Both the position numbers and the translations under genes were made by a program. The notes beneath the pieces are model-generated. The model was not told the origin of the DNA, did no database searches, and was given only the letters and a program-made list of their open reading frames with translations. From Thermoleophilia bacterium (lineage in GTDB: Bacteria; Actinomycetota; Thermoleophilia; Gaiellales; Gaiellaceae): a DNA stretch of 64,000 nt. Positions 1-64,000 of this stretch are shown here, in pieces. The first letter of the stretch is position 1. Each line of letters opens with the position of its first letter. Location of the stretch: positions 1 through 64,000 of the forward strand of contig JAHDVS010000005.1 in the NCBI GenBank assembly GCA_023382435.1. Direction: 5' to 3'.

Positions 1-62
1 TCCCGACCGAGCGAACTCAGTCAGCAGATGTCCACCAAAGCGGGGGAACTCCAGGCTTCATC

Positions 63-308
63 GTGATGTGGGCATGGGCCATTAAGGACGAGAAGCGCGA
101 CGGCTACTCGATCACTGAGTACCAGCGCTACTGGCATGAGAACGAGCGTCAGGCCGACCGGCTGCAGGCCGATCGATTTCCGTGGCCTGTGGCCGGAGTA
201 CGACACTCCGGACGAGTTGGCGCGTCAGGTGGTGCCGCATCTGCGGAGCAAGAAGGACGCGGCGACGATGCACATGACGATTCGGTGGTGGCCGAGTGGG
301 CCGGCTGA
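63..308 (+). pseudogene. Frameshifted small protein of an integrated-element remnant
   Basis: From GTG 63 or ATG 66 the frame reads MWAWAIKDEKRDGYS and continues through ITEYQRYW, then loses sense after residue 38. A coherent continuation (RGLWPEYDTPDELARQ, then VVPHLRSKKDA) lies in the +1 frame from about 178. The break sits on GATCGAT at 171-177. Removing one CGAT (174-177) joins the frames as ...QADFRGLWPEY..., so a 4-base duplication is the simplest cause. I do not recognise a named family; the gene precedes an excisionase-like gene and an integrase fragment, so I infer that it came with a mobile element. The 3' limit is uncertain because the restored frame has no nearby stop. Confidence 0.5.
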
Positions 309-499
309 TCCGGGTGCCGCTTCGGCCTGGGTCGGAGCCGTGGCTGTCGAAACGCCAGATCGCCGCGCACTTCGGGTTCTCGACGCGTTGGGTGGAGTTG
401 CGGGTGCGGGACGGGATGCCGTCGCAGATGATCGGCGGGCATCGGAAGTTCAGGGCCACCGAGTGCAAGGAGTGGCTGCTCGAGAGGAGCGAGGTGTGA
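296..499 (+). CDS. Excisionase-like helix-turn-helix protein
   Basis: This 67-residue protein has the layout of a MerR/excisionase-type winged HTH domain (HTH_17-like): WLSKRQIAAHFGFSTRWVEL followed by the wing GGHRKFRATECKEWLLER. Such proteins bind DNA at attachment sites or act as small regulators beside tyrosine recombinases. The start is GTG 296 and the stop overlaps the GTG (496) of the integrase remnant, as in int/xis pairs. It looks intact, but its recombinase partner is truncated, so it has probably lost its original role. Confidence 0.65.
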   Translation: MGRLIRVPLRPGSEPWLSKRQIAAHFGFSTRWVELRVRDGMPSQMIGGHRKFRATECKEWLLERSEV

Positions 500-873
500 T
501 CGTCAAGCGGGGGAGGGGCTACGGGGTGAGCATGTACGACCCGGCGCTGAGGCGGAAGCGGTGGGTCGGCACGTTCCCGACCAAGGTGGAGGCGCGCGAG
601 GCGGAGCGTCGGGCGTCGAGCCGTCGTCATGTGGGTGGTCGGCTGATGTGCGGTGAGTTCACGTCGCTGCGGCTTGCCGAGAACCTTCGGCCGGCGGGTG
701 CTACTCGGCGGACGTACCGGTACGGGCTGAAGGCGTTCTCGGATGACTTCGCACGTGTGCTGCTGGCTGACGTGGATCGGGTGGCGGCGCGATCGTGGGC
801 TCTGCGTCATCCGCAGTCGAACGTCCGTGTCGTGCGAGCAATGTTCAACGACGCGATCGACGACGGGCTGTAT
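496..873 (+). pseudogene. Truncated tyrosine-recombinase (phage-type integrase) N-terminus
   Basis: From GTG 496 the frame gives an AP2-like arm-binding segment (GYGVSMYDPALRRKRWVGTF, then PTKVEAREAE) and a SAM-like core-binding region (TYRYGLKAFSDDFARVLLAD, then VRVVRAMFNDAIDDGL). This is the usual N-terminal half of an integrase. Coding sense ends near 873. No catalytic domain with R...HxxR...Y follows, although the frame stays open to 1464 through low-information GC-rich sequence. The gene is therefore a fragment and cannot recombine by itself. It probably marks one end of an ancient integrative element; bases 874-1111 hold nothing else I can support. Confidence 0.6.
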
Positions 874-1111
874 CCGCCGCCTCCATCGGCTTGGTTAAGC
901 CAAGAACGGTTCGTGATAATCGCCACCCCGCGGGACGAATCGAACCGGGGAAATCCACCGTCCGATTCCTCCCGCGCTGGCGGGCCGGGGCGGGCAGAGC
1001 GAGAACTTGCGGGTGCCGGATTCTCGGTCGCGTCGGTCATCGGAGCGGGGCTCCAGAGGGAGGGGCTACTGGGCATTTCCAGGCGTCCACGCGGCAGGCT
1101 ATCGTCGGCGC

Positions 1112-1507
1112 GTGCCCCGACGCCGTGCCCGACCGCGGTCTCAGCCGAATCGGCGCTGGCGCGACTACGAGTCGGCCGCTGGACGCAGGCCCGTGCGGGA
1201 GTTTCTCGCCCGGCTGGACGACGACGATGCCTCGGAGGTCATCGCGGCAATGAAGGACGTCGAGAAACACGGGCTCTCGGTAGCCGAGCATCTCGGAGGC
1301 GAGATCCACGAAGTGAAGGCCGATGGCAGACGCCAGACGTTCCGGATCCTGTTCGCGCCGGAGGGGAAGCACGATCAGGTCCTGCTCGCGCTCGAGGGCT
1401 TCTCGAAGAAGACACAGAAGACGCCGCGGAGCAAGATCGAGCTCGCGAAGCGACGCCTGCGTGAATGGCGTGCCCGCGGCCGCGACCAGGGCTCGGGACC
1501 TGCCTGA
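1112..1507 (+). CDS. higB: HigB/RelE-superfamily toxin (Gp49-like)
   Basis: The 131-residue protein starts at GTG 1112 and contains PVREFLARLDDDDASEVIAA, a central LGGEIHEVKADGRRQTFRIL and a C-terminal KTPRSKIELAKRRLREW. This pattern fits the phage-derived Gp49-like/HigB family (PF05973), whose members cleave mRNA on the ribosome. An XRE antitoxin gene follows 61 bases downstream, the toxin-first order typical of HigBA. Longer upstream starts only add arginine-rich sequence without family resemblance. The pair sits beside integrase debris, as mobile-element addiction modules often do. Confidence 0.75.
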   Translation: MPRRRARPRSQPNRRWRDYESAAGRRPVREFLARLDDDDASEVIAAMKDVEKHGLSVAEHLGGEIHEVKADGRRQTFRILFAPEGKHDQVLLALEGFSKKTQKTPRSKIELAKRRLREWRARGRDQGSGPA

Positions 1508-1568
1508 GGCCGTGCGTGCGCAGACCATGCGTGATATGCTCTGCGTGGTATAAGAGCAAGGAGCTGAC

Positions 1569-1901
1569 GTGAGCGACTTCCTGGTAGAGATGATCGAGGA
1601 GCGGACGGTGCGGAATCCTGAATTCCCCGCCCTCGTCGAAGCGGCGCTCAACCGGCGTGAGCTCCTGCGGATGCTCGCTGCCGAGCGACTCGCTGCCGGC
1701 TTGACCCAGACCGAGGTAGCTGCCGTACTCGGCACGTCGCAGTCGCAGGTCGCTCGGCTCGAGTCCGGCAACGTCGACGCGAAGCTCTCGACCATCTCCC
1801 GCTTCGCCGTCGCGCTCGGCAAGAGGATCGAGTTCCGGGTCGCCGACGCAGCTCCGCCGGCGACGGCGGTGCGGCGCCCTCGGTCGACGGGCTCGAGCTA
1901 G
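1569..1901 (+). CDS. higA: HigA-type XRE antitoxin
   Basis: The 110-residue protein has a Cro/C1-type HTH domain at about residues 38-90 (LAAGLTQTEVAAVLGTSQSQ, then VARLESG). This is the DNA-binding and toxin-neutralising part in HigA proteins. The start is GTG 1569 with AAGGAGC at 1558-1564. Between the toxin stop and this start is a TATAAG hexamer (about 1549-1554) flanked by GCTCT...AGAGC, which could be an own promoter with an operator; that part is inference. The C-terminal 20 residues are proline/arginine-rich and probably disordered. Confidence 0.75.
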   Translation: MSDFLVEMIEERTVRNPEFPALVEAALNRRELLRMLAAERLAAGLTQTEVAAVLGTSQSQVARLESGNVDAKLSTISRFAVALGKRIEFRVADAAPPATAVRRPRSTGSS

Positions 1902-2146
1902 CAGGGAGGCGCTGAGCCCGGGTCGCGCTTGGGAGAGCGTTCCCGAAGAGCCGCCCCACCTCTTCTACACAGACGCCGAGGCCACTGGCCCCGGGGATGG
2001 GGCTTGTCGAGGCCCGCTCTACGGAGGGTGTCAGCAGGGAGCGCCAGTGGCCCGCGCGAGGTAAGGCTGATAAGGCGCACCAACGCAGCATTAACTGCCA
2101 TGCCGCAGGCTGGAGCAGGCCGCGAGTGCGCGGTGCTGGTCCGCGC

Positions 2147-3091
2147 TCAGCCCGCGATCGTCACGGGCGTGCAGCGCAGCGCGCGCACGTCGTTGATCGA
2201 GACGGCCTCGACGCAGTACTGGTAGCTGCCGGCGGGAATCCCGTTCGTGTCGAAGCCGCCCGGGCCGCCGACGTGGAAGACGAGCCGAAATCCGCAGGGC
2301 TCGGCGGGACCGCGCGTGTCGAAGTAGCAGAGGCTCGAGCGGTACGTGCCCGGCGCCCAGAGCCGCCACACCCGCCGGCTTTCGATCAGCCTCGCCCCGC
2401 TCCAGGAGAACACGGGGCCGACCGCCCGCTCGGGCGCGTCGGGAGCGGCGAGCCAGGCGCGGATCGCCGCGGGGGCACCCGGGAGCTGCACCGATCTCGC
2501 CAGCCGGCGCACCGGCATCACGTCGATCTCGGCCCGCAGGTCGGCGACGCCATCCAGCGCGTCGAGGGCCAGCGGCTCGGCCGCGTCGTCGAAGTCCCGC
2601 CCGGCGAGGCCGAGCGGGGGCTGGGCGAAGGCGTGGCGGACGCGGTATGCGGAGAGAGCGCCGATGCGTGGCGGCTCCGTGTTCAGCGGATCGTGGAGCG
2701 GCCCGCCGGGCCGGCGCGGATCGACGATGCCACACGCGGGAACCTGCTCGGTCACGTGGACATGGTCGTAGTTGCCGCGGACGAAGCCGAGCAGCTCGCC
2801 GCGCTCCACGGCATCTCCGACAGCGAGGCTTGCTGCCGGGGCGATGTGCCAGTACGCGAGCGTCGTCGATTTCGTCTTCACGCGCACCTTCCACGGGCGA
2901 AGGCCGCTCACGATGCCCGCCGCGATCGAGTACACCGGCGCCTCGTCGAGCGCCTCGACGTCGACCCCCTGGTGGATCGGGCCTCTCGGCTCGTTGAAGC
3001 TCCCCCGCACCGGAGCCGGGGTCTCGGTCGGCGCGACCGGCCAGGCCGACTCGGCGGGGAACGGCACCGAGAAGCAGCGTGCGTCAGCCAC
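2147..3091 (-). CDS. Secreted M23 (LytM)-like protein, start codon uncertain
   Basis: The N-terminal half has M23 metallopeptidase zinc-ligand motifs: HQGVD (H-x3-D) and the later HVHV (HxH), with intervening VYSIAAGIVSG and GNYDHVHVTE. M23 enzymes cut peptidoglycan cross-links outside the cell. The C-terminal half (about residues 150-314) is of no recognised family and has several cysteines. GTG 3091 is the first ordinary start, but the same frame continues upstream and encodes RARVGLAGLLVAAVALSCAA, a good signal peptide, with no ATG, GTG or TTG before the stop near 3288. The real start is probably a rare codon upstream, or there is a base error. The 3292-3382 gap holds only the argA promoter region. 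Confidence 0.6.
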   Translation of the reverse strand: MADARCFSVPFPAESAWPVAPTETPAPVRGSFNEPRGPIHQGVDVEALDEAPVYSIAAGIVSGLRPWKVRVKTKSTTLAYWHIAPAASLAVGDAVERGELLGFVRGNYDHVHVTEQVPACGIVDPRRPGGPLHDPLNTEPPRIGALSAYRVRHAFAQPPLGLAGRDFDDAAEPLALDALDGVADLRAEIDVMPVRRLARSVQLPGAPAAIRAWLAAPDAPERAVGPVFSWSGARLIESRRVWRLWAPGTYRSSLCYFDTRGPAEPCGFRLVFHVGGPGGFDTNGIPAGSYQYCVEAVSINDVRALRCTPVTIAG

Positions 3092-3382
3092 GGCCAGGCT
3101 GAGCGCGTCGAGCTCCTCACCGGTCGCCGCCTCGGCCCGGTCGCCCGGAAGGGCAGCGCCCGCCGGGGCGGCGCAGGAAAGCGCGACCGCGGCGACGAGC
3201 AGGCCGGCGAGACCGACCCGGGCGCGCCGTCCGGGTGCATGCGTGATCGCGGCTGGCTCGGCAGGCGTCGGCGGAATCCGGCGATCCTAACGAGAGCCCG
3301 ATCTCCTCTGCGGGTGCAGAGGAGACCTCCGGTCCGACCGCAGGGCGCGCCGGCCCCGGTCTCGCCTATCGTCCCTGGCCTG

Positions 3383-3880
3383 ATGGGCGTCGAGGTGCGG
3401 CGGGCGCGGACGGCGGACGTGGCGGCGATCCGCTCGCTCGTCGCGGGCTACGAGACCGCCGGGATCCTGCTTGGCAAGCCGCTCGTCTCGCTTTACGAGG
3501 ACGTGCAGGAGTTCTGGGTCGCCGACGCGGGCGGCGCCGTGATCGGCTGCGGCGCCCTGCACGTGATGTGGGAGGACCTCGGCGAGCTGCGCACCGTCGC
3601 GGTCGATCCCGCCTGGCGGGGCCGCAGGATCGGCTCGGCGCTCGTCGAGCGGCTGCTCGCGACCGCGCGCGCGCTCGGCCTGCGCCGCCTGTTCGTGCTC
3701 ACGTTCGAGGTCGACTTCTTCGCGCGCCACGGCTTCCGGTCGATCGAGGGCACGCCCGTCGACCGGGACGTGTACGAGGAGCTGCTCCGCTCGTTCGACG
3801 AGGGCGTCGCCGAGTTCCTCGACCTCGAGCGCGTGAAGCCGAACACGCTCGGCAACACGCGCATGCTGCTCTCGCTCTAG
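3383..3880 (+). CDS. argA: Amino-acid N-acetyltransferase (actinobacterial ArgA type)
   Basis: This 165-residue GNAT protein makes N-acetylglutamate from glutamate and acetyl-CoA, the first step of arginine synthesis. It shows strong resemblance to the short, stand-alone ArgA known from Mycobacterium: LYEDVQEFWVAD, GCGALHVMWEDLGELRTVAV, the acetyl-CoA loop RGRRIGSALVE, FFARHGFRSIEGTPV and the C-terminal VKPNTLGNTRMLL. The start is ATG 3383. TATCGT at 3367-3372 could be a -10 box giving a very short leader. No other arg gene is nearby, so it looks transcribed alone. It overlaps the convergent next gene by 4 bases. Confidence 0.88.
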   Translation: MGVEVRRARTADVAAIRSLVAGYETAGILLGKPLVSLYEDVQEFWVADAGGAVIGCGALHVMWEDLGELRTVAVDPAWRGRRIGSALVERLLATARALGLRRLFVLTFEVDFFARHGFRSIEGTPVDRDVYEELLRSFDEGVAEFLDLERVKPNTLGNTRMLLSL

Positions 3881-4812
3881 CCGGCCGCGAGCGCCCCGAC
3901 CCGCGCCACGACGTCACGGCACCAGGTGGCGACCTCGCCCGGGTCGTCGAGGAACTGCGAGGGCTTGATGCAGATCGTCGTGAAGCCGCGCTCGAGCTGC
4001 GCCGGCACCCGGGCGAGCGCCGGTTCGAGCTCGGCCACGTCGTCCCGGCCGGCGAACGCTCCCCGGGTGCCGCCGACGAGCTCGAGCTCGCCCGGGTCAC
4101 GTCCGGCGGCCCGCAGTGCCGCCCGCAGCCGCTCGAGATCGCCGGGGGCGACCGGGCCGAGCGGATTGAAGCCGTGCCCGTGCTCGACGAGGCGGCGCAC
4201 GAGCCTCCCGTGCAGGCGCTCGCCGCCGAACCACAGCCGCGGGCCGTCCGCGCGGAATGGCTTCGGCTCGAGGTAGACCTCGTCGAATCGGTAGTGGCTC
4301 CCCGCGAACGACGCGGGCGTGTCGCGCCAGAGGATCCGCCAGGCCGCGAGGTGCTCGTCGAGCAACTCGCCCCGCCGCTCGAACGGGACGCCGAGCGCCT
4401 CGTACTCGGCCCGGTGCCAGCTCACCGTCGGCTGGACGACCAGCCGCCCCTCCGAGAGCAGGTCGAGCGTCGCAAGCTCCTTCGCGAGCAGGAGCGGATG
4501 GCGCAGCGGCGCGATCACCGCGGCGGCGATCAGACGGAGGCGAGTCGTCGCGGCGGCCACCGCGGCCAGCACGAGGAGGGAGGAGGGCCAGGGCGTGCCC
4601 GGGTCCTGGTTTTCCGGCAGTGCGTACTCGCGCGCGTTGGCAGGCAGGCCGGCTGCGTCCGCGTCCGGGCCGAGCACGATGTGCTCGCTGACCATCACCC
4701 CGTCGAAGCCCGCGGCCTCGGCGGCCGTCGCCATCCGCACGAGCGCGGGCAGATCGCGTGGCGACACGAGCGTCCAGTTCTCGCTCAGAACGAGAATCAG
4801 CCTCGGCGCCAC
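3877..4812 (-). CDS. LLM-class (luciferase-like, probably F420-dependent) oxidoreductase
   Basis: The 311-residue TIM-barrel protein has typical luciferase-like monooxygenase features: FDGVMVSEHIVLGPD, ATTRLRLIAAAVIAPLRHPL, LDLLSEGRLVVQPTVSWHRA and EYEALGVPFERRGELLDEHL. In Actinomycetota most such enzymes use cofactor F420 and act as reductases or dehydrogenases on unknown substrates. The substrate cannot be read from the sequence, and no F420 biosynthesis gene is in the window. It is divergent from the methyltransferase at 4850 and convergent with argA. Confidence 0.8.
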   Translation of the reverse strand: MAPRLILVLSENWTLVSPRDLPALVRMATAAEAAGFDGVMVSEHIVLGPDADAAGLPANAREYALPENQDPGTPWPSSLLVLAAVAAATTRLRLIAAAVIAPLRHPLLLAKELATLDLLSEGRLVVQPTVSWHRAEYEALGVPFERRGELLDEHLAAWRILWRDTPASFAGSHYRFDEVYLEPKPFRADGPRLWFGGERLHGRLVRRLVEHGHGFNPLGPVAPGDLERLRAALRAAGRDPGELELVGGTRGAFAGRDDVAELEPALARVPAQLERGFTTICIKPSQFLDDPGEVATWCRDVVARVGALAAG

Positions 4813-4835
4813 CCGACGATTATCGCGCGAGCGTC

Positions 4836-4841
4836 TACGCT
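4836..4841 (+). promoter_or_regulatory. -10-like hexamer of a near-leaderless promoter (methyltransferase)
   Basis: TACGCT ends 9 bases before ATG 4850, so transcription would start about at the initiation codon. No Shine-Dalgarno sequence precedes that ATG. This is one of a recurring set in the window. Confidence 0.45.
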
Positions 4842-4849
4842 GACGGGCG

Positions 4850-5602
4850 ATGAGGGGAGCGACGCCCGGCCTGCTGCCGACCGAGGACGCGTACGGCCAG
4901 ATCCTGCTCGCCGCCTACGAGGGGCGCGGCGGGCAGGAGATCATGGAGCGCGACGACGGGCTCATCTACTGCGGCGATCCCGGCGACTACTTCTGGCCGT
5001 TCCGCCGCTGGCCCGCGGTCGAGCGCCGCCTGATGCGCTTTGTTCGCGGCCGTGCACTCGACATCGGCTGCGGAGCCGGTCGGGTCGCGCTGCACCTCCA
5101 GGAGCGCGGCCACGAGGTCGTCGCGATCGACGAGTCCCCGCTCGCGGTCGAGGTCTCGCGCCGCCGCGGCGTGCGCGACGCGCGGGTGCTCTCGCTCGCG
5201 GACGTCGACTCCTCGCTCGGCGAGTTCGACACCGTCCTGATCATGCGCAACAACCTCGGGCTTGGCGGGAGCGAGGCACGCGCGGGGGGTGTCCTGCGCC
5301 GGCTGGCCCGGGTCACCGGGGAACGCGGGCGCATCGTGACCGACAGCGTCGACCCCGAGCGGATCGACGACCCGGTGTTTCGCACCTACCGCGGTCGCGG
5401 CGGAGCTGACACGCGCCCGCGCGCCCAGCGGCTCCGCGTCCGCTGGCAGCGCTACACGACACCGTGGTTTCACTACCTGATGATGGCTCCGGACGAGCTC
5501 GAGCGCCTCCTCGACGGAACCGGGTGGCGGGTTGCCCGGCTCGTCGACGACGGCTCGCCCCGTTACGGCGCGGTGCTCGAGAAGGAGCGGACAGCCCGGT
5601 GA
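4850..5602 (+). CDS. Class I SAM-dependent methyltransferase
   Basis: The 250-residue protein carries the SAM-binding glycine loop ALDIGCGAGRVALHLQERG at about residues 69-87 and the acidic end of strand 2 (VVAIDES). The following FDTVLIMRNNLGLGG sits where motif IV is expected. The C-terminal third (VRWQRYTTPWFHYLMMAPDE) resembles small-molecule methyltransferases. The substrate is unknown. GTG of the downstream lipoprotein overlaps its stop, so the two are probably cotranscribed. Confidence 0.8.
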   Translation: MRGATPGLLPTEDAYGQILLAAYEGRGGQEIMERDDGLIYCGDPGDYFWPFRRWPAVERRLMRFVRGRALDIGCGAGRVALHLQERGHEVVAIDESPLAVEVSRRRGVRDARVLSLADVDSSLGEFDTVLIMRNNLGLGGSEARAGGVLRRLARVTGERGRIVTDSVDPERIDDPVFRTYRGRGGADTRPRAQRLRVRWQRYTTPWFHYLMMAPDELERLLDGTGWRVARLVDDGSPRYGAVLEKERTAR

Positions 5603-5871
5603 GGAGGGCGGTAGCAGCTGTCGCTGTCGCGGTCGCGCTTGCCGCCGGCGGGTGCGGCGGGCCCTCGCAGGAGGAGTTCGACCTGCTCGAGGCCCGGGTC
5701 GCGCAGCTCGAGACCACGGTGGCGGAGCTCCAGGACGAGATAGCGACACTGCGCCAGCTCGAGGCCGCCGTCGGCGAGATCACGGGCTTCCTCGGCTCGC
5801 TCAGGGACAAGCTCCCCGACCTCGACGGCCTCGGAGACCTTCTCGACGACCTCCGCTCGTTCGTGCCCTGA
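5599..5871 (+). CDS. Small lipoprotein-like coiled-coil protein
   Basis: The 90-residue protein begins (GTG 5599, overlapping the previous stop) with VRRAVAAVAVAVALAAGGC, a short signal peptide ending in a lipobox-like AGGC. Residues 26-57 form a leucine/glutamate heptad (EEFDLLEARVAQLETTVAEL). It resembles Lpp-like or phasin-like structural lipoproteins only in architecture. It is likely an outer-face membrane-anchored helical protein, with no known function. Confidence 0.65.
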   Translation: MRRAVAAVAVAVALAAGGCGGPSQEEFDLLEARVAQLETTVAELQDEIATLRQLEAAVGEITGFLGSLRDKLPDLDGLGDLLDDLRSFVP

Positions 5872-5948
5872 CCTATGACCCTGGAAGCACCCCTCGGGTG
5901 AGTGAGTCGCCGGTCAGGCGCAGCCTGGCAGCCGCCGATGGGTAGCGC

Positions 5949-6245
5949 ATGAACGTCGACGCGGCGAGCGGGGCACCGCGGGAGCTCTTCACCCGGCGCG
6001 CGGTCAAGGACGGCCGAACGGTCGTCCACCTCCGCGCGGTGGAGAGCTCCGGCGGCTCCGTGATCGAGACCGACGTGTACCCGGTCACGGGCCTGGGGGT
6101 CGAGCCGATCGCGCTCGGCCCGTTTGTCTTCGCCAGCATGGACGAGGGCGTCACGTTCGTCGAGGAGGCGCTGCTCGCGCTCGAGTACCTGGGCTGCTCG
6201 ATTCTCCAGGGAGGATCCGGCGACCGCGACCCCGGCCCGTCGTGA
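5949..6245 (+). CDS. Hypothetical protein, 98 residues
   Basis: I do not recognise this family. The protein has no signal peptide or membrane segment. The core alternates hydrophobic strands with charged turns (TVVHLRAVESSGGSVIETDV, then YPVTGLGVEPIALGPFVFAS) and ends in a helix (VTFVEEALLALEYLGCSIL). The composition is like a genuine small alpha/beta protein and the codon third positions are GC-rich as in its neighbours. It lies 46 bases before the long coiled-coil gene on the same strand. Confidence 0.6.
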   Translation: MNVDAASGAPRELFTRRAVKDGRTVVHLRAVESSGGSVIETDVYPVTGLGVEPIALGPFVFASMDEGVTFVEEALLALEYLGCSILQGGSGDRDPGPS

Positions 6246-6291
6246 CGGCGCCGCGGCAGGCGGCGGCGACGACGAGTCACGAGGCAAGCAC

Positions 6292-8037
6292 ATGGGAGAG
6301 GTCGCACGCGGCAAGGGGCGAGCCTCCGATCTCTACGGGCTGAGGGCCGAGCTCGCCGGCATCGCTCCAGCGGACGCCGAGCCGGAGGCGGCGCCACCCG
6401 TACCGCCACCGACGGAGCACGGGGGGCCGCCCACGCTCGATCGTGAGTCGGAGCCCGCGGCGCAGCCGGAAATCCTCGCGCTCGAGCTCGAGACGCGTGC
6501 CCAGGAGCTCAGTCGCCGGGAGGAAGCGCTGGCCGCCGAGCTCGCGAGCGCCGAGGCCGGCTTCGCCGAGCGCGGCGCCTCGCTCGAGGCGCAGGCGGCA
6601 GAGCTCGAGCAGCGGGCGGACGCGCTCTCTACGCGAGAACGTGAACGGAGCGAGCGCGACGACGAGCTTGCCCGCCGCGAGCAGGCCTACGTCGAGCAGG
6701 AGCGCTCGCTGGCCGAGCGCGAGGCCGGGGTGGTGCAGCAGGAGCAGGCTCTCGCCGGGCAGGAGCAGGCTCTCGCCGAGCAGGAGCAGGCTCTCGCCGG
6801 ACGGGAGCAGGGGCTTGCCGGCCGCGAGGCCCTGCTGGCCGAGCGGGAGCAGGAGATCGTCGGTCGCGAGCAAGCTCTCGCCGAGCGGGAGCAGCGGCTC
6901 GACGGGCGCGCCGCAGCCCTCGATCGGCGAGACGCTGCCGTCGAGGCGCGGGAGGGGGAGCTTCGAAGGCAGGCCGAGCTGGAGTTGGAGGCGGCTGCCT
7001 CCGCGGCCGAGCGCGAGCGGGCAACGGAGGAGCGGGAGCGGGAGCTCGACCGGCGTGAGGGCCAGCTCGAGGAGCGGGCACGCGCGGTTCACAAGGACGA
7101 CGAGGCGGTCGTCCGGGAAGCGTCGCAGATCGCAGCGAGGGCCGCCGAGCTCGACTCCCGCGCCGAGGAGCTGGCCCGGGCCGTCCGCGCTCGCGAGGCC
7201 GCCAGCGACGAGCGCGAGCGCCGCGAGACCGCTCTCGCGTCTGCGAAGACCGCTCTCGAGGAGCGCGAGCGGGAGCTCGCGCGCAGGGAGGCGAGCGTCG
7301 CCGAGCAGGTGGCCCGGGCCGGGTCGGCGTCGGGCAAGCGCGGCGACGAGCGTGCGACCCGCGCTCGCGCGAAGGAGCTCGAGCGTCTCGAGCAGGGGCT
7401 GCGCAAGGAGGAGGCCCGCCTGGCGCGGCTCGCGTCGGAGCTGACCGCGCGCGACGAAGCGCTCGCGGCCCGGACCGACTCGATCCGCCGGGCCGAGGAG
7501 AGCGTGGAGGACGGCCAGCGCGGCCTGGCGGAGCGGGAGGCCGAGCTGACCCGTCGGACCGCCGAGCTCGCGGACGGCGCCACCGACCGGGAGCGCCGCG
7601 AGCGGGCGCTGCGGCGAGCCGACGAGGAGCTCGCGCGGGCGACGGCCCTGCTCGCAGAACGGGAGCGCGCCCTCGCGGCGCAGGCTGACGGGTTGGCGAC
7701 GGAGCTCGACGCGCTCGGGGCCCGCCAGCGGGAGCTGGACTCGCGTCTGCGCGAGCTGGACGGCGCAACCCGTGAACGCGCAGGCACGGGGACCGAGCCC
7801 GCCGGGAGCGTCGAGACCCTGGAGAAGCTCGCCCGGCTCGAGCGGTCGGTCGAGGAGCTCGAGCGGCGGCTCGCGACCGGCGGGCCCGAAACGGCAGAGC
7901 GGCTTGTCGGGGAGCCTGCTCGCCCCGCCGGGAAGCCGGGCCGTCCGGAAACAACGCGTCCCGCCCGTCTCGAGCGAGGCGGCGGCGAAAGCGACTGGTG
8001 GGCCCGCCAGCTCGGGAAGCGCAGGTCGCGGCGGTAG
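6292..8037 (+). CDS. Long Glu/Arg-rich coiled-coil protein
   Basis: The 581-residue protein (ATG 6292) has a short proline-rich head (about 40-60) and then nearly 500 residues of uninterrupted charged helix built from seven-residue units such as QEQALAG, REQALAE and RREASVAE. It ends in a basic, tryptophan-containing tail (SDWWARQLGKRRSRR). There is no signal peptide, membrane segment or enzymatic domain, so a cytoplasmic scaffold, filament or DNA/membrane tether is plausible; that is inference. DNA for eight of the heptads is an exact-length 21-bp tandem array (6739-6906). Confidence 0.75.
   Translation: MGEVARGKGRASDLYGLRAELAGIAPADAEPEAAPPVPPPTEHGGPPTLDRESEPAAQPEILALELETRAQELSRREEALAAELASAEAGFAERGASLEAQAAELEQRADALSTRERERSERDDELARREQAYVEQERSLAEREAGVVQQEQALAGQEQALAEQEQALAGREQGLAGREALLAEREQEIVGREQALAEREQRLDGRAAALDRRDAAVEAREGELRRQAELELEAAASAAERERATEERERELDRREGQLEERARAVHKDDEAVVREASQIAARAAELDSRAEELARAVRAREAASDERERRETALASAKTALEERERELARREASVAEQVARAGSASGKRGDERATRARAKELERLEQGLRKEEARLARLASELTARDEALAARTDSIRRAEESVEDGQRGLAEREAELTRRTAELADGATDRERRERALRRADEELARATALLAERERALAAQADGLATELDALGARQRELDSRLRELDGATRERAGTGTEPAGSVETLEKLARLERSVEELERRLATGGPETAERLVGEPARPAGKPGRPETTRPARLERGGGESDWWARQLGKRRSRR
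6739..6906 (+). repeat. Eight 21-bp tandem units inside the coiled-coil gene
   Basis: Eight consecutive 21-base units lie here, the first three almost identical (core CAGGAGCAGGCTCTCGCCG). They encode QEQALAG, QEQALAE, QEQALAG, REQGLAG, REALLAE, REQEIVG, REQALAE and REQRLDG. The unit length equals one coiled-coil heptad, so unit gain or loss lengthens the rod by about 1 nm without a frameshift. Confidence 0.85.
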
Positions 8038-8090
8038 CGCGCCGGCCGCCGTTCGCGCGAGAATCCCGGACACCGGAAAGGAGGAACGGG

Positions 8091-9287
8091 ACGAGGACTC
8101 TGGCTCATGGCGTGGCGCTGCTCGTGGCGGCGCTCGTTCTCGGCGGCGCCGGCGGCGCTTCTGCGCCCGCGCGCCCGACGGCGCTCGCCGCGGTCGCGGG
8201 ACCCGAGATCGAGGTGACCTGGCGCGACAACGCGGGCAACGAGACGCGCTACGAGCTCGCGCACCGCCCGGTTCCCGGTGTGGCGTGGACGACCGTTCGT
8301 CTGCGCCGAAACGCCAGCGGCTGGACGCACCAGGGCCTTGCCGCCGGCACGACCGTGGCCTACCGCGTGCGCGCCTGCAACCGTGCCGGGTGCTCGGCCT
8401 GGCTGCGCGGGAAGCGAGCGACCACGACCGCTCCCCCGGATTTCGCGGGCGTCCCGATCCTGGGAGGCTGCCCGGTCTTCCCGGCGGACAACCCCTGGAA
8501 CCGCGACGTCTCCGGCTACCCGGTCGACCCCCGCTCGGACGTCTACGTCACGAGCATCTCTGCCGGCGGCACCCGTTTTCTCCACGCCGACTTCGGCTCC
8601 GACCCGACCTACGGGATCCCCTACGTCGTCGTTCCCGCGAGCCAGCCGTTCGTCCCGATCCGGTTCGTCGAGTACGGCGACGAGAGCGACCCCGGCCCGT
8701 ACCCGGTCCCGCCGGGCGCGCCGGTCGAGGCGGGTGGCGACAGGCACGTCCTCGTCCTGCACAGCGGGGCCTGCAAGCTCTACGAACTGTACCACGCCCG
8801 CTTTGACGGGTCCGGGTGGAGCGCGGGGTCCGGCGCCGTGTTCGATCTCTCATCGAACCGGCGGCGTCCGGACACCTGGACGTCCGCGGACGCGGCCGGC
8901 CTACCAATCCTCCCGGGCCTCGTGCGCTACGACGAGGTGCTCACGGGCGAGATCCGCCACGCGCTTCGGTTCACGGTCGAGCGCACCCAGCGCGCGTTCA
9001 TCCACCCGGCCACCCACTACGGCTCGAGCGACGATCCCGACGACCCGCCCATGGGGCTGCGTCTCCGGCTGAAGGCGAGCTATGACATCTCCGGCTTCAC
9101 GGGGCAGGCCCGCGTCGTGCTCGAGGCTCTCCGGCGCTACGGGATGATCGTCGCCGACCAGGGCACGAGTTGGTACATCAGCGGCGCGACCGACCCGCGC
9201 TGGCGAGACACCGACCTCGACCAGCTGAAGAGCGTCCCCGGGAGCGCGTTCGAGGTCGTGCAGACCGGCGAGGTGCTCAAGCCGTGA
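8091..9287 (+). CDS. Secreted protein with fibronectin-III domain and an unidentified C-terminal domain
   Basis: The frame encodes a signal peptide (TRTLAHGVALLVAALVLGGA), one Fn3 domain at about residues 28-115 (EIEVTWRDNAGNETRYEL, then GTTVAYRVRACNRAGCSAW) and a roughly 280-residue domain I do not recognise. That domain begins GCPVFPADNPWNRDV and includes RHVLVLHSGACKLYELYHA and RAFIHPATHYGSSDDPDDPP. AAAGGAGG at 8077-8084 sits 6 bases before ACG 8091, which I take as the likely start. The first ordinary in-frame start, GTG 8112, would be 27 bases from that site and would remove the positive n-region. The protein is probably extracellular, next to an L,D-transpeptidase. Confidence 0.7.
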   Translation, partial: TRTLAHGVALLVAALVLGGAGGASAPARPTALAAVAGPEIEVTWRDNAGNETRYELAHRPVPGVAWTTVRLRRNASGWTHQGLAAGTTVAYRVRACNRAGCSAWLRGKRATTTAPPDFAGVPILGGCPVFPADNPWNRDVSGYPVDPRSDVYVTSISAGGTRFLHADFGSDPTYGIPYVVVPASQPFVPIRFVEYGDESDPGPYPVPPGAPVEAGGDRHVLVLHSGACKLYELYHARFDGSGWSAGSGAVFDLSSNRRRPDTWTSADAAGLPILPGLVRYDEVLTGEIRHALRFTVERTQRAFIHPATHYGSSDDPDDPPMGLRLRLKASYDISGFTGQARVVLEALRRYGMIVADQGTSWYISGATDPRWRDTDLDQLKSVPGSAFEVVQTGEVLKP

Positions 9288-9316
9288 GCGTCCGCTGCCG
9301 ATCCCTCGACCGGGTG

Positions 9317-10501
9317 ATGCGACCTCTTCTCGTGATCGTGGCCGCCGTCGCGGCGGCAGCGTTCGCAGCCGGTGCGATGGGCGGCACCGACGCGGACGTC
9401 ACGGTCACGCTCTCCGTCTCCCGCTCATCGGCGCAGTATGGCGCGACGATCGTCGCGACCGGCGCCGTCGAGCCCGCGGTCGCGGGCGAGGAGATCGTGC
9501 TCGAGCTGCACGGCCCCGGCAGCTGGTCGCAGGTCGCCCGCGCCGCCACGGACGAGAGCGGCGGCTTCAGGATCGAGCTGCGGGCCGAGGCGAGCGGAGC
9601 CCTGCTCGCCCGCACGCTCACGGCCGGCGTCGAGAGCGGGCCCGTGGAGATCGCTGTCCTGCCCAGGGTCAAGATCAGGACGAAGCCCGGTCTCGCGTTC
9701 GGGGGCGCGAAGCTGACCGCTCGCATCCGGCCCACCGGCTACTCCGGGCCCGTCAAGATCCGCGTTACCCGGGGCGGGGAGGTTGTCGCCACCGCCAGGG
9801 CCAGCGCGAGGAACGGCGTCCTGAGGGCCACGGTGCCGACTCCCGGCACCGGCCGCTTCGCAGTCACGATCTGGCTCCCGGCGGCGGCGGGCGTCTCCGC
9901 CCATTCCGTGACCGCGCGGGTCAGCGCCGAGGGCCGCGTGCTCCAGGCCGGCTCCTCCGGCCCGGACGTGCGCGGACTCGCGCGGCGGCTCGCCCGGCTT
10001 CGCGTCCACGTCCCCACGCCCTCCTCGACGTTCAGCTGGGAGCTTTTCGACTCCGTGATCGCGTTCCAGAAGGCGTACGGGCTGCCGCGGACCGGCGTCG
10101 TCGGCCCCGAGACGTGGCGCAAGCTCATGAACGCGCGCCCGCTCGAGCCGCGCTACCGCCGTCCGGCCGACCACATCGAGGTCGACAAGACGCGCCAGAT
10201 CCTGCTCGAGGTTCGCGGCGGCGAGGTCGTCGCGGTGCTCCCGGTCTCGTCGGGCGCGACCGGCAACACGCCCGAGGGGCGCCACGCGGTCCGCTGGAAG
10301 GCACCCTCGACCACGACCTGGCTGGGCTCGGGGATCCTCTACCGAACGATGACGTTCCACGGCAACAGCTTCGCGATTCACGGCTGGGCATCCGTGCCGG
10401 CGTACCCGGCGAGCCACGGGTGCGTGCGGATCCCGATCTGGGCCGCGGACTGGCTCTACAACCGCACCCCGGTCGGCGAGACCGTCTACGTCTACAGCTA
10501 G
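9317..10501 (+). CDS. Secreted L,D-transpeptidase with peptidoglycan-binding domain
   Basis: This 394-residue protein has a signal peptide (MRPLLVIVAAVAAAAFAAGA), two beta-rich Ig-like regions (about 25-215), a PG_binding_1 domain (SGPDVRGLARRLARL ... FQKAYGLPRTGVVGPETWRK) and a C-terminal YkuD catalytic domain. The YkuD signature is complete: FAIHGWASVPAYPASHGCVR, with the catalytic cysteine in SHGC near residue 370. Such enzymes make 3-3 peptidoglycan cross-links or attach proteins. ATG 9317 is preferred because it gives the signal peptide directly; GTG 9284 would overlap the upstream stop. Confidence 0.87.
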   Translation: MRPLLVIVAAVAAAAFAAGAMGGTDADVTVTLSVSRSSAQYGATIVATGAVEPAVAGEEIVLELHGPGSWSQVARAATDESGGFRIELRAEASGALLARTLTAGVESGPVEIAVLPRVKIRTKPGLAFGGAKLTARIRPTGYSGPVKIRVTRGGEVVATARASARNGVLRATVPTPGTGRFAVTIWLPAAAGVSAHSVTARVSAEGRVLQAGSSGPDVRGLARRLARLRVHVPTPSSTFSWELFDSVIAFQKAYGLPRTGVVGPETWRKLMNARPLEPRYRRPADHIEVDKTRQILLEVRGGEVVAVLPVSSGATGNTPEGRHAVRWKAPSTTTWLGSGILYRTMTFHGNSFAIHGWASVPAYPASHGCVRIPIWAADWLYNRTPVGETVYVYS

Positions 10502-10512
10502 GCTGGCGCGTC

Positions 10513-10950
10513 GTGCGAGCGGTCGTCCAGCGGGTACGAGCCGCGCGCGTCCTCGTGGACGGGCGCCCCGCCGCGGCGGTCGGCGAGGGCCTCTGCGTCC
10601 TGCTCGGCGTCGCCGCGGAGGACCGGGAGGGAGAGGCGCGCACGCTCGCGCGGCGGGTCGCGCGCCTGCGCGTGTTCGAGAACGAGGCCGGGAAGCTCGA
10701 CAGGAGCGTCCTCGACATCGGCGGCTCCGTGCTCTGCGTCAGCCAGTTCACCCTGATCGCCGACACCTCTCGCGGCAACCGGCCGAGCTTCTCCGCCGCC
10801 GCCGAGGCGGAGGTTGCGGAGCCCCTCTACGAGGCGTTCTGCGCCGCGTTGCGTGCCGAGGGAGCGCCGGTCGAGACCGGTGTGTTCGGCGCCCGGATGC
10901 TCGTCGAGATCGAGAACGACGGCCCGGTCACGATCCTGCTCGAAGCCTGA
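10513..10950 (+). CDS. dtd: D-aminoacyl-tRNA deacylase
   Basis: This 145-residue protein hydrolyses D-aminoacyl-tRNAs, guarding translation against D-amino acids. The family motifs are clear: the N-terminal RAVVQRVRAARVLVDGR, the catalytic loop SQFTLIADTSRGNRPSF and the substrate-gating NDGPVTI near the C-terminus. The length matches the family. The start is GTG 10513, 11 bases after the transpeptidase stop. Confidence 0.92.
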   Translation: MRAVVQRVRAARVLVDGRPAAAVGEGLCVLLGVAAEDREGEARTLARRVARLRVFENEAGKLDRSVLDIGGSVLCVSQFTLIADTSRGNRPSFSAAAEAEVAEPLYEAFCAALRAEGAPVETGVFGARMLVEIENDGPVTILLEA

Positions 10951-11040
10951 GGGGCTTCACGGCAGGAGTGACACGCGCCCCGCGGCTGCCGGATCGCCAC
11001 ATCAGGCACGAGCGGGCGGGTGGTGTGCACGGGGGACTGC

Positions 11041-11099
11041 TATCCTGGAGGCGCCACCACACGATCTTGCACGTCGAAGTGGGCGCTCTGCGCCCGCTT
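11041..11099 (+). promoter_or_regulatory. rimP-nusA operon promoter and leader hairpin
   Basis: TATCCT at 11041-11046 is a good -10 box, placing the transcript start near 11053. A hairpin follows at 11077-11099: AAGTGGGCGC pairs with GCGCCCGCTT over 10 bp around a TCT loop, with CTTGTG after it. A similar GTGGGC/GCCCAC-type stem precedes rimP in many bacteria and is thought to act as an attenuator for NusA autocontrol. That function here is inference. The remaining 10951-11155 region holds no gene I can support. Confidence 0.6.
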
Positions 11100-11155
11100 C
11101 TTGTGTGGGGGGAAGAAACCAGCGAGGACGACGATCCACGAGGTATCACGACACG

Positions 11156-11605
11156 GTGACGACGATGCAGATCCATGACAGGGAACGGGAGCTCCAGAGC
11201 GAGATCGAGGAGCTGGTCGGCGCGGGCGCGCCGGACGTCGAGGTGCTCGCCGTCGAGCTCCTCGCGGCCGAGCGGTTCTGCGTGTACGTCGACCATCCCG
11301 ACGGTGTCGATCACGCTCTCTGCCAGCGGGTTACCGATCTGCTTCGCGGCTACCTGGGCCGGTACGCGGTCGAGGTGTCGTCGCCGGGGCCCGAACGGCC
11401 GCTGCGCAAGCCCGGCCATTTCGAGGCAGCGGTCGGCACGCGAGTCGCCGTGCGGACCGCGCACGAGCTCGACGGCCGGCGGCGGTTTCGCGGGGAGCTC
11501 GTTGCCGCGGGCGGCGAGACGGTGTCCCTGCGGCTCGACGCGGGCACCCTGGAGATCCCGTACGAGGCCATCGTGCGGGCCAACCTGATCGACGAGGGAC
11601 GGTAG
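11156..11605 (+). CDS. rimP: Ribosome maturation factor RimP
   Basis: RimP assists assembly of the 30S subunit. The 149-residue protein has the two RimP lobes: an N-terminal alpha/beta domain (VEVLAVELLAAERFCVYVDH, then GVDHALCQRVTDLL) with the signature VEVSSPGPERPLRKPGHF, and a C-terminal Sm-like barrel (RFRGELVAAGGETVSLRLD). GAGG at 11140-11143 lies 12 bases before GTG 11156 and 21 before ATG 11165, so I prefer the GTG. It is the first gene of the translation operon, two bases ahead of nusA. Confidence 0.88.
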   Translation: MTTMQIHDRERELQSEIEELVGAGAPDVEVLAVELLAAERFCVYVDHPDGVDHALCQRVTDLLRGYLGRYAVEVSSPGPERPLRKPGHFEAAVGTRVAVRTAHELDGRRRFRGELVAAGGETVSLRLDAGTLEIPYEAIVRANLIDEGR

Positions 11606-11607
11606 AC

Positions 11608-12894
11608 GTGAGCAGGGAGATCCTCGAGGCGGTCAGGGCGATCGAGAGGGAGAAAGGCATCGAGGCGGAGACGCTGATCGAGGCCCTCGAGGACGCCCTG
11701 CTGGCCGCCTACAAGAAGACGCCGGGCGCGGCCCGGCACGCCCAGGTGTCGCTCGATCACGCGAGTGGCGACTTCCGTGTGTACGCGATCGAGCTTCCTG
11801 CCGCCCTCGAGGAGCGACTTCTCGACGAGGCGCGCGAGCGCGCGATCCAGGCGCTCGAGGACGCCGAGGCGGAGACCGGCGAGAAGTCGCACACGCTCGT
11901 GTCCGACTCCGACCTCGACATCGACTGGGCCGACGTTCCCGAGGAGCGGATCGCGCGTCGCGACGTCACCCCGGAGAACTTCGGGCGCATCGCGGCGCAG
12001 ACCGCCAAGCAGGTGATCCTCCAGCGGATTCGCGAGGCGGAGCGCGCGATGATGTACGAGGAGTACGTCGACCGCGTCGGCGAGGTCGTCACGGGAATCG
12101 TCCAGCAGGCTGGCGACCGCAACAACGTGCTCGTCGACCTCGGCAAGGTCGAGGCGCTGCTGCCGCGATCCGAGCAGGTGGACGGCGAGCGCTACGAGCA
12201 GGGCAGCCGGATCAAGGCCGTCATCACCGAGGTCCGCTCCGGGACGAAGGGCCCGCAGGTGATCCTCTCCCGTCGCGACTCGGAGCTGATCCGCACCCTG
12301 TTCGAGCTCGAGGTTCCCGAGGTCGCGGACGGGCTCGTCGAGATCCGCGGCGTCGCGCGCGAGCCCGGCTACCGCTCGAAGATCGCGGTGCAGTCGCACG
12401 CCCAGGGCGTCGACCCCGTCGGTGCGTGCGTGGGGCCGCGAGGCTCGCGCGTGCGCATGGTCGTGTCCGAGCTGCGCGGCGAGAAGATCGACATCATCCC
12501 CTGGAACTCCGAGCCCGCACGGTTCATCGCCAAGGCGCTGTCGCCCGCGCGGGTGCGCGAGGTGCTCATCGACGACGAGGGCAAGGAAGCCACGGTGCTC
12601 GTGCCCGACGACCAGCTGTCCCTCGCGATCGGCAAGGAGGGCATGAACGCACGGCTCGCCGCCCGGCTGACCGGCTGGCGGGTCGACATCCAGTCCGAGA
12701 CGCAGTACGCGGCCGCCGAGGCGGAGGCCGCGTACGCCGGCGGCAGCGAGGGGGAGGAGCACACCGGGCGCTGCTCGGCGGTGCTGTCGACCGGCAAGCG
12801 CTGCCCGAACGCGTCGCTTCCCGGCTCCCGCTACTGCGGGATCCCCGCCCACCGGGAGCTCGCCACGCAGGAGGGCGAGGCGGCGGTTGCCTGA
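11608..12894 (+). CDS. nusA: Transcription factor NusA with an extra C-terminal Cys/His tail
   Basis: NusA binds RNA polymerase and controls pausing, termination and antitermination. The 428-residue protein shows the N-terminal RNAP-binding domain (1-~150), S1 (from GEVVTGIVQQ, ~157), KH1 (VDPVGACVGPRGSRV, ~270) and KH2 (LAIGKEGMNARLAARLTGW, ~345). Unlike ordinary actinobacterial NusA it continues into a Cys/His segment with C389, C399, C410 and H415 in CSAVLSTGKRCPN and GSRYCGIPAH, which looks like a small zinc knuckle. The N-terminal domain also has an acidic insertion (SDSDLDIDWADVPEE). Confidence 0.93.
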   Translation: MSREILEAVRAIEREKGIEAETLIEALEDALLAAYKKTPGAARHAQVSLDHASGDFRVYAIELPAALEERLLDEARERAIQALEDAEAETGEKSHTLVSDSDLDIDWADVPEERIARRDVTPENFGRIAAQTAKQVILQRIREAERAMMYEEYVDRVGEVVTGIVQQAGDRNNVLVDLGKVEALLPRSEQVDGERYEQGSRIKAVITEVRSGTKGPQVILSRRDSELIRTLFELEVPEVADGLVEIRGVAREPGYRSKIAVQSHAQGVDPVGACVGPRGSRVRMVVSELRGEKIDIIPWNSEPARFIAKALSPARVREVLIDDEGKEATVLVPDDQLSLAIGKEGMNARLAARLTGWRVDIQSETQYAAAEAEAAYAGGSEGEEHTGRCSAVLSTGKRCPNASLPGSRYCGIPAHRELATQEGEAAVA

Positions 12895-12896
12895 TC

Positions 12897-13133
12897 GTGG
12901 CTCCCGTCAGGACGTGCGTCGGCTGCCGGCGCCGGGCACCGAAGGCGCTGCTCGTGCGCTTCGCCTCGCTCCGGGGCACGCTCACGCTCGACCCCGCCGG
13001 TCTGCTGCCGGGCCGTGGCGCCTACACGTGCCCGAACGCGGCGTGTTTCGAGCGGGCCGCCGGCCGGCGAGCGTTCACACGGACGCTCCGGCAAGCCGTC
13101 GAGATCCCGCCCGGAATCTCGCCGGAGGGCTAA
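12897..13133 (+). CDS. rnpM: YlxR/RnpM family RNA-binding protein
   Basis: This 78-residue YlxR-domain protein has RTCVGCRRRAPKALLVRF, GRGAYTCPNAACFERA and RRAFTRTLRQ, the family signature. In Bacillus the homologue (RnpM) binds RNase P RNA and modulates its activity. The start is GTG 12897, three bases after nusA. Its TAA stop lies inside the CTAAG that borders the insertion-like element before infB. Confidence 0.9.
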   Translation: MAPVRTCVGCRRRAPKALLVRFASLRGTLTLDPAGLLPGRGAYTCPNAACFERAAGRRAFTRTLRQAVEIPPGISPEG

Positions 13134-13134
13134 G

Positions 13135-13345
13135 CCTGGATCCACCGATCTGCGCGGACGGTGCGCCCGTCTGGGCTCGCCAGGCCGCTTCCCGTCCGGG
13201 CTGTGGCCCCTTCGGGGCCTCCACCAGGCCGGTGCGCTCCGCGTCGCGGTGCCGCCGGCCGGGCCTCGGCCCGCCCGCCGTCACCCCGCCACGTCCTGCC
13301 GGCCCAGCCGAACGCCCCGTGGTCACGCATGTCGGTGGATCCAGG
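13135..13345. mobile_element. MITE-like element with inverted ends between rnpM and infB
   Basis: The segment is bounded by perfect 14-bp inverted ends, CCTGGATCCACCGA (13135-13148) and TCGGTGGATCCAGG (13332-13345). It is flanked on both sides by CTAAG (13130-13134 and 13346-13350), which looks like a 5-bp target duplication. The 183-bp interior is very GC-rich, contains a strong GGCCCCTTCGGGGCC hairpin and has no convincing gene. The right flank supplies part of the TAAGCT box of infB. A long-range leader stem that happens to have repeat flanks is the alternative. Confidence 0.5.
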
Positions 13346-13346
13346 C

Positions 13347-13352
13347 TAAGCT
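13347..13352 (+). promoter_or_regulatory. -10-like hexamer of a leaderless infB promoter
   Basis: TAAGCT ends 7 bases before ATG 13359, placing the transcript start on the ATG. There is no Shine-Dalgarno sequence upstream of that ATG. The first four bases belong to the CTAAG flank of the insertion-like element. Confidence 0.45.
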
Positions 13353-13358
13353 GAGCTG

Positions 13359-15347
13359 ATGGCGAACGGAGGCAACAAGCCGCAGCGCCCCCTGCGTCCC
13401 CGCGGGGGAACGCCCGCCGGGCGCCGCAAGCGCCGCGTGGTCATCGACGCACCGCGGCCGAGGCCCGGCGACCAGCAGCGCGGTCGCGACGCCGGCACCA
13501 GGCAGCCGCGGGAGGTCTCGGAGGCCCCGGTCAGGGACACCGGGCCGGTCACGGTCGCGTCCGGGGCAACAGTCAAGGATCTCTCCGCCGCTCTCGGCGT
13601 CCCCGCCGCCCAGATCATCAAGATCATGATGGGCGTCGGCGAGATGGTCACGATCACGCAGACGCTCCCCGACGACGGCATCGAGCTGATCGCGACGGAG
13701 CTTGGCCGCGAGGTCGTGATCAAGCACGCCGACGAGGAGGACCTCGAGCCCGAGGTCTACGAGGATGCCGAGGCCGATCTGGCGCCGCGTCCCGCGGTGG
13801 TCGCGATCATGGGGCACGTCGATCACGGCAAGACGACCCTCCTCGACGCGATCCGCGAGACCGCGGTCGTCGAGACCGAGGCCGGCGGGATCACGCAGCA
13901 CATCGGCGCCTACCAGGTCGACCACGACGGGCGCCGGATCACGTTCCTCGACACGCCGGGACACGAGGCGTTCACGGCGTTGCGCGCCCGCGGCGCGAAA
14001 GTGACCGATATCGCGGTGCTCGTCGTCGCGGCCGACGACGGTGTCATGCCCCAGACCAGGGAGTCGATCAGCCACGCTCGCGCGGCTCAGGTCCCGATCG
14101 TGGTCGCGGTCAACAAGATCGACAGGCCGGATGCGAACCCGACCCGCGTCCGCCAGGAGCTCGTTGCCGAAGGGCTCCAGCCGGAGGAGTGGGGCGGCAC
14201 GGTTCAGTTCGCCGACGTGTCCGCCAAGGCCCAGGAAGGCCTCGACGACCTGCTCGAGAAGGTGCTGCTCGTCGCGGACGCGGAGCTCGAGCTCACCGCC
14301 AACCCGAAGGCGCCCGCGTCCGGACCGATCATCGAGTCACGGCTCGACGTCGGGCGGGGACCCGCCGCGACCATGCTCGTCCACCGCGGCACCCTGCGTG
14401 TCGGCGACGCGATCGTCGCCGGCGACGCGTGGGGCAAGGTGCGCGCGCTCTACGACTTCCGTGGCGAGCGGGTCAAGGAGGCCGGGCCCGGGACTCCGAT
14501 CGAGCTGCTCGGCTTCGACAAGCCGCCGCAGGCCGGCGAGCACGCGCGTGTCGTCGAGAACGACCGCCAGGCCAGGCATCTCGCGGGTTTGCGTGGCCAG
14601 CGGCTGCGCGCGGAGCAGCTCGCCCGCCAGGCGCGCCGCGGCCCCTCGCTCGAGGACCTGTTCACGCGGCTCGGCGAGGGCGTCGTCCAGGATCTCAACC
14701 TGGTCGTGAAAGCCGACGTGCAGGGCTCGATCGAGGCGGTCACGGGCGAGCTCGCGAAGATCAGCCACCCCGAAGTGCGCATCAACGTCATTCACACCGG
14801 AATCGGGGCGATCTCGGAGAGCGACATCATGCTCGCGTCCGCCTCGAGCGCGATCGTGGTCGGATTCAACGTGCGTCCCAACGCGGACGCCAGGATGCTC
14901 GCCGAGCGCGAGGGCGTCGACCTCCGGACCTACCGCGTCATCTATCAGCTCACCGAGGACATCCAGAAGGCGCTCGTCGGCATGCTCGCCCCCGAGCAGG
15001 TCGAGGACGTGATCGGCGAGGTGGAGGTTCGGGCGCTGTTTCGCATCTCCCGGCTCGGTGTCATCGCGGGCTGTTACGTCACGAGCGGGGTCGTACGGCG
15101 CAACGCGCGCGTTCGCGTCGTCCGCGAAGGCACCGTCATCTACGAGACGACCCTCGCGAGCCTCAAGCGCTTCAAAGACGATGTCCGCGAGGTTCAGTCC
15201 GGCTTCGAGTGCGGCATCCAGCTGGAGGGCTTCAACGACGTCAAGGAAGGCGACGTCCTCGAGTTCTTCGAGACGCGCCAGGTCGAACGCACGGATCTCG
15301 TCGTGGCGAGCCCGGCCAGCGCCGAGCCACCGGACGAGGCGGCGTAG
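13359..15347 (+). CDS. infB: Translation initiation factor IF-2
   Basis: IF-2 is the GTPase that brings fMet-tRNA to the 30S subunit and promotes subunit joining. The 662-residue protein has a short N-terminal basic part, an IF2_N domain ([20 protein letters not shown]) and the G domain with G1 GHVDHGKT (~150), G3 DTPGHEAF and G4 NKID. Domains II, III and IV follow, including the C-terminal fMet-tRNA-binding barrel ([20 protein letters not shown]). It is compact compared with the ~900 residues of many actinobacteria, because the N-terminal extension is short. Confidence 0.96.
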
Positions 15348-15366
15348 GCGAGCCGGGAGCGGAGCC

Positions 15367-15663
15367 GTGGGCTCCGGCTACGTCGGCATCCTCTCGGTCG
15401 AGCTGCACTTCCCCGAGAGCCACTCGTTGAAGGGGAAGCGCAAGCACCTGCTCTCGCTGAAGGCCCAGCTGGCCCGCCGTTTCGGTGCGTCCGTCGCCGA
15501 GGTCGACCACCACGACGTCTGGCAGCGCTCCCGCCTGACCCTGGCCTGCGTTGCCCGGGAGCAGCGAGACGTGTGGGGGCTTCTCGACGGGGCGGAGAGG
15601 TACGTCCGAGGGTCGTGCGAGGTCATTGTCGCCGAGCGAGAGGTTGTGTCCCTCGATGACTGA
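15367..15663 (+). CDS. ylxP: DUF503 family protein YlxP
   Basis: This 98-residue DUF503 protein has the family start VGILSVELHFPESHSLKGKR, a central RRFGASVAEVDHHDVWQR and the C-terminal VIVAEREVVSLDD. DUF503 proteins commonly sit between infB and rbfA in Gram-positive bacteria and are suspected to assist ribosome maturation; their biochemistry is little known. The start is GTG 15367, with GGAG at 15361-15364 very close. The stop overlaps rbfA by 8 bases. Confidence 0.88.
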   Translation: MGSGYVGILSVELHFPESHSLKGKRKHLLSLKAQLARRFGASVAEVDHHDVWQRSRLTLACVAREQRDVWGLLDGAERYVRGSCEVIVAEREVVSLDD

Positions 15664-16021
15664 GCGCATGCGGCGGGTGAACGAGGCCCTGCGGGAGGTC
15701 GTCTCGCAGAGCCTGCGAGACCTGAAGGATCCCCGCATCGGGTTCGTCACCGTGACGGGCGTCCGGGCGAGCCCGGATCTTCGCAACGCGACGGTCTTCG
15801 TGAGCGTCCTCGGCAACGCGCGCCGGCGGGAACGGGCCCTCGCCGGCCTCGTCTCCGCGCGTGGCGTCCTCCAGGCACAGGTGAACCGCGAGTTGCACCT
15901 GAAGCGCACCCCGCAGCTCGTCTTTGAGTACGATCGCTCGACGGACCGGGGAGTCCGGCTCGCCAAGATCCTCGATGAGCTCGATGCCCACACAGACACG
16001 GGAGCTGCGGACGATCGCTGA
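15656..16021 (+). CDS. rbfA: 30S ribosome-binding factor RbfA
   Basis: RbfA binds the pre-30S subunit and aids 16S rRNA 5'-end processing. The 121-residue protein shows RRVNEALREVVSQSLRDLKD, PRIGFVTVTGVRASPDLRNA and LHLKRTPQLVFEYDRSTDRG, the KH-like RbfA fold. ATG 15656 lies inside the end of ylxP, indicating translational coupling. The C-terminus overlaps the next gene by 38 bases. Confidence 0.93.
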   Translation: MTERMRRVNEALREVVSQSLRDLKDPRIGFVTVTGVRASPDLRNATVFVSVLGNARRRERALAGLVSARGVLQAQVNRELHLKRTPQLVFEYDRSTDRGVRLAKILDELDAHTDTGAADDR

Positions 16022-16979
16022 CGCGATCCGCTCGCACGACCGGTTCCTCCTCGTCACGCACGAGAACCCGGACGGCGACGCGCTCGGCTCCGTGCTCGCT
16101 ACGAAGCTCGGGCTCGAGCAGCTCGGCAAGGACGCTGTCATGTACCTGTTCGGCCGGGTGCCGCTACCGGCCGAATACGCGTTCATGGATCTCACCGAGC
16201 TGCACCGTGACCTCCCCGCCGACGTCGGGGAGCGGGTTGTCGTGGCACTCGACTGCGCGAACATCAGGCGCATGGGCCCGGAGACCGGCTTCCTCGACGC
16301 GACCCCGGCCATCCTGAACATCGACCATCACCACGACAACTCCCGCTTCGGCCACCTCAACCTGATCGTCCCGGACGCATCATCGACCGGGGAGGTCCTC
16401 CACGACCTGTTCCAGGAGCTGGGCGTGACGATCACGCCCGACATCGCCGAGGCGCTCTACATCGCGCTCGTGACCGACACGGGCCGGTTCCAGTACACGA
16501 ACACGACCCCGAAGACGCTGCGGCTCGCCGCCGACCTCGTCGAGGCGGGCGCGAACGTCCACCGGGTCTTCCAGGCCGTGTACGAGACGGTCGCCTTCGC
16601 GAAGCTGAAGCTGCTCGCGCGGGCGCTCGACCGGGCCCGGGTCTACGAGGGCGGCCGGCTGATCGTGTCGGTGCTCCTGCGCAGCGACTTCGAGGACGTC
16701 GGCGCCGAGGAGCCGTTCTCCGAGGGGATCATCGACCACCTGCGCGCTGTCGAGGGCGCCGACATGGTCGCCCTGATCCGCGAGCCCCCCACCCAGGACG
16801 GCCCCACGCGGCGCGTCAGCCTGCGCACGACGGCCGAGGAGATCGACGTCTCTGCGATCGCCCGGCGAAGCGGCGGCGGCGGGCACCACCAGGCGGCCGG
16901 GTTCTCGAGCGAGCTTCCGATCGACGAGATCGCGAGCTTCATCCGCCAGGGGTACCTGGCGCAGGTCGCAGGGAGCTAG
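15984..16979 (+). CDS. nrnA: DHH-family bifunctional oligoribonuclease/pAp phosphatase
   Basis: NrnA-type enzymes degrade 2-5 nt RNA (nanoRNA) and dephosphorylate 3'-phosphoadenosine 5'-phosphate. The 331-residue protein has the DHH metal motifs NPDGDALGS, VVALDCANI and the key DHHHDN, then the DHHA1 domain ending in GGGGHHQAAGF. The start is ATG 15984 (ATG 15975 is also possible); both overlap rbfA. In actinobacteria this gene commonly separates rbfA from truB, as here. Confidence 0.9.
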   Translation: MPTQTRELRTIADAIRSHDRFLLVTHENPDGDALGSVLATKLGLEQLGKDAVMYLFGRVPLPAEYAFMDLTELHRDLPADVGERVVVALDCANIRRMGPETGFLDATPAILNIDHHHDNSRFGHLNLIVPDASSTGEVLHDLFQELGVTITPDIAEALYIALVTDTGRFQYTNTTPKTLRLAADLVEAGANVHRVFQAVYETVAFAKLKLLARALDRARVYEGGRLIVSVLLRSDFEDVGAEEPFSEGIIDHLRAVEGADMVALIREPPTQDGPTRRVSLRTTAEEIDVSAIARRSGGGGHHQAAGFSSELPIDEIASFIRQGYLAQVAGS

Positions 16980-16981
16980 CC

Positions 16982-17791
16982 CTGGCGCCGCCCGGCGGTG
17001 GGCTCGTCCTCGTCGACAAGCCTGTCGGGCCGTCGTCGTTCGCGGTCGTGCGTCAGGTGCGAAAGCGCCACGGCGGCGTCAAGGGCGGCCATGCGGGCAC
17101 CCTCGACCCGCTCGCGAGCGGGCTGCTGGTCTGCCTGCTCGGCTCCGCGACGAAGCTCGCCCGCTACCTCGTGGGTCTCGACAAACGCTACGTGGCCGAG
17201 ATCGAGCTGGGACGGCGGACAACGACCGGCGACGCTGAGGGAGACGAGCTCGAGGTGACGCCGCTGCCGGCGGACATCGACGCCGCGATCGCTGCGCTCG
17301 TGGGCGAGGTCGAGCTGCCCGTGCCCGTCGCGTCGGCCGTGAAGATCGGCGGGGAGCGCGCGTACCGCCTGCACCGCCGGGGAGTCGCCGTCGAGATGCC
17401 CCTGCGCGCGTCGACCGTGCACGCGCTGACCGTGACCAGCTACGAGCCGCCGCTGCTCCGGCTCGAGCTTCACGTCGGCAGCGGCACCTACGTGCGCGCG
17501 CTCGCAGACGCGCTCGGCGGGAGCTGCCGGTCGATCCGCAGGACCGCCGTCGGCCCGTTCCGCGTCGAGGACGCGGACGAGACCCTCCTCCGCCCGTCGC
17601 TCGACGCGCTGCCGTTCCTGCCGGTCGTGGAGCTCGACGATGTCGGTCTCGGCCGTGTCCTCTCCGGGCAGGCCGTCCCGGCGGCCGGGGAGGGACGGGC
17701 GGCGCTCGCCTACCGCGGTTCGCTCGTCGCCGTCGCGAAAGTGACCGGTGGGACCGCGCGGCCCGAGACGGTGATCGGGTACGCGCCGTGA
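16982..17791 (+). CDS. truB: tRNA pseudouridine-55 synthase, CTG start
   Basis: TruB makes pseudouridine 55 in the T-loop of all elongator tRNAs. The 269-residue protein has motif I LVLVDKPVGPSSFAVV, the catalytic aspartate in GHAGTLDPLASG (D42) and LDKRYVAEIELGRRTTTGD. Motif I lies upstream of the first ordinary start (GTG 17048), and no ATG, GTG or TTG precedes it in frame. CTG 16982 lies 6 bases after GGGAG (16971-16975), two bases past the nrnA stop, so I take CTG as the start. Its end overlaps ribF by 4 bases. Confidence 0.9.
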   Translation: MAPPGGGLVLVDKPVGPSSFAVVRQVRKRHGGVKGGHAGTLDPLASGLLVCLLGSATKLARYLVGLDKRYVAEIELGRRTTTGDAEGDELEVTPLPADIDAAIAALVGEVELPVPVASAVKIGGERAYRLHRRGVAVEMPLRASTVHALTVTSYEPPLLRLELHVGSGTYVRALADALGGSCRSIRRTAVGPFRVEDADETLLRPSLDALPFLPVVELDDVGLGRVLSGQAVPAAGEGRAALAYRGSLVAVAKVTGGTARPETVIGYAP

Positions 17792-18654
17792 TCGTCTCGC
17801 GTGACCCGAGCGAGCTGCCGGCCGCCGACCGGGCCGTCGCGATCGGGACGTTCGACGGCGTCCACCGCGGCCACCGCGCGGTGATCGAGGCGGCGCGGGC
17901 GAGCGGGCTCCGCTCGGCCGTCGTCACTTTCCATCCGCACCCGCGCGAGGTGCTCGGCTACGAGGTCTCCCTGCTCTCGACGTTCGAGCGCCGGCTCGAG
18001 TTGATCGAGGCTCTCGGCCCCGACGACGTGCTCGTCGTCGAGTTCACGCTCGAGCTGTCGAGGCTCGCCCCGGAGGAGTTCGTGCGGGAGATCCTCGCCC
18101 CGATCGGCACACGCATCCTCTTCGCCGGCGAGGACTTCCGGTTCGGCCGCGGCCGCAGCGGCGACGTCGCCCTGCTCAGGGCTCTCGGCTTCGACGTGCG
18201 CCCGGTGCCCCTCGTCGAGGGCGTCTCGTCGAGCCGGATCCGGCAGGCCCTACGCGACGGAGACGTCGTGTCGGCCGCGGGGATGCTCGGACGGCCGCCG
18301 GAGCTCGAAGGCCCCGTCGTAGCCGGCGACCAGCGTGGGGGCACCCTCGGCTTTCCGACCGCGAACCTCATGGTGCAGCCGCACCTGCTCGTGCCCGGAT
18401 ACGGGATCTATGCGGGCTTTGCCCTGGGCCACCGGGCCGCGGTCTCGATCGGCGTCAACCCCCACTACGGCGGCCGGGAGCGGCGAATCGAGGCGTTCCT
18501 GCTCGGCTTCGAGGGCGACCTGTACGGGCGCCATCTGCGCCTCGAGCTGTGGGAGCGCCTGCGCGACGAGCGCGTGTTCGAGACCGAGGGCGAGCTCATC
18601 GACCAGATCGCCCGGGACGTCGAGCGAGCACGAGCGGCGACCCGCCCCGTCTGA
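17788..18654 (+). CDS. ribF: Bifunctional riboflavin kinase/FAD synthetase
   Basis: RibF converts riboflavin to FMN and then FAD. The 288-residue protein has the N-terminal nucleotidyltransferase domain ([50 protein letters not shown]) and the C-terminal riboflavin kinase domain ([37 protein letters not shown]). GTG 17788 overlaps the truB stop. The truB-ribF-rpsO order is conserved across many bacteria. Confidence 0.94.
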
Positions 18655-18661
18655 CGCCTGC

Positions 18662-18667
18662 TAGCCT
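18662..18667 (+). promoter_or_regulatory. -10-like hexamer of a leaderless rpsO promoter
   Basis: TAGCCT ends 8 bases before ATG 18675, and the upstream bases (TCCCGCC) offer no Shine-Dalgarno sequence. rpsO could therefore be transcribed separately as a leaderless mRNA in addition to read-through from ribF. Confidence 0.45.
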
Positions 18668-18674
18668 TCCCGCC

Positions 18675-18944
18675 ATGAGTCTGACAACCGAGGTGAAACG
18701 GGAGATCGTCGACAAGCATGGCCGCAGCGAGGCGGACACGGGCTCGCCCGAGGTCCAGATCGCGCTGCTGACCAGACGGATCAACGACCTGACGGGGCAT
18801 ATGAAGCTGCACGCGAAGGATCACCACTCGCGGCGCGGGCTGCTCAAGCTGGTCGGGCAGCGTCGGCGGCTCCTGAACTACCTCCAGAGGAACGATCTCG
18901 AGGGCTATCGTCGCCTGATCGGAGAGCTCGGCCTGCGGCGCTAG
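18675..18944 (+). CDS. rpsO: Small-subunit ribosomal protein uS15
   Basis: S15 binds the 16S rRNA central domain early in assembly. The 89-residue length is exactly that of the family, and the sequence is classic: [57 protein letters not shown]. The start is ATG 18675. It is followed by the pnp leader, as in most bacteria. Confidence 0.97.
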
Positions 18945-18953
18945 CATCGGTTC

Positions 18954-19030
18954 GGCGGGAGGCGCCGGTGGAAGTTTGAGAGAGCCCCGCGCGGCGAGGC
19001 TGTCTCAAACCTCCGCCTCCGTCTCCCGCC
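18954..19030 (+). promoter_or_regulatory. pnp leader stem-loop
   Basis: A long two-tier hairpin fills the rpsO-pnp gap. The outer arms are GGCGGGAG (18954-18961) and CTCCCGCC (19023-19030). The inner arms are GTTTGAGA (18974-18981) and TCTCAAAC (19003-19010), extended by GAGCC. It ends 19 bases before the pnp ATG. In other bacteria a hairpin at this place is cut by RNase III and then used by PNPase to repress itself; the same role is inferred here. Confidence 0.7.
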
Positions 19031-19049
19031 TCGAGGAAGAGGAGGAGAG

Positions 19050-21512
19050 ATGACGATCGTTGCTCCAGAGCGGCACGTCGTGGCGTGCAGTGTCGGCGGC
19101 CGTGAGGTCCGGTTCGAGACCGGCCACCTGGCGAAGCAGGCCGACGGGGCAGTCGTGGTCACGGCCGGGAGCTCGATGGTGCTCGCGACCGCCGTGGGGC
19201 GGCTCGAGGGCCGCGAGGGTGCGGACTTCTTCCCGCTCACGGTCGACGTGGAGGAGCGGATGTACGCCGCGGGGAAGATCCCGGGCGGCTTCTTCAAGCG
19301 GGAGGGGCGGCCGACCGAGAAGGCGATCCTGACCGCCCGCATGGTCGACCGGCCGATCCGGCCGCTCTGGCCCAAGGGCTACAAGAACGAGGTTCAGGTG
19401 ATCGCGACCGTTCTGTCGGCAGACCAGATCGTCGCGCACGACGTGATGTGCATCAACGGCGCCTCCGCGGCGCTCTCGGTTTCGTCGCTGCCGTTTCTCG
19501 GCCCGGTCGGTGCCGTGCGCATCGGCATGGACGCCGACGGGCGGCTGATCATCGACCCGACCCTGCCCGAGCTCGAGGAGTCGAGCCTCGATCTGCTCGT
19601 GGTCGGGTCGGCGGAGGCGATCACGATGGTCGAGTGTGGCGCCCAGGAGGTCCCGGAGGACACGCTGCTCGCCGCGCTCGAGCTCGCTCACAGCGAGATC
19701 CGCGGCCTCTGCGAGGCGCAGGAGGAGCTCCGGCGCCGGGCCGGCAAGCCGAAGATCCTCGACGGGGCAGTCACCGCCGAGATCGCGTCCAGCCACGGCG
19801 AGCGGATCCGCGCGCGGATCGCCGCCGAGGGCCTGCGCGAGGCGGCGACCGCTGCCGAGGAGATCGAGACCGAGCTGTGCCCGGCGATCACGATGGCCTC
19901 GACCGAGACGGACATCGTTCGCCGCACCCAGGTGAGGCTCGGTCTCGCCGCACTCGTCGAGCAGTACCGGCTCGAGGCCGTGACCGACGCGGTACGCCGC
20001 CAGTTCGAGAGCGAGCTGCGGGCGCTCACCGACGCCGAGCAGGGCTCCAAGGAGCTCAAGTCGGCGAAGCGCGACCTCCTGTTCGGCCGGATCGTGGACA
20101 CCGTCGAGCTGCCGTTTCCCGGCGGCGCGGGCGACGGGGGGGAGGCAGACGCGAAGGACTCGGTCACGAAGCAGTACGTCAAGAAGGCCGCCGAGGCCGT
20201 CTACAAGGACATTGTCCGCAAGAAGATCGCGGTCGAGAAGCGCCGCCCGGACGGCCGCGGCACCGAGGAGATCCGCCCGATCTCGTGCGAGGTCGACGTG
20301 GCGCCGCGCACGCACGGCTCCGCGCTGTTCACGCGCGGGCAGACGCAGATCCTGACGCTGCTCACCCTCGGTACCGCGAAGGAGGGGCAGCGGATCGACG
20401 ACCTCTCGCTCGAGCAGGAGCGGCGGTTCATCCACCACTACAACTTCCCGCCGTTCTCGGTCGGCGAGACCGGCTTCATGCGCGGCCCCAAGCGGCGCGA
20501 CATCGGCCACGGCAATCTCGCGCAGCGGTCGCTCGAGCCGATGATCCCGGACGAGACGGAGTTCCCGTACACGATCCGGCTCGTATCAGAGACGCTCGAG
20601 TCGAACGGCTCGTCCTCGATGGGGTCGGTGTGCGCCTCGACCCTGGCGCTGCTCGCGGCCGGCGTGAAGATGCGCCGTCCCGTCGCCGGCATCGCCATGG
20701 GACTGATCAAGGAAGGCAGCGATCACGTCGTCCTGACCGACATCCAGGGGGCCGAGGATCACCTCGGCGACATGGACTTCAAGGTCGCCGGCACCCGACT
20801 GGGCGTGACCGCGCTCCAGATGGACATCAAGATCACGGGCGTCACGCAGGAGCTCCTGCGCGGGGCGCTCTCGCAGGCGAAGGCGGCGCGCGAGTTCATT
20901 CTCGATCGGATGGCGGAGACGCTCGCCGACGCGCGCGAGGAGCTGCCACAGCACGCCCCGCGGATCTCCACGGTGAGCATCGACCCCGAGTACATCGGTC
21001 TCGTAATCGGCAAGGGCGGCGAGACGATCCGCTCGCTCGAAGCCGAGCACGAGGTGCAGATCGACATCGAGGAGGACGGTACGATCCTCATCTATGCGAC
21101 CGACGGGGACAGGGCAGACAGCGCCGCGTCCGCGATCAAGGCGCTCACGAAGGAGCCGGAGGCCGGCGACACGTACACCGGCAAGGTCGTCCGCACGACC
21201 GAGTTCGGCGCGTTCGTCGAGCTGAAGCGTGGCACCGACGGACTCCTCCACGTCTCGAACGTCGGCCCCGGCCGCCTCGGTCACATCGAGGACGTCCTGA
21301 CCCGGGGCGACGTCGTCGACGTCGTCGTCCTCGAGGTCGACAAGGCACGCGGCCGGATCGCGCTCAAGCTGCTCGGCAAGCACGAGGACGGGGCGATCGT
21401 GTCCCCCGAGGCGCTGATGGAGCGGGCCAAGGACGCACCTCCTCGCGAGCCGCGCGAGGACCGGGAGCGCCGAGGCCCCCGCGGCCGCGATCGCGCCCCA
21501 CGCAGGGACTGA
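19050..21512 (+). CDS. pnp: Polynucleotide phosphorylase
   Basis: PNPase degrades RNA 3' to 5' by phosphorolysis. The 820-residue protein has two RNase PH domains (first with VDVEERMYAAGKIPGGFFKR; second with TRGQTQILTLLTLGT and NGSSSMGSVCASTLALLAAG), an internal helical domain, then KH (~653, GLVIGKGGETIRSLEAEH) and S1 (~708, YTGKVVRTTEFGAFVELKRG). The C-terminal tail is charged and rich in Arg/Pro/Asp. The start is ATG 19050 after a GAGGAGGAGAG Shine-Dalgarno run. An upstream hairpin probably mediates autocontrol. Confidence 0.97.
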   Translation: MTIVAPERHVVACSVGGREVRFETGHLAKQADGAVVVTAGSSMVLATAVGRLEGREGADFFPLTVDVEERMYAAGKIPGGFFKREGRPTEKAILTARMVDRPIRPLWPKGYKNEVQVIATVLSADQIVAHDVMCINGASAALSVSSLPFLGPVGAVRIGMDADGRLIIDPTLPELEESSLDLLVVGSAEAITMVECGAQEVPEDTLLAALELAHSEIRGLCEAQEELRRRAGKPKILDGAVTAEIASSHGERIRARIAAEGLREAATAAEEIETELCPAITMASTETDIVRRTQVRLGLAALVEQYRLEAVTDAVRRQFESELRALTDAEQGSKELKSAKRDLLFGRIVDTVELPFPGGAGDGGEADAKDSVTKQYVKKAAEAVYKDIVRKKIAVEKRRPDGRGTEEIRPISCEVDVAPRTHGSALFTRGQTQILTLLTLGTAKEGQRIDDLSLEQERRFIHHYNFPPFSVGETGFMRGPKRRDIGHGNLAQRSLEPMIPDETEFPYTIRLVSETLESNGSSSMGSVCASTLALLAAGVKMRRPVAGIAMGLIKEGSDHVVLTDIQGAEDHLGDMDFKVAGTRLGVTALQMDIKITGVTQELLRGALSQAKAAREFILDRMAETLADAREELPQHAPRISTVSIDPEYIGLVIGKGGETIRSLEAEHEVQIDIEEDGTILIYATDGDRADSAASAIKALTKEPEAGDTYTGKVVRTTEFGAFVELKRGTDGLLHVSNVGPGRLGHIEDVLTRGDVVDVVVLEVDKARGRIALKLLGKHEDGAIVSPEALMERAKDAPPREPREDRERRGPRGRDRAPRRD

Positions 21513-21546
21513 GTCACGGGCGGGGCGGGCCGCTGGCCCGCCCCGT

Positions 21547-21552
21547 TACGAT
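21547..21552 (+). promoter_or_regulatory. -10-like hexamer of a near-leaderless promoter (GGR-family gene)
   Basis: TACGAT ends 8 bases before GTG 21560. Just upstream (21520-21545) the inverted CGGGGCGGGC...GCCCGCCCCG could terminate pnp transcription, although no T-run follows it. Confidence 0.4.
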
Positions 21553-21559
21553 CAGGCCC

Positions 21560-22738
21560 GTGGAGCGATTCGATGCAGTCGTAGCCGGGGCCGGGCCCGC
21601 CGGCTCCGTCACCGCCTACCGGCTCGCCAGCGCGGGCGCGTCCGTCCTGCTCGTCGACCGGGCCCGCTTCCCCCGCGACAAGCCGTGCGGCGGCGGCCTG
21701 ACGATGCGTGCGGTCGCCGAGCTGCCATTCCCGCCCGATCCGGTGGTCGAGCACGTCGTCACCCGCATGCGCTTTCGCCACGCGTACCGAAACGCGTACG
21801 AGCGGGGTAGCGAGCGGCCGCTGATCCTGATGACGCAGCGCAGGCGGCTCGACGCGTTGCTCGCCGAGCGCGCCGCGGCCGCGGGGGCGGATTTCCGCGA
21901 CGGCGTTCGTGTCACCGGGCTCGACGTCGATGCCGCCGGGGTCACCGTCGCGCTCGGCTCCGATCGCGTGCGCGCCAGCCTGCTGGTCGGCGCCGACGGG
22001 GCCAACGGAATCACCGCGAAGCGTCTCGCGATCGGGCCGCAGCCCGCGTACGGGGTCGCGCTCGAGGGCAACCTCCCGTATGCGGTGGCGCGGGAGAGCC
22101 ATTCCGGCACGGCGATCCTCGAGCTCGGGACGGTCCCGGGCGGCTACGGCTGGGTGTTCCCCAAGGGCGATCATCTCAACCTCGGCGTCGGCGGCTGGGA
22201 GCGGGAGGGGCCCTCGTTGCGCGCGCACCTCGAGCGGCTGTGCCGGGCGCATGGCACGAGTGCCGACCGACTCGGGAACGTCCGCGGCCACCGTCTGCCG
22301 CTCCGGCGCCCCGACGCGCGGCTCGCGCGCGGGCGAACGCTCCTCGTCGGCGACGCTGGCGGCCTCGTCGACCCCCTCTCCGGTGACGGGATGTACGAGG
22401 CGTTCGTGTCTGCACGGCTCGCCACCGCGGCCGCGATCGACCTGCTCGCAGGGAGAGCCGGAAGCCTCGAGCCGTACGACACGGCGGTACGCAGGGCGCT
22501 CGGGCGCATGATCTCGGCGTCCTGGGGCGCGAAGATCGCGTTCGACCGCTTCCCGCGCCTCACGTTCGCCCTGTCGCGCCCGCCGCTCGTGTGGCCCGCT
22601 GTCGAGGGGCTACTCTGCGGCGAGCTGCCCCACCCCGGCGCGGCGACGGGCGGCGCGCGGCTCGCTCTGCGCGGCGTCGAGACGCTCGCCCGGCTCGTCG
22701 GGAGCCCCGGGCCCCGCTACCGCGTCGAGGGGGCGTAG
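21560..22738 (+). CDS. Geranylgeranyl reductase-family FAD protein
   Basis: The 392-residue flavoprotein has an N-terminal FAD motif (VVAGAGPAGSVTAYRLASAG), the family PRDKPCGGGL and the second FAD motif GDAGGLVDPLSGDGMYEAF. Members saturate isoprenoid chains (chlorophyll, archaeal lipids, menaquinone side chains) or act as related oxidoreductases. In an actinobacterium a role on menaquinone or another polyprenyl chain is likely, but the substrate is not visible here. GTG 21560 is the start. It separates pnp from the M16 peptidase gene, which are usually adjacent. Confidence 0.82.
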   Translation: MERFDAVVAGAGPAGSVTAYRLASAGASVLLVDRARFPRDKPCGGGLTMRAVAELPFPPDPVVEHVVTRMRFRHAYRNAYERGSERPLILMTQRRRLDALLAERAAAAGADFRDGVRVTGLDVDAAGVTVALGSDRVRASLLVGADGANGITAKRLAIGPQPAYGVALEGNLPYAVARESHSGTAILELGTVPGGYGWVFPKGDHLNLGVGGWEREGPSLRAHLERLCRAHGTSADRLGNVRGHRLPLRRPDARLARGRTLLVGDAGGLVDPLSGDGMYEAFVSARLATAAAIDLLAGRAGSLEPYDTAVRRALGRMISASWGAKIAFDRFPRLTFALSRPPLVWPAVEGLLCGELPHPGAATGGARLALRGVETLARLVGSPGPRYRVEGA

Positions 22739-22744
22739 AGCCGC

Positions 22745-24040
22745 ATGCAGACCACGGTCGTGTCCGCGCTCGACGACGGGGAGCGCGTCGTCACGGAGCG
22801 CCTCGAGGGAGTCCGGTCGGTCGCGATCGGATTCTGGATCGGCGCCGGCTCACGCGACGAGGCGCCCGCGCAGGCGGGCGTGACGCATTTCCTCGAACAC
22901 CTCTTGTTCAAGGGCACGCGCTCGTATACGGCACAGGAGATCGCGGAGGTGTTCGACGGCCTCGGCGGCGAGCTGAACGCCGCCACGACCCGCGAGTACA
23001 CCGTTGTCTACGCCCGCGTCATGGACGAGCACCTCGAGACCGCGCTCGACGTCATGTCGGACATGGTGTTCGCGCCGAAGCTCGCGGATCTCGACTCCGA
23101 GCGGGAAGTGGTGCTGGAGGAGATCGCGATGTACGAGGACACCCCCCAGGACCTCGTGCACGACCTGATCGCCCAGGCGATCTTCGGGGCGCATCCGCTG
23201 GGACGGCCCGTGATCGGTCACGCCGACGTCATCTCCACCGTGACGCGACGGGCGCTCGGCGCCTACCACCGCGCCCGCTACGTTGCCGGCAACCTCGTCG
23301 TCGCCGCGGCCGGCAGCGTCGAGCACGATCGTCTCGTCGGGATCTGCCAGCGGCTGGCGGGCAAGAAAGCCCCGCCACCGGGTCGGCCGGCGCGGGCGCG
23401 CGCCCCGCTCGTGACGCCGCCGCCTCCCGGGGTGGTATTCCAGCGCAAGGACACGGAGCAGTACCACGTGTGCGTCGGAGCGCCCGCGATCTCCCGCTCC
23501 GATCCGCGCCGCTTCACCGCGTCGATCCTGGACAGCATCCTCGGCGGCTCGGCCTCGTCGCGGCTGTTCCAGGAGATCCGGGAGAAGCGTGGCCTCGCCT
23601 ACTCCGTGTACACCTTCGCGTCGTTGCACGCGGACACGGGCGAGATCGGCGTGTACGTCGGGACGCGCGCGGAGAACCTCGCAACGTGTCTCGAGATCGT
23701 CGCGCGCGAGGTCGCGGACATCGCCTCGGGCGGCGTTCGCAGGGCCGAGCTCCTCCGGGCGAAGGAGAACCTGAAGGGCCGGATCGTGCTCGGCATGGAG
23801 TCGACGTCGAGCCGCATGAACCGCCTCGGGAAGTCGGTGGTGACCGACTCGGAGCTGCTCTCGCTCGACCGGGTCGTTGCGGAGATCGAGGCGGTCGACG
23901 CCGACGGCGTGGCGGAGCTCGCCGCGGCGCTGCTCGCCGGCGAAAAGCTGTCTGCGGCCGGGATCGGCCCGAGCGAGCAGCGGTTCCGCGAGGCGGTCGA
24001 GCGGATCGCGCCAGCCGTCGTGGCGCGGGAGGCAGCATGA
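22745..24040 (+). CDS. M16 family zinc peptidase (processing-peptidase type)
   Basis: The 431-residue protein has the inverted zinc motif HFLEH (H48, E51, H52), the third ligand in the EREVVLEEIAMYED helix and the M16 C-terminal domain (GSASSRLFQEIREKRGLAYS). The length is that of one M16 half-unit, so the enzyme probably works as a dimer. Its order after pnp and before dapB is typical of Actinomycetota. The physiological substrate is not known. Its stop overlaps the dapB start. Confidence 0.88.
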   Translation: MQTTVVSALDDGERVVTERLEGVRSVAIGFWIGAGSRDEAPAQAGVTHFLEHLLFKGTRSYTAQEIAEVFDGLGGELNAATTREYTVVYARVMDEHLETALDVMSDMVFAPKLADLDSEREVVLEEIAMYEDTPQDLVHDLIAQAIFGAHPLGRPVIGHADVISTVTRRALGAYHRARYVAGNLVVAAAGSVEHDRLVGICQRLAGKKAPPPGRPARARAPLVTPPPPGVVFQRKDTEQYHVCVGAPAISRSDPRRFTASILDSILGGSASSRLFQEIREKRGLAYSVYTFASLHADTGEIGVYVGTRAENLATCLEIVAREVADIASGGVRRAELLRAKENLKGRIVLGMESTSSRMNRLGKSVVTDSELLSLDRVVAEIEAVDADGVAELAAALLAGEKLSAAGIGPSEQRFREAVERIAPAVVAREAA

Positions 24041-24675
24041 AGATCGTCCTCTTCGGGCGCGACGGGAAGGTCGGTGCCGTGCTCGGGCCCCGGCTCGCGG
24101 AGGCCGGCCACGCTGTCACGGGCGTCGAGGTGGGGGAGGAGCCCGAGCTTCGCGGTTTCGATGCCGCCGTGGACTTCACGACACCTGCGGCGGTGCTAGG
24201 GAACACCCGGCGCGCCCTCGGGGCGGGCATTCCCTGCGTGATCGGCACGACCGGCCTGACGGACGACGGGCTCGCGGGACTCGACGAGCTCGCTCGCGAA
24301 CGGGGGGTACCCTGCCTCGTCGTCCCCAATTTCGCAATCGGCGCGGTGCTGATGATGCGCTTTGCCGCGGAGGCGGCGCGGGCGATGCCGCACGCCGAGA
24401 TCGTCGAGCTCCATCACGAGACGAAGCTCGACGCTCCGTCCGGGACGGCGAAGGCGACGGCCGCGCGGATGGGCGGGAACGTGCCGATCCACTCGGTGCG
24501 CCTGCCCGGTCTCGTCGCCCACCAGGAGGTGATTCTCGGTGCGCCCGGGCAGACGCTGACGATCCGCCACGACACGACGTCGCGGGAGGCGTTCGTCCCG
24601 GGTGTGCTGCTCGCGCTCGAGCGCCTCTCGTCGCTCCCGTCCGGGTTGACGGTCGGGCTCGACGCGCTGCTCTGA
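24037..24675 (+). CDS. dapB: 4-Hydroxy-tetrahydrodipicolinate reductase, compact form
   Basis: DapB reduces HTPA with NAD(P)H in the DAP/lysine pathway. The nucleotide loop (LFGRDGKVGAVLG), VDFTTPAAVLGN, GTTGLTDDGL, NFAIGAVLMMRFA and the substrate motif ELHHETKLDAPSGTA are all present. At 212 residues it is about 30-40 shorter than usual; the missing part lies after the first strand, where only VEVGEEPELRGFDAAV links the nucleotide loop to VDFT. The start is ATG 24037, overlapping the M16 stop. Confidence 0.9.
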   Translation: MKIVLFGRDGKVGAVLGPRLAEAGHAVTGVEVGEEPELRGFDAAVDFTTPAAVLGNTRRALGAGIPCVIGTTGLTDDGLAGLDELARERGVPCLVVPNFAIGAVLMMRFAAEAARAMPHAEIVELHHETKLDAPSGTAKATAARMGGNVPIHSVRLPGLVAHQEVILGAPGQTLTIRHDTTSREAFVPGVLLALERLSSLPSGLTVGLDALL

Positions 24676-24702
24676 GACGCCTGCCCGGCGCCGTGGCCGC
24701 GA

Positions 24703-24739
24703 CGGACATGTCCCGGGGCCAGGCCCCCGGCCATGTCCG
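24703..24739. repeat. GC-rich palindromic hairpin between dapB and dapA
   Basis: CGGACATG (24703-24710) pairs with CATGTCCG (24732-24739), and inside it CCGGGG (24713-24718) pairs with CCCCGG (24725-24730) around a CCAGGC loop. No T-tract follows, so it is not a classic intrinsic terminator. It could be a terminator-like stem, a protein site or a dispersed palindromic repeat. There is no second copy in this window. Confidence 0.55.
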
Positions 24740-24767
24740 GGACGACCCTGCCCGTCCGTCCTGCCAC

Positions 24768-24773
24768 TAGAAT
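24768..24773 (+). promoter_or_regulatory. -10 hexamer of a leaderless dapA promoter
   Basis: TAGAAT ends exactly 7 bases before ATG 24780, so the transcript would begin on the start codon. No Shine-Dalgarno sequence is present. No lysine riboswitch is seen in the 104-base gap. Confidence 0.55.
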
Positions 24774-24779
24774 GCCGCG

Positions 24780-25667
24780 ATGCTCGGCGAGGTCCTGACG
24801 GCCATCGTGACACCGTTTCGCGGCGACGGCACGGTCGATCTGGAAGCGTTCCGGCTGCTGTGCGTCGATCTCGCCGACAGCGGTTCCGACGGGCTCGTCG
24901 TGGGTGGCACGACCGGCGAGGCCTCGACGCTGGCGGACGACGAGAAGCTCTCCCTGTATGCGGCCGCCGTCGAGGCCGTCGGCGACCGGGCTACCGTGGT
25001 CGCCGGTACGGGCTCGAACGACACCGCCCATTCGGTTCACCTGACCGCGCGGGCGCACGAGCTCGGCGTTCACGCCTTCCTCGTCGTCACCCCCTACTAC
25101 AACAAGCCGCCCGCGCGAGGAGTCGTCGCGCATTTCCGGGCGATCGCCGCGGTGACCGACAGGCCGCTCGTCGCCTACAACATCCCGCAGCGCTGCGTGA
25201 TCAACATCGAGCCGGAGACGATCGAGGAGCTCGCCCGGATCCCGAACGTCACCGCGGTCAAGCAGGCCACCACCGACCCGGAGCAGGCGCGCAGGATCGC
25301 CTCCTGCGGGCTCGATCTCTATGCCGGTAACGACGACCTCGTGCTCCCGTGGCTCGAGCTCGGCGGCGTCGGTGGGATCTGCGTATGCACGAACCTCCCC
25401 TCCGTGGGCGTGAGGATGAAGGAGCTGATCCGCCGCTTCCGGCACGGCGACCGGGAGGGGGCGCACGCGATCGGGCGCGAGCTCGAGCCCGCGCTCGACG
25501 CGCTCGCGGTCACGACCAACCCGATCCCGATCAAGGCGGCTCTCGCGATGACCGGTCGAGACGTCGGGGGTCTGCGCCTGCCCCTCGTCGAGGCCACAGA
25601 GGACGAACGGCTCCGCATCCGCGCCGGCCTCGAGCGCGCCGGCGCGCTCGCGCGAACCATCGCCTGA
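24780..25667 (+). CDS. dapA: 4-Hydroxy-tetrahydrodipicolinate synthase
   Basis: DapA condenses pyruvate with aspartate semialdehyde, the entry step to DAP and lysine. The 295-residue TIM barrel has GGTTGEASTLADDEK, the catalytic tyrosine in TPYYNKP and the Schiff-base lysine in NVTAVKQATTDP. The start is ATG 24780, and the gene is probably transcribed from its own promoter apart from dapB. Confidence 0.95.
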   Translation: MLGEVLTAIVTPFRGDGTVDLEAFRLLCVDLADSGSDGLVVGGTTGEASTLADDEKLSLYAAAVEAVGDRATVVAGTGSNDTAHSVHLTARAHELGVHAFLVVTPYYNKPPARGVVAHFRAIAAVTDRPLVAYNIPQRCVINIEPETIEELARIPNVTAVKQATTDPEQARRIASCGLDLYAGNDDLVLPWLELGGVGGICVCTNLPSVGVRMKELIRRFRHGDREGAHAIGRELEPALDALAVTTNPIPIKAALAMTGRDVGGLRLPLVEATEDERLRIRAGLERAGALARTIA

Positions 25668-25716
25668 CGACGTATTTAGTCGGAGGATGACCGGCGGGCC
25701 AGCCGGGCCGGGCCCG

Positions 25717-25722
25717 TACAAT
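25717..25722 (+). promoter_or_regulatory. -10 hexamer of a leaderless rnj promoter
   Basis: TACAAT, close to the consensus, ends 7 bases before GTG 25729, placing +1 on that GTG. It decides the start of the RNase J gene against the earlier in-frame ATG 25687. Confidence 0.6.
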
Positions 25723-25728
25723 GGGTGC

Positions 25729-27387
25729 GTGCCACGGGGAGCCACACGCATCGTTCCGCTCGGCGGACTCGGCGAGGTCGGCAAGAACATGACCGTCGTC
25801 GAGTGCGACGACGGGCTCGTGATCATCGATGCCGGCCTCGCATTCCCGCGGGACGAGCACCTCGGCGTCGACCTCCTGCTTCCCGAGTTCACCTACCTGA
25901 GGGAGCGGGAGGCCGACATCCGCGCGGTCGTCCTCACCCACGGCCACGAGGATCACGTGGGCGCGCTGCCGTACCTGCTCCGCGAGATCGCCGTTCCCGA
26001 GATCTGGGCGACCCGTCTCACGCTCGGCCTGGTCAAGTCGAAGCTCGACGAGCACGGGCTTCTGCGCGCCGCGGAGCTGATCGAGATCGAGCCCGAAGAA
26101 GGGGCCGTCCAGGTAGGGCCCTACCGCGCCGAGTTCGTCCGGATGGCCCATTCGATCCCCGACGCCGTCGCCGTCGTTCTCGAGACTCCCGGCGGGCGGA
26201 TCGTCCACACCGGCGACTACAAGATCGACCACACTCCCGTGGACGGCTTCCGGACCGACGTGGGCCGTCTCGCCGAGATCGGCAACCGCGGCGTCGACCT
26301 CTTGCTCGGCGACTCGACGAACGCCGAACGGCCCGGGGTCACCCCGTCCGAGCGGACGGTCGGCGACGCGTTCCGCCAGATCGTTCCGCTGCTCGAGGGG
26401 CGCGTCCTGATCGCCTCGTTCGCCTCGAACGTCCACCGGATGCAGCAGGCGATCGACGTTGCGGCGGAGACCGGCCGCAAGATCTGCCCGATCGGCCGCT
26501 CGCTGCGAAAGAACCTCAACATCGCCAAGAGCCTCGGCTATGTGGATGTCCCGGAGAACCTCGTCGTCCGGCCCGGCGACCTCGCCGAGCTCGCGCCCGA
26601 GGAGACGATGATCCTCTGCACCGGCAGCCAGGGCGAGCCGCTGTCCGCGCTCGTCAGGATCGCCTACGGCGACCACCAGAACGTCCAGGTGCAGGAGGGC
26701 GACACGGTGATCATCTCCGCGAAGCCCGTCCCCGGGAACGAGCTCAAGGTCCACGACACGATCAACCGGCTTGCGAAAGGGGGCGCCGAGGTGCTCCACC
26801 AGGAGATCGCGCCCGTGCACGTGTCCGGTCACGGGAACTCCGAGGAGCTGCGGATGATCCTCGGGCTGCTGCGGCCGCGCTGCGTCATGCCCGTGCACGG
26901 CGAGTACCGGATGCTCTCGGCCCACGCCCGCCTGGCCCGCGACGCCGGCGTCCCGGCACGGCAGATCGTGCTCGCCGAGAACGGCAGCGTGGTCGAGCTG
27001 TCCGACGGGGCCGCGAGCATCGTCGACCGCGCACCCGCCGGTGTCGCGTTCGTCGACGGGCTCGAGATCGGCGATCTCAAGGACGTGGTGCTGCGCGACC
27101 GCCGCCACCTGGCCGAGGACGGGGTCGTGATCGTGATCGCGACCATCGGCAGCCAGAACGGTCGCGAGATCGCCGCACCCGAGGTGATCGCGCGGGGGCT
27201 GACAGACCCCGAGCCCGTGCTCGGCGAAGCGCGCGACGAAGCCCTCCGCGTGCTCGAGAAATGCGTTGCCGACAACATCGGCGAGCTGAAGCTGATCCAG
27301 GAGCACCTGCACGACGCCGTCGGGCAACTGATCCACGCGCGCACCGGCCGGCGGCCGATGATCCTCCCGGTCGTGCTCGAGATCTGA
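25729..27387 (+). CDS. rnj: Ribonuclease J
   Basis: RNase J has endonuclease and 5'-3' exonuclease activity in RNA decay. The 552-residue protein shows the metallo-beta-lactamase motif HGHEDHVG, then GDYKIDHTP, GDSTNAERPG, the beta-CASP domain (IASFASNVHRMQQAIDVA, then CTGSQGEPLSAL) and HVSGHGNSEELRMILGLLRP. The expected length is about 555, which favours GTG 25729 over ATG 25687. The adjoining dapA-rnj-ftsK order is widespread in Actinomycetota. Confidence 0.95.
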   Translation: MPRGATRIVPLGGLGEVGKNMTVVECDDGLVIIDAGLAFPRDEHLGVDLLLPEFTYLREREADIRAVVLTHGHEDHVGALPYLLREIAVPEIWATRLTLGLVKSKLDEHGLLRAAELIEIEPEEGAVQVGPYRAEFVRMAHSIPDAVAVVLETPGGRIVHTGDYKIDHTPVDGFRTDVGRLAEIGNRGVDLLLGDSTNAERPGVTPSERTVGDAFRQIVPLLEGRVLIASFASNVHRMQQAIDVAAETGRKICPIGRSLRKNLNIAKSLGYVDVPENLVVRPGDLAELAPEETMILCTGSQGEPLSALVRIAYGDHQNVQVQEGDTVIISAKPVPGNELKVHDTINRLAKGGAEVLHQEIAPVHVSGHGNSEELRMILGLLRPRCVMPVHGEYRMLSAHARLARDAGVPARQIVLAENGSVVELSDGAASIVDRAPAGVAFVDGLEIGDLKDVVLRDRRHLAEDGVVIVIATIGSQNGREIAAPEVIARGLTDPEPVLGEARDEALRVLEKCVADNIGELKLIQEHLHDAVGQLIHARTGRRPMILPVVLEI

Positions 27388-27454
27388 GCCGGGTCGGCTC
27401 GACCCGTCCGCCGACGCGGGCAGGAGGGGGGAGCGCGCTCTCGAACTCGAGGGG

Positions 27455-29785
27455 GTGACGCGACGCAAGCGTCCTACCCAGGCACGCTCACGGGCGGCGT
27501 CCGCGCGCCCGCGTGCGCGCACGGGGAAGGATGCGGGACGCGACCATCAGCATCCCGAGCTGGTCGGGCTCGCACTGCTCGCGCTCGGGCTCTTTCTCGC
27601 CGTCGTCCTCTGGCTCTCCTGGGACGGTGGAATCGTGGGTCGCTTCGCCGACAACGGGCTGCGCGTCCTCGTCGGCGGGACCGCGGCCCTGCTCCCGGCC
27701 GGGCTGCTCGTCGTCGGCGCCCTGCTCGTCGCGCGCAGCCGGCTCGTCGACCTGCGACCGTTCCGTACAGGCCTGCTCGTCCTCGGCCTGTCGCTGCTCG
27801 CCGCGTTCGGCGGCGGGTGCTTCGGCCTCGGTTCCGGCGACCCGCCAGGGGGCTCGCTCGATCCGGACCGGGTGCGCGACTTCGGGGGCGTCCTCGGCGG
27901 CGCCCTGTACGTGGTGCTCGGCAAGCTCCTCGGCGACACCGGCTACACGATCCTTGCTCTCTTCGGTCTGATCGCCGGCGGTCTACTCGTCACCGGCGCC
28001 TCCCTCGGCACGCTCCTTCGCCGTTCCGCCCGCGCGGGCGAGCGTGCGGCGCGCCATACCGCCCGCGCTGCACGCCGCACCGTCGAGGTCGTCCAGTCCG
28101 CGTCGCTGCCCCGACCCGCAACCGTTCGGAGTGCCCCGATCGACGGCGTCGCCCGCTACGGCGACGTGGTCGGAGCGGCCGAGGCGTCCCGACCTTCCGT
28201 GCTCGTCGATCAGCTCGCCGAGCCGGACGCGGGCACGGGGGGCATCCCGGAGATCCCGCTCGAGGATCTCCCGGAGGAGCCGCCTCCCGGCGAGGACACG
28301 CAGGAGCGCCTGTTCGCGCCTCCCGCCGCCGTCAGCGACTACCGTCTCCCGGACGCATCCGTCCTGCGACGGTCGCGCCCCACGAAGAGCGAGTCCGGGC
28401 GGGCGGCGGAGCGTACGGCCGAGACGCTCGTTCAGACGCTCGCCCACTTCGGGATCGAGGCCACGGTGATCGGCCAGGTCTCGGGCCCTCGCGTCACGCG
28501 CTACGAGCTCCGGCTGGCGCCCGGTACCAAGGTGTCAAAGGTGTCGGCGTTGAAGGACGATCTCGCCTATGCGCTCGCCACGACCGAGATCCGGATCCTC
28601 GCGCCGATCCCCGGTAAGCAGGCGGTCGGGGTGGAAGTACCGAACGTCTCCCCGAACATCGTCACGCTCGGCGACATCTTCGCCGACCTCCCCGGGGCCG
28701 CGAGCCCGCTCTCCGTGTGGCTCGGCAAGGACATCTCCGGCGCTGCTGTCTGGGCTGATCTCGCCCGCATGCCCCACATCCTGATCGCCGGTACGACCGG
28801 CTCCGGCAAGTCCGGCTGCATCAACACGATGCTGTGCTCGATTCTCCTGCGATCCACGCCGGACGAGGTGCGCATGATCATGATCGATCCCAAGCGCGTC
28901 GAGCTCGGGCTCTACGAGTCGATTCCGCACCTGCTCACGCCGGTCGTCTCGAGTCCCAAGCGGGCGTCCGCGGTTCTCCTGAACGTGGTCGAGGAGATGG
29001 AGCGCCGCTACGAGCGCATGAGCGTCGCCCGGGCCCGCAATCTGCCGGAGCTGAACCGCGTGCTGGCGAAGAGAGGCGAGCCGACGCTCCCGTATCTGCT
29101 CGTCGTGATCGACGAGCTCGCCGATCTGATGATGGTCTCGCCGCAGGAGGTCGAGGACACCGTGATCAGGCTCGCGCAGAAGTCGCGCGCGGTCGGCATC
29201 CACCTCGTTCTCGCGACCCAGCGGCCGTCCGTCGACGTGATCACCGGCATGATCAAGGCGAACGTACCGTCGCGGATCGCATTCGCGGTCTCGAGCCAGA
29301 CGGATAGCCGGGTGATCCTCGACACGTCAGGAGCGGAGGCGCTCCTCGGGCAGGGGGACATGCTGTTCAAGCCGCTCGGGACGTCCAGGCTCCAGCGCGT
29401 TCAGGGCGCGTACGTATGCGAGGAGGAGATCGCGCTCGTCGTCGAGCAGTGCCGTCGCCAGCGGGCGCAGGAGCTGGACGAGTCGCTGCTCGAGCCGCCG
29501 GAGGGCGCGCGCGCGAGCAGCGAGAGCGAGGACGATCTCGACCCGGACGAGGATCCGCTGCTGGAGCGGGCGATCGAGATCGTGGTGCAGACGCAGACCG
29601 CCTCCGTCTCGCTGATCCAGCGACGGCTCCGGGTCGGCTACACGAGAGCCGGGCGGCTGGTGGACATGCTCGAGCGCCGCGGCGTGATCTCCGGATACGA
29701 GGGCTCGAAGCCGCGGCGTGTGCTGGTCGGCGAGCACGAGCTGGACCGGGCGCTCGCGTCGCTGCGAGAGCGTGTTCCAGGCTAG
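27455..29785 (+). CDS. ftsK: DNA translocase FtsK/SpoIIIE
   Basis: FtsK pumps chromosome ends through the division septum and activates XerCD at dif. The 776-residue protein has an arginine-rich start, four to five membrane helices (about 32-190), a linker, and the motor with Walker A GTTGSGKSG (~447), Walker B LLVVIDELADLMM and DLARMPHILIAG. A C-terminal gamma winged-helix follows (from ~705, TASVSLIQRRLRVGYTRAGR). The start is GTG 27455 after a GGAGGGGGGAG-like run about 25 bases upstream. The dif-like site at 49109 would be its natural partner. Confidence 0.95.
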   Translation: MTRRKRPTQARSRAASARPRARTGKDAGRDHQHPELVGLALLALGLFLAVVLWLSWDGGIVGRFADNGLRVLVGGTAALLPAGLLVVGALLVARSRLVDLRPFRTGLLVLGLSLLAAFGGGCFGLGSGDPPGGSLDPDRVRDFGGVLGGALYVVLGKLLGDTGYTILALFGLIAGGLLVTGASLGTLLRRSARAGERAARHTARAARRTVEVVQSASLPRPATVRSAPIDGVARYGDVVGAAEASRPSVLVDQLAEPDAGTGGIPEIPLEDLPEEPPPGEDTQERLFAPPAAVSDYRLPDASVLRRSRPTKSESGRAAERTAETLVQTLAHFGIEATVIGQVSGPRVTRYELRLAPGTKVSKVSALKDDLAYALATTEIRILAPIPGKQAVGVEVPNVSPNIVTLGDIFADLPGAASPLSVWLGKDISGAAVWADLARMPHILIAGTTGSGKSGCINTMLCSILLRSTPDEVRMIMIDPKRVELGLYESIPHLLTPVVSSPKRASAVLLNVVEEMERRYERMSVARARNLPELNRVLAKRGEPTLPYLLVVIDELADLMMVSPQEVEDTVIRLAQKSRAVGIHLVLATQRPSVDVITGMIKANVPSRIAFAVSSQTDSRVILDTSGAEALLGQGDMLFKPLGTSRLQRVQGAYVCEEEIALVVEQCRRQRAQELDESLLEPPEGARASSESEDDLDPDEDPLLERAIEIVVQTQTASVSLIQRRLRVGYTRAGRLVDMLERRGVISGYEGSKPRRVLVGEHELDRALASLRERVPG

Positions 29786-29821
29786 CGTCACCTGGCCGCG
29801 CGGCGGCTCCGTCGGACGGTC

Positions 29822-29827
29822 TACAGT
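29822..29827 (+). promoter_or_regulatory. -10 hexamer of a leaderless promoter (small membrane protein)
   Basis: TACAGT ends 8 bases before GTG 29835 with no Shine-Dalgarno sequence between them. Confidence 0.45.
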
Positions 29828-29834
29828 GGCCCGC

Positions 29835-30161
29835 GTGGGCAACGGGAAGGCGATCGGCGCGCTGCTCTTCGGCCTCCTCTCGCTCGCGTTGCTCGCGGCG
29901 GGTCTCGTCGTGCCCAGGCTCGTGTCGGAGATCGAGGTGCTCGAGGCGCTCATCGTGGTCCCCGGGGCGCTCGTGACAGCGCTCGTCTCGGTCGGGCTCG
30001 CCCGCCGTGCACGGTTCGACTTCCAGCGCTCGCTCGGACGGATCGGTGGCGACGGGATCGCCGTGGCGGCCCGCCTGGTCAGCCTGTTCGTGCTGCTCGC
30101 CTGCCTGACCGTCGCGCTCGCGGTCGGGGTCTTCGCGGTCCTCGCGCTGGTCCTCGACTGA
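29835..30161 (+). CDS. Small integral membrane protein
   Basis: The 108-residue protein has three hydrophobic helices (IGALLFGLLSLALLAAGLVV; ALIVVPGALVTALVSVGLA; LVSLFVLLACLTVALAVGVF) and a short basic loop (RRARFDFQRSLGRIGGD). The arrangement is reminiscent of DUF4190-type proteins, but I cannot assign it. It lies between ftsK and rodZ on the same strand, so a role in the envelope or division is possible. Confidence 0.7.
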   Translation: MGNGKAIGALLFGLLSLALLAAGLVVPRLVSEIEVLEALIVVPGALVTALVSVGLARRARFDFQRSLGRIGGDGIAVAARLVSLFVLLACLTVALAVGVFAVLALVLD

Positions 30162-30172
30162 GCGCGCGCGTC

Positions 30173-30178
30173 TACAAT
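30173..30178 (+). promoter_or_regulatory. -10 hexamer upstream of rodZ
   Basis: TACAAT ends 11 bases before GTG 30189. The leader would be about four bases long. Confidence 0.45.
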
Positions 30179-30188
30179 CGGAGCACGC

Positions 30189-30947
30189 GTGTTCGAGATC
30201 GGCAGCAGCCTCCGTGACACGCGAGTCCGTCAGGGGCTCGAGATCGCCAGTGTCGAGGCGACCACGAAGATCCGCGGGAAGTATCTCCGCGCGCTCGAGG
30301 ACGAGCGCTTCGACCTCCTGCCCGGCGAGGCCTATGTCAAGGGGTTCCTCCGAACCTACGCGGACTGGCTCGGTCTCGACGGCCAGCTCTACGTTGACGA
30401 GTACAACGCTCGGTTCGCCCTCTCGGCCGAGCCGGTCGAGTCATCCAGGCCTCGCCGGAAAGGCGGCAGCGCCCGGCTCGAGTCGAACGCCGTGCTGGTC
30501 GCGCTCGCCGGCATCGTCGCCGTGACCGTTCTCGTCATTGCTGCCTGGCAGCTCGGCACCTCGGGAAGCGAGGAGCCGGGCAGCGGGCCGGCCGGGTCGA
30601 GCGCAGTCAACGAGACGGGAACGGTCGAGCTCCCCCCGGCGACCACGTCCGCGACCAGCGCCGCCACGGACGCCGGGCCGCTGGCGCAGCTCACGATCAT
30701 TGCGGCGCGAGGCCGCTCGGTGATCGAGGTACGCCGCGGGACGCAGACCGGAGAGCTCCTGTTCGAGGGGACGATGTACCGCGACGAGAGCGAGGTGTTC
30801 TCGGGCAAGAGGCTCTGGGTGCGGGCCACGAAGGCCCAGAACCTCGACTTCGCCCTCGACGGCGAGCCGGTCGGGGATCTCACCCTCTCCGGCTCCGTCC
30901 TGCTGCGCGTGACCGGCGACGGCGTCGTCAGCGTCGGAGCGCCCTGA
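30189..30947 (+). CDS. rodZ: RodZ-like HTH membrane protein
   Basis: RodZ-family proteins link cell-shape machinery to the membrane. The 252-residue protein has the N-terminal HTH_25 domain (LRDTRVRQGLEIASVEATTK, YLRALEDERFDLLPGEAYVK, GFLRTYADWLGLD), one membrane helix (NAVLVALAGIVAVTVLVIAA, about 98-118), a Ser/Thr/Pro-rich linker and a C-terminal DUF4115-like beta domain (LWVRATKAQNLDFALDGEPV). No mreB is in the window. Its TGA lies four bases from cinA. Confidence 0.85.
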   Translation: MFEIGSSLRDTRVRQGLEIASVEATTKIRGKYLRALEDERFDLLPGEAYVKGFLRTYADWLGLDGQLYVDEYNARFALSAEPVESSRPRRKGGSARLESNAVLVALAGIVAVTVLVIAAWQLGTSGSEEPGSGPAGSSAVNETGTVELPPATTSATSAATDAGPLAQLTIIAARGRSVIEVRRGTQTGELLFEGTMYRDESEVFSGKRLWVRATKAQNLDFALDGEPVGDLTLSGSVLLRVTGDGVVSVGAP

Positions 30948-30950
30948 CGG

Positions 30951-32225
30951 GTGCCCGGTCGCCCTCGCGCAATCGTCGTCGTCAGCGGCTCGGAGCTCGT
31001 CCGCGGGCAGCGCCGGGATCTGAACGGCCCGTACCTCGCGGGCGAGCTGCAGCGGCTGGGGCTCGAACCCGCGAAGGTCGTGATCGTCGGAGACCGCCCC
31101 GAGGATCTGGCAGCGGCGCTGCACGACGGACTCGCCGCCGACGTCTGCATCGCGACAGGCGGTCTGGGACCGACGCACGACGACCGCACGATCGAGCTCC
31201 TCGCCAGGGAGACGGGGCGTCGGCTCGCGGTGGATCCCGCGCTCGAGCTCGAGATCGAGGCGGTGTCGAGGCGGATCGCCGACCGGCTGAGGCTCCCGTA
31301 CGCGGATTTCGCCGCCGGAGTACGCAAGCAGGCGTCGCTCCCCGTCGGGGCCGTCTCCCTGGGGCTGGCGGGCACCGCGCCCGGCGTGCTCCTCGAGCGC
31401 GAGGGGCGGATCGCGATCGCGCTCCCCGGGCCGCCGGCGGAGCTGCGCCGGCTCTGGCCGCTCGCGGTCGCCCACCCGGCGTTTCGCGATGTTGTCGGTC
31501 GGGCGCGACCCCGGCACCATCGCGTCCTGCGGTTCTTCGGGCCGAGCGAGTCGGCGGTCGCGCGGGCTCTCGATGAGGCGGGGAGCGAGGGCAACGGTCT
31601 CGAGGTCACGGTCTGCGCGCGCGAGCTCGAGATCCACGTCGACCTCTTCTTCGAAGAAGGAGCCCGGGCCCGCGCCGCCGGGATCGAGGCGGCGCTGCTC
31701 GAGGAGTTCGCGGCCCGGCTGTTCTCCGAGGACGAGCGCCCGCTCGCCGCGATCGTCATCGACCTGGCCCGGTCGGCCGGGGTCACGCTCGCAACGGCCG
31801 AGTCGTGCACGGGTGGTTTGCTCGGCGCGGCGCTGACCGAGGTGGCCGGGGCGAGCGACGCCTACCTTGGCGGTGTCGTCGCGTACGCGAACGAGGTCAA
31901 GACCGGGCAACTGGGCGTCCCGGAGGACGTGATCCGGCGCCACGGGGCGGTATCGGGCGAGGTCGCGGCGGCGATGGCCGAGGGCGCACGCAGGGTGTTC
32001 CGGGCCGACGTGGCGGCCGCGGTGACCGGAATCGCCGGGCCCGGAGGGGCAAGCCCGGGAAAGCCCGTCGGGCTCGTCCACGTCCACGTTGCCGCGCCCG
32101 GCGGCGGCGAGGCTCGCCGGCTCGATCTGCCTGGCGACCGCGAGGCGGTGCGCGCCCGGGCGTCTGCGCTGACTCTTCACCTCCTGCGGCGTGTTCTGTC
32201 ACGGTCCGGTGCCGAAGCCGCGTGA
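30951..32225 (+). CDS. cinA: CinA family protein (competence/damage-inducible)
   Basis: The 424-residue protein has an N-terminal MoaB/MogA-like COG1058 domain (SGSELVRGQRRDLNGPYLAG, ATGGLGPTHDD) and the C-terminal NMN deamidase domain (LATAESCTGGLLGAALTEVA, VAAAVTGIAGPGGASPGKPV). CinA proteins recycle pyridine nucleotides (NMN amidohydrolase) and are often next to recA, as here (cinA-thpR-recA-recX). The start is GTG 30951; the stop overlaps the thpR start. Confidence 0.92.
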   Translation: MPGRPRAIVVVSGSELVRGQRRDLNGPYLAGELQRLGLEPAKVVIVGDRPEDLAAALHDGLAADVCIATGGLGPTHDDRTIELLARETGRRLAVDPALELEIEAVSRRIADRLRLPYADFAAGVRKQASLPVGAVSLGLAGTAPGVLLEREGRIAIALPGPPAELRRLWPLAVAHPAFRDVVGRARPRHHRVLRFFGPSESAVARALDEAGSEGNGLEVTVCARELEIHVDLFFEEGARARAAGIEAALLEEFAARLFSEDERPLAAIVIDLARSAGVTLATAESCTGGLLGAALTEVAGASDAYLGGVVAYANEVKTGQLGVPEDVIRRHGAVSGEVAAAMAEGARRVFRADVAAAVTGIAGPGGASPGKPVGLVHVHVAAPGGGEARRLDLPGDREAVRARASALTLHLLRRVLSRSGAEAA

Positions 32226-32782
32226 GCGTGGCTGCTAGCGTCGACGACGATGATCGTCTGCGCCTGTTCTTCGCCTTTCCGCTGCCCGCGCGCGAGGCGG
32301 AGGCACTGGCGGCGTGGGCTTTCGGTGCGCTCCGCGGTGCTCACCACGTTCGCGTGCTCCCGGCGGAGCAGCTCCACATCACGCTCGCGTTCCTGGGGAG
32401 CCGGGCGGCCACGGAGCTCCCCGCGCTTCGCGACGCGCTTCGCATCGTCGCGGAGGGGGCGAGGCGACCGGTGCTGACCCCGTGCCGCTACCGGGAGACC
32501 CAGCGCGTCGGCATGGTCGCCTTCGATGACGACGGTGGCCGCGCGGGCGCCCTCCAGGAGCGCCTCTCGCGCGAGCTCGTGGCGATCGGCAGCTACCGGC
32601 CCGAGCGGCGGTCGTGGCTCCCACACGTGACCGTGGCCCGTTTCCGGCTCCGCCCGGGCCTGCGTGCCAATCCGCCCGCGCTCGGGGCTGTCAGTCCGTC
32701 CGAAGCGGCCCTCTATCATTCGGTGCTGCGGCCTGGCGGGGCGCAGTACCAGATCGTTGAAGCGGCTGCCCTAGGAGGTTGA
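32222..32782 (+). CDS. thpR: RNA 2',3'-cyclic phosphodiesterase (ThpR/LigT)
   Basis: This 186-residue 2H phosphoesterase hydrolyses 2',3'-cyclic phosphate ends to 2'-phosphates. Both HxT/S motifs are present: HITLAFLG and HVTVARF. The start is GTG 32222, overlapping the cinA stop, with GTG 32228 as an alternative. Its stop overlaps the recA ATG (TGATG), so the three genes appear translationally coupled. Confidence 0.9.
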
Positions 32783-33846
32783 TGTTGGACCGCCAGCAAG
32801 CTCTCACCGCCGCTCTCGGCCAGATCGAGCGGCAGTACGGCAAGGGATCGGTCATGCGGATGTCCGATCAGGCGAACGAGGCCATCCCGGCTGTCTCGAC
32901 CGGGTGCCTGTCTCTCGATCTCGCCCTCGGGATCGGAGGCCTGCCACGAGGCCGGATCGTCGAGATCTTCGGCCCGGAAGCGTCCGGCAAGACGACGCTC
33001 GTCTACCACGTGATCGCCGAGGCCCAGCGGCTCGGCGGCATCTGCGCGTTCATCGACGCCGAGCATGCGATGGATCCCGCGTACGCCCGGCGCATCGGCG
33101 TCAACATCGACGACCTGCTGGTCTCCCAGCCCGACAACGGCGAGCAGGCGCTCGAGATCGCGGAGCTGCTCGTACGCAGCGGTGCCGTGGACATCGTCGC
33201 CATCGACTCGGTCGCGGCCCTCACTCCCAAGGCGGAGATCGAGGGCGAGATGGGGGATAGCTTCGTCGGGCTCCAGGCCCGGCTGATGAGCCAGGCGCTG
33301 CGCAAGCTCGCCGGCACGCTCAACCGCACGGGCACCGTGTGTATCTTCACGAACCAGCTGCGGGAGAAGATCGGCGTCATGTTCGGGAGCCCCGAGACGA
33401 CCACCGGCGGGCGGGCGCTGAAGTTCTACGCCTCGATCCGACTCGACGTGCGCCGGATCGAGACGCTCAAGGAGGGTGTCGAGGCGATCGGCAACCGCAC
33501 CCGCGTCAAGGTCGTGAAGAACAAGGTGGCGCCGCCGTTCAAGCAGGCGGAGTTCGACATCATCTATGGCGAGGGCATCTCCTGGGAGGGTTCGATCCTC
33601 GATGTCGGCCTCGACCAGAAGCTCGTGCAGAAGTCGGGCTCCTACTTCAGCTTCGGGGAGGAGAGGCTCGGCCAGGGGCGCCAGAACTCGATCGCGTTCC
33701 TCCGCGAGCACCCCGACGTCTCCGACGCCATCGTGCGCAGGATCCAGGAGGAGGCGGCCGGCAGGGTCGTCTCGACCCGGCTCGCTGCCGCCGGGGCCGC
33801 GCCCGCCGCGCAGACGGCCGTCGAAGAGGTGGCCGAGGTCGCGTAG
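32782..33846 (+). CDS. recA: Recombinase RecA
   Basis: RecA drives strand exchange and induces the SOS response. The 354-residue protein has [18 protein letters not shown], Walker [10 protein letters not shown] (~65), Walker [21 protein letters not shown] and the L2 region [27 protein letters not shown] (32772-32778) is only 3 bases before ATG 32782 and 6 before TTG 32785, so the TTG is a possible true start. No SOS box is obvious just upstream, consistent with cotranscription from cinA. Confidence 0.97.
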
Positions 33847-33849
33847 GCC

Positions 33850-34299
33850 GTGACAGGGGGGGGCTCCGACCCGCTCGACCTGGCCGCAAGCGCCCTCGCG
33901 AGACGAGATCTCTCCGCCGCGGCGCTCACTGAACGGCTTCGCCGGGCCGGTGCCGGCGAGACCGCTGCCGGCGCGGCCGTCGCGCGACTCGCCTCGCTCG
34001 GCGCGCTCGACGACGCCCGTCTTGCCGTGGCGCGCGCGTCCCGGCTCGCGGAACGCGGCTACGGGAACGCCGCTATCGAGGCGAGGCTCGAGTCCGAGGG
34101 TCTCGGCCGCACCGAGATCGAGGCTGCGGTTCTCGGACTCGAGCCCGAGGCAGCACGCGCTCGCGGAATCGCCGCGACAGCGCCGGGTCGGTCGCGACGC
34201 GCGCTCGCCGCGACGCTCGCACGCCGCGGCTTCGCGCCGGACTCGCTCGAGGCCGCGCTTGGCTCGCTGGACGCGGCCGACGAAGCGGAGCTAGGATGA
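33850..34299 (+). CDS. recX: Regulatory protein RecX
   Basis: RecX binds RecA filaments and limits their activity. The 149-residue all-helical protein starts at GTG 33850, three bases after recA, and contains the three tandem three-helix repeats: ALARRDLSAAALTERLRRAG, LDDARLAVARASRLAERGYG, RRALAATLARRGFAPDSLEA. It is short but typical for the family, and the position after recA settles the call. Confidence 0.9.
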   Translation: MTGGGSDPLDLAASALARRDLSAAALTERLRRAGAGETAAGAAVARLASLGALDDARLAVARASRLAERGYGNAAIEARLESEGLGRTEIEAAVLGLEPEAARARGIAATAPGRSRRALAATLARRGFAPDSLEAALGSLDAADEAELG

Positions 34300-34497
34300 G
34301 AGCGCAAATCCGCAACTTCTCGCCTCCAGAGGGCACGGCAATCGCCGGATCGGCGTTCACACATCACCAGGACACGAGCAACCTGCAAGCACTGAGAGTC
34401 CACCCGCGGAGTACGAGCTTCCGCCCGATCTCTCGGTAAATCGCTTACGCGCTGCCCGGGTACGTGTCGCCCGGGTGCCGATCGGCCGAACTGCCGT

Positions 34498-34520
34498 TCC
34501 TACGGAGCATGGACGTAGGA
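34498..34520 (+). promoter_or_regulatory. Hairpin overlapping the rny ribosome-binding site
   Basis: TCCTACG (34498-34504) pairs with CGTAGGA (34514-34520) around a 9-base loop. The Shine-Dalgarno GGAG (34518-34521), seven bases before ATG 34528, is mostly inside the right arm, so the stem could mask ribosome binding. The rest of the 34300-34497 gap holds a direct GCCCGGGT repeat and no gene I can support. Confidence 0.45.
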
Positions 34521-34527
34521 GCACGCA

Positions 34528-36060
34528 ATGCTATTAGCCGTAGGGATCCTGGTCGGTCTGGCCGTCGGGACGCTCGGCGCGTACGTGATCGCGCGGGTCG
34601 TGTTCGCGGCGCGAATCGCCTCCGCCCGCAGCGAGAGCGAGGCTGTCCTCGCCGATGCCCGGCGAGATGCCGAGGCGATCCGCCGCGAGGCCCAGGTCGA
34701 GGCGCGCGAGCAGGCCGTCCGGCTCCGCGCCGAGATCGACGAGGAGTTGCGCGACCGGCGCAGCGAGATGATCAAGATCGAGGAACGCGTCCTGGAGAAG
34801 GAGGAGGCGACCGACGAGAAGCTCCGCGAGCTCGTCCGGCGGGAGGAGTCGCTCGCGGACCGGGAGGCGAGCGTCGCTCGCGCAGAGGAGCTGGCCGAGC
34901 AGGCTCGGGACGGGCAGCTACGGGAGCTCGAGCGGCTCTCGCGCATGACCGTGAACGAGGCCCGGCAGGAGCTCCTGACGCGCTCGGAGGAGCTCGTCCG
35001 TCACGAGATGGCACGGATGGTGCGCCAGATCGAGGAGGAAGCCCAGAGCGAGGCGAAGCAGCGGGCCCGTAACCTCGTCTCCGACGCGCTCCAGCGCGTC
35101 GCCGCGAGCCACGCCGCCGAGACGACGGTCTCGCTGGTGCAGCTTCCGTCCGACGACATGAAGGGTCGGATCATCGGCCGCGAGGGGAGGAACATCCGGG
35201 CTCTCGAGAACCTGACCGGGGTCGAGTTCATCATCGACGACACGCCGCAGGCCGTCGTGCTCTCGTCCTTCGACGGCATGCGCCGGGAGATCGCGAGGTT
35301 GACGCTCGGGAAGCTCGTCGAGGACGGGCGGATTCACCCGTCCCGGATCGAGGAGATGTACTACCAGTCGAAGTCGGAGGTCGAGGAGCACGTGCGCCAG
35401 GCCGGCGAGCAGGCGGTCTTCGAGGCGAACTGCGGGAAGATGCACGACGAGATCGTCAAGGTGCTCGGCCGGCTGCGCTACCGGACGAGTTACGGGCAGA
35501 ACGTGCTGAAGCACTCCCTCGAGGTTGCCCACCTGGCCGGGGTGATGGCGGCCGAGCTCGGCGTCAGCGTCAAGACCGCGAAGCGGGCAGCGCTGCTCCA
35601 CGATCTCGGCAAGGCGATGACGCACGAGGTGGAGGGGCCGCACGCGGTGATCTCCGCGCAGCTCGCGCGGAAGTACGGGGAGTCGCCACAGGTCTGCCAC
35701 GCGATCGAGGCGCACCACTACGAGGTGCAGCCGGACACCGTCGAGGCCGTGCTCGTGATCGCCGCCGACGCGATCTCGGCCTCGCGCCCGGGCGCGCGCG
35801 GCGAGAGCCTCGAGCACTACATCAAGCGCCTCGAGAGCCTCGAGAAGATCGCAGCGCAGAAGAAGGGCGTCGAGCGCGTGTTCGCGCTCCAGGCTGGCCG
35901 CGAGATCCGCGTGATGGTCAAGCCCTCCGAGGTCGACGACGACACGGCCGTGCTCCTCTCCCACGAGATCGCCCGCGAGATCGAGAGCCAGCTCGAGTAC
36001 CCGGGTCAGATCAAGGTGACGGTGATCCGGGAAAGCCGGGCCGTCGAGGTCGCCCGGTAG
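34528..36060 (+). CDS. rny: Ribonuclease Y
   Basis: RNase Y is a membrane-bound endonuclease that starts mRNA decay. The 510-residue protein has an N-terminal membrane helix ([20 protein letters not shown]), a coiled coil (about 30-165), a KH domain (~212, [20 protein letters not shown]) and an HD domain with [10 protein letters not shown] (~357). Having RNase J, RNase Y and PNPase together suggests a Gram-positive-type degradosome. The start is ATG 34528. Confidence 0.95.
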
Positions 36061-36066
36061 GGGTGC

Positions 36067-37386
36067 ATGAGGCGCTACCACGTCACGACGTTCGGCTGCC
36101 AGATGAACGCCCACGACTCGGAGCGAATCAAGGGCATGCTCGAGGAGCTCGGCCTGGGGGAGGCCCCCTCGCAGGCGGAGGCGGACGTGATCGTCTTCAA
36201 CACGTGCACGGTCAGGGAGAAGCCGGATCAGAGGTTCGCCGCGCATCTCGCGCAGGCGCGCGCGCTCAAGCGGGGCGATCCCGAGCGTGTGATCGCCGTC
36301 GGGGGCTGCTTCGCGGAGGCCCAGCGGGAACGCCTGTTCGAGCTCTACCCGTTCGTCGACGTTGCGTTCGGGCCCGGCTCGATCCCACACCTCGCCGAGT
36401 GGCTCGGGGCAGGCGGGCTCGTCCCACGGGGCAGGTTCGCGGAGTCGGGCGCGTTCGCGGGCGATCTCCCGGCCCGCCGCGAGCGGGCGTTCCAGGCGTG
36501 GGTGCAGATCTCGACCGGCTGCAACTCGGTGTGCTCGTACTGCATCGTTCCCGCGGTCCGCGGTCGCGAGCGAAGCCGGCGCCCCGGGGACGTGCTCGCG
36601 GAAGTGGAGCGGCTCGCCCGCGACGGCGTCCGCGAGGTGACGTTGCTGGGCCAGAACGTGAACTCCTACGGCCGCGATCTCGACGGGGATGCCGGGCTCG
36701 AGTTCGGCGGCCTCCTGCGCGCTGTCTCGGCGATCCCGGGCATCGAGCGGGTGCGCTTCACGAGCCCGCACCCGAAGGACTTCCGCGATCCGGTGATCCG
36801 CGCGATGGCCGAATGCGAAGCGGTCTGCGAGCACGCGCACCTGCCCGCCCAGTCCGGCTCCACCCGGATCCTCAAGGCGATGCGGCGAACCTACGGTCGC
36901 GAGCGGTATCTCTCCCTGGCCCAGCGCCTCCGTGCGGCCGTCCCCGATCTCGCGCTGACCACCGACCTGATCGTAGGTTTTCCCGGCGAGACGGACGAGG
37001 ACTTCGAGGAGACGATCACGCTCGTCGAGGAGGTCGGGTTCGATGGCGCCTTCACGTTCGTGTTCAGCCCACGGTCGGGCACGGAGGCAGCGACACTTCC
37101 CCTTCAGGTGCCCGCGGGAGTCAAGACCGCGCGGGTCGAGCGGCTGATCGACGCTGTCCAGCGGGTCGCGGCGGAACGCAACGCGCGGCGGGTCGGCCTC
37201 GCCGAGGAGGTTCTGGTGGAGGGCCCGAGCCGCAACGATCCGGCGCTCTCGCGCGGTCGCACCCGCCGCAACCAGACCGTCAACTTCACGGGGGCCGCGG
37301 CCCCTGGAGAGCTCGTGCACGTCAGGATCGAAGCGGCCACGTCGACGACGCTGCGGGGCACCCGGGACGCGCTCGTCCCAGCCTGA
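36067..37386 (+). CDS. miaB: tRNA-2-methylthio-N6-dimethylallyladenosine synthase
   Basis: MiaB is a radical-SAM methylthiotransferase acting on i6A37 of tRNA. The 439-residue protein has the UPF0004 domain cysteines (TFGCQMN, NTCTVRE, VGGCFAE), the radical-SAM motif CNSVCSYC (~156) and a C-terminal TRAM domain (TVNFTGAAAPGELVHVRIEA). The start is ATG 36067, six bases after rny. The substrate-forming enzyme miaA lies next downstream. Confidence 0.95.
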   Translation: MRRYHVTTFGCQMNAHDSERIKGMLEELGLGEAPSQAEADVIVFNTCTVREKPDQRFAAHLAQARALKRGDPERVIAVGGCFAEAQRERLFELYPFVDVAFGPGSIPHLAEWLGAGGLVPRGRFAESGAFAGDLPARRERAFQAWVQISTGCNSVCSYCIVPAVRGRERSRRPGDVLAEVERLARDGVREVTLLGQNVNSYGRDLDGDAGLEFGGLLRAVSAIPGIERVRFTSPHPKDFRDPVIRAMAECEAVCEHAHLPAQSGSTRILKAMRRTYGRERYLSLAQRLRAAVPDLALTTDLIVGFPGETDEDFEETITLVEEVGFDGAFTFVFSPRSGTEAATLPLQVPAGVKTARVERLIDAVQRVAAERNARRVGLAEEVLVEGPSRNDPALSRGRTRRNQTVNFTGAAAPGELVHVRIEAATSTTLRGTRDALVPA

Positions 37387-37513
37387 GCGGGCGTGTCTTC
37401 CTCGTGACGGCTCCGGCGCGGACTCGACACGATCGTCCTGACATGGGTGCGCTTTGCGCCACTAGGCTGGCGGCAGGGAGGTGGGTGGGCGCACCCCTTC
37501 CCGGGGCCGCCGA

Positions 37514-38443
37514 ATGGCAGTCGGTGCCGTGACGGCGCCGACGCTCGTGATCGGGATCTTCGGCCCGACCGCGTCGGGCAAGAGCGCGGTCGCCGAGGAG
37601 CTCGCCGACCGTATCGCCGGCGAGGTCGTGTCGGCCGACTCGATGCAGGTCTACCGGGGGCTTCCGGTCCTGACGAACCAGCGGACCCGCCCAACCCGGC
37701 TGGTCGCGATCTGGGAGCTCGGTCACGAGGCGTCGGTGGCGGAGTACGCGCGGCTCGCGCATGCGGAGATCGACCGGCTGCTCGCCGTCGGGCGGACGCC
37801 GATCGTCACCGGCGGCACGGGTCTCTACCTGCGGGCGGCGCTCGCCGAGCTCGACGTCCCGCCCGCACCGCTCCCGGGTGCCCGGGAGCGATGGGAGGCG
37901 CTCTACGACCAGCTCGGCGGGGAGGAGACCCACCGCAGGCTGGCCTCGCTCGATCCGGCGGCCGCCCGCGCGGTGCACGCGAATGACCGCCGGCGGGTCG
38001 TGCGCGCGCTCGAGCTCGCGGAGGTAGGCAGCTCGCTCCGCCCGGGCACCGACCGCCTCTGGGCCAGGGAGACGCGCCATCCGACGCTGGTCATCGCCCT
38101 CGAGGTGCCTCCCGCCGTGCTCGACGACCGCATCGAGCAGCGCACGCGGCGGATGTTCGAGGTCGGGGTGGAGGAGGAGGTTCGCTGCGCGCTCGCGGCG
38201 CCGCTCTCGCGCACGGCCCGCCAAGTGATCGGGCTCGACGAGGTCGCCCGGCTGCCGCGCGAGCACGCGATCGCGGCGATCGTCGCCCGGACGCGCCGCT
38301 ACGCCGCCTACCAGCGCAAGTGGCTCCGGCGCATCCCCGGCGCTGTTAGCCTTGCCGGCGATCGCCCGGCGGGCGAGATCGCCGATGAGATTCTCGAAGT
38401 GGCACGCGCTCGGCAACGCGTACCTGCTGGTCGAGCGGGCTGA
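37514..38443 (+). CDS. miaA: tRNA dimethylallyltransferase
   Basis: MiaA adds a dimethylallyl group to A37 of tRNAs reading UNN codons. The 309-residue protein has the P-loop GIFGPTASGKSAVAEEL, VVSADSMQVYRGL, VTGGTGLYLRAAL and RRMFEVGVEEEVR. ATG 37514 is chosen because it starts just ahead of the P-loop; GTG 37481 adds a non-conserved GGRTPSRGRR. A TAGGCT hexamer at 37463-37468 may provide a promoter. The end overlaps dapF by 59 bases. Confidence 0.93.
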   Translation: MAVGAVTAPTLVIGIFGPTASGKSAVAEELADRIAGEVVSADSMQVYRGLPVLTNQRTRPTRLVAIWELGHEASVAEYARLAHAEIDRLLAVGRTPIVTGGTGLYLRAALAELDVPPAPLPGARERWEALYDQLGGEETHRRLASLDPAAARAVHANDRRRVVRALELAEVGSSLRPGTDRLWARETRHPTLVIALEVPPAVLDDRIEQRTRRMFEVGVEEEVRCALAAPLSRTARQVIGLDEVARLPREHAIAAIVARTRRYAAYQRKWLRRIPGAVSLAGDRPAGEIADEILEVARARQRVPAGRAG

Positions 38444-39176
38444 CGCAGGCCGCGCGCTCGACCCCGCCACGGTGCGTCGGCTCTGCGACCCCGCCACCGG
38501 GATCGGCTCCGACGGTGTCCTCGAGGTCGTGGTCGTCGATGGCCCGCGCGCCGAGATCGTGATCTGGAATCCGGACGGCTCGACGGCGGAGCTGTCCGGG
38601 AACGGCACCCGGATCGCGGCCCGCTGGCTCGCGGAGCGCAGCGGGACCGGGCGGGTCGAGGTGACCGTGGGTCCGCGCGTCGTGACCGCCCGCATGCGCG
38701 ACGGCGCGCTCGTCGAGACCGGGCTCGGGCGGGTCGAAGTCGGCCCGCCGGAGACGCTCGACGTGGCGGGTGAGCCGATCGAGGTGACTCCCGTGTCGGT
38801 CGGCAATCCGCACGTGGTCGTCCGTCGCGAGCCCGACGCGGGCGAGCTGCGCCGCCTCGGTCCGCTGCTCGAGCGTCACCCTCGCTTTCCGCAGCGCACG
38901 AACGTCCAGGTCGCGCGCGTGGACGGGTCGCACGACGTGACCGCGGCCGTCTGGGAGCGGGGGGCGGGGGAGACCCCGGCCTCGGGGACGAGCGCCTGCG
39001 CCGTGGCAGCGGCCGCGATCGCGTGGGGCCTGTGCGAGAGCCCCGTCACGGTTCACCTCCCGGGCGGTGAGCTCGAGGTCTCGATCGGCGCGGATGGTAG
39101 CGCGACGCTCGTCGGCCCCGCCGAGGAGATCTGCCGGGGGGAGCTCGCCGCCGCGCTCTACACGGCGACGCCGTAG
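38385..39176 (+). CDS. dapF: Diaminopimelate epimerase with Ser at both catalytic Cys positions
   Basis: DapF converts L,L- to meso-diaminopimelate. The 263-residue protein has the DapF fold and landmarks: FSKWHALGNAYLLVE, IWNPDGSTAELSGNGTRIAA, SVGNPHVVV, ERGAGETPASGTSACAVAAA. In the canonical enzyme the two catalytic cysteines begin CGNG and CGTG. Here these sites read S71 (SGNG) and S200 (SGTS), while C205 two turns on remains. Either this is a serine-variant DapF or the reaction differs. The context (dapD, dapC, dapE opposite) supports the DAP role. The start is ATG 38385. Confidence 0.85.
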   Translation: MRFSKWHALGNAYLLVERADAGRALDPATVRRLCDPATGIGSDGVLEVVVVDGPRAEIVIWNPDGSTAELSGNGTRIAARWLAERSGTGRVEVTVGPRVVTARMRDGALVETGLGRVEVGPPETLDVAGEPIEVTPVSVGNPHVVVRREPDAGELRRLGPLLERHPRFPQRTNVQVARVDGSHDVTAAVWERGAGETPASGTSACAVAAAAIAWGLCESPVTVHLPGGELEVSIGADGSATLVGPAEEICRGELAAALYTATP

Positions 39177-39979
39177 CTTCGCAACGCCTCGTTCAGGCTG
39201 ACCTTGAGGTCGGTCGCGGCGCTCCGCTGCCCGATGATCAGGGCCGCCGGCAGCCCGTAGGTGCCGGCGGGGAAGTCCTTCGAGCGTGTGCCCGGCACGA
39301 CGACGGAGCGGGGCGGCACGAAGCCGCGATGCTCGACGGGCGCGGGGCCCGTGACATCGATGATCGGTGTCGAGGCCGTCAGGACGACGTTCGCGCCCAG
39401 GACGGCTCCGGCACCGACGACGACACCCTCGACGACGATGCAGCGAGAGCCGACGAATGCGCCGTCCTCGACGATCACGGGCGTCGCCTGCAGTGGCTCG
39501 AGCACGCCTCCGATCCCGACACCACCCGAGAGATGCACGTCGGCGCCGATCTGGGCGCACGAGCCCACCGTCGCCCAGGTGTCGACCATCGTCCGCGCGC
39601 CGACCCAGGCGCCGATGTTCACGTAGCTCGGCATCAGGACGACGCCCTCTGAGAGAAACGACCCGTAGCGCGCGACGGCCGGCGGGACGACCCGGACGCC
39701 GAGCTCGGCGAAGTTGCCCTTCAAAGGCACCTTGTCGTGGTAGGTGAACGGCCCGACTTCGATCGGCTCCGACTGGCGCAGCCGGAAGTAGAGCAGGATC
39801 GCCTTCTTCGCCCACTCGCGAGCGGCCCAGCCCTCCTCCGTGCGCTCGGCGACGCGCACCGCGCCCTGGTCGAGCAGTCGGATCGTCTCTTCGACCGCGG
39901 CCACTCCCAGCGCGGCCTCCCCGGGGGGGAGCTCCCAGAGCTCCTCGATCTCTCGCTCGAGCGCAGCCAGGTCGGTCAC
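39158..39979 (-). CDS. dapD: Tetrahydrodipicolinate N-succinyltransferase
   Basis: DapD succinylates tetrahydrodipicolinate, opening the succinylase branch of DAP synthesis. The 273-residue protein has a helical N-terminus and the left-handed beta-helix hexapeptides (LMPSYVNIGAWVGARTMVDT, WATVGSCAQIGADVHLSGGV, GIGGVLEPLQATPVIVED). It ends with PVEHRGFVPPRSVVVPGTRS. The start is GTG 39979, overlapping the dapC stop by 4 bases; longer starts add unrelated sequence. Its 3' end overlaps convergent dapF by 19 bases. Confidence 0.92.
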   Translation of the reverse strand: MTDLAALEREIEELWELPPGEAALGVAAVEETIRLLDQGAVRVAERTEEGWAAREWAKKAILLYFRLRQSEPIEVGPFTYHDKVPLKGNFAELGVRVVPPAVARYGSFLSEGVVLMPSYVNIGAWVGARTMVDTWATVGSCAQIGADVHLSGGVGIGGVLEPLQATPVIVEDGAFVGSRCIVVEGVVVGAGAVLGANVVLTASTPIIDVTGPAPVEHRGFVPPRSVVVPGTRSKDFPAGTYGLPAALIIGQRSAATDLKVSLNEALRSYGVAV

Positions 39980-41130
39980 AGGGCCTCCTCCAGGATCTCG
40001 GCCGCGAGGCGGCATTCTTCCTCGGTCGGGACGAGCGCGAAGCGTACGTACCCCTCCCCGGACGGGCCGAGGTACGCGCCCGGGGCAACGACCACGCCGC
40101 GCTCGAGCAGGCGAGTGGCGAGCTGCTTGGACGTCTCCCCGACGGGCGCCTCGACCCACAGGTACATCGTCGCCCGCGAGCCAGCGACCCGAAGGCCCCT
40201 GCGCTCGAGCGCGCCGAGCAGCACGGCGCGCTTGCGGCCGTAGCGCTCCCGGGCCTCGCGCACATGCTCCTCGTCGCCCCAGGCGGAAATCGCAGCCCGC
40301 TGCACGAACTCCTGCGGCGCCGTGCCCACGGTCGGCCGGTAGAGCCGAAGCGCCGCGATCACGTCGGGGCTCGCGGCGACGAAGCCCGAGCGGTAGCCGG
40401 TCATCGACGAGCGCTTACTGAGGCTGTTGAAGACCACGACCCGCTCCCGGTTGCTCGCCTGCAATGCGGATACGGGTGGCTCGTCGAACCAGAGCTCGCT
40501 GTAGGCCTCGTCGGAGGCGACGAGGAAGTCGTGCTCGGCCGCGAGCGCCGCGAGCCGCTCGTACAGGCCGAGCGGCGCGGTCGCGCACGTCGGGTTGTTC
40601 GGGTAGTTGACCCAGACGAGGGCCGCCCGCCGCCACACGTTGGCGTCGACCGTGGCGAGATCGGGCAGGAAGTCGTTGCGCTCGAGCAGCGGCAGCTGCA
40701 CGACCTCGGCCCCGGCAAAACGCGCTCCCCGCGCGGCCACGGGGTAGCCCGGCTCGGTGGTGAGGACGAGGTCCTTGCCCCGGGAGGGGTCGAGCACGAC
40801 CTGGGCGAAGGCGAAGATCGCCTCCTTCGCGCCGAGCGTGGGGATCAGCTCGCGCTCTGGATCCAGCACGACGCCGAACCGCCGTCCGCACCACGCCGCG
40901 ATCGCCTCCCTCAGCTCGGGCAGGCCCTGCGCCCGCGGGTACCCCATCGTCTCTCTGACCCCCGCGACGAGCGCCTCCCGGATGAAGGCCGCCGTCGGCT
41001 CCCGCGGGTCGCCCATGCCGAAGTCGATCACGCGCACCCCGCGCTCGGCGACGCGGCGCTTCGCCTCGTCCAGGCGCGCGAACGGATAGGTACCGAGCTC
41101 GTCGAGGATCGGCGAGCGGGGCACGGTCAC
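39976..41130 (-). CDS. dapC: N-succinyldiaminopimelate aminotransferase (DapC type)
   Basis: The 384-residue class I/II PLP aminotransferase has TLGAKEAIFAFAQ, VWVNYPNNPTCATAP, ASDEAYSELWF and the PLP lysine in FNSLSKRSSMTGYRSG. Proteins of this type use glutamate to aminate N-succinyl-2-amino-6-ketopimelate. The assignment to DapC rests on its place between dapE and dapD in one overlapping operon. The family itself includes LL-DAP and other aminotransferases. Confidence 0.87.
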   Translation of the reverse strand: MTVPRSPILDELGTYPFARLDEAKRRVAERGVRVIDFGMGDPREPTAAFIREALVAGVRETMGYPRAQGLPELREAIAAWCGRRFGVVLDPERELIPTLGAKEAIFAFAQVVLDPSRGKDLVLTTEPGYPVAARGARFAGAEVVQLPLLERNDFLPDLATVDANVWRRAALVWVNYPNNPTCATAPLGLYERLAALAAEHDFLVASDEAYSELWFDEPPVSALQASNRERVVVFNSLSKRSSMTGYRSGFVAASPDVIAALRLYRPTVGTAPQEFVQRAAISAWGDEEHVREARERYGRKRAVLLGALERRGLRVAGSRATMYLWVEAPVGETSKQLATRLLERGVVVAPGAYLGPSGEGYVRFALVPTEEECRLAAEILEEAL

Positions 41131-42215
41131 GCGGCGTCCACGGCGAGGAAGCGCCGGAGCGCGTCAAACGTCGTCACGAGCGCGGAGATCGCGACGCGCT
41201 CGTCGCGACGGTGCGCGTACCGCGGGGCGCCCGGGCCGAGATTGACAGCGTCGACGCTCTCCTCGCTGAACTGCGCTACCGGCGTCCACGCCTGCTTGGG
41301 CTCGACGGCGAAGCCGGTCGTCACGTGCAGTCGCTCCAGCATCGGCGATCCGGTCGCGACCCGGCCGGGCGGAGAGCTGCTCGTGATCTCGAGCTGGCCC
41401 GCGTCGCCGACGAGCTCGGCCAGACTGACCTCCGCCTCGGCGACCGTGCGATCCGGCGGGAAACGGTAGTTGAGGCGGCACGTCACGCGGTCGGGAATGA
41501 CGTTGTCGGCGACTCCGCCCTCGATCCGGGTCACGCTGACCACCTCGGTGAACACCAGCCCGCCGACCTCGACGGGGCGCGGCGGGATCCGGGTCAGCGG
41601 ATAGAGACCCTCGACGGCCGCTGCGATCGCGTTCACGCCCGTCCACGGGCGCGCGGAGTGCGCGCTCTCGCCGCTAAACGTGAGCGTGGCGTTGAGGTTA
41701 CCGAGGCAGCCCGCCTGGATCGTGTTGTCGGTCGGCTCCAGCACGATCGCAAGGCCGGCCTCGAGCAGCTCCGGGCAGGCGGCGAAGACGTGGGGGAGGG
41801 GGCTCTCGCTCGCGGCCAGCTCCTCGCGGGTGAAGAAGAGCAGGCCCACGTCGACCGCCAGTTCGGGCCGCTCGGCCTCGATCCACGCGGCTAGCTCGAG
41901 CATCACGGCGAGGCCACCCTTCATGTCGGCTGCACCGAGTCCGACGACCTCGCCCGCCTCGATCCGGCCGGGGAGGTTGCCCTGAGCGGGTACCGTGTCG
42001 AGGTGGCCGGCGAGCACGACGAGCGGCGCTCCCGCCCGGCGTGGAGTCGCGTAGAAGAAACCCTCGCCGTCAGCGAAGCGCTCCTCGAAGGCGCCGCGCG
42101 GGACGAAGGAGGCCACGAGACCGGCCAGGAGCGCCTCGTCGCGGCTGACCGAGGGGACGTCGACGAGTGCGAGCGTCCGCTCGGCCAGGCGCCGTGCCAG
42201 GGCAACGTCGGTCAC
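41127..42215 (-). CDS. dapE: Succinyl-diaminopimelate desuccinylase
   Basis: DapE is an M20 zinc peptidase-fold enzyme that removes succinate to give L,L-DAP. The 362-residue protein has LVVLAGHLDTVPAQGN (zinc His and catalytic Asp), LGAADMKGGLAVMLELA, LLFFTREELAASESPL (the EE pair reads REEL) and the dimerisation domain (TFSGESAHSARPWTGVNAI). It is the first gene of the dapE-dapC-dapD operon. GTG 42215 lies 8 bases after a minus-strand TAGAGT box (42223-42228), so the mRNA is probably leaderless. Confidence 0.9.
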   Translation of the reverse strand: MTDVALARRLAERTLALVDVPSVSRDEALLAGLVASFVPRGAFEERFADGEGFFYATPRRAGAPLVVLAGHLDTVPAQGNLPGRIEAGEVVGLGAADMKGGLAVMLELAAWIEAERPELAVDVGLLFFTREELAASESPLPHVFAACPELLEAGLAIVLEPTDNTIQAGCLGNLNATLTFSGESAHSARPWTGVNAIAAAVEGLYPLTRIPPRPVEVGGLVFTEVVSVTRIEGGVADNVIPDRVTCRLNYRFPPDRTVAEAEVSLAELVGDAGQLEITSSSPPGRVATGSPMLERLHVTTGFAVEPKQAWTPVAQFSEESVDAVNLGPGAPRYAHRRDERVAISALVTTFDALRRFLAVDAA

Positions 42216-42222
42216 ACGGTCA

Positions 42223-42271
42223 ACTCTAGTCTCGACTCGCGAGCGAGATCCGGCCAAGGAGCGGGCATAAT
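42223..42271. promoter_or_regulatory. Divergent dapE / hflX promoter pair
   Basis: In 62 bases two opposite -10-like boxes are seen: TAGAGT on the minus strand (42228-42223), 8 bases before dapE GTG 42215, and CATAAT on the plus strand (42266-42271), exactly 7 bases before hflX GTG 42278. Neither start has a Shine-Dalgarno sequence, so both mRNAs look leaderless. Confidence 0.5.
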
Positions 42272-42277
42272 CAACGT

Positions 42278-43588
42278 GTGACGCAGCACCAGCCCGACCC
42301 CGCCCCGGGCGCGGAGCCCGAGCGGGGCTTCCTCGTCGCGGTGATCGCGCCCGAGACCGACGAGGAAGAAGAGCTGGCCGAGGCCCGCGAGCTCCTGCGC
42401 ACAGCGGGGGTGGTGATCGTCGGCGAGGTCGTGCAGCGCCGCCCGCGGCCCGACCCGCGCACGTACGTCGGCAAGGGCAAGCTCGAGGAGCTGAAGGCAC
42501 TGATCCCCGAGACCCGCGCCGAGTCCCTGATCGTCGACGACGAGGTCGACCCGAGCCTCCAGCGCCGCCTCGAGGACGCTCTCGGGATCCGCATCGTCGA
42601 TCGCACCCAGCTCATCCTCGACATCTTCGCGCAGCATGCACGCACCGCCGAGGGCAAGCTCCAGGTCGAGCTCGCACAGCTCGAATACAACCTCCCGCGC
42701 ATGCGCGGGATGTGGAAGCATCTGGAGCGTCTCGGCGGCGGCATCGGCACGCGCGGCCCCGGCGAGTCGCAGCTCGAGACCGATCGGCGGCTCGCCCGGC
42801 GCCGCGTCGCGCTCCTGCGCCAGCGGTCACGCGCGCTCGAGCGCCAGCGTGACACCCAGCGCGTCGCCCGCAAGCGGGCCGACACGCCCCTGGTCGCGCT
42901 CGCCGGCTACACGAACGCGGGCAAGTCCACGCTTCTGAACGCGCTCACGGACGCGTCCGTCTCGGTCGACGACCGCCTGTTCGAGACGCTCGACCCGACG
43001 ACCAGGGCGTTCGAGCACGACGGCCGGCGTTACCTCGTCACCGACACGGTCGGCTTCATCAGACGCCTGCCCCACCAGCTCGTGCAGGGGTTCGCGGCCA
43101 CGCTCGAGGAGACGCTGGGGGCCGACCTCGTCGTCCACGTCGCCGACGCGTCCGGGTCCGACCATCGCCTGGTCGAGCAGCTCGCAGCGGTCGAGAGCGT
43201 GCTCGCGGAGATCGGTGCCGCCGACATGCCGCGGGAGCTCGTCCTCAACAAGGTCGACCTGCTCGACCCGCTCGCGCGCCGGCGCCTGCGCAACCGCTTC
43301 CCGGACGCTGCCATGATCTCCGCGCGAAGCGGGGAGGGGCTCGACCTCCTCCGCGAGCGAATCGCGACGCGCTTCGCCGAGCGTTTCGAGCTCGTGCGGC
43401 TTCTGATCCCGCACACGGACGGCGCCCGGCTCGCCGAGCTCTACAGCCTCGGGGCCCCGATCGAGGAACGCCACGACACCCCGGAAGGCGTGCTCGTGCT
43501 TGCGCGCCTGCCCCGGCCGGACTTGCCCCGGTACGCGCGCTACCTCGTGGCGGAGGCGGCGGTTCCGCCCGCCCGGCTCAGCCGGTGA
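42278..43588 (+). CDS. hflX: GTPase HflX
   Basis: HflX is a ribosome-associated GTPase that splits stalled or hibernating 70S ribosomes. The 436-residue protein has the HflX N-terminal domain ([40 protein letters not shown]), the GERMP/GGRGPGE-type linker [17 protein letters not shown] and the G domain ([37 protein letters not shown]). The start is GTG 42278. Its stop overlaps dut by 4 bases. Confidence 0.94.
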
Positions 43589-44019
43589 CCCGCCTGCACG
43601 TCGTTCGCCTCCGACCGGAGGCACGGCTGCCGGCCCGGGCCTATCCCGGCGACGCCGGCCTCGATCTCGCCGCCTGCGAGCGGGTCGAGCTCGGCCCCGG
43701 CGAGCGCGCGCTCGTGCCCACGGGGATCGCGGTCGCCGTACCCGAGGGCCACGCGGGCTTCGTGCAGCCGCGCTCGGGGCTTGCTGCCCGCGACGGCATC
43801 ACGATCGTCAACTCCCCGGGCCTGATCGATTCCGGCTATCGGGGCGAGGTCAAGATCGTCCTTCTCAACACCGACCGGGAGCGGACGTTCGTGGCGGAAC
43901 CCGGCGAGCGGATCGCGCAGCTAGTCGTGCTGCCCGTGCCCGCGCTCGATCTCGTCGAGGTGGACGAGCTCCCCGAAAGCCCTCGGGGAGCCCGGGGCTT
44001 CGGCTCGTCGAAGACGTGA
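43585..44019 (+). CDS. dut: dUTP diphosphatase
   Basis: Dut hydrolyses dUTP to dUMP, keeping uracil out of DNA and feeding dTMP synthesis. The 144-residue trimeric-type dUTPase has all five motifs: [12 protein letters not shown]-like [52 protein letters not shown] and the C-terminal RGARGFGSS. It starts at GTG 43585 inside the hflX end and overlaps the NUDIX gene start. Confidence 0.94.
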
Positions 44020-44468
44020 TGGAGCCCCGCATCCGCGTGTCGGCGCTGCTGCGGCGTGGCGACCGGATCCTCCTCTGCCGCCACGAGAAGGCCGGTCGCG
44101 ACCACTGGCTCTTGCCCGGCGGCGGGGTCGACGGCGGCGAGACGCTCGTGCGCGCTCTCCAGCGGGAGCTGACGGAAGAGGTCGGCATCGAGGACGACCT
44201 GCCGCTCGAGGGACCGATCGCGCTCGTCGAGTCGATCAGCCCGCATCCATCGCGGCCCAAGCACGTCGTCCACATCGTGTTCGCGGGTTACCTCGGCGAG
44301 CGCTCGCTCGAGGCGGTCACCTCGACCGACGCGGCCGTGCGAGGACACCGGCTGTTCGATCGCCACGAGCTGGGGGAGATCTCCCTCCACCCGCCGATCC
44401 AGCGCTTCCTGCGCCGCTGGGAGCCTGGTGACCCGGTCGTCTACCTCGGCGCCATGTGGGCGCCCTGA
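44019..44468 (+). CDS. NUDIX hydrolase
   Basis: The 149-residue protein has the NUDIX box GGGVDGGETLVRALQRELTEEVG in the right register (G-x5-E-x7-REUxEE) and an alpha/beta NUDIX core (IRVSALLRRGDRILLCRHEK). It is the third gene of hflX-dut-nudix, overlapping dut by one base. A house-cleaning role on damaged nucleotides is plausible, but the substrate cannot be read from the sequence. Confidence 0.87.
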   Translation: MEPRIRVSALLRRGDRILLCRHEKAGRDHWLLPGGGVDGGETLVRALQRELTEEVGIEDDLPLEGPIALVESISPHPSRPKHVVHIVFAGYLGERSLEAVTSTDAAVRGHRLFDRHELGEISLHPPIQRFLRRWEPGDPVVYLGAMWAP

Positions 44469-44473
44469 ACGGC

Positions 44474-45226
44474 CTACCCGCGCCCGCCGCGCGCCCGCGC
44501 GCGCCCGGCGGCGACCCGATGGGCGGTGTCCTCGATCGTGTCGTCCAGGGAGGTGAGGACGGGCGAAGTCCCGAGCGCGTGGGCGAGTGCCTGGCGCAGG
44601 AGCCAGTCGGCCAACCAGGGATTGCGCGGCAGTAGCGGGCCGTGGAGGTAGGTGCCGATCGCGCGTCCGATCCGGCAGCCCTCGAAGCCGTCCTCGCCGT
44701 TGTTGCCGAACCCGTGTACCACCTGCCCGAGCGGCTCTGCGCCCTCGTCGAGAAACGTGCGGCCCGCGTGGTTCTCGAACCCCGCGAGCGTCCGTTGCTC
44801 GCCCGGATCGAGCTCGCAACGAAGCAGGATGTCTCCGATCATGCGCCGCTCGCCCGCGACGGTGAAGTGGGGGAGAAGACCCACTCCCGGCAGCTCGCAG
44901 CCGTTGCGGTCACGGTAGAAGCGCCCGAGCAGCTGGTAGCCGCCGCAGACGGCGAGCAGCGCGGCCCCACCCGCCACCGCGTCGGCGAGCATCTCCCGCT
45001 TCCCGACCAGATCCCCGGCCACGAGCGCCTGCTCGCGGTCCTGGCCACCGCCGACGTAGACGAGGTTCGCGTCCTGCGGGATCGCATCACCGATGCCCAC
45101 GGGCACGTGGTCGAACCCGATCCCACGCCACGCCGCGCGGCGCTCCAGCACGGCGATGTTGCCGCGATCCGCGTAGATGTTCAGGGTCTCCGGATACAGA
45201 TGTGCGACTCGGATGCGCACCGGCAT
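44474..45226 (-). CDS. gatD: GatD-like lipid II glutamine amidotransferase subunit
   Basis: The 250-residue class I glutaminase is of the CobB/CobQ-like type. The GatD landmarks are NIYADRGNIAVLERR, YVGGGQDREQ, the nucleophile C94 in LLAVCGGYQLLG and the catalytic H195 in GTYLHGPLLPRNP. GatD supplies ammonia to MurT, which amidates the D-Glu of lipid II. The residues match the known GatD positions closely, yet no murT flanks it: a plus-strand gene lies on each side. The N-terminal start is ATG 45226. Confidence 0.85.
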   Translation of the reverse strand: MPVRIRVAHLYPETLNIYADRGNIAVLERRAAWRGIGFDHVPVGIGDAIPQDANLVYVGGGQDREQALVAGDLVGKREMLADAVAGGAALLAVCGGYQLLGRFYRDRNGCELPGVGLLPHFTVAGERRMIGDILLRCELDPGEQRTLAGFENHAGRTFLDEGAEPLGQVVHGFGNNGEDGFEGCRIGRAIGTYLHGPLLPRNPWLADWLLRQALAHALGTSPVLTSLDDTIEDTAHRVAAGRARARGGRG

Positions 45227-45240
45227 GGAACGATACCGGC

Positions 45241-46080
45241 GTGCCCGCTCCGCTCCGCTCCGCGGCGAACGAGCTGCGTGCCGTCCGTCGCGCGCTGCGG
45301 GGCCGGGCGCCCTCGCTGCGCGGGGCGCTTGCGCCGCCCGACGAGAGAGTCGTATTCGTCGTCGGGAGCCCCCGCTCCGGCACCACGTTCCTCGCCGGTG
45401 CGGTCGGAGGCTGCCCGGGCTTCGTGGACCTCGGCGAGGTGGCCACGCTCAAGGCCGCGATTCCCGGTCTTGTCCGAGCCGCCCCGACGGTGGCGGCACC
45501 GGCGATCCGGCGCTCGCTCGCGCGTACCCGGCGCCTGGCTCTCACCGGAGGCCTGCGGGCGGTCGAGCAGACACCGGAGGTCGGCTTCGTGGGCGCGGCC
45601 GCGGCGATCGCGTTCCCCGAGGCGCGGTTCCTGCACATCGTCCGTGACGGGCGCGACGTCGTCTGCTCGCTCGTCGAGCGCGGCTGGCTCAGCGCGAGCC
45701 GCACCGGCAGGGACGACGCCGGTCTCCCGTACGGTGCCGCAGCGCGCTTCTGGGTCGAGGCCGAGCGTCGGGCCGAGTTCGAGCGAGCGAGCGAGGTGCG
45801 TCGCGCGGCGTGGGCGTGGCGGTGCTACGTCGAGGCGGCCCGCTCGATGGGCCAGCTCGCGCTCGAGATCCGCTACGAGCGTCTCGCCGCCGATCACCGC
45901 GGCGTCGCCCAGGAGGTGGGCGCGTTTCTCGACGCGCCGGTCGATCCGCTCGACCGGGCGCTCCGGGCCGTACGCGACACGTCGATCGGCCGGTATCGCA
46001 GCGAGCTCTCGGCGGCTCAGCTCGCGGACGTGGAGGAGGAGACCGGCGCCCTGCTGGATGCCCTCGGCTACTTGCAGTAA
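45241..46080 (+). CDS. PAPS-dependent sulfotransferase-like protein
   Basis: The 279-residue protein has the 5'-phosphosulfate loop VVFVVGSPRSGTTFLAGAVG (~38-57) and the 3'-phosphate motif FLHIVRDGRDVVCSLVERGW, both hallmarks of the Sulfotransfer_3 family. It also has LEIRYERLAADHRGVAQEVG near the end. The acceptor (lipid, glycan or small molecule) is unknown, and no sulfate-activation genes are in the window. The start is GTG 45241, divergent from gatD by only 14 bases. Confidence 0.8.
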   Translation: MPAPLRSAANELRAVRRALRGRAPSLRGALAPPDERVVFVVGSPRSGTTFLAGAVGGCPGFVDLGEVATLKAAIPGLVRAAPTVAAPAIRRSLARTRRLALTGGLRAVEQTPEVGFVGAAAAIAFPEARFLHIVRDGRDVVCSLVERGWLSASRTGRDDAGLPYGAAARFWVEAERRAEFERASEVRRAAWAWRCYVEAARSMGQLALEIRYERLAADHRGVAQEVGAFLDAPVDPLDRALRAVRDTSIGRYRSELSAAQLADVEEETGALLDALGYLQ

Positions 46081-46113
46081 AGACAGGATGATCTATCCTT
46101 GTTGGTAGCAGGG

Positions 46114-46800
46114 ATGAAACGCAAGCAGCCCCAGGCGCTCGCACGGATCGACGAGGAAGCGCTCGCCGCATTCCGGGCGGGCCTGCGCCGGCGCTACACC
46201 GACCGCCAGATCCTGGCCGAGCTCCAGGCGTGCGCCCGGAGGCTCGGGCGTTCCCCCACGATGCGGGAGTTCGACGCCGATCCCGCCAGCGCGATTCACT
46301 CCCAGACGGTCGTGGACCGGTTCGGAAGCTGGAACGCCGCCAAGCGCGAGGCAGGCCTCGTCCCGCGGCGGTTCACCACCCGAGACGACCTGCTGCGCCT
46401 CCTGCGCGAGCTGGGCGATGAGCTCGGGCGTACCCCGACATCCCGCGATCTCGAGGCGCGACGCGGCGGGATGCCGTCGAAGTCGTTGTACTGGCACACG
46501 TTCGGCTCGCTCACGGCTGCGCTCAGAGAGGCTGGTTTCGACGTTCCCGTCGGGGAGGAGCGGCTGGAGCGCGCTGTCGAGCAGGGCACCCGAATCGCTC
46601 TCGCGCTGGGACGGCTGCCGCGCTTCGGCGACTGGGCCCGGGCGCGTGCGGACGACCCCTCGCTCCTGACCGAGTGGCAGGTGTACCGCGCCCTGAACGG
46701 CGGGCGCGGCTCCTGGTCTGCGCTCCAGTACCTGATCCGCGAGCGCCTGGTCGCGCTCGGCGCCCGCGTCGAGGACGACGGGGCCGTCAGCGGCCCCTGA
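46114..46800 (+). CDS. Homing-endonuclease-associated-repeat (HNH_repeat) protein
   Basis: The 228-residue protein consists of three tandem ~60-residue helical repeats, each with an R-x-P-T motif and a FGSWNAAKREAGL-type end: VVDRFGSWNAAKREAGL, LYWHTFGSLTAALREAGF and a divergent GRGSWSALQYLIRERL. This repeat (PF18780) accompanies HNH homing nucleases and is thought to bind DNA, but no nuclease domain is present. ATG 46114 follows GCAGGG; TATCCT at 46094-46099 may be its -10 box. A transcriptional or nucleoid role is inference. Confidence 0.75.
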   Translation: MKRKQPQALARIDEEALAAFRAGLRRRYTDRQILAELQACARRLGRSPTMREFDADPASAIHSQTVVDRFGSWNAAKREAGLVPRRFTTRDDLLRLLRELGDELGRTPTSRDLEARRGGMPSKSLYWHTFGSLTAALREAGFDVPVGEERLERAVEQGTRIALALGRLPRFGDWARARADDPSLLTEWQVYRALNGGRGSWSALQYLIRERLVALGARVEDDGAVSGP

Positions 46801-46842
46801 GCGCCTCTCAAGCACCATCCCCGGCCTGCCGATGATGCAACC

Positions 46843-47808
46843 GTGGCACATCGCCCGCTTCTCGACCCGAGCGACGCCGGTGCGGACGAGCCGGAGCCGC
46901 GCCTTGCGCTCGTCGCCGGCGGGGCAGAGGTCGCGAGCGACGACGACGACGAGAGCGCGACCGCCGAGCCCGCCGGGGCCGGCGAAACGCAGGATCCGCT
47001 CAAGCTGTACGTGCGCCAGATCGGAGACGGTCCGCTCCTGACAGCGGCCGAGGAGCGGGAGCTCGCGCGCCGCAAGGACGAGGGCGACGAGGACGCGAAG
47101 CGCCGCCTGATCGAGTCGAACCTGCGCCTCGTGATGTCGATCGCGCGCCCCTACATGAACTCGGGCGTGCCCCTGCTCGACCTGATCCAGGAGGGAAACC
47201 TCGGGCTGATCCGCGCGGTCGAGAAGTTCGACTACCGTCGGGGCTTCAAGGTCTCCACGTACGCGACCTGGTGGATCCGCCAGGCGGTCGCCCGCGCGAT
47301 CGCCGATCAGGGTCGGACGATCCGCCTTCCGATCCATGTCGTCGACCAGATGCGCAGGGCGCAGAAGGCGCGCCGCGTGCTCGCCCAGACGCTCGTGCGC
47401 GATCCGACGCCCGAGGAGATCGCGGCGCGGGCCGGCCTCGAGCCGGAGCGCGTGACGCAACTGCTCGAGCTGATCGAGCAGCCCGTCAGCCTCGAGACCC
47501 CGGTCGGTGACGGCGACTCGATGTACGCCGACCTGATCGAGGATCGCAACGCTCCGCTGCCCGAGGCCGTCACCGCCGAGCATCTGCGCGAGGAGGAGGT
47601 CAAGGAGGCGCTCGGCACGCTCAGCGACCGCATGCGCCAGGTCGTCGAGCTCCGATACGGGCTCGCGGGGGACAAGCCCCGCTCGCTCGAGGAGGTCGGC
47701 AGGGTCCTGGGGGTCACGCGCGAGCGCGTGCGCCAGCTCGAGGCGAGCGCGTTTCGCGAGCTCCAGCATGAAGCGCCCGGGTTGAAGCTGTACCTGAGAG
47801 CGGAGTGA
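46843..47808 (+). CDS. RpoD-family sigma factor (secondary, lacking region 1.1)
   Basis: The 321-residue sigma-70 protein has an acidic variable head (1-~50), region 1.2 ([20 protein letters not shown]), region 2 with [20 protein letters not shown] and [20 protein letters not shown], region 3, and region 4 ([20 protein letters not shown]). It lacks the sigma-1.1 helical domain seen in its neighbour. It resembles group 2 or HrdB-like paralogues. The start is GTG 46843, with a GATGAT box about 7 bases upstream. It is convergent with the second sigma gene, with 18 bases between stops. Confidence 0.9.
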
Positions 47809-47826
47809 GATCGGCCGCCGGCCCGG

Positions 47827-48909
47827 TCAGGCCGTCGCGACGCCGTCGATCTCGCGCAGCGACGCGAGCCTGTTCAGCGACTCCACCTCGATCTGCCTCA
47901 CACGCTCGCGGGTCATGCCGAGCCGCTTGCCGATCTGCTCGAGCGTGTGAGGCTCGTAGCCGCGTAGGCCGTAGCGGAACTCGAGCACGCGGCGGTCTCG
48001 TGCGGGCAGCGCCTCCAGGGCCCGCTCGAGCGCCTCGTTGCGCAACCGACGCTCCGCCTCCTCCTCGGGCAGGGGCCCGTTGCCGGGCACGAGGTCACCG
48101 AAGACGGCGTCCTCGTCCTCACCGATCGGTTGATCGAGGCTCGTCGACGTTCGCGCAGCCGCCCTCACCTCGATTGCCTGCTGGAGCGGCAAGCCGGCCT
48201 CCTCGGCGATCTCCGCGAGCGTCGGCTCGCGGGCGAGCTGCATCCAGAGACGCCGCTCGGCCTGGTGCATCTTCTGCATCCGCTCGACGACGTGGACGGG
48301 CATGCGGATCGTCCGCGCCTTGTCGGCGACGGCTCGCTGGACGGCCTGGCGGATCCACCAGGTCGCGTACGTCGAGAACTTCAGGCCGCGCTGCCATTCG
48401 AACTTCTCGACCGCCCTGATCAGGCCGAACATGCCCTCCTGGATCAGGTCGAGGAACGGCAGGCCCTGATTGCGGTAGTTCTTCGCGATCGAGACGACCA
48501 GACGGAGATTCGACTCGATCATCCGCTGCTTGGCCGCGAGGTCGCCGCGCTCGATCCGCTTGGCCAGGTCGACCTCGTCCGCGGCGGTGAGGAGAGGATG
48601 ACGGCCGATCTCCCGCAGAAACAGCTGGAGTGCGTCCGTCGTCGTCTCCACGCCGGCCTCGAACGAGTCCTGCGCCTTCGAGGGCGTCGTCGCCTCCACC
48701 GGCTCGGCGGTCTCGCGCCGGTCGACGACCTCGATGCCTCGATCCTCGAGCTCCCGCAGCAGCGCCTCGATGTCCTGCACGTCGAACTCGACGTGCTCGA
48801 GCGCCTCCAGGAGCTCGGTCCGATCGACCACGCCGGTCGCCTCCGCGGCCTCGAGCAGCAGGTGAAGCTCCTCGGTCTGCGGGAACTGGATCGTTGTCTC
48901 TTCGGCCAT
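47827..48909 (-). CDS. rpoD: Principal RNA polymerase sigma factor RpoD/SigA
   Basis: The 360-residue protein has an N-terminal region 1.1-like domain ([40 protein letters not shown]), region 1.2 ([20 protein letters not shown]), region 2 ([40 protein letters not shown]), region 3 and region 4 ([20 protein letters not shown]). Region 1.1 and the match to primary-sigma signatures make it the likely housekeeping factor. ATG 48909 is preferred to GTG 48927; AGAGAA precedes it. Confidence 0.92.
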
Positions 48910-49108
48910 GGGTTCTCTTTCTCTCACATCGACATGGCAGCGCGCAAGCCACCGGGGCGGCGCGATGTGCGCCGCGGGCCCCGGACTCGACCGCCACTCA
49001 CCTTAGCAGGGGCCACCGCGCTTGAACACCCCGCGATCGAGCCGCCACCGACCCGGCGGATCGCGTAGGCTGGGGCCCCTGCCCATGCCCGGCTCTCCCT
49101 CGACTCCC

Positions 49109-49136
49109 ACGCACGATAACCCGCGTTATGTCAAGC
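49109..49136 (+). other. dif: dif-like XerCD recombination site
   Basis: A 28-base site of XerCD layout lies here: left arm ACGCACGATAA (49109-49119), 6-base centre CCCGCG (49120-49125), right arm TTATGTCAAGC (49126-49136). The right arm fits the XerD half of actinobacterial dif sites as I know them (TTATGTCAAGT), and GATAA/TTATG give the inner partial symmetry. It is intergenic, and the main gene direction flips around it. XerC/XerD are not in the window; the partner FtsK is at 27455. Confidence 0.7.
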
Positions 49137-49196
49137 TGGGCCGCATGCGGACCCGCTCGGCCTCTGCCCCCCGGATCGCATCACGTCCCGGGGCTG

Positions 49197-49222
49197 TTCT
49201 CCACAGGCTGATCTTGTCCACA
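49197..49222 (+). promoter_or_regulatory. Pair of DnaA-box-like sequences
   Basis: TTCTCCACA (49197-49205) and TTGTCCACA (49214-49222) are same-strand, 17 bases apart. The second equals the high-GC actinobacterial DnaA box. They lie just upstream of a -35-like TTGCCA (about 49228-49233) and -10-like TACCGT (49251-49256) with 17-base spacing that would serve the gene at 49266. The remaining 48928-49195 region holds the dif-like site and otherwise nothing I can support. Confidence 0.5.
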
Positions 49223-49265
49223 ACCTCTTGCCAAACGGACGCCGAGCGCGTACCGTGCGTAGTTC

Positions 49266-50462
49266 GTGTCTGACGATCCGCCTGTCTATCCCGGTCGGAT
49301 CGATCCGGGTGAGCGCTTCCGCGACCGGCGTCGCCGCGCGAGGCGCCGCAGAGGGCTACGGCGCCTCGCCGTGGTCGTCCTCGTGCTCGGCGGCACCGTC
49401 GCCCTCGTCCTGAATGCCCGGCTCATCTCGGGTGACGACGAGACCCCGCCGCAGCCGGCGGCGACGAGCTCCTCCGCCACGGCGGAGACGGCCATGTCCG
49501 CATCCGAGCCCAGCCGGCTGCCCGCCGAGATCCGCGGCGTCCACGTGACGATGCCGCTCATGACGATCGACGGCAAGCTGGATGAGTACCTCGCGCTGGC
49601 AGACGAGGGCATGACCGCGATCCAGCTCGATGTCAAGGACGAGAACGGCGAGATCGGCCTCAGCTCCCCGAACGTGCCGCTTGCCCGCAAGGTCGGCGCG
49701 GTCCAGGGCTACTACAACGGCAGCGCGGTCGCCCGCCAGGTGCACGGCGCCGGCCTCTACCTGATCGGTCGCATCGTCGTGTTCGAGGACCCGCGGCTCG
49801 CAGCCGGGAGCCCGGAGCTCGCGATTCAGAGCCGCGACGGCGGGATCTGGAACAGCCAGGGGCTCGGCTGGGCGAACCCCTACGACGAGCGCGTCTGGGA
49901 GTACAACGTCGATATCGCCGTCGCTGCGGCACGCGCTGGCTTCGACGAGATCATGTTCGACTACATGCGCTTCCCGAGCGACGGCGATCTCGCCGACATC
50001 GTCTATCCGGTGCGGACGAACGAGCCCAAGTGGCGGGTGATCGCGAGCTTCGCCGAGTACGCCCGGGAGCGTCTCGAGCCGCTCGGCGTGCGCGTCTCTG
50101 CGGCCGTGTTCGGCCTCGCCGCGACGCGTGACCTCGGCATCGGTCAGCGACCGCGCGCGCTCGCGAAACACCTCGATACGATTTACCCGATGGTCTATCC
50201 CTCCCACTACGGCTCGGGCGAGTACAACCTCGCCGACCCCTCGAGCCAGCCGGGCGTCACCGTCAGCTACTCCCTCCTCGACTTCAAGCGCGAGTTGGAC
50301 GGCACGACGACGAGGATCGTTCCGTGGCTCCAGGATTTCTACGGCTACACGCTCGAGCAGGTGGCGCTCCAGGTGGATGCGGCTCGCAGGGCACGCACCG
50401 CGGGTTACCTGCTCTGGAACCCCAACAGCGTGTATACAGCCGGCGCGCTCGCGCCCCGGTAG
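49266..50462 (+). CDS. Membrane-anchored putative glycoside hydrolase (DUF4015)
   Basis: The 398-residue protein has an arginine-rich cytoplasmic head, one membrane helix (LAVVVLVLGGTVALVLNARL, ~33-52), a Ser/Thr linker and a DUF4015 TIM-barrel domain from ~88 (IRGVHVTMPLMTIDGKLDEY, AIQLDVKDENGEIGL, FDEIMFDYMRFPSDG, YPMVYPSHYGSGEY). DUF4015 is annotated as a putative glycosidase; the conserved acidic residues in LDVKDENG and FDYMRFP are candidates for catalysis. The substrate is probably a wall or surface glycan, by inference. The start is GTG 49266. Confidence 0.82.
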   Translation: MSDDPPVYPGRIDPGERFRDRRRRARRRRGLRRLAVVVLVLGGTVALVLNARLISGDDETPPQPAATSSSATAETAMSASEPSRLPAEIRGVHVTMPLMTIDGKLDEYLALADEGMTAIQLDVKDENGEIGLSSPNVPLARKVGAVQGYYNGSAVARQVHGAGLYLIGRIVVFEDPRLAAGSPELAIQSRDGGIWNSQGLGWANPYDERVWEYNVDIAVAAARAGFDEIMFDYMRFPSDGDLADIVYPVRTNEPKWRVIASFAEYARERLEPLGVRVSAAVFGLAATRDLGIGQRPRALAKHLDTIYPMVYPSHYGSGEYNLADPSSQPGVTVSYSLLDFKRELDGTTTRIVPWLQDFYGYTLEQVALQVDAARRARTAGYLLWNPNSVYTAGALAPR

Positions 50463-50477
50463 TCGCGCATTCCTCCC

Positions 50478-50520
50478 CACATTTCCACAGAACTAAGGCT
50501 GTGATGTGGAAATAGATGTG
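50478..50520. repeat. AT-rich inverted repeat downstream of the DUF4015 gene
   Basis: ATTTCCACA (50481-50489) and TGTGGAAAT (50505-50513) form a perfect 9-bp inverted repeat, with CAC/GTG extension after a bulge. Each arm resembles a DnaA box (7 of 9). The stretch to about 50560 (AGTAACTTTTTGGTCGCAATT) is strikingly AT-rich for this genome. The rest of the gap, 50561-50753, holds no gene I can support. Confidence 0.5.
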
Positions 50521-50753
50521 AGTAACTTTTTGGTCGCAATTTGCGGGATTTCGCGTGCGCGCTGGCTTGCATCGCGTTCGTTGATCCCCTAGCGTACGGA
50601 CTGCGCCGAGCACGGGGCGCGAGTAGGTCGAAGCTTCACCGGGCAGCAGTACGCGGCAGCGGAATTCTGGCCGGTGAGGTAGACGAAAGCGCACCCGGCT
50701 CGGCGAACTTGTGGACCCGAACGGTTCACCGGGACAGCTCTCGGCGGGTGCGC

Positions 50754-50759
50754 TAAGCT
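50754..50759 (+). promoter_or_regulatory. -10-like hexamer of a leaderless promoter (small membrane protein)
   Basis: TAAGCT ends 8 bases before ATG 50767, the same arrangement as at infB. Confidence 0.45.
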
Positions 50760-50766
50760 CCGCGCC

Positions 50767-50979
50767 ATGCCTCATCCCCCCCGTCTTCCCGCTCTCGGTG
50801 CCGGGCTCGTGTCGTTCCTCTGGGCGGTCGCCCTGGGCGGCTTCGTCTTCATCGGGATGCTCTCGATCGCGATCTCGCTGGCGACCTCCCTGATCGTCGC
50901 GATCGCCTGCGGCTTCGTGATCTACTTCGCGAACATGCTCTTCGGCGCCGACGCGCCCGCCCGTCGGGCTCGACGGTAG
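50767..50979 (+). CDS. Small membrane protein, 70 residues
   Basis: The protein consists of a short proline-rich start, two hydrophobic helices (VSFLWAVALGGFVFIGMLSI and ATSLIVAIACGFVIYFANML) and a basic end (APARRARR). It has no recognised family. A clean -10 box directly upstream and normal composition support a real gene. It stands alone on the plus strand between the DUF4015 gene and the minus-strand block. Confidence 0.6.
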   Translation: MPHPPRLPALGAGLVSFLWAVALGGFVFIGMLSIAISLATSLIVAIACGFVIYFANMLFGADAPARRARR

Positions 50980-50980
50980 C

Positions 50981-51193
50981 TCAGCGGCCGTCACGCTGGT
51001 GCTGCCGGAGGCCGTGGTCTCCGGTCAGAGCGCGCAGCAGGATCCTCGCGAGATCGGGGCCGACCGCCGTCTCGAGACGCGCCACCGCCCCGCCGCCGTC
51101 GCGAGTGAAGAGCAGGTCGATCCGCGCGCAGTGGTCGAGCAGCAGCCCGCTGCCGCACCCGCGCATCACGGGGGGTCTCAGCGCGTCGTTCAT
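50981..51193 (-). CDS. Hypothetical protein, 70 residues
   Basis: The frame from ATG 51193 encodes a cysteine-containing head (RGCGSGLLLDHCARI) and an amphipathic tail (LETAVGPDLARILLRALTGD). GGAG lies about 8 bases before the ATG. It is unrecognised and short, and could be spurious, but it fills an otherwise empty gap and ends one base from its convergent neighbour. Confidence 0.4.
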   Translation of the reverse strand: MNDALRPPVMRGCGSGLLLDHCARIDLLFTRDGGGAVARLETAVGPDLARILLRALTGDHGLRQHQRDGR

Positions 51194-51297
51194 CGCCGCA
51201 TCTCCGCAATCATCGACGAGACCGGGCAGCGGGCACGATCCCTGGCGCGAGTGACGGGAGGCTCAGCGGCTCCGGCCGACGAGCGGCCGTGGCGGCG

Positions 51298-51819
51298 TCA
51301 GTCGTACGTGACGGCGGAGAAGACGTCGTACCCGGCGAGTTTCGAGCGGCCCTCGAGGAACGCCAGCTCGACGAGGAAGGCGACGCCGACGACGACACCG
51401 CCCAGGCGCTCGGCAAGGTCGACCTTCGCCTTCGCGGTGCCTCCCGTGGCAAGCAGGTCATCGTGGACGAGGACGCGCGTCCCGGGCGAGATCGCGTCGT
51501 CGTGCAACTCGAGCGTGTCGGCGCCGTACTCGAGCGCGTACCCCGCCGAGACCGTGCTCCACGGCAGCTTCCCGGGCTTGCGGGCCGCGACGAAGCCGAT
51601 GCCCAACCGGTAGGCGAGCGCCCCGCCGAGGATGAAGCCGCGCGCTTCCGCGCCGAGCACGACATCGGGTCGGCGCGGCTCGGCGAACTGGGCGAGCCGC
51701 TCCACGGCCTCGTGGAGCGCCTCAGGGTCGGCGAGGAGCGGCATCACGTCCTTGAACACGATCCCGGGCCGCGGGAAGTCCGGGATCTCCCGGATTCGCT
51801 CTCTGAGATCGACCGTCAC
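51298..51819 (-). CDS. apt: Adenine phosphoribosyltransferase
   Basis: Apt salvages adenine to AMP using PRPP. The 173-residue protein has IREIPDFPRPGIVFKDVMPL, VLGAEARGFILGGALAYRLG and the PRPP loop VLVHDDLLATGGTAKA. The start is GTG 51819, overlapping the upstream MerR-type gene by 4 bases, so it is the last gene of the rsiG-like/garA-like/ftsR-like operon. Its purine role has no clear link to those regulators. Confidence 0.92.
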   Translation of the reverse strand: MTVDLRERIREIPDFPRPGIVFKDVMPLLADPEALHEAVERLAQFAEPRRPDVVLGAEARGFILGGALAYRLGIGFVAARKPGKLPWSTVSAGYALEYGADTLELHDDAISPGTRVLVHDDLLATGGTAKAKVDLAERLGGVVVGVAFLVELAFLEGRSKLAGYDVFSAVTYD

Positions 51820-52523
51820 GGGCGCGCCAGGGAGCGAACCGCGCGCCAGAACAGGAGCTGGGACAGCTCGAGCGAAAGACCCGCGAGCGTCTCCAGATCG
51901 TCGAGACCGGCCTGGCGGCGCTCCGGGTTGCGGGAGCGAAGCGCCGGAGCGACGACGTTCGTGAGGTCGGCGACGGCGTTGTCGGCGCCCCGACGCAGCT
52001 TCTGCAGGTTCCGTGGAGCGATCCCGTACCGGGCGAGCCGCGCGCATGCCGCCGCGATGTCCGCGTCGGTCTCCGGGTAGAGCCGGCCGCCGCTCACGTG
52101 TCGCTCGGGCTCGATCAGGTCGAACGCCTCGAGCTCGTCGACGAAGCCTGGCTCAACGCCCGCACGTTCGCACAGCTCTTCGAGCCCGACCAGGGGCACC
52201 TCGAGCCGGGAGCGGATCCCCGTGCGCGGGATCCCCTTCTTGCGCGCGCGCTTGCCGCGTCCCGGCGCCGTCAGCTCGTCGCGGATCACCCGCAAGGGCA
52301 GGAACTCGTCTCGCTGCATGCGGAGGATCGCACGGAGCTGCTCGACGTCGGCCTCCGCGAAGAGTCGGTAGCCACCCCGCGTCCGTCGCGGCGTGAGCAG
52401 CCCCTGATCCTCCAGGTAGCGGATCTTCGAGATCGAGATCTCCGGGAACTCCTCGCTGAGCCGGCGGCAGACTGCGCCGATCGTCAGCGGCCGCTCCTCC
52501 TTGGTGACGGAAGCGCTCGCCAT
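51816..52523 (-). CDS. ftsR: MerR-family regulator, FtsR-like (Rv1828 type)
   Basis: The 235-residue protein has an N-terminal MerR HTH (LTIGAVCRRLSEEFPEISIS, KIRYLEDQGLLTPRRTRGGY, RLFAEADVEQLRAILRMQRD) and a long helical C-terminal region with FDLIEPERHVSGGRLYPETD, typical of the actinobacterial Rv1828/FtsR group. FtsR in Corynebacterium activates ftsZ. Its adjacency to an FHA protein mirrors the garA-Rv1828 pair in mycobacteria and supports the call. No effector-binding cysteines are evident. Confidence 0.8.
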   Translation of the reverse strand: MASASVTKEERPLTIGAVCRRLSEEFPEISISKIRYLEDQGLLTPRRTRGGYRLFAEADVEQLRAILRMQRDEFLPLRVIRDELTAPGRGKRARKKGIPRTGIRSRLEVPLVGLEELCERAGVEPGFVDELEAFDLIEPERHVSGGRLYPETDADIAAACARLARYGIAPRNLQKLRRGADNAVADLTNVVAPALRSRNPERRQAGLDDLETLAGLSLELSQLLFWRAVRSLARP

Positions 52524-52526
52524 CGC

Positions 52527-52988
52527 CTAGCGGGTCAGGAACGTCAGCTTGTACTTGCCGATCTGCACCTCGTCGCCATCCTCGAGGAGCTGCGAATCGA
52601 CGCGCCGTCGGTTCACGAACGTGCCGTTGAGGCTACCCTCGTCCTCGATCGCGTAGCCGCTGTCACGACGCACGAGACGCGCGTGGCGCCGGGAGACGGT
52701 GACGTCGTCGAGGAAGATGTCGCAGTCCGGGTGGCGCCCGATCGTCAGGCGCTCCCCCTCGAGCGCGTACGTCTCCCCCGCTCTGCCGCCACCGAGCCGA
52801 ACGACCACGCCGACGTTCGCGGGCCCCAGGTCCGGCAGCGCCGCGGAGACGTCCTCGACCGTCTCCCCGGGCGAGAACGACATCGTCGTCTCGCCGCCGT
52901 CGTCTGCGATCAGCAGCGCGCCGCATTTCTCGCAGTACCTCGCGGACTCCAGGTTCTGGAACCCGCACTCGGGGCAGTGGACGTGCAC
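52527..52988 (-). CDS. garA: GarA-like FHA protein with N-terminal zinc ribbon
   Basis: The 153-residue protein has a zinc ribbon (C5, C8, C19, C22 in CPECGFQNLESARYCEKCG), an ETT motif at 33-35 and an FHA domain (LTIGRHPDCDIFLDDVTVSR, RHARLV, SLNGTFVN). In mycobacterial GarA the threonines of ETT are phosphorylated by Ser/Thr kinases and then bound by the protein's own FHA domain, switching control of 2-oxoglutarate metabolism. GarA itself has no zinc ribbon. The neighbouring FtsR-like gene follows after 3 bases. Confidence 0.8.
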   Translation of the reverse strand: MHVHCPECGFQNLESARYCEKCGALLIADDGGETTMSFSPGETVEDVSAALPDLGPANVGVVVRLGGGRAGETYALEGERLTIGRHPDCDIFLDDVTVSRRHARLVRRDSGYAIEDEGSLNGTFVNRRRVDSQLLEDGDEVQIGKYKLTFLTR

Positions 52989-52989
52989 C

Positions 52990-53271
52990 CTAGTCCTTGC
53001 CGAGCGTCTCGAGCTCCTCCTCGGAGATCCGGGGAGCTGCCTTGACGGAGAGGATCTCTGTGAGCCTGCCGAGATCTGCGTCGGTGAGCGGGCTCTGGCC
53101 GCCCGCCACGGTCTTCTGGAGCCGCTGCACGAGCTCCGCGCGCAGGATGTCGATCTTGCCGTGGAGCAGGCGCCGGCGATAGGACACCTCCTGCTCCTCC
53201 GCGAGCAGCCTGCGGATCAGCTCCTTGAGCTCGGCATCGGACAGCGTGGCGAGGTCGGGGAGGGCTTCCAC
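52990..53271 (-). CDS. RsiG-like anti-sigma factor candidate (c-di-GMP motif)
   Basis: The 93-residue helical protein has a helix-hairpin with E26-x3-S30-x2-R33-x3-H37-x3-D41 in EEQEVSYRRRLLHGKIDILR. RsiG, the anti-sigma of WhiG in Streptomyces and Rubrobacter, binds cyclic-di-GMP with E-x3-S-x2-R-x3-Q-x3-D. Spacing and four of five residues agree; Q is H. One motif per chain suggests a homodimer, as reported for Rubrobacter. No WhiG-like sigma or diguanylate cyclase is in the window. It is first in an operon with the FHA and MerR genes (one-base gap). Confidence 0.7.
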   Translation of the reverse strand: MEALPDLATLSDAELKELIRRLLAEEQEVSYRRRLLHGKIDILRAELVQRLQKTVAGGQSPLTDADLGRLTEILSVKAAPRISEEELETLGKD

Positions 53272-53337
53272 TCGAGGCTCCTGTCTGGTCGGCGACGGGG
53301 TCGTCTCCCCACAGTGAAGCAGAACGCCGCCTGCCCT

Positions 53338-55878
53338 TCAACCTCGACTTGAGGGTTCTGCTCGAGCGGCCGGGTGCTCCTCCCCCGCGAGAACCTCCTC
53401 TACCATGCCGCGAAGCTCGGCGCCGAGACGCTCGGCTTCCACCTCCGTATCGCCCTCGGCGTAGAGGTGCACGATCGGCTCGCTCGCGTCGGGGATCACC
53501 TGCGCCCAGCCGCGCTCGTCGAAGACCTTGATGCCGTCGAGAAGATCCGTCCGGCGATCCTTCAGGCGCTCGGTCAGCACGCGCATCACGGTGCCCTTGA
53601 GCGCCCACGGGCAGCGCAGCTCACGGTGGATGACCGTTGGGCGAGGCAGCCCGGCGACCAGCTCGGACAGGGGCCGGGCGACGGGAGCGAGCAGCTCGAG
53701 CAGGTTCGCGAGGCTTGCGACCGCGTCGTAGGCGGGCAGGAAACCCGGGAACACGAAGCCTCCCGTGGCGGCGCCGGCTAACACCGTCCCTTCCACGGTC
53801 GAGGCGCGCGTGAGCGCGGCCAGGGACGCCTGCGTCCGCCGCACGGTGAGGCCCGTACCGTCCAGGAGTTGCTCGGCCAGGTTGGTCGTGGTCACGGGGA
53901 GGGCGACCGAGCCCCGGGCGCCGTCGCTCCCGAGCAGCGACACGAACAGGAGCAGGGCCTGCTCGACCGGGACCTCGTTGGCCTGCTCGTCGACCAGGTA
54001 CAGCCGCTCGGCCGCCTGGTCCATGGCGACGCCGAGGTCGGCTCCGAGAGCCGCGACCAGCCGCTTCGCCTGCTGGAGGGAATCGTCGCGGGCGTCCACC
54101 GCGGCGGCGATCGCTCCGCGTCCGGCGACGTGGGCATGAACCGAGATCGCCTCGACGCCAAGCTCCCCCAGGATCAGCGGCAGGATCAGCGACGCCGACG
54201 AGTGGCAGTAGTCGACGGCGATGCGAAACCGCCGACTCCGGATCCTCTCGACGTCGAGCGTCAGCAGGAGATCCGCCGCGTAGCTCTCTGCCGCGCGCGA
54301 CGGGTACGTCAGCTCTCCGAGGTCGGCGAACGAGGCCCGGCGGAACTCCTGGCGCGAGAAGTGCTTGTCGATCTCCTTCTCGAGCTCGGGGGTGAGCTCG
54401 ATCCCCGGGGGCTCGAAGATCTGGATCTGCACCGCCTCCGGGTCGCTGCTGCTGGGCCGGACGTGCACGCCGGCGCTGGGCCTGGCGGTCTTGAGGGCGT
54501 GCCTGTTCACGGCGGCGGGCATCACCCGGAGGTCTTCGACGTGGATGCCGGCCGAGATGATCCCGGCGATCAGAGCGCGCTTGAGCAGGCGGCAGGCGGG
54601 CTGCGGGGCGCGGCTGGCCACGACCGTGGTGCCCCGGTCGAGCGCGGTTCCGAGCGCCATCCCGAGCCGGAGGGCGATCTCCGGGGTGAGGTCGACGTTG
54701 ACGAGCCCGGTCACGGCGGCACCCCCGCGCAGGCGCGAAGCCGCCCGCGCCTCCCAGATCAGGTTGCGGTCGACGAGTGTGCCCGCCTCGACCTCCTTGA
54801 AGGGGTAGATGCGCACGCCGGGCATGACCACGCTCTCCCGCCCGAGCGTGCATTCGTCTCCGACAGCCGCCCCCTCCTGCACGCGGGCGTGGCTTCGCAC
54901 GTCGCACGAGCGCCCGATGATCGCCCCCTCGACGAGGGCGCTGCGACCCACGTACGTCCTGGCATCGATGATCGATCGTGTGACGACCGCGTGCTCGCGG
55001 AGCGTGACGCCGTTGCCCAGCACCGCGTACGGGCCGACGCGGGCGTCCGCGGAGATGCGGCAGTGATTGCCGATGAAGGCGGGGCCCTCCACCCGCTCGA
55101 TCTCCTCCAGCTCGACCCCGTCCCCGAGCCAGATGTTGCCGCGCAGCCGCATCCCCGGGATGGTCACGCGCACTCGCTCGTCGAGGACGTCGAAGTTCGC
55201 CTGGCTGAACTGATCGAGATTGCCGATGTCCTGCCAGTAGCCCTCCAGCGCAAGGCCGTAGAGCGGGCGACCCATCTCGAGCAGGAGCGGGAACAGCTCC
55301 CGGGAGAAGTCATAGGGGCGGTCGATCGGGACGTGGCGGAGTACCTCGGGCTCGAGCACGTAGATCCCGGTGTTGATCGTGTCGGAGAAGACCTGGCCCC
55401 ACGATGGCTTCTCCAGGAACCGTTCGACGCGTCCCTTCTCGTCCGTGACGACGATTCCGAACTCGAGCGGGTTGTCGACGCTCTTCAGGCCGATCGTCAC
55501 GCATGCCTGCCGCTCGCGGTGAAAACGGACCAGCTCGGACAGGTCGACGTCGCAGAGCGCGTCCCCGGAGATGACGAGAAAGGTGCCGTCGAGCTCGTCG
55601 GCGGCGAGTCGCACCGAGCCGGCGGTGCCGGCCGGCGACTCCTCCACGGAGTACCGGATCTCGACTCCGTGGCTCTCCCCGTCCCCGAAGTAGCTCCGGA
55701 TCGCCTGGGGCATGAACGCTGCCGTGACGATGATCTCGTTGAATCCGTGCTCTCTCAGGAGCCCGACGATGTGCTCCATGCACGGCCGCCCGACGATCGG
55801 CACCATCGGCTTCGGCTGGTTCGACGTCAGCGGGCGAAGACGCGTGCCCTCGCCACCGGCCATGACGACCGCCTTCAC
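53338..55878 (-). CDS. Sugar-phosphate nucleotidyltransferase fused to a degenerate phosphomannomutase
   Basis: The 846-residue protein has a nucleotidyltransferase domain ([20 protein letters not shown] at 4-23, [31 protein letters not shown]), hexapeptide beta-helix repeats (~250-370) and a phosphohexomutase-like part (~385-830). In the mutase part the catalytic TASHNP loop reads HVRPSSSDP, so the phosphoserine site is altered. Such fusions are annotated as mannose-1-phosphate guanylyltransferases. It probably makes GDP-mannose or a related NDP-sugar. The start is GTG 55878, overlapping the pgsA-like stop. Confidence 0.85.
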
Positions 55879-56423
55879 CGGATCGCCCTCGCCACGCGGG
55901 CGACGTAGCCGAGGCCCGCGATGGCGGCGAGACCGAGGCCGCCCCAGAACAGCCCGAGCGACCAGTCCGTCCCGCGCTCCGTCAGGAGGACGCAGAACAG
56001 GCCCGCGTAGAGCACCCAGGTCGCGACCTTCCCCAGCGTGCTCACCTCGAAGATGTAGCCGCGCCGGATCGCGAAGCGAGAGCCGGCGACGAGCACGACG
56101 TCCCGGACGAGGATCACGGCCAGCGCAACCATCGGGAGCCTGTCCTCGAGCCAGAGCAGCACGATCGCCGCGTCGATCATGAGCCGGTCGGCAAGCGGGT
56201 CCGCGTATTTGCCGAACTCGGACTCGACCCGCCACCGGCGTGCGAGGTAGCCGTCGACCTGGTCAGTCAGGGCCGCGACCCCGAACACGAGCGCGGCGGT
56301 GAGGCTGTGTGCGTGGTCTGCTCGCTCCACCAGCACGACGAACGCGGGCACGAGCGCGAACCTGGCGATCGTGAGGGCGTTCGGGAGCTGCGCGAGCGCT
56401 GGCGCGATTGCTCGGGCTTCCAT
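55875..56423 (-). CDS. pgsA: CDP-alcohol phosphatidyltransferase (PgsA-like)
   Basis: The 182-residue membrane protein has the family motif DG-x2-AR-x8-G-x3-D-x3-D in [10 protein letters not shown]...[13 protein letters not shown], and about five membrane helices. The length and N-terminus ([20 protein letters not shown]) fit phosphatidylglycerophosphate synthase, which joins CDP-diacylglycerol and glycerol-3-phosphate. Other CDP-alcohol substrates cannot be excluded. It is cotranscribed with the nucleotidyltransferase fusion downstream. Confidence 0.83.
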
Positions 56424-56496
56424 GCCGCTTCCCAGGATAGTCGCGCGGCGCTCGCGGACGACCGCCAGCGGTTGCGGCCGGTGGCGTGGCGCGACG

Positions 56497-57318
56497 TTAC
56501 CCGGCTTCCGCCGCGATCTCCCGCGAGCGGCTCATCGCTGCCTGAATCGCGTTCAGGAACGCTGCCCGCACCCCGGCCTGCTCGAGCTCGCGGATGGCCG
56601 CGATCGTCGTACCGCCGGGCGAGGTCACGGACTCCCGTAGCTCGACGGGGTGCATCTTCTCGTCGCGCAGCAGCTTCGCGGTGCCGAACATCGTCTGGAC
56701 GACGAGGTCGGTCGCTGTCTCGCGGGGGAGCCCGAGCAGGATTCCCGCCTCGATCATCGACTCGGCGAGCAGCGCGAAGTACGCGGGCCCGGAGCCGGAG
56801 ACCGCCGTGACCGCATCGAGTTGGGGCTCGGGGACCCGGACGGTGCGGCCGACGTGGGCGAGGAGCTCCTCGGCGCGGCGCAGGTGCTCCTCCCGGGCGT
56901 GCGCGCCGGGGCTGATCCCGGCCATGCCCTCGTGGACGGTGGCGGCGGTGTTGGGCATGCTGCGCACGACCGGCACGGGGCGTGCGAGGTGGCGCTCGAT
57001 CGCCCGGGTCGTGATCGCCGCGGCGATCGACAGCACGGTCTGGTCCGGGGTGAGCAGGCTCCCGATCTCGGTCAGGAGCACCTCCATGTCCTGGGGCTTG
57101 ACGGCGATGACGACGATCTCCGCGCCCGCGACGGCCTCCGCGTTCGACTCCGTGGTGCGGACACCGAACCGCCCGGAGATCTCGGCGAGTCGCTCGGCGC
57201 GCCGGTCGGCGGCGACGATCTGGCCGGGCGGGCGCCAGCCCGAGGACACGAGCCCGGCAATCAGGGCCTCGCCCATCTTGCCGGCGCCGAGGATCGCGAT
57301 CGTTCCGCCCGTGCTCAC
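56497..57318 (-). CDS. proC: Pyrroline-5-carboxylate reductase
   Basis: ProC reduces pyrroline-5-carboxylate to proline. The 273-residue protein has the NAD(P) motif IAILGAGKMGEALIAGL, VVIAVKPQDMEVLL, RSMPNTAATVHEGMAG and the family signature ELRESVTSPGGTTIAAIREL. The length is standard. It stands between pgsA and the cupin/membrane pair on the minus strand. Confidence 0.94.
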   Translation of the reverse strand: MSTGGTIAILGAGKMGEALIAGLVSSGWRPPGQIVAADRRAERLAEISGRFGVRTTESNAEAVAGAEIVVIAVKPQDMEVLLTEIGSLLTPDQTVLSIAAAITTRAIERHLARPVPVVRSMPNTAATVHEGMAGISPGAHAREEHLRRAEELLAHVGRTVRVPEPQLDAVTAVSGSGPAYFALLAESMIEAGILLGLPRETATDLVVQTMFGTAKLLRDEKMHPVELRESVTSPGGTTIAAIRELEQAGVRAAFLNAIQAAMSRSREIAAEAG

Positions 57319-57345
57319 GCCGGCGACATTAGCGCAGCCGGCGCC

Positions 57346-57762
57346 TCAACGCACCTCGACGGTCGCCTCGGCACCCTCCGCGAGCAGCCGGATCACGGAC
57401 AGCCGGCTCTCCGAGCGGGCCCGGATCGTGTGCTCGGCGCCCGCCGCCTGGAAGAAGAACCCGCCCGCGCGGTAGCGGCGCGTGCCGGTGGCGTCGGTGA
57501 GCTCGATCTCTCCGGCCTCGACGATCGTGAAGGTCGGGCCACCGTGCGTACGCGTCGACTCGTACCCGCCCGGAAGCAGGAGCGTCTCGGCGCGAACCTC
57601 GACCGGGCCGTCCGGGAGGTCGTCGAGCGTGCCCTCGCCGCGAAGACCCGTGACCGTCCCCGGGGTGGTGCCGACGTCCCGGACGAGCCGCTGGCCGACC
57701 GCGCCGATGACGCCGCCGAGGATCAGCACGGCAAGCAGCACGCCCGCCTGCGCGGGCGTCAC
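57346..57762 (-). CDS. Membrane-anchored cupin-domain protein
   Basis: The 138-residue protein has one N-terminal membrane helix (GVLLAVLILGGVIGAVGQRL, ~6-25) and a small single-domain cupin (VEVRAETLLLPGGYESTRTH, FTIVEAGEIELTD, FFFQAAGAEHTIRA). The histidines of THGG and GAEHT are possible metal ligands. GTG 57762 overlaps the stop of the next membrane gene by 4 bases, so the two are coupled. The ligand is unknown. Confidence 0.72.
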   Translation of the reverse strand: MTPAQAGVLLAVLILGGVIGAVGQRLVRDVGTTPGTVTGLRGEGTLDDLPDGPVEVRAETLLLPGGYESTRTHGGPTFTIVEAGEIELTDATGTRRYRAGGFFFQAAGAEHTIRARSESRLSVIRLLAEGAEATVEVR

Positions 57763-58097
57763 GCGGCGCGGCGGGACTTGCCGGTGACGATCAGCCACGG
57801 GAGGTAGACGAGCGGGATCGGGGCCGTGAACACGAACACGATGCAGAGCTCGTACGCGAGCCAGTGCCACCACCGCCGCCGCCCGGGCGGGTAGGCGCGC
57901 GCGACGAGGAGCGGCACGATCACGAGGAAGCAGAAGATGGTGAGGTCGCGCGCCCCGTTTTCCGTCTGCACCGTCCGGTCGCCCAGGATGGAGGTGAGCA
58001 CGCCGACTCCGGCGAGTCCCACGGTAAAGGCCGCGCTCAGCGCGACCTCCTGCCACAGCGGCCTGCGGGCGGGAAGTGTCCCCGTGCTCGTGCTCAC
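57759..58097 (-). CDS. Integral membrane protein, 112 residues
   Basis: The protein has three hydrophobic segments (ALSAAFTVGLAGVGVLTSIL; LTIFCFLVIVPLLVARAYPP; LAYELCIVFVFTAPIPLVYL) separated by an aromatic RRRWWHWL turn. I do not recognise the family. It is translationally coupled to the cupin protein downstream, and its promoter region abuts tRNA-Pro. Confidence 0.68.
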   Translation of the reverse strand: MSTSTGTLPARRPLWQEVALSAAFTVGLAGVGVLTSILGDRTVQTENGARDLTIFCFLVIVPLLVARAYPPGRRRWWHWLAYELCIVFVFTAPIPLVYLPWLIVTGKSRRAA

Positions 58098-58146
58098 CCG
58101 CCGGACTGTAGCTCGCGGCGGGCTCCTCCCCGCCGGGGCTCCGTCA

Positions 58147-58221
58147 TCGGGGCGCCGAGATTCGAACTCGGGACCTCCAGTCCCCCAGACTGGCGCGCTA
58201 ACCAGGCTGCGCCACGCCCCG
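58147..58221 (-). tRNA. tRNA-Pro (anticodon GGG)
   Basis: The 75-nt cloverleaf on the minus strand has acceptor stem CGGGGCG/CGCCCCG with discriminator A, a D-arm with GGTTAG, anticodon stem CCAGT/ACTGG around loop CTGGGGG (anticodon GGG) and T-arm GTTCGAATC. The CCA is not encoded. It reads CCC and CCU proline codons. Confidence 0.95.
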
Positions 58222-58253
58222 CTTCGCAGCGAACCTTACCGCACTCGGGTATG

Positions 58254-58259
58254 TATGCT
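58254..58259 (+). promoter_or_regulatory. -10 hexamer of a leaderless promoter (58266 gene)
   Basis: TATGCT ends exactly 7 bases before GTG 58266, with no Shine-Dalgarno sequence. Confidence 0.5.
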
Positions 58260-58265
58260 CGGGAC

Positions 58266-58574
58266 GTGCCGCATGTCGGTATCCGCGTCTACGGCCAGGT
58301 TCTCGCCGTCACGGTCGAGCAGGCGGCGTGGCTCGCCCGCGAGCTGCGCGCGCTGCGGCCGCTCGACGTCACCCGTGCCGCCGAGGCGGCCGCGTCCCGG
58401 ATCGAGCACGCGCTCGCCGACGGCAGCGCGGAGGCCGATGCCGAGACGACCGCGGACGGCGTCCGTGTGCTCCTGATGGCGCTCGAGGACCTCGCCGAGG
58501 GGCCGGAGCCGGCCCGGCCGCTCCAGGCCCTCAAGGACGCGCTCGCGACCGAGCTCGTGCGGCGGGCCGGCTGA
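58266..58574 (+). CDS. Hypothetical protein, 102 residues
   Basis: This is an unrecognised small soluble protein. It begins with a short strand (VGIRVYGQVLAVTVEQAAWL) followed by acidic helices (ARELRALRPLDVTRAAEAAA, GVRVLLMALEDLAEGPEPAR). It is the only plus-strand gene in the 51-64 kb block. The precise promoter spacing is the main support for this start. Confidence 0.6.
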   Translation: MPHVGIRVYGQVLAVTVEQAAWLARELRALRPLDVTRAAEAAASRIEHALADGSAEADAETTADGVRVLLMALEDLAEGPEPARPLQALKDALATELVRRAG

Positions 58575-58596
58575 CCGTCCCTGGCGAGCCGCGCCC

Positions 58597-59955
58597 TCAG
58601 GCCGACAGCCCGGCGATCGCCTTCTCGACCTCCTCGGCGTCGTACTCGAAGTCGGGCAGGTTGCCCGCGAAGTACTCGTCGTAGGCGCCCATGTCGAAGT
58701 GACCGTGGCCGGAGAGGTTGAACGCGATCACGCGGCTCTCGCCCTCCTCCTTCGCGCGCAGCGCCTCGTCGATCGCGACCTTGATCGCGTGCGCTGCCTC
58801 CGGTGCCGGCAGGATCGCCTCGGCGCGTGCGAACTGCACCGCGGCGTCGAAGACCGCGTTCTGGGTGGCCGCGACGGCCTCGATCAGCCCCCGGTCGTGC
58901 AGCGCGGACACGATCGGCGCCATCCCGTGGTAGCGCAGCCCTCCGGCATGCACGGGAGCCGGGATGAACGAGTGGCCGAGAGTGAACATCTTGATCAGCG
59001 GCGTCGTGGCCGCGGTGTCGCCGAAGTCGTACAGGTAGCTGCCCTTGGTCAGGGTCGGGCACGCGGTCGGCTCGGCCGCCACGATCCGGGTCGACTTCCC
59101 CTCGACGATGTTGTTGCGTACGAACGGAAGCGCGAAACCCGCGAAGTTCGAGCCGCCGCCGGCGCAACCGATCGCCACGTCCGGGTACTCGCCCGCCTGC
59201 TCGAACTGCTCGAGCGCCTCGAGGCCGATCACCGTCTGGTGCATGAGCACGTGGTTCAGCACCGAGCCGAGCGAGTACTTCTTCGTCCCGCCACTCGTCG
59301 CCGCGACCTCGACCGCCTCCGAGATCGCGATCCCGAGCGAGCCGGGCGAGTCCGGCGCCTGCTCGAGGATCGATCGGCCGGCGTTCGTGCGCTCGGACGG
59401 GCTCGCGTACACGTCGGCGCCGAACGCTCTCATGATGCTGCGGCGGTACGGCTTCTGCGTGTACGACACCTTCACCATGTAGACCTCGCAGCTCATGTCG
59501 AAGAAGCTGCACGCCAGCGCCAGCGAGCTGCCCCACTGCCCCGCGCCGGTCTCGGTAGTCAGGGCCCTGATGCCCTCCTCGCGGTTGTAGAAGGCCTGCG
59601 CGATGGCCGTGTTCGGCTTGTGCGAGCCGACCGGCGAGACGCCCTCGTACTTGTAGTAGATGTGCGCCGGGGTGTCGAGCACGCGCTCGAGGCGCCGGGC
59701 GCGATAGAGCGGCGTCGGCCGCCAGAGCCGGTAGACCTCCCTGATCGGGTCGGGGATCTCGATCCAGCGCTCCTGGCTCACCTCCTGCCCGATCAGGGCC
59801 ATCGGGAAGAGCGGCGCGAGGTCGTCCGGGCCGATCGGCTGCCCCGTGCCGGGGTGGATCACGGGCGGAAGCGGCTCCGCCAGGTCGGCCTGGATGTTGT
59901 ACCAGGCCTCCGGGATCCTCTTCTCGTCGAGCAGGAACTTCGTCGTTTCGCTCAT
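58597..59955 (-). CDS. trpB: TrpB2-type tryptophan synthase beta-like protein
   Basis: The 452-residue PLP protein is longer than TrpB1 (~400) and carries the TrpB2 signatures: [39 protein letters not shown] (PLP lysine in SHKPNTA), [20 protein letters not shown] and [13 protein letters not shown]. TrpB2 enzymes make tryptophan from serine and indole without binding TrpA tightly. No other trp gene is nearby, so indole salvage or a stand-alone role is possible. ATG 59955 gives the family N-terminus ([20 protein letters not shown]). Confidence 0.88.
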
Positions 59956-60096
59956 CTCGTCTCGCTCCTTCACGCGGTCGGCCGGGCGGGAAAGCCTATA
60001 CAGGCCGCGACCGCCAGCGTGGCCCGAGCGGTAGCGGGAGCCGAGCAACTCCCGCCCGCGCGGTAGCCCCGCAGCTCCGCGCCTACGACTGGACGA

Positions 60097-60405
60097 TCAT
60101 TCACCGCCGCGCTCGGCGAGCTGGCGGAAGAGCCGATCGACGAGCTCGGGCATCTCCTCGAGACGCTCGGTGATGACGCGGATCCGGTACTCGCGGAAAT
60201 ACTCAGGCTCCACCCCGAGCGCGCGGGCGAGCCCGGCGATCACCTCGTTCGAGGGCACCGGACGGTTTCCGTGCACGAGATGGTTGAGGTAGCCGGCGGA
60301 CAGACCTGTCGCAACCGCCAGGCCGCGGTACGTCAGGCCGCACTCCTCCATCAGAGCGGTGACCGTCTCCCCGAAGGGAGCTTCGCTGAAGAGCCGTCGT
60401 TTCAT
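60097..60405 (-). CDS. XRE-family HTH protein
   Basis: The 102-residue protein has a Cro/C1-type HTH (VTALMEECGLTYRGLAVATG, LSAGYLNHLVHGNRPVPSNE) followed by a helical end (YFREYRIRVITERLEEMPEL). Similar proteins precede or follow housekeeping genes in this lineage with no known regulon. The start overlaps the proS stop by 4 bases, so the two are cotranscribed. This is unlike a toxin-antitoxin arrangement. Confidence 0.78.
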   Translation of the reverse strand: MKRRLFSEAPFGETVTALMEECGLTYRGLAVATGLSAGYLNHLVHGNRPVPSNEVIAGLARALGVEPEYFREYRIRVITERLEEMPELVDRLFRQLAERGGE

Positions 60406-62093
60406 CGGAGCGTCTCGAGCATGCTGCGGAGCAGCTGGGCCGCCTGGATCGCGGGGACGCGCTCCTCCGCTCGGGTACCCCGCGCGAGCACGTCCATGCC
60501 GCCGTCCTCGAGCGTCTTCTTGCCGACCGTGACGCGCAGCGGGCAGCCGATCAGGTCGGCGTCCGCGAACTTCTCGCCGGGGCGCCGGTCGCGGTCGTCG
60601 AAGAGGACGCGCAGCCCGGCCCGCTCGAGCTCCCCGGCCACCGTCTCGGCGACACCCACGGCTTCGGGGCCCGCTGCCCCGATCGCGACCACGTGCACGT
60701 CGTACGGCGCCAGCGCGGGTGGCCAGGCGATCCCGGCATCGTCATGGCGCTGCTCGACCGCCGCGGCCATGATCCGGCCCGGCCCGATGCCGTAGGAGCC
60801 CATCACGAGCGGGCGCTCGCTGCCGTCCTCGTCGGTGTAGAGCGCCTCGAGTGGCCTCGAGTAGCGGGTGCCGAGCTTGAAGATGTGGCCGATCTCGATC
60901 GCCACCTGGAAGCGCAGCGCACCGCCGCAGCGCGCGCACGTGTCGCCCGCGCGCGGCTCGCGCAGCTCGGCGAAGCGTGGCGTGTAGTCCCGGCCCGCCT
61001 CGACGCCGCGCAGGTGGTGGCCGGTGCGGTTCGCACCGGCCACGTACTGGCCCCGGCGCAGCGTCTCGTCGGCGACGATCGGGCCCGTGAACCCGACGGG
61101 CCCGATCGAGCCCGGCTCGGCGCCGAAGCCGGCGCGGATCTCGTCCTCCGTTGCGGGCCGGACGTCCGCCCCGAGCGCAGCCGCCGCGCGGGCCTCGTCG
61201 AGGCGGTCGTCACCGCGCACGAGCAGCAGCACGAGCTCGCTGCCGGCGACGACCATCGGCATCGCCTTCGCGGTCGCTGCGGGGTCGATCCCGAGGAAGC
61301 CCGCGAGCGCCTCGATCGTCGAGATCCCCGGTGTCTCGACCTCCGCGGGCGAGTCGAGCAGCTCTGGAAGCGACGGTGCCGCGGGAAGGCCCCGGGCGAC
61401 CTCGAGATCCGCCGCGTAGTCGCAGGAGCCGCAGGTGACGAGCGTGTTCTCCCCGGCGCCGGCGGGCGCGAGGAAGTCGACCGACTCGCTGCCGCCCATC
61501 ATCCCCGACTCCGCCTGCACCGCTCGGAACTCGAGCCCGCAACGCTCGAAGATCCGGTGGTAGGCCCGCTCGTGCAGGCGGAAGCTTCGCTCGAGACCCT
61601 CCTCGTCCCGATCGAACGAGTACGAGTCCTTCATGATGAACTCGCGGACACGCAGGAGACCGCCGCGGGGGCGCGGCTCGTCCCGGTCCTTCGTCGAGAA
61701 GTGGTAGAGGACCTGTGGCAGCTCCCGGTAGCTGCGCAGCTCCCGCGCGTGGAACGTGAACGTCTCCTCGTGTGTCATCGGCAGGACGAACGGGCGACCG
61801 GCCCGATCCTCGAGCCGGAACACCTCCGGGATCTCGTAGCGCCCGGTGCGCTGCCACAGCTCGGCCGGCGTCAGCACCGGGCAGAGCATCTCCTGGCCGC
61901 CGATCGCGTCCATCTCCTCGCGGATGATCTGCACCACACGCTGGTGGACACGCCAGCCGAGCGGCAAAAACGTGTACAGCCCCGCGCCGGTCGCCCGGAT
62001 GAAGCCGCCGCGCAGGAGCAGGCGGTGACTCGTCGCCTCGGCTTCGCTCGGGTCGTCCCGGAGCGTCGGAATGAAGAGCAGGGACGCCCGCAC
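60402..62093 (-). CDS. proS: Prolyl-tRNA synthetase
   Basis: ProS charges tRNA-Pro. The 563-residue bacterial-type class II enzyme has motif 1 near TFLPLGWRVHQRVVQIIREE, motif 2 (FHARELRSYRELPQVLYHFS, RVREFIMKDSYSFD), the YbaK-like editing insertion (about 225-385, STIEALAGFLGIDPAATAKA), motif 3 (SYGIGPGRIMAAAVEQ) and the anticodon domain. The start is GTG 62093, six bases after ispG. Its cognate tRNA-Pro(GGG) lies 4 kb away. Confidence 0.95.
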   Translation of the reverse strand: MRASLLFIPTLRDDPSEAEATSHRLLLRGGFIRATGAGLYTFLPLGWRVHQRVVQIIREEMDAIGGQEMLCPVLTPAELWQRTGRYEIPEVFRLEDRAGRPFVLPMTHEETFTFHARELRSYRELPQVLYHFSTKDRDEPRPRGGLLRVREFIMKDSYSFDRDEEGLERSFRLHERAYHRIFERCGLEFRAVQAESGMMGGSESVDFLAPAGAGENTLVTCGSCDYAADLEVARGLPAAPSLPELLDSPAEVETPGISTIEALAGFLGIDPAATAKAMPMVVAGSELVLLLVRGDDRLDEARAAAALGADVRPATEDEIRAGFGAEPGSIGPVGFTGPIVADETLRRGQYVAGANRTGHHLRGVEAGRDYTPRFAELREPRAGDTCARCGGALRFQVAIEIGHIFKLGTRYSRPLEALYTDEDGSERPLVMGSYGIGPGRIMAAAVEQRHDDAGIAWPPALAPYDVHVVAIGAAGPEAVGVAETVAGELERAGLRVLFDDRDRRPGEKFADADLIGCPLRVTVGKKTLEDGGMDVLARGTRAEERVPAIQAAQLLRSMLETLR

Positions 62094-62098
62094 GGCGT

Positions 62099-63256
62099 CT
62101 ATGCGAGTTGCGTCTCGGGCGCGGGTGCGACCGGCCGCTGGGCCGCCTCGGCCATCAGCGCGGCCGCGGGCTTCGCGAGCTTCCGCCGCTCCGGCCGCGG
62201 CATGCCCCCGGCGATCCAGCGGTCGATCTCCGCGAACAGCTCGTCGATCAGCGCCGCGGACGGAACCTTCCTGAGCACGCGCCCGTGGGCGTAGACGAAG
62301 CCGACATCGCGGCCGCCGGCGATCCCGAAGTCGGCGTCGCCGGCCTCCCCGGGCCCGTTCACGGCGCAGCCCATGACCGCGACCTCGAACGCCTCCGGGT
62401 ACGCCTTCAGACGCTCCGCGACCGCTTCCGCAAGCCGTTCCACGCCGACGTTGTCGCGCCCGCACGAAGGGCACGAGATCATCACAGGCCCGCGCTCGCG
62501 CAGTCCGAGCGACTTCAGGATGTCGAAGGCGACCTCGATCTCCTTGACCGGGTCGGCGGTCAGCGAGACCCGCACCGTGTCGCCGATCCCGTCCATCAGG
62601 AGCGTGCCGAGCCCGATCGCGCTCTTGATCGTGCCGGTGCCGGGTGGGCCGGCCTCGGTCACGCCGAGATGCAGCGGGTAGGGCACCTTCGCGGACAGCA
62701 TCCGGTAGGCGCGGATCATCGTCGGAACCGAGCTCGACTTGACCGAGATCGCGAAATCCCGGTAGTCGAGGGACTCGAGCAGGCGCACCTGCTCGAGCGC
62801 CTCCTCGACCAGCGCCGCGGCGGTGTCCTCCTGCGCGAGCGGGATCAGGTGCGTCGGCAGCGAGCCGGAGTTCGCCCCGATCCGCATCGGGATCCCCTTC
62901 GCCTTCGCCGCCTGGACGACCTCGGCCGTCTTCTCCGGCCCGCCGATGTTTCCGGGGTTGATCCGGACCTTCGCCACGCCGGCATCGATCGCGCGCAGTG
63001 CCAGGGAGGCGTTGAAATGGATGTCCGCGACGATCGGCAGCGGGCTCAGGTAGACGAGCTTCGGAAGCGCGTCGGCGTCCTCGGCCTTCGGAACGGCGAC
63101 GCGGACGATCTCGCAGCCGGCCGACGCCAGCCGTCCGATCTGCTCGATCGTGGCGTCCACGTCGTGCGTGTACGTGAGCGTCATCGACTGGACGGCGACG
63201 GGGGCCCCGCCGCCAACCGGCACGCCGCCGACAGAGATCTGGACCTGGCTCGCCAC
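62099..63256 (-). CDS. ispG: 4-Hydroxy-3-methylbut-2-enyl-diphosphate synthase
   Basis: IspG is a [4Fe-4S] enzyme of the MEP isoprenoid pathway. The 385-residue protein has a TIM-barrel N-terminus (VQSMTLTYTHDVDATIEQIG, VRINPGNIGGPEKTAEVV) and the cluster ligands in ISCPSCGRDNVG and VMGCAVNGPGEAGDADFGIA. The start is GTG 63256. The ispG-rseP order (usually preceded by dxr) is common, which suggests that dxr lies just past the window edge. Confidence 0.95.
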   Translation of the reverse strand: MASQVQISVGGVPVGGGAPVAVQSMTLTYTHDVDATIEQIGRLASAGCEIVRVAVPKAEDADALPKLVYLSPLPIVADIHFNASLALRAIDAGVAKVRINPGNIGGPEKTAEVVQAAKAKGIPMRIGANSGSLPTHLIPLAQEDTAAALVEEALEQVRLLESLDYRDFAISVKSSSVPTMIRAYRMLSAKVPYPLHLGVTEAGPPGTGTIKSAIGLGTLLMDGIGDTVRVSLTADPVKEIEVAFDILKSLGLRERGPVMISCPSCGRDNVGVERLAEAVAERLKAYPEAFEVAVMGCAVNGPGEAGDADFGIAGGRDVGFVYAHGRVLRKVPSAALIDELFAEIDRWIAGGMPRPERRKLAKPAAALMAEAAQRPVAPAPETQLA

Positions 63257-63277
63257 TGGATCGCAGTCTACCGAGGG

Positions 63278-64000
63278 CTATCCGCCGCGCAGCCGCTCGA
63301 TGTCGTTCGAGAGGCCGATGAAGAACAGGAGCAGCACGAGCGCGATCCCGATCATCGACGCCCGCTCGTACGCCTCCCTGGGGATCGCGCGGCCGCGCAC
63401 CTTCTCGGCGATCGAGAACGCGATGTGGCCGCCGTCGAGCGGCAAGAGCGGCAGCAGGTTCAGCAGCGCAAGCGAGAGCGAGATCAGGGCCAGAACTCCG
63501 AGGTAGTAGCGAAACCCCGCCTCGACGACCTGGGAGGACTGGTCGACGATCCCGACCGCGCTCGACACCTCGCCGCGAGCGGAGCCGGTCACGATCCCAC
63601 CAAGGGCCTTGCCGATCGCGACCGTTACCTCACCCGTCTGCTCGAACGCCTTCACGATCGCCTCGCCCGGCGGATAGCTGCGCTCGTAGGGCGTCGGAAC
63701 GAACCCGATGCGGTAACGCCCGTCGATCTCCTCCGCCTCGATCGGGCCGAGTGTCAGCTCCGAGCCGTCGCGCAGGACTGTGACGGTGATCGGGCGACCC
63801 TCGCTCGCGCGGATCGTGTCGGAGATCGCCTGGAACCGGTCGGTGGCGACTCCGTCCACGGCGACGATCACGTCGCCCTGGCGCAGCCCCGCCGCCGCGG
63901 CCGGCGTCGCCGGAAGCACCTCCTCGACGGCTCGCGTCGCGCCGGCGACGACGCCGAGGGAGAACACGACCGCTAGCATCGCCACGCAGAACACGAGGTT
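63278..64000 (-). CDS. rseP: Site-2 intramembrane metalloprotease RseP (C-terminal part; runs off the window)
   Basis: Only the C-terminal ~240 residues are present. They contain a membrane helix, a PDZ domain (VLPATPAAAAGLRQGDVIVA, VDGVATDRFQAISDTIRASE), a central domain and the second zinc-site segment LNLLPLLPLDGGHIAF followed by two helices. The HExxH helix must lie beyond base 64000, where the frame is still open (NLVFCVAML). RseP cleaves anti-sigma factors or signal peptides inside the membrane. Confidence 0.88.
   Translation of the reverse strand, partial: NLVFCVAMLAVVFSLGVVAGATRAVEEVLPATPAAAAGLRQGDVIVAVDGVATDRFQAISDTIRASEGRPITVTVLRDGSELTLGPIEAEEIDGRYRIGFVPTPYERSYPPGEAIVKAFEQTGEVTVAIGKALGGIVTGSARGEVSSAVGIVDQSSQVVEAGFRYYLGVLALISLSLALLNLLPLLPLDGGHIAFSIAEKVRGRAIPREAYERASMIGIALVLLLFFIGLSNDIERLRGG

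Follow-up and report, generated by a model that had tools for sequence, protein, structure and literature searches.

The interval between rnpM and infB

The window, that is, the whole 64-kb stretch of DNA analysed here, carries on its + strand a gene that we take to be rnpM (ylxR), a name adopted from the earlier note and from general knowledge of the nusA-rnpM-infB order. It spans positions 12897–13133, starts with GTG and translates into 78 amino acids; its CxxCR-type motif was used to find counterparts in relatives. On the same strand follows infB (13359–15347), encoding the 662-amino-acid translation initiation factor IF2, which has near full-length matches of 67–80% identity in relatives and starts with the ATG at 13359.

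Between both genes lies a non-coding element of 211 bp with 78% G + C (13135–13345, no strand assigned), bounded by 14-bp inverted ends that we read directly from the sequence. The left end, CCTGGATCCACCGA, occupies 13135–13148 on the + strand, and the right end, at 13332–13345 on the − strand, reads TCGGTGGATCCAGG on the + strand. The two ends match perfectly and the inverted arms extend to 26 nt at 88% identity. Identical CTAAG pentamers flank the element at 13130–13134 and 13346–13350 and constitute its target-site duplication, in agreement with the CTNAG consensus of other copies. The TAA stop codon of rnpM (13131–13133) falls within the left pentamer, while the right pentamer opens the hexamer TAAGCT (13347–13352). 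The ends, the length, the flanks and their overlap with the stop codon and the hexamer are, to the base, as the earlier note had described them. A perfect 14-bp inverted repeat with arms 40–400 bp apart and identical 5-mer flanks occurs once in the 64-kb window and in none of 60 randomised windows matched to it in first-order (dinucleotide) composition. As + strand RNA the element is predicted to fold strongly (−141.2 kcal/mol, z −5.3), with the inverted ends pairing at the foot of the stem and the CTAAG flanks, themselves close to palindromic, extending it.

The 225 nt that separate rnpM from infB in the window stand against −26 to +57 nt in the 69 relatives with an rnpM call; five of these gaps, from −11 to −26, may stem from a wrong frame in the rnpM search. 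In 15 of 85 relatives rnpM was not called, in part because the motif has its limits. A survey of 24 relatives placed the infB start −14 to +57 nt from the rnpM stop (out of 30 loci, four gave no result and L209 had a wrong start, the overlap there being 25 nt in the larger survey). In 32 of the 69 relatives the gap is −8 nt and the rnpM stop codon lies inside the first infB codons. Removing the element and one CTAAG from the window leaves TAA-GCTGAGCTG-ATG, a gap of 9 nt identical to that of G024 and G034; the comparison of gaps proposed in the earlier note returned empty junctions. Among 86 family loci, the window alone has such ends as a pair in the 440 nt preceding infB (only 16 nt were available for G086). 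Single end-like matches (≤2 mismatches of 12) were present in this region in six relatives, all partnerless; they were taken as chance, some of them lying in the conserved GTCGATCC of rnpM. The RnpM motif was not found before infB in G082 (L229) and G004 (L214). Outside the family, the InfB open frame of several of the loci L303–L323 extends 100–300 nt further upstream than that of the window, and their starts could not be aligned.

Copies of the element and the IS1380 connection

We searched for the element in 61 genomes, its own and 60 relatives. The own assembly is a draft of 2.73 Mb in 79 contigs, 96% complete. It holds a second copy at C2:113582-113741, flanked by CTCAG on both sides and measuring 150 bp without the flanks; its middle is missing, and the two parts that align with the infB-side element show 97 and 92% identity. 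The target duplication of this copy supplies the TGA stop of the adjacent open frame. A third copy, C11:25258-25358, is degenerate, with an altered left end and a CTAAG right flank; a matching target duplication was not found there. Among the relatives, G032 carries several copies (84–97% identity over the matched parts) and G043 a nearly full-length one (78% identity), all on contigs other than the infB contig, and the rnpM-infB gap of G032 is 0. A 165-bp element of G012 matches at both ends (82–85%). An E value of 0.001 was reached in 19 of the 61 genomes; many of the weaker matches are short stretches and were not counted as copies. G032 and Candidatus Gaiellasilicea maunaloa have a contig in common, L032 lying wholly within L105.

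The further copies in the genome establish that the structure is real. It is shorter than a transposase gene, non-coding and bounded by inverted ends; it has dispersed copies, one good and one degenerate in its own genome and others in G032 and G043; and it comes with target duplications (CTAAG/CTAAG here, CTCAG/CTCAG at C2) and empty rnpM-infB junctions. The 211-bp element is a MITE.

To place the ends in a wider setting we used the pattern CTNAGCCTGGATCCACC. With up to one mismatch it occurred in 15 of 129 genomes of the order, reaching 53 matches in G076, and the reversed control pattern gave one match overall. The exact pattern was found in at least 119 stretches of the species collection, by their titles mostly from Actinomycetota. 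Paired ends of this type bound MITEs of recurring size (~157, ~164 and ~222 bp) as well as elements of ~1.6–1.8 kb. MITEs of these size classes with IS1380-type ends and CTNAG duplications were seen in the actinomycetotal stretches L074, L075, L092, L098, L106, L107, L118, L153, L157 and L190. Nine proteins from the longer elements were tested: seven matched Pfam PF13701 and passed the cut-off of the NCBIfam IS1380 model (NF033539, 180 bits) with 264–348 bits, one matched partially (94.9 bits) and one had no match. The first 13 bases, CCTGGATCCACCG, are common to our element and to transposase-bearing elements of other genomes, and the latter are flanked by CTNAG at one or both ends. The likeness is limited to the ends: similarity to the longer elements is restricted to ~15–21 terminal bases, and a parent insertion sequence was not found. 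Neither was an IS1380 transposase in the own assembly (96% complete). Among nine related genomes carrying the ends, three had IS1380 transposase matches, two of which pass the cut-off, and in G095 a transposase fragment adjoins an exact end with TTTAG. Judged by its ends, the element belongs with the MITEs that IS1380-family transposases would mobilise.

These observations bore out the proposal of the earlier note that a non-autonomous transposon had inserted into the operon, by way of the other copies, the target duplications, the empty sites and the IS1380 elements with the same ends. The alternative offered there, a long-range regulatory RNA stem acting as a leader of the operon mRNA, draws on the strong + strand fold, but the gaps of 69 relatives are too short to hold such a stem, the paired ends precede infB in the window only out of 86 loci, the same sequence sits at unrelated places, and target duplications are present. 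Nor was there a credible Rfam match: the sole one up to E 1 belongs to a plant-microRNA family, scores far below threshold and lies outside the element. With conservation at the same gene absent among relatives and the dispersed copies contradicting it, a structured RNA leader is ruled out, and we regard this explanation as extremely improbable. We give hardly any credence to an assembly artefact or contamination. Repeats often break draft assemblies such as this one with its 79 contigs; the element, however, is flanked by operon genes within a contig of 111 kb, and the second copy is internal to one of 152 kb.

As to known systems, the element resembles IS1380-family insertion sequences in its terminal repeats, its 5-bp duplication and the CTNAG flank of the transposase-encoding longer elements, from which it differs in being only 211 bp long and devoid of a transposase gene. 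In the excerpts available, IS1247 of this family has 5-bp direct repeats (PMC3281130), and ISPsp9 is given with 5 bp and another IS1380 element with 4 (PMC4133298). Bacterial MITEs such as the TIME elements of Pseudomonas are, as far as the accessible part of PMC4133298 describes them, likewise small and non-coding, with inverted ends, a target duplication and a long RNA hairpin. The TIME elements have Tn3-type ends, whereas the infB-side MITE has IS1380-type ends and a palindromic CTNAG target (PMC4133298, same excerpts). It also differs from bacterial MITEs in general in having three copies in its genome, one of them degenerate. The titles, abstract openings and passages searched contained no description of IS1380-type MITEs of Actinomycetota, though one may exist, and apparently no paper there mentions CTNAG together with ‘insertion sequence’. 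The element is of a known kind, a MITE with IS1380-type ends, and the conserved box before infB is the more interesting part.

CTNAG targets and stop codons

Every CTNAG includes TAA or TGA on one strand, and for this reason landings on stop codons leave the upstream protein unaltered. We compared the insertions with control sites in four versions of a stop-codon test, whose p-values serve as a guide only, with a gene caller that missed rnpM and the neighbour of the C2 copy. Judged by the length of the open frames, a frame of 150 codons or more terminates at 13 of 31 elements and at 48 of 325 control sites (p 0.0006). When genes were called and flanks joined, stops coincided with 12 of 27 insertions outside coding sequence and with 18 of 104 control sites (p 0.005). 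Counting tandem copies as one, 10 of 26 such insertions were exactly on the stop of a called gene versus 18 of 108 among the remaining non-coding CTNAG sites (p 0.03). The single-end version gave 21 of 70 versus 37 of 187 (p 0.09); it had no means of classing an element end as intragenic, which voids its second comparison. An excess of insertions at stop codons, as a target preference, is thus suggested but not settled. Two-ended elements lie inside called genes in 4 of 30 cases, compared with 169 of 277 CTNAG sites; the survival of harmless insertions is enough to account for this rarity.

Two arrangements were observed in passing. At L153:6192-6510, two 157-bp elements stand head to tail with one common CTGAG, as if one had inserted into the duplication of the other, and at L107:2167-2202 two left ends form a direct repeat 19 bp apart with CTNAG before each.

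The box before infB and a proposed history

The hexamer TAAGCT (13347–13352, + strand), 6 nt before the infB ATG, is a TANNNT-type candidate −10 box of a probable leaderless promoter. It consists of CTAAG and the CT that follows, both present in the uninterrupted site, and its distance agrees with that of leaderless promoters, in which TANNNT ends ~6–7 nt before the start codon. A TANNNT precedes infB by 5–11 nt in 73 of the 85 genomes of the family, the window included, as TACACT (64), TAAGCT (3), TAGGCT (2), TAGACT (2), TAGTCT (1) or TAGAAT (1), and the distance is 10 nt in 30 genomes. At a control distance of 18–24 nt it was present in 2 of 85, and 300 shuffles gave a mean of 3.6 and a maximum of 11. 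Among the 12 genomes lacking the box at 5–11 nt, eight have TACACT 13–25 nt off and G002 has TAGGCT at 24 nt; no such box was found in G013, G100 and G117. The same type of box was not found before rnpM (0 of 20) nor before the gene after infB (0 of 26), the starts of these genes being approximate. For this count 86 loci were parsed out of 103 family genomes (17 were not used, their start being missing, fragmentary or not fetched); G086 was dropped at a contig edge, and G002 and G026, for which internal starts had been chosen, were replaced by upstream sequences from the earlier survey. The box and gap counts are interdependent, as the genomes share kinship.

The box usually lies within the end of rnpM, and several features suggest that it is held at the level of DNA. 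The Tyr-Thr pair near the RnpM end is written TAC ACT in 58 of 58 cases, and ACT is rare in infB itself, where it accounts for 23 of 1119 Thr codons across 30 loci. TACACT is outside the rnpM frame in G103 and G069 and after the rnpM stop in G075 (the frame was not found for 11 loci of this comparison). In G082 it is kept though the open frame directly upstream resembles the NusA of the window. An alignment of 80 upstream regions on the box revealed a fairly conserved GTCGA at −24 to −20 (≤1.29 bits) that falls within rnpM codons; if it is part of a promoter, it is now separated from the box by the MITE.

The TANNNT box in 73 of 85 genomes and these signs of DNA-level conservation point to an ancestral promoter, and we infer that the box is the −10 of a leaderless or nearly leaderless infB promoter. 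Since the spacing varies (6–11 nt, mostly 10), a transcript beginning a few bases before the ATG is in many relatives just as likely as a strictly leaderless one. In the parts of these papers at hand, TANNNT ~12 bp before the start has been described as a mark of leaderless genes in bacteria of high GC content (PMC3160421), and promoters of Mycobacterium tuberculosis have TANNNT in common but no conserved −35 (PMC3898074). The infB box resembles those cases in its placement ~12 bp before the start codon of a high-GC actinobacterium; it differs in that a single gene was followed, in that it is kept through the coding end of the preceding gene, and in being known here from sequence alone. A table row in one paper of the leaderless literature names infB with a position in Mycobacterium marinum (PMC8022548). 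That infB of this family has its own leaderless promoter, with a −10 box embedded in the rnpM end and held at the DNA level, as the rare ACT codon, the frame changes and the absence of rnpM suggest, is a tentative reading to which we assign slightly less than even odds.

Two other accounts of the junction start from the same insertion. The earlier note had suggested that infB may have acquired a new leaderless promoter through the duplication, and TAAGCT is indeed at the right distance from the ATG, with the upstream promoter region replaced by the MITE end. The reconstructed empty site rules this out: TAAGCT is already complete there, uninterrupted relatives have a box of the same type in the same place (TAGGCT in G024, TAGTCT in G034), and the element brings no −35 recognised by a consensus scan. 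Creation of a promoter is accordingly very unlikely; because TAAGCT is complete in the uninterrupted site, the duplication preserved the infB box rather than creating it. The other account, in which the MITE inserted but infB is made from the long operon mRNA only, the hairpin is read through and TACACT has another role, such as a translational coupling signal, is one that we hold to be unlikely. The 8-nt overlap of rnpM and infB in 32 of 69 relatives is typical of translational coupling, a sigma-70 consensus scan found no promoter at the site, and the open frames on either side of the element keep the operon order. Weighing against it, the box stays −10-like in 73 of 85 genomes at 5–11 nt before the ATG, is independent of the rnpM frame or stop in some of them and is present in G082, where rnpM has no match. 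In the window, moreover, 225 nt now lie between the genes, and no clear Shine-Dalgarno sequence was seen by eye beside the infB ATG.

We propose, with a probability of about 0.8, that an IS1380-type MITE entered a CTNAG target in the rnpM-infB interval and left the shared signals of both genes intact, the box being the presumed ancestral infB −10. An IS1380 transposase, absent from the present assembly, would have placed the MITE into a CTAAG already in double use, as the TAA ending rnpM and as the TAAG opening the TAAGCT box. The stop codon now stays with the left CTAAG and the box with the right one. infB would then be expressed from its own box, its closeness and any coupling to rnpM translation lost; if the box is the ancestral infB promoter, the gene can be expressed alone despite that loss. 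Any transcript reading through from upstream would contain the complete MITE, folded into a strong hairpin. No benefit of the element is known, and it is probably tolerated rather than selected.

In this way a target duplication lets an element land on overlapping signals and destroy neither, as each neighbour receives one copy. The literature found on duplications that regenerate a stop codon concerns, by title, animals or plants only. The insertion also uncovered a candidate promoter, conserved in the family, of the gene for an essential translation factor and provides a natural test of it, in which the upstream gene was moved off and the box left in place. IF2 has been reported to stimulate leaderless translation in vitro, with a contrary report also cited, in the accessible part of a review (PMC9031893). 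Because of that reported stimulation, infB mRNA could, if the promoter is indeed leaderless, respond to its own product.

What the first reader, a model, noticed from the sequence alone, without database searches (positions are those of the whole stretch)
49109..49136. dif-like XerCD site at a strand-bias switch: probable replication terminus
Seen: an XerC-type arm ACGCACGATAA, 6-base centre CCCGCG and XerD-type arm TTATGTCAAGC in an intergenic region. From 3.4 to 47.8 kb most genes run rightward, and from 51 to 64 kb nearly all run leftward, so both sets point at this site. Known: dif sites lie where the replichores meet, and FtsK with XerCD resolves dimers there. Inferred: the window spans the terminus. 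That would place the rimP-nusA-infB, rpsO, pnp, recA and ftsK genes unusually close to it, contrary to the common origin-proximal placement of translation genes.
Basis: partly seen in the sequence, partly recalled or inferred. Interest (0 to 1): 0.72.

Follow-up and report, generated by a model that had tools for sequence, protein, structure and literature searches.

The report
Chromosome dimer-resolution site at replication terminus
The 28-letter sequence is a genuine dif site, the place where a soil actinobacterium's replication forks meet and joined sister chromosomes are separated; the kind is textbook, but its fixed position beside the same housekeeping genes in most families examined of its order is worth noting.

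Summary
Window 49109-49136 reads ACGCACGATAA-CCCGCG-TTATGTCAAGC and is the only match in the 2.73-Mb genome with fewer than three mismatches to the dif core. Across 39 distinct family sites it is a 28-bp conserved island in otherwise diverged intergenic DNA. Genes switch strand there (44:7 rightward on the left, 52:12 leftward on the right; Fisher p=1.4e-13). Cumulative GC skew of the 111-kb contig peaks within 10 kb of it. In a single-contig relative the genome-wide cumulative skew maximum falls at dif, with dnaA roughly opposite; a second near-complete relative mostly agrees. FtsK with a gamma domain and a tandem pair of Xer-type recombinases are present. So this is a dif site and the window spans the terminus. 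Beyond the finding: in the family the XerC arm always faces hflX/sigB/sigA and the XerD arm always faces apt-merR-NTP-transferase/PMM; parts of this layout persist elsewhere in the class, with one family an exception. recA lies 15-18 kb from dif in three genera, and the single detected 16S rRNA gene is on the terminus side in both relatives. The gene-placement surprise is real but mild and has precedent. New member of a known kind.

The parts
49109..49136 (+). dif site: XerC arm ACGCACGATAA (49109-49119), centre CCCGCG (49120-49125), XerD arm TTATGTCAAGC (49126-49136)
47827..48912 (-). sigma-70 factor with regions 1.1-4 (sigA-like); on the XerC-arm side of dif in every family locus where it was found
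46843..47808 (+). second sigma-70 factor (regions 1.2-4), convergent with the former; on the XerC-arm side in relatives
49266..50462 (+). DUF4015 putative glycosyl hydrolase; first gene on the XerD-arm side, also in some relatives
51298..51819 (-). phosphoribosyltransferase (apt-like); first gene of the conserved XerD-side set apt-merR-NTP/PMM
51816..52523 (-). MerR-type regulator
53338..55878 (-). nucleotidyltransferase-phosphomannomutase fusion
27455..29785 (+). FtsK with alpha, motor and gamma domains (gamma is the DNA-orienting and XerD-activating domain in E. coli)
32782..33846 (+). recA, 15-18 kb from dif in three genera
42278..43588 (+). hflX, last widely conserved gene of the rimP-nusA-infB...recA...miaB-miaA-dapF-hflX block that runs toward dif
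60402..64000 (-). proS, ispG and rseP, part of the block that runs leftward toward dif
   Evidence: names by family resemblance and order

Best explanation
This is the chromosomal dif site of a Thermoleophilia actinobacterium, and it lies at the replication terminus. When recombination joins sister chromosomes into a dimer, FtsK pumps DNA at the septum until the terminus region is reached, its gamma domain activates XerD at the right arm, and XerC completes the exchange at the left arm, separating the two copies. Shown by sequence: the site, its uniqueness, conservation and polarity, the switch of gene strand and skew, and the presence of FtsK-gamma and two Xer-type genes. Inferred from E. coli: binding, catalysis and control by FtsK.
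For: Unique 0-mismatch match in the genome. 75 of 81 genomes (own plus 80 relatives) have a match at up to 2 mismatches, though some of those outside the family are not dif. In 39 distinct family sites conservation begins at position 1 and nearly ends at 28; positions not imposed by the search pattern are also fixed (G3 0.92, C4 1.00, A5 0.97, G17 0.97, G27 1.00, T28 0.92), while flanks are near background except a G at +30. Strand switch p = 1.4e-13. G018 (one contig, 2.62 Mb): dnaA at 56 kb, dif at 1500 kb, sampled cumulative GC skew highest in the samples at 1441-1510 kb and lowest near the origin, arms differ with p = 6e-7. G043 (3.28-Mb contig): dnaA at 1983 kb, dif at 498 kb, arms differ with p = 0.003. 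FtsK gamma domain E = 1.7e-26. Tandem Xer-type recombinases in the own genome and both relatives.
Against: GC skew is weak (about 1%) and the home-contig maximum is 10 kb from dif. In G043 the sampled cumulative curve has a slightly higher point near 1.0 Mb than at dif. The own genome is in 79 contigs, so the ori-dif distance was measured only in relatives. E. coli and B. subtilis FtsK-orienting motifs are not significantly oriented here, so the orienting sequence is unknown. The Xer proteins fall below the curated XerC and XerD equivalog cut-offs, although the second passes the Xer subfamily cut-off.
Confidence: 0.96

Rival explanations
1. A chance or regulatory palindrome (operator of the divergent sigma and DUF4015 genes) that resembles dif.
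For: It lies between divergent genes. In family f4 a similar-looking match is a nearly perfect inverted repeat (TGTNNGATAA-N6-TTATCTCACA), more like an operator.
Against: The site keeps dif's asymmetry and polarity (TTATGTCAAG on one side only) in relatives where the adjacent genes differ or lie 5-7 kb away, and it sits at the genome-wide skew maximum of G018.
Confidence: 0.02
2. A mobile-element attachment site derived from dif (phage or other element using host Xer), with the working dif elsewhere.
For: A phage contig carries a very similar 28-mer, ACGCACGATAATAGGTGTTATGTCAAGT.
Against: Only one copy in the genome. Neighbouring genes are syntenic housekeeping genes across genera. No element with a second dif copy was seen beside it.
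Confidence: 0.02

Closest known systems
E. coli dif / XerCD-FtsK
   Same: 28-bp layout 11-6-11, XerD arm beginning TTATGT, terminus position, FtsK with gamma domain, two Xer-type recombinases
   Different: xer genes are adjacent here (separate in E. coli, own knowledge); GC-rich centre CCCGCG; FtsK-orienting motif not identified
Actinobacterial dif sites predicted by Kono et al. 2011 (PMC3025954)
   Same: Same phylum; that paper predicts dif in 66 of 66 single-chromosome actinobacterial genomes and reports that dif positions correlate with GC-skew shift points over bacteria as a whole
   Different: Conexibacter and Rubrobacter are not named in its text, and no paper in the library holds both Thermoleophilia and 'dif site'

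Membership tests
dif (XerCD chromosome dimer-resolution site) | 28-bp 11-6-11 sequence with conserved XerC and XerD half-sites | tested here: met
dif (XerCD chromosome dimer-resolution site) | single copy per chromosome | tested here: met
   (genome 96% complete, 79 contigs)
dif (XerCD chromosome dimer-resolution site) | located at the replication terminus / skew shift point | tested here: met
   on the contig; in two relatives
dif (XerCD chromosome dimer-resolution site) | genome encodes XerC- and XerD-type recombinases | tested here: met
   tandem pair; best models are Xer subfamily, XerC and XerD, with scores below the equivalog cut-offs
dif (XerCD chromosome dimer-resolution site) | FtsK translocase with gamma domain | tested here: met
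dif (XerCD chromosome dimer-resolution site) | polar FtsK-orienting motifs converge on it | tested here: inconclusive
   GGGNAGGG and GAGAAGGG not significant; skewed octamers such as CAAGGAGG are confounded with ribosome-binding sites
dif (XerCD chromosome dimer-resolution site) | XerC/XerD bind and recombine it | not testable with these tools
   needs biochemistry

The most novel reading that the evidence does not exclude
In Thermoleophilia the terminus is held in place over deep evolutionary time: dif stays beside the same housekeeping genes with fixed polarity over much of an order and partly the class, inversions around dif move blocks across it but leave them pointing at it, and growth genes (recA block, single rRNA gene) are kept on the terminus side, the reverse of the origin-proximal pattern of fast growers.
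Probability: 0.4. Interest if true: 0.5.

Novelty: new member of a known kind. Interest (0 to 1): 0.35.

Why it matters
It gives a dif consensus (RYGCACGATAAY-N3-YGTTATGTCAAGT) and a terminus anchor for a mostly uncultured soil lineage, so replichores can be assigned even in fragmented genomes. The fixed terminus neighbourhood makes it possible to test whether gene dosage matters for gene placement in slow growers.

Tried and rejected
Known FtsK-orienting motifs showed no significant orientation. Family f4 matches rejected as dif (operator-like inverted repeat); recurring f3 matches such as GATAATCATGATTATGGGAA are not dif-like in the XerD arm. Extra 2-7 kb between sigA and dif in some relatives: in L043 the only Pfam hit in the one frame scanned is an ABC-transporter permease, and no second dif was found there, so there is no sign of a dif-integrated element. 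Literature search for Thermoleophilia with 'dif site' found no paper. dif near the PMM-fusion gene outside Thermoleophilia: only two cases with weaker left arms (L214, L217), left open.

Full report
The site. Window 49109-49136 is ACGCACGATAA CCCGCG TTATGTCAAGC exactly as described. It sits between a sigma-factor gene starting at 48912 on the minus strand and a DUF4015 gene starting at 49266 (or possibly 49371) on the plus strand. The core GATAAN6TTATGTCAA occurs once in the genome without mismatch; the other places have three mismatches. The window is bases 1-64000 of a 111-kb contig of a 2.73-Mb, 79-contig assembly that is 96% complete. The closest relatives found with a neighbouring gene are Thermoleophilia MAGs, among them Candidatus Gaiellasilicea, so the genome most likely belongs to Gaiellales (the order name is my inference).

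Conservation. Of 81 genomes (own plus 80 relatives), 75 have a match at up to two mismatches; most in the family are dif-like, several outside it are not. Thirty-nine distinct sites including this one, aligned without gaps, show a sharply bounded island: information is near background up to position 0, high from 1 to 28 except in the centre, and low again from 29 apart from a G at +30. Ten of the eleven XerD-arm positions are invariant. Part of this is imposed by the search pattern, but positions 3, 4, 5, 17, 27 and 28 were free and are 92-100% conserved.

Terminus. On the home contig genes point at the site from both sides (44:7 and 52:12, p = 1.4e-13) and cumulative GC skew peaks 10 kb left of it. 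The own genome is fragmented, so I used two relatives. G018 is one contig of 2,622,036 bases. Forty 20-kb samples plus the dif stretch give a cumulative skew that rises from the origin to 1.44-1.51 Mb and falls after it; dif is at 1,500,076 and dnaA at 56 kb (arms 55:45). G043 (contig of 3,282,754 bases) has dif at 497,555 and dnaA at 1,983 kb (arms about 45:55), with skew of opposite mean sign on the two arms (p = 0.003), though its curve is noisier and a little higher near 1.0 Mb than at dif.

Machinery. FtsK in the window has alpha, motor and gamma domains. Two tyrosine recombinases are encoded in tandem in the own genome and lie next to each other in both relatives. The second scores best with the general Xer subfamily model (above cut-off) and then XerD; the first is nearly tied between XerC and XerD; neither reaches the equivalog cut-offs. 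Which is XerC and which XerD is therefore inference.

Position. In the family, wherever flanks were long enough, hflX, sigB and sigA are on the XerC-arm side (7, 20 and 26 loci) and apt, merR and the NTP-transferase/PMM fusion on the XerD-arm side (22, 21 and 16 loci), each with unchanged orientation and no counter-example. Family f2 keeps the layout but with apt reversed and no sigA seen there. Elsewhere in the class L121, L123, L169 and L178 keep one or both sides. L171 has the same XerD side continuing into hflX-dapF-miaA, with proS on the other side, which equals the Gaiellales order after one inversion beside dif. More distant relatives (L177, L179, L215) have miaA-dapF-hflX-NTP/PMM in one run, so I infer that an ancestrally continuous block was split by inversions around the terminus. 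One family (f3, L053) has dif in a different neighbourhood, so the lock is not absolute.

Translation genes. infB is 34 kb from dif here, 52 kb in G043 and 259 kb in G018; recA is 15, 18 and 18 kb away. The only 16S rRNA gene detected lies 147 kb from dif in G043 and 379 kb in G018, in both on the terminus side of the middle of its replichore; the rplB locus lies mid-replichore. That fits relaxed dosage selection in slow growers (background from the abstracts of PMC2797632 and PMC4395360). From general knowledge, the nusA-infB-recA block is also in the terminus half of B. subtilis and the single rRNA operon of M. tuberculosis is well away from its origin, so this is notable but not unprecedented.

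Verdict. An ordinary, well-supported dif site and terminus in an under-studied lineage.

Noticed in passing
L233:10228-10255 (IMGVR_UViG_3300046683_000386): A 35.5-kb phage contig with terminase genes carries a 28-mer ACGCACGATAATAGGTGTTATGTCAAGT, nearly the Thermoleophilia dif consensus; a candidate phage that integrates at dif using host Xer.
   Followed up: partly
G018:C1:1119236-1120785 and G043:C1:644859-646408: Only one 16S rRNA gene was detected in each, and it is on the terminus side of the middle of the replichore.
   Followed up: partly
window 46843-48912: Two convergent sigma-70 genes next to dif are conserved in the family; neither reaches the curated RpoD cut-offs.
   Followed up: no
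G000 C15:28839-30171 (L143, L145): xerC- and xerD-like genes are adjacent and almost overlapping; the two best integrase matches are also adjacent in G018 and G043.
   Followed up: partly
L124:9999 and L125:9999: Family f4 has a conserved nearly perfect inverted repeat TGTNNGATAA-N6-TTATCTCACA that mimics dif but looks like an operator.
   Followed up: no
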